Shown: positions 1-38,261 of the stretch, one piece after another
How the letters are laid out: each line of letters starts with the position of its first letter
How positions within the stretch are numbered: position 1 is the first letter of the stretch
Assembly (NCBI GenBank): GCA_016125285.1
Contig: WGMA01000076.1
Location: 1 to 38,261 of the forward strand
Direction of reading: 5' to 3'
Source: Phycisphaera sp.
Lineage (GTDB): Bacteria > Planctomycetota > Phycisphaerae > Phycisphaerales > Zrk34
DNA: 38,261 nucleotides
Notes under the pieces: generated by a model
Database searches by the model: none
Seen by the model: only the letters and a program-made list of their open reading frames with translations
Told to the model about the DNA's origin: nothing
Translations under genes and position numbers: made by a program

Positions 1-76
1 GAGCCACCGAAGCAACAGACTCACCGCGTTCGATCGCTTCGAGCATCTTCTGACGGGTCTGAACCGGAATAGGCAT
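1..76 (-). CDS. N-terminus of a helix-turn-helix protein, possibly an IS630-type transposase (partial)
   Basis: Only the first 25 codons lie in the window; the gene runs off the left edge. It begins MPIPVQTRQKMLEAIERGES and continues VASVA. An early basic segment followed by an ERGES(V)xxVA helix resembles the first helices of the HTH domain in IS630-family transposases and related regulators. The start is well fixed: AAGGAGGT lies 6 bases upstream of the ATG, an almost perfect Shine-Dalgarno. No terminal inverted repeat could be assigned between 77 and 187. The identity is an inference from a very short fragment; it could equally be a DNA-binding regulator. Confidence 0.45.
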   Translation of the reverse strand, partial: MPIPVQTRQKMLEAIERGESVASVA

Positions 77-187
77 GACGCGACCTCCTTGTCGATGCCG
101 TATCATCGCATGTGCAACACGATCGCGCAAGATGCTCTAGGTCAGCGCGGCGGGCGACCGGTATGGGACAATGTCTGAATCACCAGA

Positions 188-757
188 TCACCGCAGGCGG
201 GCGTAGATGCACGTGTCGCGCAGCGAGCCGTCGGGTTCGGTCATGTGCTGACGCAGCGTGGCTTCGAGGTCGAACCCGGCCTTCTCGGCGACGCGGCGGC
301 TGGCGGCGTTGGTCGCGCTGCAGAGGATCTCGACGCGGCGGGCGGCGAGCTGTTCGAACGCAACGTCGGCGATCGCACGCGTCGCCTCCGTCGCGTAGCC
401 CCGCCCGGCGTGCGACGTGCGCACCCAGTAGCCGATCTCGAAGCGCGGCACCGACCAGTCGATGCGGTGCAGCCCGCTGGACCCGACGAAGTCGCCGGTC
501 GCCTTGTCGAAGACGTGCAGCGTGAAGTCGACACGCGCGTCCCAGCGCTCGACGGCCTCCTGCAGATGCGCGTAGGTTTCCTCGACGCCCGGCTCGCGCT
601 GCGCCCAGACCATCGTCCGCCGCAGCGCGTCGATCGACTCACGCACGGCCGCGTTGACCGCCTCGGCGTCGTGCGGATTGGGGCGGCGGATGATCAGACG
701 CGGCGACTCGAACGACGTCGGCGGCGCGGGATGGGATGAGGCGGGCGTCTCGGACAT
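188..757 (-). CDS. GNAT family N-acetyltransferase, RimJ/RimL-like
   Basis: This 189-residue protein should transfer an acetyl group from acetyl-CoA to an amine, in the RimJ/RimL branch that modifies protein N-termini or small molecules in the cytoplasm. It opens with the typical SPRLIIRRPNPHDAEAV segment (near residues 18-34). The acetyl-CoA binding motif A is RTSHAGRGYATEATRAI in the second half, followed by NAASRRVAEKAGF, the usual last helix and strand of the fold. An ORF open to 1372 extends the frame upstream, but that extension is Arg-rich, overlaps the next gene and has no family similarity, so the ATG at 757 is preferred. Its Shine-Dalgarno is weak. The substrate is unknown. Confidence 0.85.
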   Translation of the reverse strand: MSETPASSHPAPPTSFESPRLIIRRPNPHDAEAVNAAVRESIDALRRTMVWAQREPGVEETYAHLQEAVERWDARVDFTLHVFDKATGDFVGSSGLHRIDWSVPRFEIGYWVRTSHAGRGYATEATRAIADVAFEQLAARRVEILCSATNAASRRVAEKAGFDLEATLRQHMTEPDGSLRDTCIYARLR

Positions 758-873
758 GCAGCCAAGTTTAGCGACGCGGCTCGCCACGTGCTTCACACCC
801 GCAACGGCAACACCTCGCAAGCGACAGCGTTCAACGTCACCCGGATCGGTTTCGGTTGCCGGCCGTTGGTGTG

Positions 874-1311
874 TCAGGCAACCCCCGCTCGCTTGCGCAG
901 GCTCTCGATCTTTTCGCGTGCGGCGCGCGCGGCGGTGGCATCGTCGACGTGCTCGGCGATCTGCTCGTAGAGGTTGATCGCGCCGGACCAGTTGCCGATC
1001 TGCTCGGCGCGGATGGCCAGCGAGCGCAGCTGCAGCACGTTGTCGGGCAGTTCGGCCGGCGGCGTCTCCTGCGCGACCAGGTCCGCGATGCGCTTGTGGG
1101 CGCGCTCGCGTTCGCGCTCGATCGGCCACTCCATGAACGCCAGCGCGATCAGGCCGACCACGATCAGCGGCGGCACCAGCGCACCGAATGCCCACCACAT
1201 CGGATAACCAGCCTTGCGTAACACCTCGGCGATGCAGAAGAGAAGAAACGCCCCGAGCAGACAGGCGAAGATCGGATAGAGCAGCCCCAGGAATACATGG
1301 ATGTCGTTCAT
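874..1311 (-). CDS. Small membrane protein with a C-terminal TPR-like segment
   Basis: The protein has 145 residues and was not recognised as a named family. Two hydrophobic segments (about residues 6-27 and 36-59) are separated by a short loop with PMWW. They are followed by a charged ERERERAHKR stretch and a helical tail (QIGNWSGAINLYEQIAEHVD) that resembles one tetratricopeptide repeat. The start at 1311 was chosen because GGGGAC precedes it and because the upstream extension to 1380 is Arg-rich. It lies on the same strand as the peptide transporter operon, about 120 bases beyond the ATPase stop, so it may be read from the same transcript. A function cannot be assigned. Confidence 0.7.
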   Translation of the reverse strand: MNDIHVFLGLLYPIFACLLGAFLLFCIAEVLRKAGYPMWWAFGALVPPLIVVGLIALAFMEWPIERERERAHKRIADLVAQETPPAELPDNVLQLRSLAIRAEQIGNWSGAINLYEQIAEHVDDATAARAAREKIESLRKRAGVA

Positions 1312-1430
1312 CTGAGTCCCCGAAACCGTGAGGGTGAGCAACCGGCGCACAAGCCGACGCGGCCGATGACACAACCGCATTCAGCTACGCGTTAAAAGAT
1401 ATCAGATCACCTCCACGACTCAACCGATGA

Positions 1431-2558
<1,128 letters not shown>

Positions 2559-2575
2559 GGTCAATCCATCCCGAA

Positions 2576-3832
2576 TCACAGATGCGAGGACTTCTTCATG
2601 TGCGGATCGATCGCGTCGCGGAGCGATTCGCCGATGAGGTTGTAGGCGAAGACGGTCATGAAGATCGCGAAGCCGGGGAAGATCGCGATCCACCAGGTGA
2701 ACGAGCCGGTGCCCTGGAGTGCCTGATAAAGCAGTTCGCCCCAGGAAGGCCGCTGGACATCACCAACGTTGAGGAAGCTGAGCGTGGCCTCGTAGAGGAT
2801 GGCAGAGGCGACGCCGAAGCTGGCCGTGACGAGGATGGGGCCGATGCCGTTGGGCAGCATGTGACGGAATAGGATCGAACGCAGAGGCAGTCCGCATGCC
2901 TGTGCGGCGAGGACGAAATCCTGATTGCGGAGGCGGAGAAACTCGGCGCGGGTGAAGCGGGCGTATCCGGTCCAGCCGGTCAGGCCCAGAATGACCATGA
3001 TGAAATAGATATTCCTGCCGAAGAACGCGACACAGATCAGAATCAGGTAGAGCGAGGGGATGAACTCGAAGACCTCGACGAGGCGCATGCCGACGAGATC
3101 GACAGCCCTGCTGAAGTAGCCCATGAACCCGCCGAGCACAATACCGATGACCATGGCGATGCCGGTGGCGACAAAGCCGATGGAGAGCGCGACGCGACAA
3201 GCGTGGATCATACGGCTGGCCATGTCCATGTTGTTGGCCTCGTTGCCGAGCCAGTGGTGGCGATGACGTCGTGCCTCGGTGTTGGTGGTCTCCCACCAAG
3301 CCCACCAAGGAGCGACGAGCCCGACGCCGGGCTGATCACGCAGACGGTCACGCGGCGAGTAAGGGATCGGCGCGTTGATCACGAACTGCACACGCCCCTC
3401 GCGCTCGGCGACGCGGTAGGTCTCGTAGACCTCCGGCGGCGGCTCGCCCGCCGACAACCATGCGACCAGCCACGTCAGCAGGACCACGGCCAAGACAGCC
3501 AGCGCACGAAAATGCGCTGGGACCGACTTGATGAAGTACGCGATTGCCGCCACGAAGAAGCCGAGTAACAAAGCAATGTCGAGCGGCGTGAGCGACTTGA
3601 TCATCGGCGAGGACCACTCGCCGTCCATTTTGATCAGCAAAGGCCGGCTGTTGGCGACGAGCGGGGCGAAGATCGCCAGGAACGTCAGAACGACAATCCA
3701 CGCCAGGCCGAGGCGAGCGCCCCATCTGACAAACGTGTCACTCAAGACGCGCTGCATGTAGGTCTGCCGACGCGTAGACGACGCGCGCGGCGGCGCGGGC
3801 GCGGTGGACGGGATGGACGCGGCGTCATTCAT
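2576..3832 (-). CDS. Peptide ABC transporter permease, DppC/OppC type (second C-type subunit)
   Basis: This 418-residue inner-membrane subunit is longer than a usual DppC (about 300). It has an N-terminal membrane segment (near 30-50), then two extra hydrophobic segments (DIALLLGFFVAAIAYFIKSV and ALAVLAVVLLTWLVAWL). The canonical core follows: HWLGNEANNMDMASRMIHA aligns with the HxLGTDxxGRDxxSR entry motif, and the ATPase-contact EAA loop is AAQACGLPLRSILFRHMLPN. The start codon overlaps the preceding permease stop by 8 bases (ATGAATGA), which indicates translational coupling and overrides the longer frame to 3901. In the entry motif the usual GRD is NMD. It is the second C-type subunit in this operon. 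Confidence 0.92.
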   Translation of the reverse strand: MNDAASIPSTAPAPPRASSTRRQTYMQRVLSDTFVRWGARLGLAWIVVLTFLAIFAPLVANSRPLLIKMDGEWSSPMIKSLTPLDIALLLGFFVAAIAYFIKSVPAHFRALAVLAVVLLTWLVAWLSAGEPPPEVYETYRVAEREGRVQFVINAPIPYSPRDRLRDQPGVGLVAPWWAWWETTNTEARRHRHHWLGNEANNMDMASRMIHACRVALSIGFVATGIAMVIGIVLGGFMGYFSRAVDLVGMRLVEVFEFIPSLYLILICVAFFGRNIYFIMVILGLTGWTGYARFTRAEFLRLRNQDFVLAAQACGLPLRSILFRHMLPNGIGPILVTASFGVASAILYEATLSFLNVGDVQRPSWGELLYQALQGTGSFTWWIAIFPGFAIFMTVFAYNLIGESLRDAIDPHMKKSSHL

Positions 3833-4910
3833 AGCTGATCCTCGGGTCCGCCACGACGTACAACACATCGGCGACGAGGAATCCGAACATCGACAACACA
3901 CCCGACGCGAGCGTCACAGCCATGACCACTTCCTGGTCCTTCAGCTCGATCGACTCAAGCATCAGCTTGCCCATGCCATGGAGCGTAAAGATCGACTCGA
4001 CGATGATCGAACCGCCGATCATCGCCGGCAGCAGACTCGCGGCGACGGTCAGCAGCGGGATCAGTGAGTTGCGGAACACGTGATGCCAGAGGATGTCCTT
4101 TTCGCTGACGCCCTTGGCGCGGGCAGTACGGGTGAAGTCGGAGCGGATATTGTCAAGCACGGCGCCGCGGTTGAGCTTGCTGAGGTAGGCGAATCCGCCG
4201 TAAGTCATGCAGATGACCGGCAGGACCAGGTGCCAGATGATGTCGAGGAGCCAGCCGCGTTGCCAGCCATCGGTCGTAGTGTGCGGCAGAAAGGCCATCT
4301 GGTCGGCGCGCAGGTCATGCAGGCCCGACGTCGGGAACGCCTGCACGAACTCGTGGTTGGCCAGATACCCCTGAAGCATGACGCCTACCCAGATCGACGG
4401 CGCCGCCCATAGTGCGATCAGAAACACGCCGGTCACGACATCGAATGTCCTGCCGCCGTGCCGACCGGAGTACACCCCGGTCAGGATCGCCAAGATGTAA
4501 ATAATCGGGACGGACACCGCGTTGATCAGCACGGTGATCGGCAGCGACTCGGCGACCAGGTCAAGCACTGGGCGGTTCTTGGGGAAACTCTTGCCGAGAT
4601 CGGGCCACTTGAATCCGAACCGCCCAAGCTTATCCGGGCCAGTCTTCTGCTCGACCAATTCGAATCCAATCGGCGAGACCTTGTTGAGCCAAAGCAGGTA
4701 CTGCACCGGCACCGGCTTGTCGAGATTGAATCGCTTGCGGGTGTACTCGATGATCGCCTTTCGGTCACCCGGCTTCATCTCGCCGCCCTTGCTCAGCAGC
4801 ATTTGCACCGGGTCGCCCGGCGCGGCCTTCATGATGAAGAACACCACCAGCGTGATCCCGAACATCGTCGGGATCATTAGCAGTACGCGGCGGATCAGGT
4901 ACGTCGTCAT
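3825..4910 (-). CDS. Peptide ABC transporter permease, DppB/OppB type
   Basis: This 361-residue inner-membrane permease starts with the signature of the B subunit, MTTYLIRRVLLMIPTMFGIT, followed by APGDP near residue 31. The EAA loop that docks on the ATPase is ARAKGVSEKDILWHHVFRNS, followed by LIPLLTV. It should form the membrane channel together with a C-type partner. It begins 6 bases after the solute-binding protein stop and ends overlapping the next permease start by 8 bases, so the three genes are tightly coupled. Compared with typical DppB (about 310-340 residues) it has a longer periplasmic loop after the first helix, around residues 30-105. Confidence 0.94.
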   Translation of the reverse strand: MTTYLIRRVLLMIPTMFGITLVVFFIMKAAPGDPVQMLLSKGGEMKPGDRKAIIEYTRKRFNLDKPVPVQYLLWLNKVSPIGFELVEQKTGPDKLGRFGFKWPDLGKSFPKNRPVLDLVAESLPITVLINAVSVPIIYILAILTGVYSGRHGGRTFDVVTGVFLIALWAAPSIWVGVMLQGYLANHEFVQAFPTSGLHDLRADQMAFLPHTTTDGWQRGWLLDIIWHLVLPVICMTYGGFAYLSKLNRGAVLDNIRSDFTRTARAKGVSEKDILWHHVFRNSLIPLLTVAASLLPAMIGGSIIVESIFTLHGMGKLMLESIELKDQEVVMAVTLASGVLSMFGFLVADVLYVVADPRISYE

Positions 4911-4916
4911 CGGCGT

Positions 4917-6767
4917 TCACTGCCCCCGCTTCTGCTGGTCCTTCGGCACGTACCACTCGATGGGGTTCGGCCAGATCGACACCGAGTTCAGGCCGATCAC
5001 GGGCGTGGGTTCGATGCCGCGGATGCGCTTGTCGAACCAGACGCGCGCCTTCTGGCGGATCAGGAACGTGTACGGCTGATCCTCGTTGATGATCGCGTCA
5101 CACTGCTTCCAGATCTTCATGCGCTCGTCGCGGTTGAGCGTGACGTGCGCCTTGTCGATCAGCTTGTCGAGCTCCGGGTCGGAGTAGGAGTTGCGGTTGT
5201 CGCCCTCGGCGATCGACCGCGTGTGGAACGCCTGCTCGGGGTCGGTCTCCAGCGAGCTGGACCACGCGAGCGTGATCGCGTCGAAATCCTTCTCGTTGAG
5301 GCTCTTGAGCAGAAGCTGCCACTTCTGCGGATTGAGGTTGAGCTTGATACCCGCACGCGCGAGGTTGTCGTGCACGAATAGCACGATCTTCTTCGAGAAG
5401 TCGGAGCCCGCGGGGTAGACCAGCTCGAACTCGAACGGTGTGCCGTCCGGCTTGAACATCGTGCCGTTCGCGTCGCGTTTGAACCCGAGCGACTCGAGCT
5501 GCTTGATTGCGCGGTCGGGGTCGTAGGGCCAGCGCTCGACCTCGTGGTTGAACTGATCGCTGAGGTGGTGGAACGGGCCGTGCGCAACGCTGCCTATGCC
5601 CAGGTAAACTTCGTCGAGCAGGCGCTGGCGGTCGATCAGCATCGTCATCGCCTGCCGCACCCGCTTGTCGGCGAAGATGGTCGGCTTGCCCTTGCGCTGC
5701 TCGTTCCACGCGAGGTAGTTGTAGCCGAAGCGGGCGCTATCGTACTCGAAGTGCTGAGTCTGCTTGAGCAGCGACTGGTCCTTGAGCATCTCCTGGTGCT
5801 GGTCGGGCAGCGGCTGGATCGCGTCGAGTTCGCCGTTCTTAAACGTGATCAGCTCCGTGGTGTCGTTCTCGATAATGCGCCAGATGATGCGGTCCCACGG
5901 CCCGGGCTCGCCCCAGTAACGCTCGTTGCGGAGCAGCTCGACCTGAGTGCCGGGCGTGTATTGGTCGTAATCGCGCATACGGTACGGACCGGTGCCGACC
6001 ATCAGGCAGGTGTGCTCGCGGATTTGACGCTTGGTGTACTTTTCGAAGATGTGCTTCGGCAGCACGCTGATGCTCAGGGCACGGTCGACGCTCTCGAAGA
6101 ACGGCTTTTCGAAGTGGAATCGGACCTCCAGCGGGCCGAGCTTCTCGACCTTGGTGATGATCTTGTACCACTCCCGCATGCGTCCGTCGGTGATCTCAGG
6201 ATCCATGGTCATGTCGTAGGAGTAGATCACGTCGTCGGCGGACATCGGGTGGCCGTCGGAGAAGGTGACGTTGTCGCGGAGCTGGACGGTGAGGGTCAGG
6301 CCGTCGGGCGATTCCTGCCAGCCGCGCGCCAGCAGCGGGATGGTCTTGCGGGTGGTGTAGTCGGTGGTGCCGAGCGTCTCGACGACCTTGGCCTGGACGA
6401 TCGTGGCATACAGATCCTGCGACATGAGGGGATTGAGTGTGGGTGGCGCGGCCGAGAAGCTCTCGACGTACCAGTCGCCGCGCGCGTAGTCGGGCTTCTG
6501 CTCCTGCTTACGGATGCGGGCGAACACGTCAGCGGCGGCGCTGTCGGCGCCGTTGCCGCTGCCGCCGTCGGCGACCTGGATATGCCCCTCGCTAATGGCG
6601 CGGCGGAGGGACGTGATGTCCTGGGTCAGCGAGCTCATCGACTTGTCGATCTGGTTGAGACGATCCCACTGGCGGTCGTACTCGGCCATCATCAGCCACA
6701 TCGACACGAGGATCGATGCGAGCAGCACCAGCACGGCGAGGTCCTTGAATCCGAATCGGTTTTCCAT
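4917..6767 (-). CDS. Membrane-anchored peptide-type ABC transporter solute-binding protein (SBP_bac_5 family)
   Basis: This 616-residue protein should capture peptides or similar solutes outside the inner membrane and deliver them to the permeases. The family 5 fold is clear: FSAAPPTLNPLMSQDLYA, LARGWQESPDGLTLTVQLRD, FSDGHPMSADDVIYSYD, GTGPYRM and KRVRQAMTMLIDR. The N-terminus is unusual. It has no lipobox and no obvious cleavage site. Instead there is a transmembrane helix (about 9-27) followed by a heptad-like charged segment (28-60) and a Gly/Ser/Ala linker (65-80), so it probably stays tethered through an uncleaved anchor and a short coiled coil. The start at 6767 has a GAGG Shine-Dalgarno and follows the first permease by 44 bases. 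Confidence 0.93.
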   Translation of the reverse strand: MENRFGFKDLAVLVLLASILVSMWLMMAEYDRQWDRLNQIDKSMSSLTQDITSLRRAISEGHIQVADGGSGNGADSAAADVFARIRKQEQKPDYARGDWYVESFSAAPPTLNPLMSQDLYATIVQAKVVETLGTTDYTTRKTIPLLARGWQESPDGLTLTVQLRDNVTFSDGHPMSADDVIYSYDMTMDPEITDGRMREWYKIITKVEKLGPLEVRFHFEKPFFESVDRALSISVLPKHIFEKYTKRQIREHTCLMVGTGPYRMRDYDQYTPGTQVELLRNERYWGEPGPWDRIIWRIIENDTTELITFKNGELDAIQPLPDQHQEMLKDQSLLKQTQHFEYDSARFGYNYLAWNEQRKGKPTIFADKRVRQAMTMLIDRQRLLDEVYLGIGSVAHGPFHHLSDQFNHEVERWPYDPDRAIKQLESLGFKRDANGTMFKPDGTPFEFELVYPAGSDFSKKIVLFVHDNLARAGIKLNLNPQKWQLLLKSLNEKDFDAITLAWSSSLETDPEQAFHTRSIAEGDNRNSYSDPELDKLIDKAHVTLNRDERMKIWKQCDAIINEDQPYTFLIRQKARVWFDKRIRGIEPTPVIGLNSVSIWPNPIEWYVPKDQQKRGQ

Positions 6768-6811
6768 GTCGCCTCAGCGGAATGGGGTTCTTCGAGTTTG
6801 TCCTGCGTGCG

Positions 6812-7792
6812 TCAGCGTTTCTTGGCGCGCGGGTCGTAACGGTCACGCAACCCGTCGCCCATGAAGTTCAGCGCCAGCAGCGTAGCGCCCAGCAGCAGGC
6901 ACGGCCAACCCAGCAGCCACAGGTGGCTCTTGACCGGGTTCAGCTCCGTTAGTCCGTCCGATGCGAGATTGCCCCAGCTCGGCAGCGGCGGCTGCACACC
7001 GATGCCCAGGAAACTCAGGAACGATTCCTGCAGGATCGCCTGCGGCACGGTGAGCGTAGTATAGACGATGATGGGGCCGATCAGGTTCGGCAGGATGTGA
7101 CGCAGCAGGATCCGCGGCGTCGAGCAACCCGTCGCCCGCGCCGCCTCGATGAACGGCTGGCCCTTGAGGCTCAGCACCTGCCCGCGCACCACGCGCGCCA
7201 GCGTCAGCCAACTCACCGCGCCGATCGCCAGCAGCAGCGTCACCACGTTGCCCGCCGTCGAGCCGATCACCTTCGACATCATCGGCTCGAACGCCACGCT
7301 CAGCAGCACCACCAGCAGGATGTACGGCAGCCCATACAGCACATCTACTACACGCATCATCGCCGAATCTATACGCCCCCCCGCGTAACCGGCGATCATG
7401 CCCCACGACGTGCCGATGATCATCGTGATCGTCGCCGCGGCGATGCCGATGCCCAGCGAGATCGACCCGCCCAGCAGACAGCGGATCAGCATCGACCGCC
7501 CCAGACGGTCCGTGCCCATCAGGCCGCCGTCGTACACCACGGCCTCGTCGCCCTCGCCTACGGATTTCGATTCCCCGGGCCTCAGCAGCTTGGCCGGCAG
7601 TTGCTGCGCGTCGTAGCGCGGCGACGACTCGGCGTCGTCCGGGTTCGACGGCCCCAGCGTCCACGGCAGCGAGCCGATGCACAGCAGCACCATCAGCGCC
7701 AGCACCGCCCCGCCGACCTTCGCCGCGCTGAGGCCGAACCCCAACCGCCGTTGGCCTGTCCCTTGCTCCGGGATGTTCGCGATCTGCGACAT
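6812..7792 (-). CDS. Peptide ABC transporter permease, DppC/OppC type (first C-type subunit)
   Basis: This 326-residue inner-membrane subunit is the first gene of the transporter operon. The entry motif LMGTDRLGRSMLIRCLLGG and the EAA loop EAARATGCSTPRILLRHILP are canonical, and it ends with FMGDGLRDRYDPRAKKR, the standard C-terminus of DppC. Between helix 1 and the entry motif is an insert of about 60 residues containing SPRYDAQQLPAKLLRPGE. The ATG at 7792 was chosen because the extension to 7888 lacks permease features. Its Shine-Dalgarno is weak, so other starts nearby remain possible. About 100 bases separate it from the prepilin gene upstream on the same strand. Confidence 0.9.
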   Translation of the reverse strand: MSQIANIPEQGTGQRRLGFGLSAAKVGGAVLALMVLLCIGSLPWTLGPSNPDDAESSPRYDAQQLPAKLLRPGESKSVGEGDEAVVYDGGLMGTDRLGRSMLIRCLLGGSISLGIGIAAATITMIIGTSWGMIAGYAGGRIDSAMMRVVDVLYGLPYILLVVLLSVAFEPMMSKVIGSTAGNVVTLLLAIGAVSWLTLARVVRGQVLSLKGQPFIEAARATGCSTPRILLRHILPNLIGPIIVYTTLTVPQAILQESFLSFLGIGVQPPLPSWGNLASDGLTELNPVKSHLWLLGWPCLLLGATLLALNFMGDGLRDRYDPRAKKR

Positions 7793-7891
7793 CGGCCCGC
7801 AATCATACCGTAACGCCGCGCGGGCTTCACATTTCACAAAGACACGACCGGCCAGCGCCGCGCGAAACCCGTCCGCGCCGCGCGTCACACG

Positions 7892-8680
7892 TCACTTCCA
7901 CTCCCCCGACCAGTGCAGATCCCACAGCCCCTCGAACTCCACACGCCGCGACGAGCCGTCCATGAATCCGATGTTCACGCCGCGCTTGTGCCGGTCGAGG
8001 CAGTAGCGGTACATCCAGCCCGGCGCCGTGGGATTGTCGAAGTCCGTCGGCATCGGGTCCGAAGGGCGCGGCCAGCCGCAGTCCGCCCACTTCCCGTCGC
8101 CGATGATCGCGATCTCCGACGTGTTCTTCGGCGTCGACGTGATGGTGTTGATGAAGTAGCGATTGGGCCGCGACCCGCTCGCGCCCGAGCCGACCACCCG
8201 CGGGTCCTCCGTCCAGTTGTTGATGCCGTACCCGCCGTAATCATCGGGCTCGGCGCCGACGTGCGCCGGGGGCAGCGCGAGGTACGCGTGGGTCGACGAG
8301 CCGAAACCGCTGACGCCCTCGCGCGCCGGCTCCGGGGCCACCGGACACGCCAGCACGCCCTTGTCCTTCGCGTACCACGGCCGCAGCGCCACGAACCAGT
8401 GCTTGCCCTTGCCGGTCTGCCAGCCGCCGTTGCTCTGCCAGCTCGCCACGCACCGGCCCTCGTTGTCGTTGGTGTACATGTACCACGCCGTCATCAGCTG
8501 CTTGACGTGCGCCCCGCACACGACCGTCTTCGCCTGCAGCCGCGCATCGACCAGCGACGGCAGCAGGATCGCGATCAGCAGCGCGATGATCGCCACCACG
8601 ACCAGCAGTTCGATCAACGTGAACCCCCGCCGCGCAGCACAAGCGCCGCGCGGCATCCGCTCGAGATGAGTGTTTCGCAT
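7892..8680 (-). CDS. Prepilin-like protein with H-X9-DG C-terminus
   Basis: This 262-residue protein has a type IV prepilin N-terminus: a basic leader, RRG at 17-19, then [20 protein letters not shown] with the glutamate at +5 after the expected prepilin peptidase cut (G19/F20). The C-terminal part carries [12 protein letters not shown], an H-X9-DG motif typical of the large planctomycete pseudopilin families related to DUF1559. Two cysteines (CGAHVK and ACPVAPEP) may form a disulfide. Such proteins are probably assembled or displayed at the cell surface; individual roles are not known. AGGAG lies about 9 bases upstream of the ATG, and a promoter-like pair is seen at 8708-8736. Confidence 0.92.
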
Positions 8681-8707
8681 GTGTACGTGCTCCTAAGCTC
8701 GACTCCG

Positions 8708-8736
8708 ATTATGACCGAACGGCCCGGCTCGATAAA
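8708..8736 (-). promoter_or_regulatory. Possible sigma-70 promoter of the prepilin gene at 7892-8680
   Basis: On the minus strand, TTTATC (8731-8736) and CATAAT (8708-8713) are separated by exactly 17 bases, about 28 bases before the start codon. The surrounding DNA is GC-rich, which makes the AT-rich hexamers stand out. This is inferred from sequence only. Confidence 0.4.
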
Positions 8737-8826
8737 CCCGCTTTTGAAAATCACAGCGTTCTGATAAATCCAAGCGGTCGCCGCGTTCGGGGCTCCAGTA
8801 GTCAGGGGTCAGACCCGATCGTGCTG

Positions 8827-8861
8827 CCCCCTGACACCTGTCCCCTGTCTCCTGTCCCCTG
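8827..8861. repeat. CCTGTCTCCTGT-type intergenic repeat
   Basis: The stretch is built from repeats of the word CCTGTC/CCCCTG. Part of it (CCCCTGAC) is inverted relative to GTCAGGGG at 8801-8808. The same words recur at 36110-36140 in inverted orientation and at 36222-36240. Both places also adjoin a terminator hairpin. Confidence 0.6.
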
Positions 8862-8918
8862 AAATAAAACGGCCCGCGCGACACGTCCGTAGGGTGAAGA
8901 CGGACGGCCGCGCGGGCC
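8861..8918 (-). terminator. Intrinsic terminator-like hairpin (minus strand)
   Basis: A perfect 10-bp arm pair (GGCCCGCGCG at 8871-8880 with CGCGCGGGCC at 8909-8918) encloses a second 7-bp pair (CGTCCGT 8884-8890 with ACGGACG 8900-8906) and a 9-base loop. Read on the minus strand the stem is followed by GTTTTATTTC. It would stop transcripts of the short ORFs at 9009-9721. A plus-strand role is unlikely because the base run on that side is not T-rich. Confidence 0.6.
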
Positions 8919-9008
8919 TTACTCCCCTGAACACACGCATGCATCCCTCACCGAATGCACGACCCCGAGAACAGGCACGACGTCACTGACGATGCTCCCC
9001 TCGCTTCG

Positions 9009-9308
9009 TCAGCCCGACGCTTCCATCGCCGCCCCATCGGCGATGCGTTTCCGCACGGGTCGATAGCGATGCTGGGTCCTCATCACCACCGCGCCGGCGG
9101 GTTTGGTGGACGCGGGCGGACCGGCCGAGGGATGACTGCGACACCATCGCGCGGCGCCCGGTTGTCGCGCCGACTGCGCCAGCCTCGCCGGCAGAGCCAC
9201 CGCCGTCACGCCGTGCGCCGATTGCGCCAGCGCCGTCGTCAGCTCCATCAGGATCGGCGGCTCTTCGAGTGTCACGGTTCGTCCTCGCGTCAGGTCCTTG
9301 AGTATCAC
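9009..9308 (-). CDS. Hypothetical protein, third ORF of a putative small-ORF unit
   Basis: No family was recognised for this 99-residue ORF. It starts with GTG and reads MILKDLTRGRTVTLEEPPIL, then a helical segment rich in Leu and Ala (MELTTALAQSAHGVTAVALP) and a Pro/Arg-rich tail. AGGGAG lies 9 bases before the start. The start overlaps the stop of the preceding ORF by 3 bases, which would allow coupled translation. Codon choice in the first 50 codons is close to that of neighbouring genes. A terminator-like hairpin follows about 90 bases downstream. Real coding status is uncertain. Confidence 0.4.
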   Translation of the reverse strand: MILKDLTRGRTVTLEEPPILMELTTALAQSAHGVTAVALPARLAQSARQPGAARWCRSHPSAGPPASTKPAGAVVMRTQHRYRPVRKRIADGAAMEASG

Positions 9309-9604
9309 GACGCACGTCTCCCTTTCTGCATCGTGACCGACGTGGGGCCGGTCACGTTCGAGTGACGGGCCTTGGTTGATTCGTCTCGCACCGCGCCCGT
9401 CAGCAAGTGCGAGCGATCCCTATACACGCGGGCTCTTCCTCCAACTACCGCCCGCAATGCTGTCTGCGGCCAGACGGTCACACACTGCCGTGACCACGCC
9501 GCGTCTATGCCTGTCGCCGACTCCTTCCTGCGTCCCAGTCCGTCCGTGAACCGCCCGTCCGTAAGCCTCAGCGGCGCTCCGCCCCGTTGGACGTGTGCCC
9601 TCAC
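9305..9604 (-). CDS. Hypothetical Arg-rich ORF, second in the putative small-ORF unit
   Basis: This 99-residue ORF starts with GTG, with GGAG 7 bases upstream. It is Arg/Gly-rich and matches nothing I recognise. It uses AGG, AGA and GGA codons more than its neighbours, and third-position GC is lower, so it may be non-coding or recently acquired. Its start lies inside the perfect hairpin at 9589-9610, which would hide the ribosome site. Its stop overlaps the next start. The case for coding rests on the spacing and coupling, not on protein similarity. Confidence 0.25.
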   Translation of the reverse strand: MRAHVQRGGAPLRLTDGRFTDGLGRRKESATGIDAAWSRQCVTVWPQTALRAVVGGRARVYRDRSHLLTGAVRDESTKARHSNVTGPTSVTMQKGRRAS

Positions 9605-9610
9605 ACGTCC
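9589..9610. repeat. Perfect 9-bp inverted repeat with 4-base loop
   Basis: GGACGTGTG (9589-9597) is followed by CCCT and CACACGTCC (9602-9610). The hairpin covers the GTG start and part of the ribosome site of the ORF at 9305-9604, so it could control translation on the minus strand. No T-run follows on either strand, so it is not a typical terminator. Confidence 0.55.
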
Positions 9611-9619
9611 GCTCCGCGA

Positions 9620-9721
9620 CTACTTTCTCCCTTTGTCTTCGTCGCGAGGTTTGGTCTCGGTGCTCACACGGCGTTGCCGCGCGAGCGACGATTGCCACGG
9701 TCCGGTCTGCGACTCCTGCAT
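9620..9721 (-). CDS. Possible 33-residue peptide, first ORF of the putative small-ORF unit
   Basis: The ORF begins MQESQTGPWQSSLARQRRVS and ends with TETKPRDEDKGRK. It is highly charged, with no membrane segment. It is supported by a clear AGGAG placed 6-7 bases before the ATG, and it is the first such start after the sigma-54-like site at 9789-9804, about 57 bases from the expected transcription start. No similarity is known to me; it could be a leader peptide. Confidence 0.3.
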   Translation of the reverse strand: MQESQTGPWQSSLARQRRVSTETKPRDEDKGRK

Positions 9722-9788
9722 AACGATCTCCTACGGATTGCCGACGAGTCATCCCGCCGTAGTGTCGTGTCGATTCGCAAGGTCATTA

Positions 9789-9804
9789 CGCAATCACTGT
9801 GCCA
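9789..9804 (-). promoter_or_regulatory. Candidate sigma-54 (-24/-12) promoter
   Basis: The minus strand reads CTGGCAC-AGTGA-TTGCG (9789-9805 including the leading C). It matches the conserved YTGGCAC-N5-TTGC core of sigma-54 promoters exactly; only the last preferred W is a G. The expected transcription start is near 9779. It faces the short ORFs at 9620-9721, 9305-9604 and 9009-9308, not the deacylase. No enhancer-binding-protein site was identified. Confidence 0.45.
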
Positions 9805-9962
9805 GTTGCCGACAAGCCGCCCCCAGGCGAGGAAAATACCGATCAAACGCCGTAGAATCGGCCGATAGATTCAAACGACGCCCGCACCGGGGCGCATCCG
9901 GCGTGCAGCGCGTGGGCAACCGCTCACCGGATGCTCAATATTCAGGCGGATCCGTATTCGTC

Positions 9963-11624
9963 ATGCTCGACATTCGGTTCGACAACGCGCGACTGTTCAC
10001 CGGCGACGCCCCCGACGACGCCTCCGGCAAGGTCCCCGTCGCCGCACAGGGCGAGACACGCACCGTCGGCGTCCGCGACGGGCGCATCGTCCTCAACGAC
10101 ACGCTCTGCTCCGACACGCCGCCCGACGCACGCCGTGTGATCGACGCCAACGGCGCCGCCCTGTGCCCCGGCTTCATCGACATCCACGCCCACTCCGACT
10201 ACGCCGCGCTCTACGCCCCCACCGCGCTGAGCAAGGTCCTCGCCGGGTACACCACGGAGCTCAACGGCAACTGCGGCATGGGCGCGTTCCCGCTGCAAGG
10301 CCCGATGCTCGACTACCGCCAGGCCGAGTACGCCCCCTACGGGCTGACCATCGACTGGCACACCGTCGACGAATACTTCGACCGCTGCGCCGCGCGGCCG
10401 ATGGCGCTGAACCAGGGCCTGCTGCTCGGCCAGGGCACGCTGCGCGGGTCGATCTGCGGGTTCGACAACCGCCCCGCCACCGCCGAGGAAAAACGCGCCA
10501 TGCGCGACCACGTCGTGCACGCCATGGAGCGAGGCTGCTACGGCATGTCGACCGGCCTGGTCTACGCGCCAGGCTCCTTCGCGTCACGCGGCGAGATCCT
10601 CCTGCTCGCCGAGATCGTCGCCCACTACGGCGGCCTCTACGCCTCACACCTGCGCAGCGAGTCCGACACGCTCAGCGAGGCGCTCGACGAGTTCCTGTCC
10701 GTATGCGAGCACACGCTCTGCCGCGCCCAGTACAGCCACATCAAGGCCGCGGGACCCCGCAACTGGCACAAGGTCAAAGAGGTCCGCCAGCGCATGGACG
10801 CCGCCCGCGCCAGGGGCGTCGAGCTCTACGGCGACCGCTACCCGTACAACGCCAGCTGCACCGACCTGGCCACGATCCTGCTGCCCAATGACGCGCTGAG
10901 CGGCGGGCCCGCGGCGATCGTCGAACGCCTGCGCGACCGCGACACGCGCGCCGAGCTCAAGCGGCGCATCATCGAACGCGAGCAGATCGACGTCGACGGA
11001 CCCGGCTGGTACGACCGCGTGATGATCTCCGCCGTGCACGACCCGGCGCTCCGCCCCGCCGAGGGACGCACGCTGGCCAAGTGGGCCGCGCAGTCGAACC
11101 ACGAGGGCGACCCGCTCGACGCCGCGTTCGATCTGGTCATCACCGACGGCGCGCTGACGTACGCGATCCACTTTTCGATGAGCGACGAGAACCTGCGTGA
11201 GATCCTGTCGTGGTCCGACGTGATGATCGGCTCCGACGCGTGCATCCGCGACAAGGTCGGCGACGCCTGCGACGACCACCCGCACCCCCGCGCCTTCGGC
11301 ACCCCCGCCCGCGTGCTCGGCCAGTTCGCCCGCGACGCCGGGCTCATCGACCTCGTCACCGCCATCCACAAACAGACCGGCATGCCCGCCGACGTCATGC
11401 GGCTCAAGAACCGCGGCCGCATCCGCAACGGCTACGCCGCCGATCTCGTCGTCTTCGACCCCGACACCATCGCCGACCGCGCCACGTACGAATCCCCCGC
11501 GCAGACCCCCGCCGGGATCAAGTGGGTCATCATCAACGGCACGGTCGTCGCGGAACCGAACGGCGACAACACCGCGTCACCGACGGGCAAGACGCCGGGG
11601 CAACTGCTCAAGTTCCGCGGGTGA
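9963..11624 (+). CDS. N-acyl-D-amino-acid deacylase (amidohydrolase superfamily)
   Basis: This 553-residue enzyme should hydrolyse the acyl group from N-acyl-D-amino acids or related D-residue peptides using a bound zinc. Visible family marks are the metal-binding DIHAHSDYA (H75, H77), the bridging cysteine in NGNCGMG (C104), ASHLRSES (H229), QYSHIKAAG (H259), the catalytic aspartate in IGSDACIRD (D425), and HPHPRAFGT. The C-terminus GYAADLVVFDPDTIAD is the usual amidohydrolase strand. The start at 9963 begins the N-terminal beta domain (MLDIRFDNARLFTG); its Shine-Dalgarno is poor. No signal peptide is evident, so it is probably cytoplasmic. The real substrate is unknown; a link to the nearby peptide transporter is only suggestive. 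Confidence 0.9.
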   Translation: MLDIRFDNARLFTGDAPDDASGKVPVAAQGETRTVGVRDGRIVLNDTLCSDTPPDARRVIDANGAALCPGFIDIHAHSDYAALYAPTALSKVLAGYTTELNGNCGMGAFPLQGPMLDYRQAEYAPYGLTIDWHTVDEYFDRCAARPMALNQGLLLGQGTLRGSICGFDNRPATAEEKRAMRDHVVHAMERGCYGMSTGLVYAPGSFASRGEILLLAEIVAHYGGLYASHLRSESDTLSEALDEFLSVCEHTLCRAQYSHIKAAGPRNWHKVKEVRQRMDAARARGVELYGDRYPYNASCTDLATILLPNDALSGGPAAIVERLRDRDTRAELKRRIIEREQIDVDGPGWYDRVMISAVHDPALRPAEGRTLAKWAAQSNHEGDPLDAAFDLVITDGALTYAIHFSMSDENLREILSWSDVMIGSDACIRDKVGDACDDHPHPRAFGTPARVLGQFARDAGLIDLVTAIHKQTGMPADVMRLKNRGRIRNGYAADLVVFDPDTIADRATYESPAQTPAGIKWVIINGTVVAEPNGDNTASPTGKTPGQLLKFRG

Positions 11625-11700
11625 CCCCCACTCAACGCCACGCCGCCGGGATCGGGCCGGCACGGTCCGGCTCGGAATGCTCGCCCCCGATACCGCGTCA

Positions 11701-11816
11701 ATTTTGCTCGATCCCGCCAAAATATTCGTTTAGATTAGAGATTCCGGGGGAATCTTTACCTACGTATCAGTTAAACCGCCACGCATCAATCCTTGCCGTC
11801 AAGGAGCGATCCAATG
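11701..11816 (+). promoter_or_regulatory. Conserved upstream block, copy 1
   Basis: In order it has ATTTTGCT and ATCCCGC (11701-11717), TAGATT at 11731-11736, CTTTACC ending at 11760, then GGAGCGATC (11803-11811) and ATGGG (11814). The same words with nearly the same spacing occur at 12728-12846. The TTGCTC to TAGATT spacing is 21 bases in both copies, too long for a normal sigma-70 promoter, so another sigma factor or an RNA element is possible. Confidence 0.5.
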
Positions 11817-11866
11817 GGCCACGCCGACACCGCCAGCCGGAGCCGCGCGATCACCGCAAAAAAGGC

Positions 11867-11895
11867 TTCCGATCCGGGACCCGGTCGTTTATACT
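11867..11895 (+). promoter_or_regulatory. Possible sigma-70 promoter just before the prepilin start
   Basis: TTCCGA (11867-11872) and TATACT (11890-11895) are 17 bases apart, about 39 bases before the ATG at 11934. This site lies in the stretch that is absent from the second copy of the block. Confidence 0.4.
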
Positions 11896-11933
11896 TGGGC
11901 CATCCCAATCGGAGTCGTGGCTGCGAGGACCTT

Positions 11934-12704
11934 ATGCGCCTTCGACTCTGTTGCACCCGCCTCAACACAACCAGCCTCACTGACTCGCCACGGTGTTTGT
12001 CCGCGCCGACCTCGCGGCGTGGTTTCACGCTCGTTGAGCTGGTAGTGGTCGTGTCGATCATCACGCTGCTGATCGCGATCCTGCTGCCGGCGATGAAGCA
12101 GGCGAAGACCAACGCGCGTACCGTGCGGTGCCAGATCAACGAGCGGCAGCTGATGCAGGCGCAGCACATGTACGCGTCGGACAACTACGGCATCCCGGCG
12201 CACTCGAACTGGCTGAGCAACGAGAACGGCGGCGCGAACGACATGAAGTACGCCGGGTGGCTGTACAAGTGGCCGAAGCGTGCCAAGCTCAAGGACATCG
12301 AGGCCGGGGCGCTGTGGCGGTACCTCAACGATTACGACATCTACCGATGCCAGGAGCACGCCAAGCCGTGGGGCGGCACCGAGCGGATCACCAGCTACTG
12401 CCTCAACGGCTCGCTGGTGTTCTTCGGCAAGAACAACTACGCGTTCCCGCTGAACCGCTGGCGGCCGGACGACATCTGGTACTGGGAAACCGACGAGAAC
12501 AGCAACTGGTGGAACGACGGGTCGAACTTCCCGCGTGAGTTCGCCACCGGACGCCACGACCTCGGCGGCAACCGCGGCGCGGGCAACGTGGCGACCATGG
12601 ACGGCGGCGTCGAGTGGCTCAGCATCCAGGACTACCACGATCTGGCGTTCTCCAGCAAACGCACACGCCTGTGGAACGTGCCCAACGACGCCAACGGGCG
12701 GTGA
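11934..12704 (+). CDS. Prepilin-like protein
   Basis: This protein of 256 residues has a 30-residue basic leader ending SAPTSRRG, then FTLVELVVVVSIITLLIAIL, the prepilin cleavage and membrane helix (cut expected G30/F31). The tail GRHDLGGNRGAGNVATMDGG is a stretched form of the H-X9-DG motif, followed by EWL. Trp and Asn are frequent in the middle part. The ATG at 11934 has GAGG 5 bases upstream. An alternative ATG at 11814 has AGGAG and lies in frame, giving a 70-residue leader; the shorter start is preferred on leader length. It shares its upstream block with the next gene, so the two are probably paralogues under common control. Confidence 0.88.
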   Translation: MRLRLCCTRLNTTSLTDSPRCLSAPTSRRGFTLVELVVVVSIITLLIAILLPAMKQAKTNARTVRCQINERQLMQAQHMYASDNYGIPAHSNWLSNENGGANDMKYAGWLYKWPKRAKLKDIEAGALWRYLNDYDIYRCQEHAKPWGGTERITSYCLNGSLVFFGKNNYAFPLNRWRPDDIWYWETDENSNWWNDGSNFPREFATGRHDLGGNRGAGNVATMDGGVEWLSIQDYHDLAFSSKRTRLWNVPNDANGR

Positions 12705-12727
12705 CCGCCGCGCCCGATTCCGCATAG

Positions 12728-12846
12728 ATTTTGCTTAATCCCGCGCGTGTGCCGTGGTACAATCTGCTCGGCTGAGGACAATTCTTTACCGATAGCCTGA
12801 ACAGACAAGTGTCGCCGCCCGCCGGGCATTGGAGCGATCGCATGGG
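12728..12846 (+). promoter_or_regulatory. Conserved upstream block, copy 2
   Basis: ATTTTGCT and ATCCCGC (12728-12744), TACAAT (12758-12763), CTTTACC ending at 12790, GGAGCGATC (12831-12839) and ATGGG (12842) repeat the arrangement at 11701-11818. The spacing between first and third words differs by only 3 bases. Here GGAGCGATC serves directly as ribosome site of the prepilin gene. Confidence 0.55.
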
Positions 12847-13636
12847 CACGCGTTTGAAGTCGAAAGCCGCACACGCCGCGGGATTCACCCTCATCGAACT
12901 GCTGGTGGTCGTGGCGATCATCGCGCTGCTGATCGCGATCCTGCTGCCGTCGCTGAACCGGGCGCGCGAGTCGGCCCGTCGCGTGGTGTGCTCCAGCCAG
13001 CTCCACCAACTCGCCCTGCTCGACATCACCTACGCCAACGAGAACAAGGGCTACATCATCTCCGGCAAGCGCGACAACGGCGTCGAGCACACGCCGTGGA
13101 TCTCCAGCAAGATGCACGCCTACTACCTGACGTACACCGGCATCCCCGAGGGCGCGGTCAAGGCGCCCAGCGGCGGCATCTACGACAAGGGACGCAGCCC
13201 CATGCTGACGTGCCCGAACTACGGCGAGGGGTTCGGCAGCACCGCACGCGTCGTCAACGTCGGCTGGGTCATCGGCTACAACTACCTCGGCGGCCACCCC
13301 GCCATCGAGAAGTTCAACCACGACAACCCCATCGCCGGCAGCACCAACGGCCAGTGGCAGTCCGCGATCAGCATGACCGACATCGGCACCGCCACGCTCT
13401 GGGCCGACTACAACAGCTGGTCGCCCGACGGATGGACCTTCATCGCCCACACCAACTACGGCCCGCTCGACATCGATGGCTACTACAACCGCTCGGTCGG
13501 CAACACGCGGCCCGAAGAGGTCGGCGGCGCCGGCGGCAACGTCAGCACGCTCGACGGCGCCGTCGTCTGGAAGTCGCTCGACGAGATGAACGAGCACCAC
13601 TCGCACACCAGCTTCCGCTACCCGGCGTACTGGTGA
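12842..13636 (+). CDS. Prepilin-like protein
   Basis: This 264-residue protein has a short basic leader ([14 protein letters not shown]) followed by [20 protein letters not shown], with cleavage expected after G14. The next helix continues [20 protein letters not shown], which is typical of planctomycete pseudopilins. Near the C-terminus, [19 protein letters not shown] is the DG-containing motif shared with the other three copies, but the histidine before it is missing. GGAG is placed 7 bases before the ATG; the frame upstream to 12809 is not used. It lies 137 bases downstream of its paralogue on the same strand, with its own copy of the conserved block between. Confidence 0.92.
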
Positions 13637-13750
13637 TCCACGCTTCACGCGCGGGGCAGATCACACCGCCACGACCCGGCAGGAAAACGCCGTTCCTTCC
13701 GCCTATCGTGACCGCGACATCTCATCCCCCCAGCCACAGGAGCTTAGGAC

Positions 13751-15148
<1,398 letters not shown>

Positions 15149-15151
15149 AAC

Positions 15152-15173
15152 CCCTCTCCCTCGAGGGAGAGGG
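15152..15173. repeat. 22-bp perfect palindrome between convergent genes
   Basis: CCCTCTCCCTC is followed directly by GAGGGAGAGGG. The same arms, with a 3-base loop, recur at 34818-34838, and a half site is present at 38120-38129. There is no T-run on either side, so termination is possible but not of the standard kind. Confidence 0.6.
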
Positions 15174-15196
15174 AGTTCACGCGGCTCGCCCCAACC

Positions 15197-15937
15197 TCAC
15201 CACCACCCCTTGATGTCACCCTGCGTGCGCGCCGAGTGCTTGGTCAGTTCGTGCTGGTAGCGCCAGCTGACCGACCCGTCGAGATACGTGGAGTTGACGC
15301 CCTCGCCGCCGAGTTCGCCGGGGTCGAGGATCTGCCCGGACATCGTGACCTCCGAGCCGCGGTTCGTGTGCGGCAGCGAGGTGACGTTGGGGATCAGCGT
15401 GCCCTGCTCGACGACGTCGGACGCGAAGATGAGGTTGCCGGGGTCGCTCATGCGGCGCGGGGATCGCAGCCACTTGTTGTCGGGATCGTCGCCCTTCCAC
15501 GGCAGCGCCTTGACCGAGCCGCGCCCGTACAGCGAGTAGAACCCCAGCCGGTGCATCGGCTTGGCCAGGCGCAGCTCCCAGTCGCGCCGGTTCGGGCAGT
15601 AGAGGATGTCCAGCTGCCTGGCGTCGTTGAGCGCCGCGGGGACCTGCGGCTCGAGGCCGACGCGTTCCTCGAACTGCCGGAACAGCGCGTCGGGGATCCA
15701 GCTGACGTGATCCGAATACGCCGGCCAGGTCACCGGCAGCTCGCCGTGCTCATCCACCGCGATGCCGATGACCAGCATGTGCATCTGCCGCTGCCGCGAC
15801 GCGCACACCGCGCGGCGCGCGATCTCGTGGCTCCGGCTCATCGTCGGCAGCAGGATCGACACCAGCAGCACGATGATCGACATCACCACCATCAGCTCGA
15901 CGACCGTGAACCCGTACACGACTCTGGCAACCTTCAT
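15197..15937 (-). CDS. Prepilin-like protein in the sigma/FecR operon
   Basis: The protein has 246 residues and a very short leader (MKVARVVYG), followed by FTVVELMVVMSIIVLLVSIL with the conserved glutamate at +5. The tail GGEGVNSTYLDGSVSWRY carries the DG motif common to the prepilins of this window. The ATG at 15937 was chosen over the one at 15967 because GGAG lies 8 bases upstream and the leader length then fits the family. It begins 26 bases after the FecR-like gene stops, so it is the third gene of an operon with the sigma factor and FecR-like protein. Confidence 0.9.
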   Translation of the reverse strand: MKVARVVYGFTVVELMVVMSIIVLLVSILLPTMSRSHEIARRAVCASRQRQMHMLVIGIAVDEHGELPVTWPAYSDHVSWIPDALFRQFEERVGLEPQVPAALNDARQLDILYCPNRRDWELRLAKPMHRLGFYSLYGRGSVKALPWKGDDPDNKWLRSPRRMSDPGNLIFASDVVEQGTLIPNVTSLPHTNRGSEVTMSGQILDPGELGGEGVNSTYLDGSVSWRYQHELTKHSARTQGDIKGWW

Positions 15938-15963
15938 CTCTAGTTCTCCGGCTATGGCTTGTT

Positions 15964-17493
15964 TCACCTGCTCGGCGCGTCCGGCGACGATCGCGTGATC
16001 ACGCGGAAGTTGTCGCCGATCAGCGCCTTGTCCTTGTTAAACCGCCGCCGCGACACGCCGAGGTCCACGCGCAGCGTGTGCCGGTCCGCGTCCAGCGTCA
16101 GTCGATCGTTCGAGCCTTCCCGCACCGCGACGTCCGTATCCGGCTCCAGCTGCAGCGTGTCGGCGTAGACCACGTGCGGCGAACGCAGCTTCGCCGTGCC
16201 ACGATTCACCGCGTCCGTCGCGGCGACCACCGCGACGATCTCTCCGTCGAACCGGAGCTCGCCCTGGATGCGCTGATACGCGTCGCTGTTGCTCTGCGGC
16301 GCGAACCGCACGAGGTAGCTGCTTACCTTCACGCCCGCGTCGACAAGCACGCCGTGCGTCTGCTCGAACTGACTCACGCTGCCCGGCTCGGACAGCGTCG
16401 CGGGGATCGGATCGCTCAGCGCCACGTCCTGCGACTCGAGCACCACGACCAGCCCGCCGTCGTAGCGCGGCAGCGGGCGGACCGCGTCCGGAGGCTCCGC
16501 GACGTGACCCGCCACACCATCAATCAGCAGCGCCGGCGGGTCCGCGTGATCCACACCCAGACCGGACCGCGCCGCGACCACGAAGCGGAACGGCTCGGCG
16601 GCGGCGCTCGACCGCCCGCCGCTCGTCCCGTCGATCTCGACCGCCTCGCCCGCGCGGAGCGTCACCGCGGACGACTCGGCGGCGCCCAGCGGTCGCACCT
16701 CCACACGCCCCTCGAACACGCTCACGTGCGTGTCGCGCGAACCGCTCACCTCCACGCCGAAACGCGTGCCGAGGTCGACCACCGTGTGCGTCGGCGTCTC
16801 GACCGTGAACCCGTGCGCCCGCTGCGGGACCGTCGCCATCATCCGCCCGCTCCGCAGCCGGCAGCGGTTCGGCCCCACCATCTCCACGTCCGCGGGCCCC
16901 AGCACCGTCACCATCGCCGTCGACCGCATCAACATCTCCACCGATCCGGCGCGCAGCCGGAGCCGACCGCGATCCAGCGACGCGCCCAGGTCCGGCGCGT
17001 CGCCGGTCCCGGGCTCCCACTCCGCTTCCTTCACGTGCGTCAGCGTCGCCACCGCCCCGTCACCATCATCAACCTTCTCCACCGCCACCCGCTCGTCGGT
17101 CGTGCGCGGCGCACGCAACGCCACCACCGCGATCCCCGCGACGATCAAAAGAACGGCGGCCGCGGCGTAGCGAAACAAACTGCTATGCGCGCGGCCGCCG
17201 CGGGCACGGCTCGGTAACTCGTCACTCCCCGCAATCGCCTGTTCGATCCTCCCCACCACCGCCGACGCCTCGTCGCCCGTCAGCGGCTGCGCGACCGGCA
17301 CCGCATCCCACGTCAGCATCGCGTGCAGCTCGGCGCGCTCCGCGACGTACGCACGCAGCGTCGCGTTCTCGACCATCAACGCGTTCAGCCGCGCCATCTC
17401 GGCGTCGCCGATCGCCTGATCGATCAGCCGATCGACGAGCGCGCACAGCTCGGCGTCGAGCCCGTCCACGTGATGATCGTTGCGATCGTTCAC
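15964..17493 (-). CDS. FecR-like protein (putative anti-sigma factor) with an extra C-terminal domain
   Basis: This 509-residue single-pass membrane protein has a cytoplasmic helical N-terminus (about 1-105) that could hold the sigma factor, a transmembrane helix (about 108-126) and a periplasmic FecR domain with the hallmark FTVETPTHTVVDLGTRFGVE. After it comes a further domain of about 180 residues with GVKVSSYLVRFAPQ, LRFDGEIVAVV and the ending DNFRVITRSS. That resembles the beta-sandwich found in exported planctomycete and PEP-CTERM-like proteins. The start is GTG at 17493, overlapping the sigma factor stop by three bases in a GTGA arrangement. It probably passes a surface signal to its sigma partner; the signal is unknown. 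Confidence 0.88.
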   Translation of the reverse strand: MNDRNDHHVDGLDAELCALVDRLIDQAIGDAEMARLNALMVENATLRAYVAERAELHAMLTWDAVPVAQPLTGDEASAVVGRIEQAIAGSDELPSRARGGRAHSSLFRYAAAAVLLIVAGIAVVALRAPRTTDERVAVEKVDDGDGAVATLTHVKEAEWEPGTGDAPDLGASLDRGRLRLRAGSVEMLMRSTAMVTVLGPADVEMVGPNRCRLRSGRMMATVPQRAHGFTVETPTHTVVDLGTRFGVEVSGSRDTHVSVFEGRVEVRPLGAAESSAVTLRAGEAVEIDGTSGGRSSAAAEPFRFVVAARSGLGVDHADPPALLIDGVAGHVAEPPDAVRPLPRYDGGLVVVLESQDVALSDPIPATLSEPGSVSQFEQTHGVLVDAGVKVSSYLVRFAPQSNSDAYQRIQGELRFDGEIVAVVAATDAVNRGTAKLRSPHVVYADTLQLEPDTDVAVREGSNDRLTLDADRHTLRVDLGVSRRRFNKDKALIGDNFRVITRSSPDAPSR

Positions 17494-18014
17494 GCCGCGC
17501 CCTCCCGCGTGAGCCGATGCTCGATGCACCGCTTCAGCGCGTTGCGCACGCGGTACAGCGCCTGCGACACCGCGGCGGTGGATCGCCCCAGCGCATCGGC
17601 GAGCGTCTGCACCGACCCGCCCGGCGCGTAGCGTCGCTGCACCAGCTCGCGCGTGTGCTCCGGCAGGTCACGCAGGCACTCGCGCAGCGCCGCCCGCTTG
17701 TCGGCCCGCGCGGGCCGCGCCGCCGCGTCCTCCGCCATCAGCCGCACCACCTCGTCGCTGAACCGCAGCTTGTCCCGCCGGTTCTTCGTCAGCCACGTCA
17801 TCACCTCGTACCGCGCCACCTCGTGCGCCAGCGCGTCGAGGTTGTGGATCTCCTCCTCGCCGTCGCACTTCTTCCACAGGCTCAGGTTCGTCTCCTGCAG
17901 CACGTCCCACGCCGCGTCACGGTTCGGCAGCAGCGAGAAGATGTACCCGTACAACGCCGGCTGACGATCGGTCAGCACGCGAACGAAGTTGTCCTGGCGG
18001 TCTTGTTTCGACAT
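17490..18014 (-). CDS. ECF-type sigma-70 family RNA polymerase sigma factor
   Basis: This 174-residue protein belongs to the planctomycete/verrucomicrobial branch of small sigma factors. Region 2 is visible as FVRVLTDRQPALYGYIFSLL and ...RDAAWDVLQETNLSLWKK, and region 4 as LRECLRDLPEHTRELVQRRY with the HTH GGSVQTLADALGRSTAAVSQ. It should direct RNA polymerase to its own regulon when the FecR-like partner releases it. The ATG at 18014 has only a weak ribosome site. It heads an operon continuing with the FecR-like gene (overlapping start) and a prepilin. An AT-rich patch at 18066-18085 in the otherwise GC-rich upstream region is a candidate promoter site. Confidence 0.93.
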   Translation of the reverse strand: MSKQDRQDNFVRVLTDRQPALYGYIFSLLPNRDAAWDVLQETNLSLWKKCDGEEEIHNLDALAHEVARYEVMTWLTKNRRDKLRFSDEVVRLMAEDAAARPARADKRAALRECLRDLPEHTRELVQRRYAPGGSVQTLADALGRSTAAVSQALYRVRNALKRCIEHRLTREGAA

Positions 18015-18209
18015 GATTCGGCTCTATGGGTTAGGGACACTGCACGGGCCGATCTAACGCGCACGCGAAAGATATTTTTTGCCCGCCGGATACCCAACGA
18101 ACCAAACCCCGTCATCGCATTACGCAAACGCCGCAATCGGGTGAGCAAACGCCTCAGCGGACGCGTGTGGACACCCCGACTTACATCGATGCACTGAAAA
18201 AACGACTGA

Positions 18210-19457
18210 TTACCGCGTCACCGTCAGCGTCACCGGCTCGGCCGTCATCTTCACACCCGGGATGGTGATCAGGCCCTCGGCGTCGGCCTTGCCCTCGCCG
18301 GTCGTCGAACCGTACGACCAGCGGAACGTCTCGCCGGGCTTGACGCTGAACTTCTGCACGCGGCGGAACGTCACGTCGGCGCTCGCCGCCGCGGGGATCG
18401 TGAAGCGCGTCTCCAGCGTCGACGGGCTGACCAGGAACAACGACACCGCGAACTTCTCCGCCGAGTCGTCGACGTTCTTCCAGCGGAACCACGCGTTGAC
18501 CTGGCCCGGGTCGGTGTTCTTCAGATCGTTCGGCCAGGGCAGTTTCGCGTTGCAGTCCGCGTTGGTGAACACCGCGTAAGCCTCGTTGCGCTTGATGCTC
18601 AGCCAGTCGAACGAGTCGATCAGGTCGTTGATCTTCTTGATGTTCGCCGAGTTGTTCGCGTGCCCGAACGGACCCCAGTAGAACGACAGGTTGTACCTGC
18701 GGTCGTTCATCGCGTTGACGAAGCGATCGTGCCCGGCGGACCAGCCGTCGTTCTGCGCCGAGTAGTCGATGCACACCGGCGGGTCGGGCAGCGTCACGCC
18801 GTCGGGCACGGTCTTCGGCGGGAAGTACATGCGGTTGGACACGTGCTCGATCCCCGCCGGGACGTTCGCCTTGATCGCCGCGAACACGTCGCCGTGCCGC
18901 AGGCCGATGCCGAGCGTGCCGCTGCCGCCCATCGAGTTGCCGCAGAGGTACACGCGATCGGGGTCGATGCCGTACTGCGCGATCGCCCACGCGACGGTGT
19001 CCATCACGCGCTTCTCGACGGGTCGCAGGTCGCCGCCGGAGTTCATCTCCGTCAGCCGCTTGTCGCCGAGGTGCATGCCGCCCCACCACCAGTCGTTGGC
19101 CTGATGCTTGCGGCAGTCGAGGTACAGCGCGTAGTAATCATCGGGCGAGCGGTAGATGTCGTGGTTGCCGACCGTGCGCGTGCAGTTCACGCACGACAGC
19201 ACGTCGTGCCCCGCCGAGTGCAGCACCACGTACAGCGGCGCCCCCCTGCGGTCGACCTTCGGGTGGATCACGACGAACGTGTCCTCCTGCGGCGCGGCGT
19301 ATCCCCACGCGGGCTTCACCCCCGCGGTGTACGTCTCGGTCGCCCGACCGTTCAGCTCGGCGTCCTTCGACGCGTCGTGCTTCGGCGCCCACGCCCCGTC
19401 CTGCGCAGCGAGCGGCGACGTGGCGATCAACAGCAGTGCGATCAGCGTGTTCTTCAT
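18210..19457 (-). CDS. Secreted alpha/beta-hydrolase, putative esterase
   Basis: This 415-residue exported protein has a classical signal peptide (MKNTLIALLLIATSPLAAQD, cut expected near residue 19). The nucleophile elbow is GNSMGGSG (serine 175). An earlier LYVVLHSAGHD forms the oxyanion strand, and a candidate acid/histidine pair lies in FYWGPFGHANN. It resembles the PHB-depolymerase-like esterase group. A C-terminal beta-rich domain (from about residue 320) ends with MTAEPVTLTVTR and may bind carbohydrate or the surface. AGAGG precedes the ATG. It is separate from the sigma operon, whose first gene begins 195 bases away on the same strand. The substrate is not known. Confidence 0.8.
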   Translation of the reverse strand: MKNTLIALLLIATSPLAAQDGAWAPKHDASKDAELNGRATETYTAGVKPAWGYAAPQEDTFVVIHPKVDRRGAPLYVVLHSAGHDVLSCVNCTRTVGNHDIYRSPDDYYALYLDCRKHQANDWWWGGMHLGDKRLTEMNSGGDLRPVEKRVMDTVAWAIAQYGIDPDRVYLCGNSMGGSGTLGIGLRHGDVFAAIKANVPAGIEHVSNRMYFPPKTVPDGVTLPDPPVCIDYSAQNDGWSAGHDRFVNAMNDRRYNLSFYWGPFGHANNSANIKKINDLIDSFDWLSIKRNEAYAVFTNADCNAKLPWPNDLKNTDPGQVNAWFRWKNVDDSAEKFAVSLFLVSPSTLETRFTIPAAASADVTFRRVQKFSVKPGETFRWSYGSTTGEGKADAEGLITIPGVKMTAEPVTLTVTR

Positions 19458-19521
19458 GCGTGCCTCTGATGGAGATACGTGCCAGCGTGACGAGCGGTGG
19501 ATTGTAGCCGCGCAACCCGCG

Positions 19522-19722
19522 TCACTTAATCAGCGACGGCATCAGGATGAGGGCGAACCACACGACCACCGCCGCGAACACCATCAACCCGATCGCCAGG
19601 GCCCTGGCTTTGCCGCCCTCGACCCGCGTGTTCTTGTCCAGCTGGATCGACCCCGACCGCAGCGTCTTGACGCCTGTCATGACCGCAAGCAGCGCGATGA
19701 TCAGGCATGAGATCTGGAGCAT
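19522..19722 (-). CDS. Small two-helix membrane protein
   Basis: This 66-residue protein has two hydrophobic helices (about 3-20 and 43-63) joined by the polar loop RSGSIQLDKNTRVEGGKAR. The start at 19722 has a very good GGAGAGG ribosome site, which argues against the longer frame to 19785. Nothing in it points to a function. It follows the 181-residue membrane protein gene on the same strand by 147 bases. Confidence 0.7.
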   Translation of the reverse strand: MLQISCLIIALLAVMTGVKTLRSGSIQLDKNTRVEGGKARALAIGLMVFAAVVVWFALILMPSLIK

Positions 19723-19869
19723 GACACCTCTCCTCACGTTGAATCGCTTATGCCGCCGCCCCCCAAACCGCACGGCCCCGAACACGTCAGCAAGCCGTGG
19801 ATTGTAACGGGCGCACGGGCAGCGACCAACGCGTCGGGGCGGGCCGCGTCAGGCATGACGCGGCGGCAA

Positions 19870-20415
19870 TTACTGCGAAGCGACGCGCGGCGGGCGGGTC
19901 GCCGTGTAGATGGCTGCGCCCTGGCACGCGCCGAACACCAGCAGCGCGGCGGCGGCCAGCGACAGGGCGTAGACGCCGCGCATGCTGTGGCGTATCGACT
20001 CAAGCAGCCGCGCGCTCGACTCGTCCATGAAACGCTCGAGCCTCTGACGATACTCCGGTGACTGCTTGTCGATCCGCTCGATCCGCTGAAGCTGCCGTTG
20101 GTTGACCGCATCATCCGCGGCCATCTCGTGCATCGACCACACGTTCAGCCCCATCGCAGCGACGATCAGCAGCGGGCAGCACATCGCGGCCAGCACCGCC
20201 GCGGTGATGAGCAGCCAGCGCCCCCACCGCAACGCGAGCACGGCCCGAAGGTGGCGGTTCACATGCCGCACCCCCGCCGCCAGCACCAGCGTGAGCAGCA
20301 GGTAGCCGTACAACCCGAGAAATATCACCGCGGCCACCGACACCACGATCGCCACGCCGGTGACGATCGGCCACCAGCGCGACGCGGTGCTCGTTGATGT
20401 CGGTTGATCGCTCAT
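19870..20415 (-). CDS. Membrane protein of unknown function
   Basis: This 181-residue protein has about four hydrophobic segments: two within 14-48, one at 67-90 and one near 147-170. Between the last two is a charged helix (NQRQLQRIERIDKQSPEYRQ) likely to face one side of the membrane. The ATG at 20415 follows GGGGCGAC. The frame extends to 20658, but the extra part is Arg-rich and without hydrophobic pattern. No family was recognised. Confidence 0.72.
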   Translation of the reverse strand: MSDQPTSTSTASRWWPIVTGVAIVVSVAAVIFLGLYGYLLLTLVLAAGVRHVNRHLRAVLALRWGRWLLITAAVLAAMCCPLLIVAAMGLNVWSMHEMAADDAVNQRQLQRIERIDKQSPEYRQRLERFMDESSARLLESIRHSMRGVYALSLAAAALLVFGACQGAAIYTATRPPRVASQ

Positions 20416-20999
20416 GTCGCCCCGTGAAGAGTGGTATGCATCTTTGTCGCCGATCACCGTTTCCACAAGCGACAATCCGTGCGAACGCTGTGCCGGATGT
20501 GCATCGGGCGCCTGCCGCTCCGACCGCGCCGGTGCGCACGCGGTGGCGTGCCGGATCGCGCCCTTTCGCGTGCGTTGACGGACATTTCGCGCTGGTTTTT
20601 GTCCGTGTCGCGCCCCATCAGCGCCCCGTTTGCGCCCCTTTTTGTCCCCCGTTTGCACCGTCCGCCGAGGCGATTGGAGGCTGAAAATAAGGAGTTATGG
20701 CGACGTAGGGACGCGGTCGCGTTGTAAACCCCTGTCATGTCGGGCGGGGGAGTCGTCGCGGCGGTTTCGCGGCGTCGGCGCGCACGGGATGGCAAGCCGG
20801 ATTCGTAAACGCGGTCGCGAAGAAGTCCGGGCTCGGGGTGAGCCGGCTCGCGGAGCATGACAGGCGGAAAGTCCGCGTCGACCCGCCGTTTGAAACTTGA
20901 AACTTTTCGCACCGACATACCGATAAACATTGCAGTGCATTCAAGGCCGTTGCCGATTATGATTTAGACCTGTTTGGCCTCATAGATAAGGAGCAGGGA
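20416..20999. other. Region before murB with an inverted repeat and no recognised gene
   Basis: This 584-base region shows no convincing ORF; the open frames on both strands are Arg-rich and lack ribosome sites. It includes a widely spaced perfect inverted repeat (20731-20739 with 20856-20864). Its last 100 bases are AT-richer and probably hold the murB promoter, for example TATGAT near 20957-20962, but no convincing -35 partner was found. Confidence 0.5.
20731..20864. repeat. 134-bp unit bounded by 9-bp inverted repeats
   Basis: CCTGTCATG (20731-20739) and CATGACAGG (20856-20864) are perfect inverted copies with 116 GC-rich bases between. The size and shape would fit a small non-autonomous element or REP-like unit. 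No target duplication is evident at the edges, and no second copy was found in the window. Confidence 0.35.
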
Positions 21000-21935
21000 A
21001 TGGATGCCCTGACCGTCACCAAGCGCGTTTCGGATTTGGAACTCGACGTCCCGATGGAACGGGATGTTCACCTCGGCAGGCTGACGTGGTTCGGCATCGG
21101 CGGATACGCGTCGTTGCTGGCCAAGCCCAGAAACGTTGAGCAGTTGATCAGGATCGTGCGCCACTGCCGCGAGGTGAGCGTGCCGCTGTACGTGCTGGGC
21201 AAGGGCGCGAACCTGCTCGTGGCCGACGGCACGCTGCTGGGCGTGGTGGTGACGCTGGATTCCCCGGCTTTTCGGCATATTCAGATCGATCCCGACACGG
21301 CCCGCGTGACCTGTGGCGGCGGCGCCGACCTCGAGCGCGTGATCACGTCGACCGTCCGCCAGGGCTTCGGCGGCCTCGAGGGGCTGACCGGCATCCCCGC
21401 ACGCATCGGCGGCGCGATCGCGATGAACTGCGGCGGCGCGTTCGGCGAGATCGGCTCCTACGTCGAGTCGGTCACGATCGTGCAGGACAACGGCGTGACG
21501 CGCACGCTGGGGCGCGACGACATCAAGTTCGGCTACCGCCGCACGGACCTGCCCGACGGCATCATCACCGAGGCGACCTTCCAGCTGAGCAAGGCCGACG
21601 ACCAGATCAAGCTGCGTGACAAGCTGCTGCACGTGATGAAGTACAAGAAGAACAGCCAGCCGATGGCGGCCCGGTCGGCCGGTTGCACGTTCAAGAACCC
21701 GCCGAAGATGATCAGCGAGAAGGGCGCGGGCCAGCTGATCGACGAGGCCGGTCTCAAGGGCACGCGTATCGGCGGCGCGGAGGTCTCGCACGTGCACGCA
21801 AACTTCATCGAGGTGCACGACGGCGGCACGGCGACCGACGTGATGCAGCTGATGGACCTGGTGCAGCGGAGCGTGATGGGCCACTGCGGCATCATGCTCG
21901 AGCGCGAGGTCGTGGTCTGGCAGAACCGCCACTGA
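21000..21935 (+). CDS. murB: UDP-N-acetylenolpyruvoylglucosamine reductase MurB
   Basis: This 311-residue cytoplasmic flavoenzyme reduces UDP-GlcNAc-enolpyruvate to UDP-MurNAc with NADPH, a committed step of peptidoglycan synthesis. FAD-binding motifs are VLGKGANLLVADG (66-77) and GLEGLTGIPARIGGAIAMNC (126-145). FGYRRTDL (178-184) supplies the substrate-binding Tyr/Arg. The proton-donor position is cysteine 229 (SAGCTFKNP) where the E. coli enzyme has serine; cysteine is common in type II enzymes. AAGGAG lies 7 bases before the ATG. It is the first gene of a murB-ddl-ftsQ series, which shows that the organism makes peptidoglycan precursors. Confidence 0.96.
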   Translation: MDALTVTKRVSDLELDVPMERDVHLGRLTWFGIGGYASLLAKPRNVEQLIRIVRHCREVSVPLYVLGKGANLLVADGTLLGVVVTLDSPAFRHIQIDPDTARVTCGGGADLERVITSTVRQGFGGLEGLTGIPARIGGAIAMNCGGAFGEIGSYVESVTIVQDNGVTRTLGRDDIKFGYRRTDLPDGIITEATFQLSKADDQIKLRDKLLHVMKYKKNSQPMAARSAGCTFKNPPKMISEKGAGQLIDEAGLKGTRIGGAEVSHVHANFIEVHDGGTATDVMQLMDLVQRSVMGHCGIMLEREVVVWQNRH

Positions 21936-21938
21936 TGC

Positions 21939-22090
21939 GATTTCGGATTGTGGATTGCGGATTTCGGATCTGAAATCCACCCGAAACGCCGGAAAAACAG
22001 ACATAAACGCATCGTGTGGCACGGCCGGCTCGTCCGGCCGTGCTCATGCGCGGGAGACGATTTCGGATTTCGGATGGCGGATTTCGGATG
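21939..22090. repeat. ATTTCGGATT-type repeat arms downstream of murB
   Basis: Two arms made of GATTTCGGAT words (21939-21979 and 22059-22090) begin 3 bases after the murB stop. Inverted words (GAAATCCGAAATCC) follow at 22168-22210 inside ddl. Between the two arms is a hairpin at 22019-22043. The composition differs sharply from the rest of the region. Confidence 0.65.
22019..22043. terminator. Strong hairpin between murB and ddl
   Basis: GCACGGCCGG (22019-22028) pairs perfectly with CCGGCCGTGC (22034-22043) around a 5-base loop. No T-run follows, so termination would be inefficient. It may be part of the repeat element around it. Confidence 0.35.
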
Positions 22091-22165
22091 TGCTACATGC
22101 GACGTGGAGCGGTTGGGGCGAGACTTGGGATGCGGCATGCGGACCTGTAGATGGGAGGCGCGCAC

Positions 22166-23098
22166 ATGGAATCCAATCCGAAATCCGAAATCCAAAATCC
22201 GAAATCCAAACTGACCGTGCTCGTGCTCGGCGGCGGGCCTGACAGCGAGCGGTCGGTGTCGCTGAAGAGCGCGGCGGCGGTCGCGGCGGCGTTGCGGCGG
22301 GCGGGGCACGCGGTGGTCGAGTCGGACATCATGCCGAACGATCCTGCGCCGCTGGACACGGCGTGCGACGTGATCTTCCCGGCGATGCACGGGCCGTTCG
22401 GCGAGGGCGGGCCGCTGCAGGAACTGCTCGACGAGCGCGGCACGCCGTACGTCGGCTGCGGGCCGGGCGCGGCGCGCACGGCGATGGACAAGCTGGCGTC
22501 GAAGGCGGTGGCGAAGCGCGTGGGCGTGCCGGTCGCGGCGGACCAGACGCTGTCGCCGGGCGACGAACTGACGATCGCCCCGCCGGTGGTGATCAAGCCG
22601 GTGGCCGACGGCAGCAGTGTCGGCGTGACGATCTGCCGCGACGCCGCCACGGCCGCGGCGGCGCGGGCCAAGCTGCACGGCCAGGGCACGCGTTGCTTCG
22701 CCGAGGCGTTCATCGCCGGGCGTGAGCTGACCGTCGGCGTGCTGGGCGACCGCGTGCTGCCGCCGATCATGATCGTGCCCGCGGCCGACGCCGGGTTCTA
22801 CGATTTCGACGCGAAATACGAGCGGAACGACACGCGGTACGAGTTCGACATCGACCTGCCCGCCGCGGTGCTGAGCGACGTTCAGCGGCACGCCCGGGCG
22901 GTGTTCGAGGGCGTGGGCTGCCGACACCTCAGCCGCGTCGACTTCATCGTCGACGCCGCGGGCAAGCCGTGGTTCCTGGAGTTGAACACGATGCCGGGGT
23001 TCACGGACCACTCGCTGCTGCCGATGGCGGCGGCGCGCACGGGTCTGGACATGGCGGCCTTGTGCGACCATCTCGTACGACTGGCGTTAAACGACTGA
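22166..23098 (+). CDS. ddl: D-alanine--D-alanine ligase
   Basis: This 310-residue cytoplasmic ATP-grasp enzyme joins two D-alanines for the peptidoglycan stem peptide. Family marks are LGGGPDSERSVSLKS (start of the first domain, near 20), the MHGPFGEGGPLQ loop, VIKPVADGSSVGVTI (ATP-grasp lysine and Gly-rich loop), FDAKYERNDTRYE and the metal-binding ELNTMPGFTDHSL. GGGAGG precedes the ATG at 22166 at ideal distance. The first 15 residues (MESNPKSEIQNPKSK) are encoded by copies of the GAAATCC repeat, in front of the usual LTVLVLGGG strand, so the native start was probably overwritten by the repeat. The gene follows murB by about 230 bases. Confidence 0.95.
   Translation: MESNPKSEIQNPKSKLTVLVLGGGPDSERSVSLKSAAAVAAALRRAGHAVVESDIMPNDPAPLDTACDVIFPAMHGPFGEGGPLQELLDERGTPYVGCGPGAARTAMDKLASKAVAKRVGVPVAADQTLSPGDELTIAPPVVIKPVADGSSVGVTICRDAATAAAARAKLHGQGTRCFAEAFIAGRELTVGVLGDRVLPPIMIVPAADAGFYDFDAKYERNDTRYEFDIDLPAAVLSDVQRHARAVFEGVGCRHLSRVDFIVDAAGKPWFLELNTMPGFTDHSLLPMAAARTGLDMAALCDHLVRLALND
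22168..22210. repeat. GAAATCC repeats inside the start of ddl
   Basis: The sequence is made of five GAATCC/GAAATCC/CAAATCC-type words, the inverted form of the words at 21939-22090. It is translated as ESNPKSEIQNPKSK. Confidence 0.7.
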
Positions 23099-23180
23099 TC
23101 TGGCCGATAGCAGACTGAAGCGAGCCGTGGTGCGCGCCACGGCTCGGGGTTCCTCGACGCGCGACACAGCGGAGTTTTTC

Positions 23181-24167
23181 ATGGGCTTGTTCCTGCGATC
23201 AGACAGCAAATCGAAGCGCAAGGGCGGCAAGGCCAAGTCGTCGACGAAGCCCACTAAGGCGACGCGGGGCAAGGCGTCGGACGACGCGGCCCCGCGGCAC
23301 GGGCTGCGGATGCTCGGGAGACTGTTCGGGTGGACAGTCTTCCTCGCCGTGCTCGCGGTGAGCTGGGCGTACGGCGAGAAGGCGCTGGTCAATCACCTGC
23401 GCCAGACCCGCGCGTCGATGCCGCAGGTGGTGCTCGTCGATCAGCCGGCGTGGATGCCGCCGGAGCTGATCGACCAGATCCGCGGCACGGTCGCGATGAC
23501 GGTGGACCCCGACCCGTTCGATCGCCTGTCGCTGCAGGACGCGGCGGTGTCGCTGGAGGTCAACCCGTGGGTGCGCCACGTCGTGAGCGTGCAGCGCAAG
23601 CCGGGCGGGCGCGTCGAGGTGCTCGCCGCGTACCGCCAGCCCGTCGCCCTGCTCGAGCGGAAGGACGGGTACTACACGATCGACCAGTTCGGCGTGCGTC
23701 TGCCGTGGGTGTACCCGCCGATGCCGGAGAAGATCGATCAGCTGGGCGTGGCGGTGATCCGCGGCGTGCGTTCGGCGCCGCCTTACGCCGGGCAGAAGTG
23801 GGTCGGCGAGGACGTGCAGGCGGGCCTGAAGCTGGCGGCGTTGGTCGAGACGCAGCCGTGGTCGGCGCAGGTCCGCGCGGTGGACGTGTCGAACTACGAC
23901 GGCCGTATCGATAACCGCCTGCCGCACCTTCAGCTGGTGACGGATCACGGCGCGGTCCGCTGGGGCCGGGCGCCGGGCGACAGCCGGTTCTACGAGCCCG
24001 ACGCCGCGACGAAGCTCCGCCAGATCGAGCGCGTGGTCGAGCGGTTCAACAGCATCGACGCCAACGGTCAGATCGTCGACGTGTACACCGACAACGTGAT
24101 GATCCGCCGGGCGCAGCCGTTCCAGACTGCCGACGACCGTTCCGTTCGGTACACTGCCACTCAGTGA
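23181..24167 (+). CDS. ftsQ: Cell division protein FtsQ/DivIB-like
   Basis: This 328-residue bitopic membrane protein has a basic Lys/Thr-rich cytoplasmic tail (about 8-40), one transmembrane helix (46-64) and a periplasmic part. That part begins with a POTRA-like domain (about 85-155: LSLQDAAVSLEVNPWVRHVV, then VQRKPGGRVEVLAAYRQPVA) and continues with the FtsQ beta domain (YYTIDQFGVRLP). It belongs to the divisome link between FtsA/FtsZ and septal wall enzymes in other bacteria. GGAG sits 6 bases before the ATG. Position after murB and ddl, as in classical dcw clusters, supports the call. The next gene is not ftsA or ftsZ. Confidence 0.82.
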   Translation: MGLFLRSDSKSKRKGGKAKSSTKPTKATRGKASDDAAPRHGLRMLGRLFGWTVFLAVLAVSWAYGEKALVNHLRQTRASMPQVVLVDQPAWMPPELIDQIRGTVAMTVDPDPFDRLSLQDAAVSLEVNPWVRHVVSVQRKPGGRVEVLAAYRQPVALLERKDGYYTIDQFGVRLPWVYPPMPEKIDQLGVAVIRGVRSAPPYAGQKWVGEDVQAGLKLAALVETQPWSAQVRAVDVSNYDGRIDNRLPHLQLVTDHGAVRWGRAPGDSRFYEPDAATKLRQIERVVERFNSIDANGQIVDVYTDNVMIRRAQPFQTADDRSVRYTATQ

Positions 24168-25084
24168 CAGACCCCGCGAGCAACCCGTTCCATTCCGGGC
24201 GGGACGACGACGCGCCGCGCCGCGGCGACGATGTAGCGCCGCCGAGTCACACATCGGAACAGCCCGACGCTCGCGACGCCCCGGACCCCGCCGACACGCA
24301 CACCGCCCCCGCCGCGCACGACACGCCGGACTTCAACGACGTGCCGGACACCCCGCTCTACACGCCCCCGACGACACCGCCGCGCCGTCGCAGCATCGGC
24401 CAGACGCTGGCGGCGCGTGACTACCTCGTGGTGTCGCGCACGCTGATGTTCGGCTGGTGCGCGTGGCTGCTGTGCAGCTGGGCGGTGAACCTGACGATCG
24501 ACGCGCCGCGGTGGGTCGGGTCGTACGGCAACATGCAGCCGGGCGACCTGTACATCCCGGCGGTGCGCGGCATGATGCAGTCGATCCTGCTGGGGATGAC
24601 GGTGGCGTGGCCGGCGTGGCGCCTCAGCGAGCGCGTGCCGCCCAACGCGCCGGTCGGCGGACAGGTGCTGATCGATCTCGCGTCGCTGCTGCTGGTGACG
24701 CAGGTCGTGCTCTGGCCGCTGCAGCACGTGGTCGACTGGGCGTTCGAGCAGACCGTGCTTTCGATGATGGTGCTGCTCGTGTGGTCGACGCCTGTGGCGA
24801 TGGCGGTGTGGGTCGGGCGGCTGCGCGGCACGGTCGCGTCGCGCACCGCGGCGATGGCCGCGTGCCTGACGATGCTGATCGCCGGGTGGGCGTGCACGAT
24901 GCTGGGCTGGCCCTACACCACGGCGCTGTGGTCGCCGACGACGATGCTGTGGACGCTGAGCGGGCGCGTGACCATCACCGCGGTCGACGCGATCGCCGGT
25001 CGGCTGATGATCATCGCCGGTCTGTCGGCCGCGGGGTGGGGCGTGCTGCGTCTGACGCTCGCGCGGCGACGCAGCGTGCAGTGA
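24164..25084 (+). CDS. Polytopic membrane protein with a proline-rich N-terminus
   Basis: The 306-residue product was not recognised. The first 75 residues are Pro/Asp/Thr/His-rich and probably disordered. They are followed by about six hydrophobic segments (TLMFGWCAWLLCSWAVNLTI, AVRGMMQSILLGMTVAWPAW, VLIDLASLLLVTQVVLWPL and three more). The start is GTG at 24164, overlapping the ftsQ stop in GTGA, so translation is coupled to ftsQ. This suggests a role at the division site or envelope, but that is inference from position alone. Confidence 0.75.
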   Translation: MTDPASNPFHSGRDDDAPRRGDDVAPPSHTSEQPDARDAPDPADTHTAPAAHDTPDFNDVPDTPLYTPPTTPPRRRSIGQTLAARDYLVVSRTLMFGWCAWLLCSWAVNLTIDAPRWVGSYGNMQPGDLYIPAVRGMMQSILLGMTVAWPAWRLSERVPPNAPVGGQVLIDLASLLLVTQVVLWPLQHVVDWAFEQTVLSMMVLLVWSTPVAMAVWVGRLRGTVASRTAAMAACLTMLIAGWACTMLGWPYTTALWSPTTMLWTLSGRVTITAVDAIAGRLMIIAGLSAAGWGVLRLTLARRRSVQ

Positions 25085-25250
25085 CAGCCCGCGCAGCGCG
25101 CGTCAGAAACCGCGGCGGGGCGCGTCGCGGCACATCGCCCGGCCGCCCCTTCACCTGAAACACAAATCCGCCTAGCATGTCGTTACAATACGGAGCGGCA
25201 CGGGCCGCGAGACAGACACGCCGGGAGCAGCGACGAAGGAGTAATCGAAC

Positions 25251-25721
25251 ATGCAATTCATCACCGCCGACGAGAAGGCGCAACTCGAAACCAAGCTCGC
25301 CGAGCTGGTCGCCAAGCGACCGGAGATCACGCAGCGGATCGCCGAGGCGCGGGCGCTGGGCGACCTGAAGGAAAACGCCGAGTATCACGCGGCTCGCGAA
25401 GACCAGGGGATGAACGAAGCGGAGATCCGTCGCCTGGAGGAACGCCTCCGCACCGCGCACGTCGCCAGCGACGACGAGATGCCCGACGACATGGTGTTCC
25501 TCGGCGCCGTCGTGAAGCTCAAGGACACCGACTCCGGCGACGAGGAGTTGTACAAGCTCGTCGGCGAGTCGACCGGCAAGTTCGACCTCGACGCCGACTG
25601 GATCGAGGTCACGGTGGGTTCGCCGATGGGCGCGTCGCTGATGAAGGCCCGCATCGGCGAGATCGTCAAGGTCGATCTGCCGCGCGGCACGCGGCGTTTC
25701 GAGATCGTCGGCATCGAGTAA
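25251..25721 (+). CDS. greA: Transcription elongation factor GreA
   Basis: This 156-residue cytoplasmic factor rescues backtracked RNA polymerase by stimulating transcript cleavage. The N-terminal coiled coil carries the acidic tip in [20 protein letters not shown] (residues 34-53), the GreA signature. The C-terminal FKBP-like domain includes [20 protein letters not shown], matching the usual SPIGRALLGKxxGDxV. AAGGAG is placed 9 bases before the ATG. A TACAAT hexamer at 25184-25189 is a likely -10 element, though no clear -35 was found. It stands alone between the ftsQ series and the convergent sulfatase-like gene. Confidence 0.95.
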
Positions 25722-25734
25722 CACCGCGGCGCCG

Positions 25735-27711
25735 TTACGGCGTCGCAGCGCCCGACGCGAGCAGCGTCCGCAGCCGGCGATCCAACAGATCCACCCATCC
25801 GTTCACGTCCGCCATCTTCTGCCCGTGGTCCGGCAGGTAGCGCCACGTCGGGCTGTAAAACCCGCGGCAGGCGATCCGCCGCGCCGCCAGATCAACCTTG
25901 AACGCCAGGCGGTCGTCGCCCCGCATCAGCACGAGGTTGCAGGTCTCGTTGATCGTCGCGTAAAGCAGCGCCTCGTCGGCGACGGGCTGCGTCGACAGCA
26001 GGTCGCGGCCGTCCGTCCCGGCGAGGCTCACGTCGCGACCGAGCACGGCGTGCAGCACGGTCGGCAGCACGTCCTGATGCGTCGTCAGCGACTCGACGTG
26101 TCGTAACGGCACGCCGACACCGCCGATGTACAGCGGCACGCGGCACTGCGCGTCGCTGAATCGCGTGCCGTGCCCCACCGTGCCGTCGTGACCGAGCGCC
26201 TCGGCGTGATCCCCCGTCACCAGCACGATGCTCCGGCTCAGGTTCAGTCGCCCGACCGCACCGGCGATCAGTTCGTCGAGGTACATCAGCGTGCGGTGGT
26301 AGTCCTCGACGTACTTCCGCAGGCCCGGCGAGAACGCGTCCGCGCCGTAGTCCGCGGGATTGAGCCCCGGGACCGGCGTCGCCGCATACGACTCGGGCGC
26401 GGTGTAGGGGTAGTGGCTCGACTCGAGAAACACCACGACCAGCCGCGGCCGATCGTGCGGCTCGTTGAGCATCTCCACGACGCGCCGCATCGCGTGCTCG
26501 TCACGCCCGGCCCGACGCCCGGGCAGGTCGTGCACGTAGCGATCGAACGTTCGCGCGTTGACGAAATCGTCGATCTTTTCCCATCGCACGCCCGACACGT
26601 AGGCCGTCTCGTAGCCTAGCGACCTGAACACGCCGCACGCGTTGGGCGGCAGGCCCTGCGCGAGCAGCGGCGCCCTCACGATCGCGGACCCGCCGTGCAG
26701 CAGCGCGAACAGACCCGCGTCGGTGTGGTTCGACCCCGCGTAGTGACGATCGAAGCGCATCCAGTCGGTCGCCATCGCCGCGAGCCTCGGCATGGCGTGG
26801 TGGTAGGCGATGTCGGCGTTGAGGCTTTCGCACACGATCATGAGCACGTCGGGGTGAGGCCCGGCCCGATCGGCGGGCGTGATCGTCAGCGGCGGGTCCG
26901 GGACGCGAGCGTCGGCGGGCAGGCGTTCGACGACGTCGCGCGCCCGCGTGTCGATCGCCACGAGGACCGGGTCAGACAGGTGCGTCGGCGCCACGCCGCG
27001 TGTGACGATCCGCATGTCGACCGGCATGATCTCGCAGGCTCGCTCGTAGAGCATGGCCTGCCCGACGTAGTTGCGCAGCCCCACCGGCGCGAGGGTCATC
27101 AGTGCGACGGCAAGCGTCGTGACCGCGGCGCGGCGCGGCGTGCTCAGCAGGCCCGCCAGACGCGGCGCGCCACGCACGCCACGCCGCCACACCCACCAGA
27201 TCGCGAGCATCGCCGCCGACGTGGCGACCACGATGCCCGACAGAGACGCGACCCACCGGCCGTACCCGCCGACGTTTTCCGCTGCCGCGACCTCGCCGAT
27301 GTGCGGCAGCAGCGTCAGCAGGTGCCAGCCGTAGGTGTGATGGATGTACAGATCGAAGAGGATCCAGACGCACACGAATACCGTGCCCGCGCCGAACACC
27401 CACGCGGCGAGCGCGCGCCACCGCGTGCGCAGCAACGCGGCCGAAACGAGCAGCACCGGCGCCAACAGCACCAGCGTCTTGGACCACACCGCCCAGAGGA
27501 TCAGCAGGTCCTGCCCGAACGACGGGGTGTCGGCGGCGTGTGCGAACAGCAGCGTGCGGTACTCGGGCCACTCGATGGCCAGGGCGATCACCGCGGCGAG
27601 GGTCACCGCGGTCAGCAGCATCGCGACCAACGCGCCGGGGGCTGGCACAGGGACGTCGACGGCGTCGGACGGCGGCGCGTCTGGCGATGGATCTTGCGAA
27701 TCGTGCGACAT
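25735..27711 (-). CDS. YejM/LtaS-like inner-membrane protein with a sulfatase-fold domain
   Basis: This 658-residue protein has five membrane segments in the first 210 residues, then an alkaline-phosphatase-superfamily domain. Visible marks are DVLMIVCESLNADI (288-301), the threonine at the nucleophile position in SNHTDAGLFALLHGG (T330), VFLESSHYPY, and VTGDHAEALGHDGTVGHGTR near residue 510. YejM regulates LPS synthesis in Gammaproteobacteria and LtaS polymerises lipoteichoic acid; neither role can be assumed here. The metal ligands appear kept, so a phospho- or sulfo-transferase activity on the outer face of the membrane is plausible. The start at 27711 lacks a clear ribosome site. It converges with greA, 13 bases apart. 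Confidence 0.82.
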   Translation of the reverse strand: MSHDSQDPSPDAPPSDAVDVPVPAPGALVAMLLTAVTLAAVIALAIEWPEYRTLLFAHAADTPSFGQDLLILWAVWSKTLVLLAPVLLVSAALLRTRWRALAAWVFGAGTVFVCVWILFDLYIHHTYGWHLLTLLPHIGEVAAAENVGGYGRWVASLSGIVVATSAAMLAIWWVWRRGVRGAPRLAGLLSTPRRAAVTTLAVALMTLAPVGLRNYVGQAMLYERACEIMPVDMRIVTRGVAPTHLSDPVLVAIDTRARDVVERLPADARVPDPPLTITPADRAGPHPDVLMIVCESLNADIAYHHAMPRLAAMATDWMRFDRHYAGSNHTDAGLFALLHGGSAIVRAPLLAQGLPPNACGVFRSLGYETAYVSGVRWEKIDDFVNARTFDRYVHDLPGRRAGRDEHAMRRVVEMLNEPHDRPRLVVVFLESSHYPYTAPESYAATPVPGLNPADYGADAFSPGLRKYVEDYHRTLMYLDELIAGAVGRLNLSRSIVLVTGDHAEALGHDGTVGHGTRFSDAQCRVPLYIGGVGVPLRHVESLTTHQDVLPTVLHAVLGRDVSLAGTDGRDLLSTQPVADEALLYATINETCNLVLMRGDDRLAFKVDLAARRIACRGFYSPTWRYLPDHGQKMADVNGWVDLLDRRLRTLLASGAATP

Positions 27712-27809
27712 GGGAAATGGTACTCACGTCGGAGTCACCACCGTAAGGGGCACGCGTTGATTCTAAGGAGCGCTGCGCGTCAGGTCGAGACGACCGGCGC
27801 GGCGTGCGG

Positions 27810-28685
27810 TCACACGCCGGCGAGGATCACGGCGGCTTCGGTGAGGTCGTCGCGTGTGTATTGCCTGGACAGGTCGATGGGGATCGCCACGCCGTGCTCG
27901 TGGTCGGAGTTGATCACGAGCATCGTCTGGCCGTACTCGTCCCAGCCCATCTCCGCGTGCTGGTGACCGAGTATGAAGACCTTGACGCCCCACCGGTCGG
28001 CGAGTTCGTCGGCCCACTTCTGCGTGAGGTTGCGTCCCCAGGTCATCGTGTACGCGTGCCCGTCGGGGCCGACGAGGTCCGCGGCGGTCAGCTCGCGGTC
28101 GAGCACGGCGGGGTCGAACGGCTCGCGTTCGCGCGGCGAGGGCAGGCTGTGGGCGATGAACACGCCGTTGGCGCACCGCACGGCCAGCGGCAGCGCGCTG
28201 ATGTACCTGGCGATCGCCTTGGCGACGCGTGGCGCGGCGTCGCCGAACACGTAGTCGAGCCCCTCGTCGAAGGCCTCGACGACGCTGACGCCTTCCTTGA
28301 GGATGCCCTCGGTGTTCATCTGCGCCAGCTCGTGGTTCGACAGCACGTGGTGCACCTGCCCGGGGTGCTGGATGGCCAGCTCCGCGGCGCGGGCGAGGAT
28401 GCGGTAGCTCAGGTCCATCCCGTTGACCAGGTGCTCGCCGTGGACGAGCTCCTGCAGCACGAGGTGGTGATCGGTGGCCTTGTTGAGACGCGCGAGCTTG
28501 ATCGACGCCTGGAAGTTGGCGCTGTGATCGTGCATGTCGCCGGTGGCGATGACGCGGCCCTTGTCGCCCAGGTCGACGACCGCGCCGTGTCGGGCGGCGT
28601 GAGTGGTATTGACCTCCGCGGCCTGCTCGAACACGTCGCAGACCGCCGAGGCGTCACGCAGATTGACCGCCTCAGTGGTGCTCAT
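27810..28685 (-). CDS. Calcineurin-like metallophosphoesterase
   Basis: This 291-residue, probably cytoplasmic enzyme has the dimetal motifs GDMHDHS (49-55), LSNHEL (115-120; the Asn-His pair) and GHQHAEMGW near the C-terminus. The usual GDxxDRG block is replaced by VLQELVHGEH, so the middle metal ligand set may differ from protein phosphatases. AAGGTGA lies close before the ATG. The substrate is unknown. The gene is flanked upstream by the TTTGGTGA repeat element. It ends 98 bases upstream of the YejM-like gene and may be read with it. Confidence 0.85.
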   Translation of the reverse strand: MSTTEAVNLRDASAVCDVFEQAAEVNTTHAARHGAVVDLGDKGRVIATGDMHDHSANFQASIKLARLNKATDHHLVLQELVHGEHLVNGMDLSYRILARAAELAIQHPGQVHHVLSNHELAQMNTEGILKEGVSVVEAFDEGLDYVFGDAAPRVAKAIARYISALPLAVRCANGVFIAHSLPSPREREPFDPAVLDRELTAADLVGPDGHAYTMTWGRNLTQKWADELADRWGVKVFILGHQHAEMGWDEYGQTMLVINSDHEHGVAIPIDLSRQYTRDDLTEAAVILAGV

Positions 28686-28725
28686 CTCACCTTCAGTATC
28701 GGCCGATAATGGCCCGGGTCAACAC

Positions 28726-28896
28726 TTTTGGTGATTTGGTGAAGTGGTGATTTGGTGATGTAACGCCCCGCATCCGCACACAACGACGCATTTGATGGCG
28801 ACCCGCAATCGGCTGATAACCCGCAGCACACGACATCAAAAAGCAGCCGAGCACACCGGCAATGAATTGTCACATCACCAAATCACCAAATAGATC
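28726..28896. repeat. TTTGGTGA-type inverted repeat element, copy 1
   Basis: The left arm (28726-28760) consists of four TTTGGTGA/GTGGTGA words. The right arm (28873-28896) consists of their reverse complement and ends with TAGATC at the stop codon of the ThDP enzyme gene. The 112 bases between the arms have no gene. The left arm is identical over 33 bases to the reverse complement of the right arm of copy 2 at 34885-34924. Confidence 0.75.
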
Positions 28897-30551
28897 TACT
28901 TCTTGTCCCCGATGCCCTGCTTGCCGAGGCGGGTGCCGAGGCGGACGAGCGCTTCGGAGCAGTCCATCTTGTCGAGCTGCACGTTGATGATGGTGAAGCA
29001 GAGCTTGTTGGTCTTCGCCTTGGCCAGCGCGTCTTCGAGTTCGCCCTCGGTGTGCACCTCGAATCCCCAGCCGTCCTTCAGCAGCTGGGGCATGAGGTGG
29101 TACTCCCAGTTGTGGATGTCGTTGTAGGGGCCTTCGTTGATGAAGCGCTCGGTGGTGTAGCCGTGGTTGTTGAGCACGAAGATGATCGGGTTGAGGTGGT
29201 GGCGGACGATGGTGCTGAGTTCCTGGCCGGTCATCTGGAACGCGCCGTCGCCGACGAACACGATGGGGCGCAGCTTGCGGTTGTTGGCCTGCGCGCCGAT
29301 CGCGGCGGGGATGGCGAATCCCATCGACGTGTAGTACGCCGGGCTGATGAACTCCGTGCGCTTGTGGATCGTGAGGTCCGCGCCGCCGAAGAGGCTGTCG
29401 CCGATGTCGCAGATGACGACGGTGTCGTCGGCGAGGTAGTCGTTCATGCGCTGGAAGAACCGGCGGACGGTGGCGGGCTTGGAGGGCTGCGGCTTGATGG
29501 GCTTGGGCGGCGCGGGCTTGCGGACCTTCGCGGCGCGCTTCTTGCCGATGTTCGCCTTCGCCAGCGCGTTGATGAAGTCGCGCAGCACGACGCCCTCGTA
29601 GTGGTGATGGCCGACGCTGATGCGGTCGCTCTTCGCGTCGATGATCTTGGAGGGGTCGAGGTTCGCGGTCCAGATGCCGAGGTTGATGTCGGTCATGAAG
29701 GCGCCGAGGATCAGCAGGCAGTCGGCGGCCTCGATGGTCTTCTGCACGTGCTGCTTGCCCATCGCGCCCTCGTACACGCCGAGGTACTGCGGGTGCGTCT
29801 CGGAGATCACGCTCTTGCCGAGCAGCGTGGCGGCGACCGGGAAGCCCGAGCGTTTGACGAGGTTGAGCAGCGGCTCCTGCAGGCCGAAGCGGTGGATCTC
29901 CACGCCGGCGAGCATCGCCGGACGCCTGGCCTTGCGGAGCATCGCCGCGACCTCCTCCACGGCCTCGTTCAGCGCCGCCGGGTCGCTCTTGGCCTCTGGC
30001 CGACGCCACGGCTTGGGCGCGAGGCAGGGCTCGTCGACCATGTCGCGCGGGATCTCGATGTACACCGGCCGCTTCTGCGCCAGGCACGCGGCGATCGTCT
30101 CGTCGATCAGTCGCGGCGCGTCGACGGCGTTCTCCACCGCGACGGCGGCGACGGTGACCTTCTCATAGATCTGCAGCTGCGTGCGGAAGTCGCGGACCTG
30201 GTGGTGCAGCAGCGGGCTCATCGCGCGTTCACGCAGGCCGGGCGATCCGCTGATGACGATCAGCGGCGACTTCTCGGCGTACGCCCCGCCGACGGCGTTG
30301 ACGCAGTTCAGCCCGCCGACGCAGTAGGTGATGCACACGCAGCCGAGCCCGTTGACGCGAGCGTAGGCGTCGGCCGCGTATCCGGCGCCGATCTCGGTGC
30401 ACGTGCCGATGATGTCGAGCTTGCTGGACGCGACGAGCAGGTCGTAGAAGCCCAGCACGTAGTCGCCGGGGATACCGAACACGTGTCGCAGGCCCGTCTG
30501 TTCGAGCCGCTGGACGAGGTATCCGCCGATCGTGGTCATCTTTCCGTTCAT
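28896..30551 (-). CDS. Pyruvate decarboxylase-type ThDP enzyme
   Basis: This 551-residue enzyme probably decarboxylates pyruvate or another 2-oxo acid to an aldehyde. Residues typical of pyruvate/indolepyruvate decarboxylases are all visible: aspartate in GIPGD (D30), E53 in TCTEIGAGYAADAYARVNG, the double histidine LLHHQ (116-117), the ThDP/Mg motif GDG(434-436)...NN(461-462), and the late glutamate in NNHGYTTERF (E468). The HH pair is absent from acetolactate synthases. An unusual Lys/Pro-rich linker (337-360) joins the middle and ThDP-binding domains. The ATG at 30551 has GGGGTG 7 bases upstream. Neighbours are not fermentation genes, although malate dehydrogenase and a short-chain dehydrogenase lie 6-7 kb away. 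The natural substrate (pyruvate, indolepyruvate or phenylpyruvate) cannot be fixed. Confidence 0.88.
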   Translation of the reverse strand: MNGKMTTIGGYLVQRLEQTGLRHVFGIPGDYVLGFYDLLVASSKLDIIGTCTEIGAGYAADAYARVNGLGCVCITYCVGGLNCVNAVGGAYAEKSPLIVISGSPGLRERAMSPLLHHQVRDFRTQLQIYEKVTVAAVAVENAVDAPRLIDETIAACLAQKRPVYIEIPRDMVDEPCLAPKPWRRPEAKSDPAALNEAVEEVAAMLRKARRPAMLAGVEIHRFGLQEPLLNLVKRSGFPVAATLLGKSVISETHPQYLGVYEGAMGKQHVQKTIEAADCLLILGAFMTDINLGIWTANLDPSKIIDAKSDRISVGHHHYEGVVLRDFINALAKANIGKKRAAKVRKPAPPKPIKPQPSKPATVRRFFQRMNDYLADDTVVICDIGDSLFGGADLTIHKRTEFISPAYYTSMGFAIPAAIGAQANNRKLRPIVFVGDGAFQMTGQELSTIVRHHLNPIIFVLNNHGYTTERFINEGPYNDIHNWEYHLMPQLLKDGWGFEVHTEGELEDALAKAKTNKLCFTIINVQLDKMDCSEALVRLGTRLGKQGIGDKK

Positions 30552-30676
30552 GATGTGGCACCCCAAGTTAGCGTGAGCGACTCATGGATTCTATCATGTT
30601 CGTGTGGTCGGTCTCGTTAGGATCGGTCATGAAATTGGGCGCGAGGCGACCACGAAGCCGGGGGCTTCATCGACGC

Positions 30677-31537
30677 ATGAACGAACAGCAGCCGGTCAAT
30701 CCGAATCTGCCCGAGTCGACCGCGGCCCGCGCGACGACGCAGCGCAGCCTCGCCGAGCGCGGCGATCAGCTGCACTGCCACTACTGCGGCTCGCCGCTGA
30801 GCTCGATGTTCTACTTCTGCACGTCGTGCGGCACGCCGTACAAAGACATCGAGACGATGCTCGTGCCGTCGAGCCCGCCGATCCTCACCGAGTCGGACCG
30901 CATCCAGCTCAAGGCGCCGGCGGTGTGGCCGCTGTTCTGGACATACGTCGCGGTGCTGCTGGGCGTGGCGATCCTCACGTCGCTGCTGTTCACCGAGGAC
31001 CGCCCGGAGCTGTCGATGCTGTTCGGCGACGCGGTGATCTTCGTGACCACGTGCATCTTCGCGGCGATGTACTGGCGGTCGCTGAACGTGCAGTTCAAGA
31101 CGTTCGGTTTCAACCGCCCCGAGGCGCTGATGGGCTTCGGGCTGCTGATCGTCGCGCTGGCGATCAACTTCGGCTACTTCGAGTTCCTGCGCAACCTGCT
31201 GGGCGGCGAGGCGGGCGACCCGATGAGCAAGCTGCGCGAGTCGGGCGTCGGCGAGATGACGCTGGTGATCTGCTACTGCGTGCTGCCCGGTATCACGGAA
31301 GAGATCGCGTTCCGCGGGCTCCTGCAGCACTGGCTGGCGACGGCGATTGCGCCGATGCGGGCGCTGATCCTCGCGTCGTTCCTGTTCGCGATCCTGCACT
31401 TTAACCTCCTGGGCCTGCCGTACCTGTTCGCCGTGGGCATGCTGCTGGGGTGGGTGAAATGGAAGACCGGCAGCCTCTATCCGGGCATGCTGCTGCACTT
31501 CCTTCACAACCTGGTTGTGATTGAGTTTTTCAACTAG
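30677..31537 (+). CDS. CPBP family intramembrane protease with an N-terminal zinc ribbon
   Basis: This 286-residue protein starts with a zinc ribbon (C34-HYC37 ... C48-TSC51), then about seven membrane helices with the CPBP (Rce1-like) motifs: EEIAFRG (208-214), the histidine in ILHFNLLGLP (H241) and the ending LLHFLHNLVVIEF (H274, H277). Such proteins cleave substrates within the membrane; in bacteria they are linked to bacteriocin immunity or maturation, but the target here is unknown. The ATG at 30677 has no strong ribosome site. An alternative ATG at 30629, preceded by AGGA, would add 16 Arg-rich residues. TATCAT near 30595 may be its -10. It is divergent from the ThDP enzyme gene. Confidence 0.88.
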   Translation: MNEQQPVNPNLPESTAARATTQRSLAERGDQLHCHYCGSPLSSMFYFCTSCGTPYKDIETMLVPSSPPILTESDRIQLKAPAVWPLFWTYVAVLLGVAILTSLLFTEDRPELSMLFGDAVIFVTTCIFAAMYWRSLNVQFKTFGFNRPEALMGFGLLIVALAINFGYFEFLRNLLGGEAGDPMSKLRESGVGEMTLVICYCVLPGITEEIAFRGLLQHWLATAIAPMRALILASFLFAILHFNLLGLPYLFAVGMLLGWVKWKTGSLYPGMLLHFLHNLVVIEFFN

Positions 31538-31638
31538 TCGGGGTAATCTTTAAGACGTTGACGGGAGCCACCGGGGCACGTCCACACGGGGGATACCCGG
31601 GGCCGATTCATCTGTTCTAGACAGCGAGGTACAGGTCG

Positions 31639-32349
31639 ATGGACGATGGAGGAGCGATCCTTGTATTGGGCCTGATTATCCGGGTCATCTGCGGCGCGGT
31701 GGCCGCCGCGATCGCCTCGTCGAAGGGCCGCACGCCGGTCGGCTGGTTCTTCGCGGGGTTCGTGTTCAGCATCATCGGCATCATCATCATCGCCGTTCTT
31801 TCGAACGTGAAAGATCAGCGGATGAAGGAAGACCGCCAGGAGCGCGAGAACCGTCGCCTCCGCGAGCAGCTGCGCCAGGAACGCATGAAGTCCGAGGCGT
31901 TCCGCCAGCACGCCTCGGCCCGCCTCGACGCCCACGACAACCACGCCGGCATCGACACCCGCCAGGCCAACATGTCGCTGCCCGGCGGCGGCTACGGCAC
32001 GCAGCAACCGATGCTCGAGTCGCACGGCTCGGGCAACGATGCGCTCGACGCGATGGTCAGCGCCACGTCGGACGGCGACGACAACGCCTACGGCCTCGCG
32101 CCCGCCGCTCATCAGCAGGCCGCCCAGCAGCAGGCCGCCGCCGCTCAACAAACCCGCCACGCCGCCGGTGCCCGTCACTGGCACTACGAACGCCACGGCG
32201 AGACACGCGGACCGATCTCCGAGCAGCAGCTGATCAGCAAGCTGCAGGCCGGTGAGATCGCCCCCGCCACGCTCCTGTGGACCGAGGAACTCGGCGACTG
32301 GAAGGCCGCTCAAGACATCCGCGCCCTCCAGCCGTTCATCCGCTCATGA
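31639..32349 (+). CDS. Membrane protein with coiled coil and C-terminal GYF_2-like domain
   Basis: This 236-residue protein has two N-terminal membrane helices (5-27 and 36-56) with a short SSKGRTPVGW turn. A charged coiled coil follows (60-95), then a Gln/Ala-rich linker. The C-terminal domain of about 55 residues (HWHYERHGETRGPISEQQLI, then SKLQAGEIAPATLLW...LGDWKAAQDI) matches the GYF_2 pattern. These domains bind proline-rich peptides on the cytoplasmic side. The stop overlaps the next start (ATGA), so the two products are probably made together. The partner is not known; the proline-rich membrane protein at 24164 would be one formal candidate. Confidence 0.8.
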   Translation: MDDGGAILVLGLIIRVICGAVAAAIASSKGRTPVGWFFAGFVFSIIGIIIIAVLSNVKDQRMKEDRQERENRRLREQLRQERMKSEAFRQHASARLDAHDNHAGIDTRQANMSLPGGGYGTQQPMLESHGSGNDALDAMVSATSDGDDNAYGLAPAAHQQAAQQQAAAAQQTRHAAGARHWHYERHGETRGPISEQQLISKLQAGEIAPATLLWTEELGDWKAAQDIRALQPFIRS

Positions 32350-33260
32350 GTGAACATCTCGAAGGCACCATCGTTCTCGACGGGATGCTCGAAGGCCGTC
32401 TCCCAGACGACCCCGATGTCGAGTCCAAGCTGCGCCAGTGGGTCGATTTCGCACGCAGCCACGGGCTGCCGTTCACACTCGACATCTCCGGCAACGCGTT
32501 CAGCCTCCTGCCCGACAACAAGCCGGTCGACGTCGGCCCCATCGGCGACCCGCCCGACCAGACCATCCGCCAGGCGCTCGATCAGTTGCTCGAAGCCTTC
32601 CCGCCCGAGGCCCGGCAGAACGTCTTCTCCACGCTGCGCACCAGCGAGTACCGCCCCAACGAAGAGGTGCAGTCGGTCTACCTCGTCAACCCGCTCGGCC
32701 AGGTCGACGTGCAGTCGCGCGCCGTCGACGCCAAGACCGTCGCCCCCCTGCCGCCGCTGACCACCAGGGAAAAAGTCAAGACCGCGATCGTGGGCCTGCT
32801 CATCGCCGCGGCGATCCTCGGCGTGTCGTCCTTCTTCATCGACTACCGCAACCTCGCCGGCGAGGTCGCCGAGACCATCCGACCGATCGATCCCAACGAG
32901 GTGCTCATCGACGCCCAGGCGTATCAGCCCTACCTCGGGCTCCGGCCGGAGGTCCAGAAGAAGAACACGCGCAGCGGCACGGAACTGCTGATTAAGGTGG
33001 TCGCCACCGACGCCTACCCCGACGGCGACGCCGCGATGCAGACCGCCTACGACGCCGCGCCGCTCTCCAAACGCCTCGCCCTCGAAGCCCTCGCACGCGG
33101 GTACGTCCGCGCCGAGGTGTTCTCCAGCGAAGACAATCAGCTGAAGTTCCTCTACCACGTCGACGTCCGCATCGGCGACCTCTCGCCCGGCCAGGAAGCC
33201 GAGGTCGCGGTCCCCATGCCCGGCAAGGTCCGCGTGGGCAAGATCAGGATCACCTACTGA
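32346..33260 (+). CDS. Single-pass membrane protein of unknown function, coupled to the GYF_2 protein
   Basis: This 304-residue protein has a cytoplasmic N-terminal part of about 140 residues, a basic TTREKVK, one membrane helix (about 148-166: AIVGLLIAAAILGVSSFFID) and a beta-rich part of about 130 residues. That part ends with VAVPMPGKVRVGKIRITY. No family was recognised. The ATG at 32346 overlaps the previous stop by 4 bases. Both genes of the pair are membrane proteins, so a complex is likely but unproven. Confidence 0.78.
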   Translation: MSEHLEGTIVLDGMLEGRLPDDPDVESKLRQWVDFARSHGLPFTLDISGNAFSLLPDNKPVDVGPIGDPPDQTIRQALDQLLEAFPPEARQNVFSTLRTSEYRPNEEVQSVYLVNPLGQVDVQSRAVDAKTVAPLPPLTTREKVKTAIVGLLIAAAILGVSSFFIDYRNLAGEVAETIRPIDPNEVLIDAQAYQPYLGLRPEVQKKNTRSGTELLIKVVATDAYPDGDAAMQTAYDAAPLSKRLALEALARGYVRAEVFSSEDNQLKFLYHVDVRIGDLSPGQEAEVAVPMPGKVRVGKIRITY

Positions 33261-33299
33261 TCCCGCTTACCCGTCCGGGTATAATCGCACAGCGGGATC
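33259..33299 (+). promoter_or_regulatory. Promoter with flanking 9-bp inverted repeat, before DUF1501 gene
   Basis: A perfect TATAAT lies at 33280-33285. It is enclosed by GATCCCGCT (33259-33267) and AGCGGGATC (33291-33299), perfect inverted copies 23 bases apart. The left copy begins inside the preceding stop codon region and covers the expected -35 position; the right copy covers the expected start of transcription. This fits an operator, or alternatively a terminator stem for the gene before. Confidence 0.55.
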
Positions 33300-33303
33300 G
33301 ATC

Positions 33304-34716
33304 ATGTTCGAAATACGCGGGACCCAGCGCAGCCACCGGTATTGCGACGGCGTCACTCGGCGGAGCCTGCTTCGCGCCGGCGCTGTCGGTCTGGCCGGGC
33401 TCACACTCGCCGACGAGCGGCGCAGGACCCCCGGCGGCGGATCGCCCGCGCGGCAACGCTCCATCATCAACATCCACCTCGACGGCGGCCCGCCGCAGAT
33501 GGACACCATCGACCTCAAGCCCGACGCCCCGTCGGAAATCCGCGGCGACTTCAATTCCATCCCCACCAGCATCCCCGGCTTCCACGTCTGCGAGTTGATG
33601 CCGAAGATCGCGAAGATGGCCGACCGCTTCAGCTACCTCCGCACCGTCGTCGGCTCGATCGGACAGCACCACGCGTTTCAGACGCAGTCCGGCTGGGACG
33701 AGAAATCGCTCAAGGCGTTCGGCGGGCGACCCGCGATGGGCTGCGTGCTCAACCGACTGCTCGGCCACCCGACCGACCCCGCGCCCACCTACGTCGACAT
33801 GATGCAGGGCCGCGGCCTGGCGCGCAACAGCTGCCGGCCAGGCTACCTCGGCCCGGCCTACGCGCCGTTCCGCCCCGACCTGTCCGCCATGTTCACGCGC
33901 GAGCTCGAGGACGGCATGAAGACCGAGCTCGCCAACCTCGGCCGCGACCACACCACGTCGCTGAAGCTCATCCACGGCGTGACCGCCGACCGGCTCAACG
34001 ACCGCCGCGAGCTGACCGCGTCGCTCGACAGCCTCAAGCAGCGCCTCGACAGCTCGCGCGAGATGGACGCGATGGACCGCTTCACGCAGCAGGCGATCAG
34101 CATCCTCACGTCCGGCCGGTTCGCCGAGGCGCTCGACCTGTCGCGCGAAGACCCGAAGATCGTGGCGATGTACACGCCGCACCCCGACCGCGTCGAACGC
34201 TTCGCCACGTCCGAGGCGCCGGAAGGCGCCCGCAAGCTGCTGCTGGCGCGGCGGCTCGTCGAGGCCGGCGTGCGCTGCGTCAGCGTGTCCATCAGCGACT
34301 TCGACACGCACTCCGACAACTTCACGCGCATGCGTCAGGTGCTGCCGATCCTCGACACCGGGCTGAGCGCGCTGGTCACCGACCTCGAGCAGCGCGGCAT
34401 GCTCGACGACGTGACGGTCGTTGTGTGGGGCGAGTTCGGGCGGACACCCAAGATCAACAAGAACGCCGGCCGCGACCACTGGCCGCGCGTCAGCCCGGCG
34501 ATCATCACCGGCGGCGGGCTCAACCGCGGCGTGATCATCGGCGAGACCGACCGCTACGCCGGCGAAGTCGTCTCACGCCCCGTCGATTTCCAGGAAGTGT
34601 TCGCCACGCTCTACCACACGCTCGGCATCGACCCCGGCCAGGTCGCCATCGAAGACGTCACCGGCCGACCGCACTACCTGCTCGACCGCGCCGAGCCGAT
34701 CCGGGAACTGCTCTGA
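33304..34716 (+). CDS. DUF1501 family protein with a Tat signal
   Basis: This 470-residue protein belongs to a family abundant in Planctomycetes and structurally related to the sulfatase/alkaline phosphatase fold. TRRSLLRAGAVGLAGLTLA (18-36) is a twin-arginine signal. Family motifs are IHLDGGPPQMDTIDLKPDAP near residue 57, SVSISDFDTHSDNFTRM, and VVVWGEFGRTPKINKNAGRD followed by HW. The reaction is not known; many such genes sit beside DUF1800 or DUF1549 genes or PSCyt cytochromes, none of which is here. The ATG at 33304 lies about 12 bases after the expected transcription start and has only GGGAT as ribosome site. It converges with the coiled-coil gene at 34923. Confidence 0.92.
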   Translation: MFEIRGTQRSHRYCDGVTRRSLLRAGAVGLAGLTLADERRRTPGGGSPARQRSIINIHLDGGPPQMDTIDLKPDAPSEIRGDFNSIPTSIPGFHVCELMPKIAKMADRFSYLRTVVGSIGQHHAFQTQSGWDEKSLKAFGGRPAMGCVLNRLLGHPTDPAPTYVDMMQGRGLARNSCRPGYLGPAYAPFRPDLSAMFTRELEDGMKTELANLGRDHTTSLKLIHGVTADRLNDRRELTASLDSLKQRLDSSREMDAMDRFTQQAISILTSGRFAEALDLSREDPKIVAMYTPHPDRVERFATSEAPEGARKLLLARRLVEAGVRCVSVSISDFDTHSDNFTRMRQVLPILDTGLSALVTDLEQRGMLDDVTVVVWGEFGRTPKINKNAGRDHWPRVSPAIITGGGLNRGVIIGETDRYAGEVVSRPVDFQEVFATLYHTLGIDPGQVAIEDVTGRPHYLLDRAEPIRELL

Positions 34717-34924
34717 TATTTGGTGAAGTGATGATTTGGTGATTTGGTGATTTGGCGACGCCGCGCGGCGCGTCGAACCATAGTGACATGTTTTTGGGCG
34801 ATCATCCCTCACCCTCGCCCTCTCCCGGCGGGAGAGGGTATCGGCGCGACGGTCGTATGAACCACGACGTTTGCGGAACGACGACATCACCAAATCACCA
34901 CTTCACCAAATCACCAAATAGATC
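34717..34924. repeat. TTTGGTGA-type inverted repeat element, copy 2
   Basis: The left arm (34717-34755) starts directly after the DUF1501 stop. The right arm (34885-34924) ends with TAGATC directly at the stop of the opposite gene. Between the arms lies an inverted repeat CCCTCTCCC-GGC-GGGAGAGGG (34818-34838), also seen at 15152-15173. No gene is present in this interval. Confidence 0.75.
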
Positions 34925-35618
34925 AGTTCCCCGCGATCATGCGTGTCATCACGCCGAAGGCGGTACGCTGCTCATCGGTCATCGCGAAGCGTGACGGGCC
35001 GATCTTGATCTCCACTTCTTTCGCCGCGGCGAGCGTGGCGAGTTCGGCGGTGGAGAGCGTGGCGACGAGCGTCTCGTTGTCGGCGCGGCGGCGGCTCTTC
35101 GGCGAGCCGACGGTGCGGCGTTCGATGTCGTAGGCGGTCACCTTCGCGTTGATCTCCTTGCCGTCGGCCGTGAACAGGACCGTGTCGAGCGAGCCGTAGA
35201 CGCCCGACGTCTCGAACGCCCTGACGGTCAGCGTGACGCTCGACGCGCCCGGCGCCGACCGCATCGACAGCACGTGCGTGTCACGCGTGCCGTACGTCGC
35301 CTTCATCTCCATCGAGCGCGACGCCAGCGCCTTGCCGCCCTTCTCGTCGGTCACCTGCTCGACGAAGTACGCGTCGCTCTGCGCCTGCTTCTGCACCTGC
35401 GCGGCCACGATCTGCTGCTTCTCCGCGGCGAGCCTGGTGTTGGACTGCCGCAGCTTCGCCAGCTCGGCCTCGAGCTGCTGGACCTTCGCCTTCAGCGCCG
35501 CGTTCTCGTCGCGCAGCTTCTTGAGCTCCGCGTCGTCGCCGCGCGCCGAGGCCGTCAGGCCGCACAGCGTGAGGGTGATCAGCAGGGCCGTCGTCTTGAG
35601 TGTCGTGCGTGTCATCAT
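34923..35618 (-). CDS. Exported coiled-coil protein of unknown function
   Basis: This protein of 231 residues has a signal peptide (MMTRTTLKTTALLITLTLCG, ending TASARGDD). It is followed by a leucine-zipper-like coiled coil (about 28-72: heptads such as LKKLRDENAALKAKVQQLEA) and a beta-rich domain of about 130 residues with KATYGTRDTHVLSMRS. AAGGA is placed 7 bases before the ATG at 35618, so the longer frame to 35747 is not used. The next gene upstream is divergent and their -10 elements overlap. A periplasmic structural or adaptor role is a guess. Confidence 0.8.
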   Translation of the reverse strand: MMTRTTLKTTALLITLTLCGLTASARGDDAELKKLRDENAALKAKVQQLEAELAKLRQSNTRLAAEKQQIVAAQVQKQAQSDAYFVEQVTDEKGGKALASRSMEMKATYGTRDTHVLSMRSAPGASSVTLTVRAFETSGVYGSLDTVLFTADGKEINAKVTAYDIERRTVGSPKSRRRADNETLVATLSTAELATLAAAKEVEIKIGPSRFAMTDEQRTAFGVMTRMIAGN

Positions 35619-35638
35619 GTCAGATTCCTTTCGATCCG

Positions 35639-35645
35639 TATAATA
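35639..35645. promoter_or_regulatory. Overlapping divergent -10 elements
   Basis: TATAAT on the plus strand (35639-35644) and TATTAT on the minus strand (35640-35645) share the same bases between start codons only 34 bases apart. The two promoters cannot be occupied at once. A possible minus -35 (TTCACT) lies at 35662-35667 with a 16-base spacer; no good plus -35 was seen. Confidence 0.45.
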
Positions 35646-35652
35646 ACGCCTC

Positions 35653-36126
35653 ATGCATGCGAGTGAACGACGAATGATAGGAATGGGCGTCGCGGCGGCT
35701 GTCGTCAGCGCGGCGGTCGTGCTGATCCCGCTGATGTCGAGCACCAATCAGAGCGGCCAGGTGCTCGGCACGCAGATGCAGCTGCTGGCGATCGGCGAGG
35801 CCTCCGACGACTACAAGGAACGCTTCGGCCACTACCCCGAAACCCTCATCGCCCTGACGCTGCCGCTGCACGACGACGACGGCAACCGCATCGGCGACCC
35901 GCTGCTGAACCCCCAGCCCGAGGACCGCGACGACAACGGCCGATTCGTCGACCGCTGGGGCACGCTGCTCCGCGTCGACCGCCCCGCCGACGGTCAGACC
36001 ATGACCCTCCACTCCGCCGGGCCCGACCTGTCCTTCGGCAACGACGACGACATCGTCCTGCCCCTGCCACGCAAGTCGAAGGTCGAGAAGGAGAAGGAGA
36101 AGGAGAAGGAGACAGGGAACAGGTGA
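35653..36126 (+). CDS. GspG-like pseudopilin domain protein without a prepilin motif
   Basis: This 157-residue protein has one N-terminal membrane helix (about 9-28) but no FTLxE prepilin site. The rest resembles the C-terminal domain of type II secretion major pseudopilin GspG: YKERFGHYPETLIALTLPL, DRWGTLLRVDRP and LHSAGPDLSFGNDDDIVL. The last 14 residues, with KVEKEKEKEKETGNR, are encoded by GAGAAG repeats and the CAGGGAACAGG repeat, so they look like a non-native addition. The start at 35653 is only about 9 bases after a -10 element, so it may be leaderless; ATG 35674 is an alternative with a weak ribosome site. Confidence 0.75.
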   Translation: MHASERRMIGMGVAAAVVSAAVVLIPLMSSTNQSGQVLGTQMQLLAIGEASDDYKERFGHYPETLIALTLPLHDDDGNRIGDPLLNPQPEDRDDNGRFVDRWGTLLRVDRPADGQTMTLHSAGPDLSFGNDDDIVLPLPRKSKVEKEKEKEKETGNR

Positions 36127-36140
36127 CAGGGGACAGGAGA
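36085..36140. repeat. GAGAAG tandem repeat and CCTGTC-type repeat arm
   Basis: GAGAAG units run from 36085 to about 36110 and are translated as EKEKEKEKE. They are followed by AGACAGGGAACAGGTGACAG and further inverted CCTGTC words to 36140. The matching direct arm (CTGTCTCCTGTCTCCTG) is at 36224-36240, on the other side of the terminator. Confidence 0.65.
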
Positions 36141-36185
36141 TGGTCGCTTGGCGCGACCGTCTTTCACTTCAATCAACGCCAAAAG

Positions 36186-36212
36186 AAAAACCCCGCCCAG
36201 ACGGGCGGGGTT
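36186..36212 (-). terminator. Rho-independent terminator of mdh
   Basis: CCCCGCCC (36191-36198) pairs with GGGCGGGG (36203-36210) around AGAC, and the stem is extended by AA/TT. On the minus strand it is followed by a TTTTTCTTTT run. It lies 32 bases after the mdh stop. On the plus strand the tail is TTGGTTCT, so weak termination of the GspG-like gene is also possible. Confidence 0.85.
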
Positions 36213-36243
36213 GGTTCTGGTTTCTGTCTCCTGTCTCCTGCTC

Positions 36244-37203
36244 TCACGCCAGATCCGGCGCCAGCTTCTTGACCACGTCGACCAGCTCGGCCACGTGATC
36301 CGCCGACGCCTTCATCAGCTTCTGCTCTTCGTCGGTGAGCTTGACGTCGATGATCTTCTCGACGCCGCCGGCGCCGAGCACCGCGGGCACGCCGACGAAC
36401 AGGCCGTTGAGCCCGAACTCGCCGTTGCAGTACGCCGCGCACGGCAGGATGCGCTTCTTGTCCTTGATGATCGCCTCGACCATCTGGATCGTGCCGGACG
36501 CCGGGGCGTAGTAGCCGCTGGTGCCCATCTTCGCGACGATCTCACCGCCGCCCTTCTTCGTGCGCTCGACGATCTCGTTGAGCCGGTCCTCGCTGATGAA
36601 CTCGGTGACGGGGATGCCGCTGATGTTGGTGAAGCGCGGCAGCGGGACCATGTCGTCGCCGTGGCCGCCGAGCAGCAGCGCGTTGATGTCCTCGACGCTG
36701 AAGCCGGTCTCCATCGCGATGAACGTCTTGAAGCGCGCCACGTCGAGGCAGCCGGCCTGGCCGATGATACGGTGCGTCGGGAACCCGGTCGCCTTCCACG
36801 CCGTGTACACCATCGCGTCGAGCGGGTTCGACACGATGATCACGATCGCGTCGGGCGCGTGCTTGGCGATGTTCTCGCTGACGGACTTGACGATCTTCAC
36901 GTTCGTGCCGATCAGGTCGTCGCGGCTCATGCCCGGCTTGCGCGGCAGGCCCGCGGTCACGACCACGACCTCCGACCCGGCGATCGCCGCGTAGTCGTCG
37001 CTCGCGGTGATGTTCGCGTCGAACAGCTCCACCGGCCCCGCCTCGGCGAGGTCCAGCATCCGCCCGTCCACCGGCAGCATGTCGTTGATCCGGATGTCGA
37101 TCCCGACGATGTCGCCCAGTTCCTTCGACGCGGCCCACAACGCGCAGGTCGCCCCGACGTTGCCACCGGCTCCGATGATTGAAATCTTTGCACGCTTCGG
37201 CAT
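36244..37203 (-). CDS. mdh: Malate dehydrogenase (LDH-like type)
   Basis: This 319-residue cytoplasmic TCA-cycle enzyme interconverts malate and oxaloacetate with NAD(H). The nucleotide-binding loop is IGAGGNVG (10-17). The substrate loop AGLPRKPGMSRDDL has the arginine (R in LPRKPG) that marks malate rather than lactate dehydrogenases. VSNPLDAMVY and GQAGCLDVARF are conserved, and the catalytic histidine is in LLGGHGDDMVPL. AAGGA is placed 8 bases before the ATG. The gene stands alone with its own terminator. Length is typical (310-320). Confidence 0.96.
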   Translation of the reverse strand: MPKRAKISIIGAGGNVGATCALWAASKELGDIVGIDIRINDMLPVDGRMLDLAEAGPVELFDANITASDDYAAIAGSEVVVVTAGLPRKPGMSRDDLIGTNVKIVKSVSENIAKHAPDAIVIIVSNPLDAMVYTAWKATGFPTHRIIGQAGCLDVARFKTFIAMETGFSVEDINALLLGGHGDDMVPLPRFTNISGIPVTEFISEDRLNEIVERTKKGGGEIVAKMGTSGYYAPASGTIQMVEAIIKDKKRILPCAAYCNGEFGLNGLFVGVPAVLGAGGVEKIIDVKLTDEEQKLMKASADHVAELVDVVKKLAPDLA

Positions 37204-37367
37204 CTTCAGTGTCCTTCCCTAGAGGTCCTTTGTTTTGTGTCGATGCAGGACCGCCCATGATAGAAGCCCCGCCGACGGACGCAACATCCGTGAATTCCGC
37301 GCTCGCGGTAACCGCACAAACCGGCCCGGCATCGGAAACAGCGTCCACTTGAGAAAGGAAGAAAGAG

Positions 37368-38114
37368 ATGTCACAGCCCACCATCAATCGAACCGTCGCG
37401 CTTGTCACCGGCGCCAACCGCGGCATCGGCCGGGCCATCACCCGCACCCTACTTACCGACGGCGCACGCCGTGTTTACGCCGCGGCGCGCAACCCCGCGG
37501 CGCTCGACGACCTGGTCACCGAGTTCGGCGACCGCGTCGTGCCGCTGCGGCTCGACGTCACCGATGAGCAACAGGTGAAGGCCGCCGCGGAGAAGGCGAC
37601 CGACGTGAACCTGCTGATCAACAACGCCGGGATCCTCTACAGCAACACCGGCCTCGGCGCCGACGACGTCGCCAACGCACGCAAGGAAATGGAAGTGAAC
37701 TACTTGAGCGTGCTCGCCCTGACGCAGGCGTTCGTTCCGCTGATCGAAGCCAACGGCGGCGGCGCCGTCGCGACCGTCAGCTCCATCGTCGCGCACGTCA
37801 GCTTTCCCAACATCGTCACCTACTCCGCCTCCAAGGCCGCGGTGATGAACCTCATGGTCGGCCTCCGCGCCAACCTCGCGCCGAAGTCGATCAGCGTGCA
37901 CACCATCTACCCCGGCCCGGTCGACACCGACATGGCCTCGGAGTTCGACTTCGACAAGGCGACGACCGAATCCGTCGCGCGGCGCATCGTCGACGGCATC
38001 GCCCGCGGCGACGAAGACATCTTCCCCGACGACATGGCCGCGAGCCTGTACGAGCAGCACCGCGCCGACCCCAAGGCGGTCGAGCGCGGCAACGCCGCGA
38101 TGGTCACCGGCTGA
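37368..38114 (+). CDS. Short-chain dehydrogenase/reductase
   Basis: This 248-residue classical SDR uses NAD(P)(H). It has TGANRGIG (14-21), NNAG (85-88), N111 in MEVNYLSV, the catalytic serine in ATVSSIVAHV and YSASK (Y152, K156). The loop PGPVDTDMASEF follows. RN at 41-42 after the second strand favours NADP(H). AAAGGAAGAAAG precedes the ATG. The substrate is unknown. It is divergent from mdh with 164 bases between starts. Confidence 0.93.
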   Translation: MSQPTINRTVALVTGANRGIGRAITRTLLTDGARRVYAAARNPAALDDLVTEFGDRVVPLRLDVTDEQQVKAAAEKATDVNLLINNAGILYSNTGLGADDVANARKEMEVNYLSVLALTQAFVPLIEANGGGAVATVSSIVAHVSFPNIVTYSASKAAVMNLMVGLRANLAPKSISVHTIYPGPVDTDMASEFDFDKATTESVARRIVDGIARGDEDIFPDDMAASLYEQHRADPKAVERGNAAMVTG

Positions 38115-38188
38115 TCGGCCCCCTCTCCCTTTCAGCAGGATATTGCGCCACGGCTATAGGTTCGCGCCGGCGGAGCAGTTAGGGTGGG

Positions 38189-38217
38189 TTGCGCGTAAAA
38201 ACGTTCGCCGGCATGAT
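38189..38217 (+). promoter_or_regulatory. Possible promoter of the right-edge gene
   Basis: TTGCGC (38189-38194) and CATGAT (38212-38217) are 17 bases apart, 35 bases before the ATG at 38253. The match to sigma-70 consensus is modest. Confidence 0.3.
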
Positions 38218-38252
38218 GGTGTTGCTTCATCCCTTTTACAAGGAGCACCGTC

Positions 38253-38261
38253 ATGGACGAC
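38253..38261 (+). CDS. Start of a gene cut by the right edge
   Basis: Only three codons (MDD) are present. They are supported by AAGGAG at 38240-38245, 7 bases before the ATG. Nothing can be said of the product. Confidence 0.5.

Follow-up and report, generated by a model that had tools for sequence, protein, structure and literature searches.

The contig analyzed here, 38,261 nt in length and hereafter referred to as the window, has a gap fraction of 0.157, and its longest gap between called genes measures 1345 nt, followed by one of 644 nt. Within this longest gap, and filling most of it, a sigma-54-type promoter and an intrinsic terminator enclose about 917 nt that harbor three short open reading frames (ORF1, ORF2, and ORF3; Table 1). 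The start of the amidohydrolase gene on the upstream side matches that of a homologue with 60% identity from a different genome of the family, and the sequence upstream of that homologue differs from the one found here; for these two reasons, the plus-strand open frame at 9372-9962 probably lies outside the amidohydrolase gene. One scan of a named genome collection with the amidohydrolase as query identified five distant relatives (26-28% identity), beside which no useful neighbor gene was found. On the downstream side, a stretch of G-rich short repeats with inverted copies of TCAGGGGTCAG (positions 8796-8862) separates the terminator from the pseudopilin-like gene, and a peptide transporter operon extends over positions 188-7888, in which permease genes flank the gene of the binding protein and an acetyltransferase domain comes last.

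Table 1. Features of the locus (window coordinates).
Feature	Position	Strand	Remarks
Pseudopilin-like protein gene (N_methyl)	7892-8680	-	next gene downstream, past the terminator
Predicted strong intrinsic terminator	8862-8918	-	hairpin with T-tract; stem followed by TTTTATTT tail
ORF3, 99 aa	9009-9308	-	GTG start 9 nt downstream of GGGAG and overlapping the ORF2 stop (GTGA)
ORF2, 99 aa	9305-9604	-	GGAG; non-native codon use, -0.385 bits per codon
Hairpin containing the ORF2 GTG	9589-9610	-	perfect 9-bp stem
ORF1, 33 aa	9620-9721	-	AGGAG, ribosome-binding-like site; barely above chance
Sigma-54-type -24/-12 promoter, predicted	9790-9805	-	CTGGCACAGTGATTGC, exact match; predicted +1 near 9778
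Inverted repeat	9894-9934		GCATCCGG-N25-CCGGATGC; arms 9894-9906 and 9922-9934; upstream of promoter
Amidohydrolase gene	9963-11624	+	divergent; upstream bound of unit

Sigma-54 promoters constitute a nitrogen- and stress-type switch in bacteria. The first-pass annotation of this DNA, made from the letters alone, had reported an exact site of this type on the minus strand; the site is indeed present, but one base away from where it had been placed. TGGCAC-N5-TTGC occurs in exact form only once in the window, with GG at -24 and GC at -12, and the start near 9778 is one that we assume from the usual spacing of sigma-54 promoters. If up to two mismatches are allowed, 25 matches are obtained in the window versus 40 in shuffles, so that only the exact form of the site is informative. 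The accompanying estimate that this core is expected well under once by chance holds, since the reversed control pattern occurs six times in the 6.09-Mb genome when both strands are counted, or about 0.04 times in a stretch of the size of the window.

A scan of the entire genome for rpoN and for the same -24/-12 site, as the annotation had proposed, revealed both: rpoN is encoded (E 4e-62), and 15 exact YTGGCACN5TTGC sites were found in the 6.09 Mb versus six for the reversed control. The activator domain gave 16 matches in the genome, of which 10 had E values under 1e-45; weak matches were not counted because the domain model also matched 14 of 14 control genomes. Summed over the eight other family genomes, exact sites numbered 47 versus 26 for the reversed control. 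By number alone, the excess over the control is thus moderate, and the evidence from placement is stronger. According to a codon-usage caller trained on this genome, none of the 15 exact sites overlapped a called gene, but one site (L016) falls within a 23S_rRNA_IVP gene overlooked by the caller, which corrects the count to 14 of 15 outside recognized genes, with the reservation that a caller that missed one gene may have missed others. At the gap fraction of 0.157, 14 of 15 corresponds to P about 7e-11. Among the reversed control sites, three of six overlap genes; the direct comparison of 14/15 with 3/6 yields P 0.053 and is limited by the small numbers. Twenty-six loci of the family, which had been scored with the codon model of the present genome, were left out of every count.

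Thirteen of the 14 other exact sites are located 23-319 nt upstream of a gene on the same strand, as measured to the start chosen by the caller, while at the window site, alone among the 15, more than 1.1 kb separate the site from the next called gene. The genes that follow exact sites include those for HSP70, GroEL, two NMT1_2 binding proteins, a NirB-like reductase, a DksA-like zinc finger protein, and a TIGR03067 protein. The sites preceding dnaK (L019) and groEL (L022) suggest that, in this organism, the main chaperones are controlled in an activator-dependent manner. Two exact sites, at C30:183299 and C8:20620, lie 600-700 nt from activator genes with strong matches and may represent local regulator-target pairs. 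Upstream of the window site, the inverted repeat listed in Table 1 can be regarded, speculatively, as a candidate activator site. No clear activator motif was common to the regions upstream of the 15 exact sites; the region before dnaK shares the 8-mers AGCATCCG and CATCCGGC with the region upstream of the window site.

The terminator-like stem with a T-rich tail, likewise part of the initial description, has a predicted energy of -40.7 kcal/mol, which makes it the strongest hairpin with a T-tract on either strand of the window. Among 60 dinucleotide shuffles of the window none equaled it, the best reaching -40.3 kcal/mol; a generic scan did not list it because the loop limit of that scan was 8. 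Its T tail is oriented to the minus strand and thus in the same direction as the promoter. Because the upstream neighbor is a divergent gene, any transcript ending at the terminator would have to be initiated on the minus strand within the gap, and a crude scan of positions 6000-13000 found no sigma-70-like promoter, with 0.8 expected by chance. Since a start is needed inside the gap and no such promoter was found, the sigma-54-type promoter and the terminator back each other.

The three ORFs are present as originally described with respect to their positions, the AGGAG and GGAG motifs, and the GTGA overlap. Single ORF lengths mean little here, as 75% of shuffles hold an ORF of at least 90 aa and 64% one of at least 99 aa. 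Four ORFs of at least 99 aa on one strand did not occur in any of 1000 Markov shuffles, but those four overlap each other, and stop triplets are not low in number (26 versus 19.9 expected). Motifs resembling a Shine-Dalgarno (SD) sequence precede three ORFs of at least 30 aa, as many as are seen in 17% of shuffles. That the GTG of ORF2 resides in a perfect hairpin was confirmed, with a 9-bp stem of a kind that appears in 3.6% of 500 shuffles. By a codon model built from 59 genes, none of the three ORFs has native codon usage: ORF1, ORF2, and ORF3 scored -0.23, -0.39, and -0.08 bits per codon, respectively, versus +0.40 to +0.68 for five neighboring genes. As to the coding signal, z was 4.4 for ORF3, 2.2 for ORF2, and 1.9 for ORF1, with an opposite-strand ORF (8955-9365) reaching 3.1. 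An ORF of at least 90 aa as coding-like as ORF3 arose in 4 of 3000 shuffles, and ORF3 outscored all 30 other gap ORFs of at least 90 aa in 22 kb of gap sequence from the same genome (best rival -0.33); among 49 gap ORFs of 60-89 aa, one scored above ORF3 (+0.14) and one was equal. The signal in ORF3 is confined to its first part, where the best stretch (9269-9198) was matched by 17 of 1000 shuffles, and a single-sequence fold of ORF3 gave an uninformative pLDDT of 53. ORF1 and ORF2 are thus near chance expectation, and only ORF3 shows some coding signal, so that of the proposed unknown small proteins only the one encoded by ORF3 finds weak backing.

Searches for relatives returned little. ORF1-ORF3 had no family match above cut-off in Pfam, NCBIfam, or PHROGs; a Pfam match of ORF1 to DUF7360 (E 0.13; 12.5 bits versus a cut-off of 27.6) was not used. 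Origin from a mobile element or phage was considered and dismissed, there being no match in phage records, plasmid records, or PHROGs, and a match of ORF3 to a viral contig was set aside (31 bits, stops inside, a short run common to one search pattern). Across 396 other genomes of the class, the unit had no convincing homologue. With the DNA of the unit as query, 64 of the 397 class genomes, its own among them, gave matches, but these were short and scattered; in the surroundings inspected for 4 of the 63 other matching genomes, each match lay inside a long open frame. The protein query matched 11 of the 397 class genomes, again including its own, the other ten at values of 7.5e-4 to 9.4e-3 per genome; seven of these ten matches contain stops, and all ten were taken as chance rather than as relatives. 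Conservation in close relatives, which the first-pass annotation had named as a test, was therefore not seen in the sampled genomes, the family set comprising eight others, none of the same genus.

In view of the exact site, the presence of rpoN and activators, the sites before chaperone and uptake genes, and the correctly oriented terminator, the earlier proposal of a regulated transcript is well supported by the sequence, and a lineage-specific sigma-54-type transcription unit is probably real. A single transcript, specific to the lineage, is probably made from the roughly 0.9 kb between the promoter and the very strong terminator, perhaps encoding just one small protein. We favor, with a probability of about 0.5, a stand-alone sigma-54-dependent unit on the minus strand whose RNA would serve as the mRNA of the lineage-specific orphan ORF3. 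According to this model, an activator would bind upstream of 9806 and remodel the sigma-54 holoenzyme at the promoter, and transcription would then proceed from near 9778 to the terminator near 8862 to yield an RNA of about 917 nt, both ends being predicted from the sequence. ORF3 would encode an orphan protein of 99 aa, while ORF1 and ORF2 would be incidental or leader ORFs. The companion sites suggest that stress or a shortage of nutrients may induce the unit along with genes for chaperones and substrate uptake. That ORF3 is translated and represents the likeliest product of the unit has, in our estimation, slightly less than an even chance. Somewhat more tentatively, the unit could be a newly arisen gene, lacking relatives in the genomes sampled, that possesses its own sigma-54 promoter and terminator, belongs to a regulon of chaperone and substrate-uptake genes, and acts in a stress or nutrient response of one lineage, either through orphan ORF3 or as a long unstructured RNA.

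A sigma-54 unit that yields a non-coding regulatory RNA, acting by base pairing or protein capture like known sigma-54-dependent sRNAs and with meaningless ORFs, would be in line with a promoter and a terminator that bracket a region devoid of native codon usage. The fold of the region with the terminator included (z -2.5) also points in this direction; however, without the terminator (8927-9779) the fold is ordinary, with z -0.94 relative to 30 shuffles. In windowed folds, only two stretches departed from the ordinary, namely, the terminator (z -5.5) and the surroundings of the 9589-9610 hairpin (z about -2.5). None of 4227 Rfam families matched the window at gathering score, and four Rfam matches in the region are far below that score and look like chance. 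The structured regulatory RNA with leader peptides that had been suggested as an alternative product was thus not borne out, as only the terminator and one 9-bp hairpin stand out; a structured RNA or riboswitch was rejected on account of the ordinary fold without the terminator and the lack of an Rfam family and of relatives in the 397 class genomes, and an orphan mRNA for ORF3 is the more likely product. Protein capture was considered in the form of a CsrA sponge because CsrA is encoded in the genome and the minus strand is purine-rich. A-N-GGA motifs are in mild excess (11 versus 4.9 in shuffles, 9 of 500 shuffles reaching 11), and GGA occurs 27 times versus six on the opposite strand; however, the GGA total is explained by composition, as 111 of 500 shuffles reach 27, and unpaired GGA show no clear excess (10 versus 7.2 in shuffles, with 3 of 25 shuffles reaching 10), on which grounds the sponge reading was rejected. 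A length of about 917 nt is also long for such RNAs, and overall a non-coding product is unlikely.

Less likely than a non-coding RNA is that the arrangement is a relic or a coincidence, with the site having arisen by chance or being the remnant of a decayed promoter, and the terminator serving a transcript from another start in the gap. The six reversed control sites imply that some of the 15 exact sites may be due to chance, the one inside a gene very likely so, and the window site is alone among the 15 in having no nearby gene. Such a reading has to reconcile itself with a terminator that needs a transcript starting in the gap in the apparent absence of a sigma-70-like promoter from 6000-13000, and with a placement of the other exact sites that is far from random; a decayed known gene was rejected as well, since six X-masked frames of the region had no Pfam match. 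Finally, the RNA could be a long leader of the downstream genes, with the terminator, which lies between them and the promoter, acting as a conditional attenuator. Every called gene from 8680 to 188 is on the same strand, including the pseudopilin-like gene and the peptide transporter. This was evaluated at 12 homologous loci from the order, taken from 92 other genomes with a match. The order permease, binding protein, second permease is kept in 11 of the 12, and at the twelfth the second permease was not seen before the fetched stretch ends. However, an exact sigma-54 site is missing from both strands of all 12 loci, and their matches to the unit do not exceed the 16-26 bases attributable to chance; at two loci (L106, L110), looser look-alikes of the site lie far upstream, separated from the first permease by over 5 kb. 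A pseudopilin match upstream of the transporter was found at one locus only, about 3.6 kb away, and was absent at nine, two contigs ending too near the permease for a judgment. Because the 12 loci lack an exact site or unit match, with the proviso of the two short contigs, a conserved leader role is unlikely.

GlmY, NrsZ, and CrcZ are sigma-54-dependent sRNAs, and RNAs of this group are usually shorter than about 917 nt. Together with Qrr, they share with the present unit the sigma-54 promoter, the intrinsic terminator, and the location in a non-annotated intergenic unit, whereas the unit described here is about 917 nt long and lacks a fold signal, an Rfam match, and relatives. CsrB and RsmZ are sponge RNAs; the likeness to them consists in the encoded CsrA and the GGA-rich strand, but the GGA count here is compositional and unpaired GGA are without clear excess. 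Among the literature matches listed, one presents in its title a quorum regulatory RNA (Qrr) as a sigma-54 product (PMC10162802), and none reports a mapped sigma-54 RNA from the organism's group, which is no proof of absence. The predicted sigma-54 regulons of Planctomycetota include chaperones as a sigma-54 group (PMC12316311), which resembles the exact sites before dnaK and groEL observed here; that study deals with protein-coding orthologous groups, and the term 'small RNA' is absent from its main text. The unit is of interest as a probable orphan member of the regulon, a real but modest find, and not as a new kind of system. If real, it would provide a clean case of an unannotated unit detected via its control signals instead of its coding content, and would suggest that codon-usage gene calling overlooks members of the sigma-54 regulon. 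It would also supply a search recipe for more such units, namely, exact sites that have a strong terminator downstream but no gene within 400 nt. As a minor observation on exact sites in relatives, one of them (G007) carries five copies of an identical TTGGCACGCATCTTGC on contigs C10, C17, C22 (two copies), and C33, perhaps representing a repeated element that bears a sigma-54-type site.
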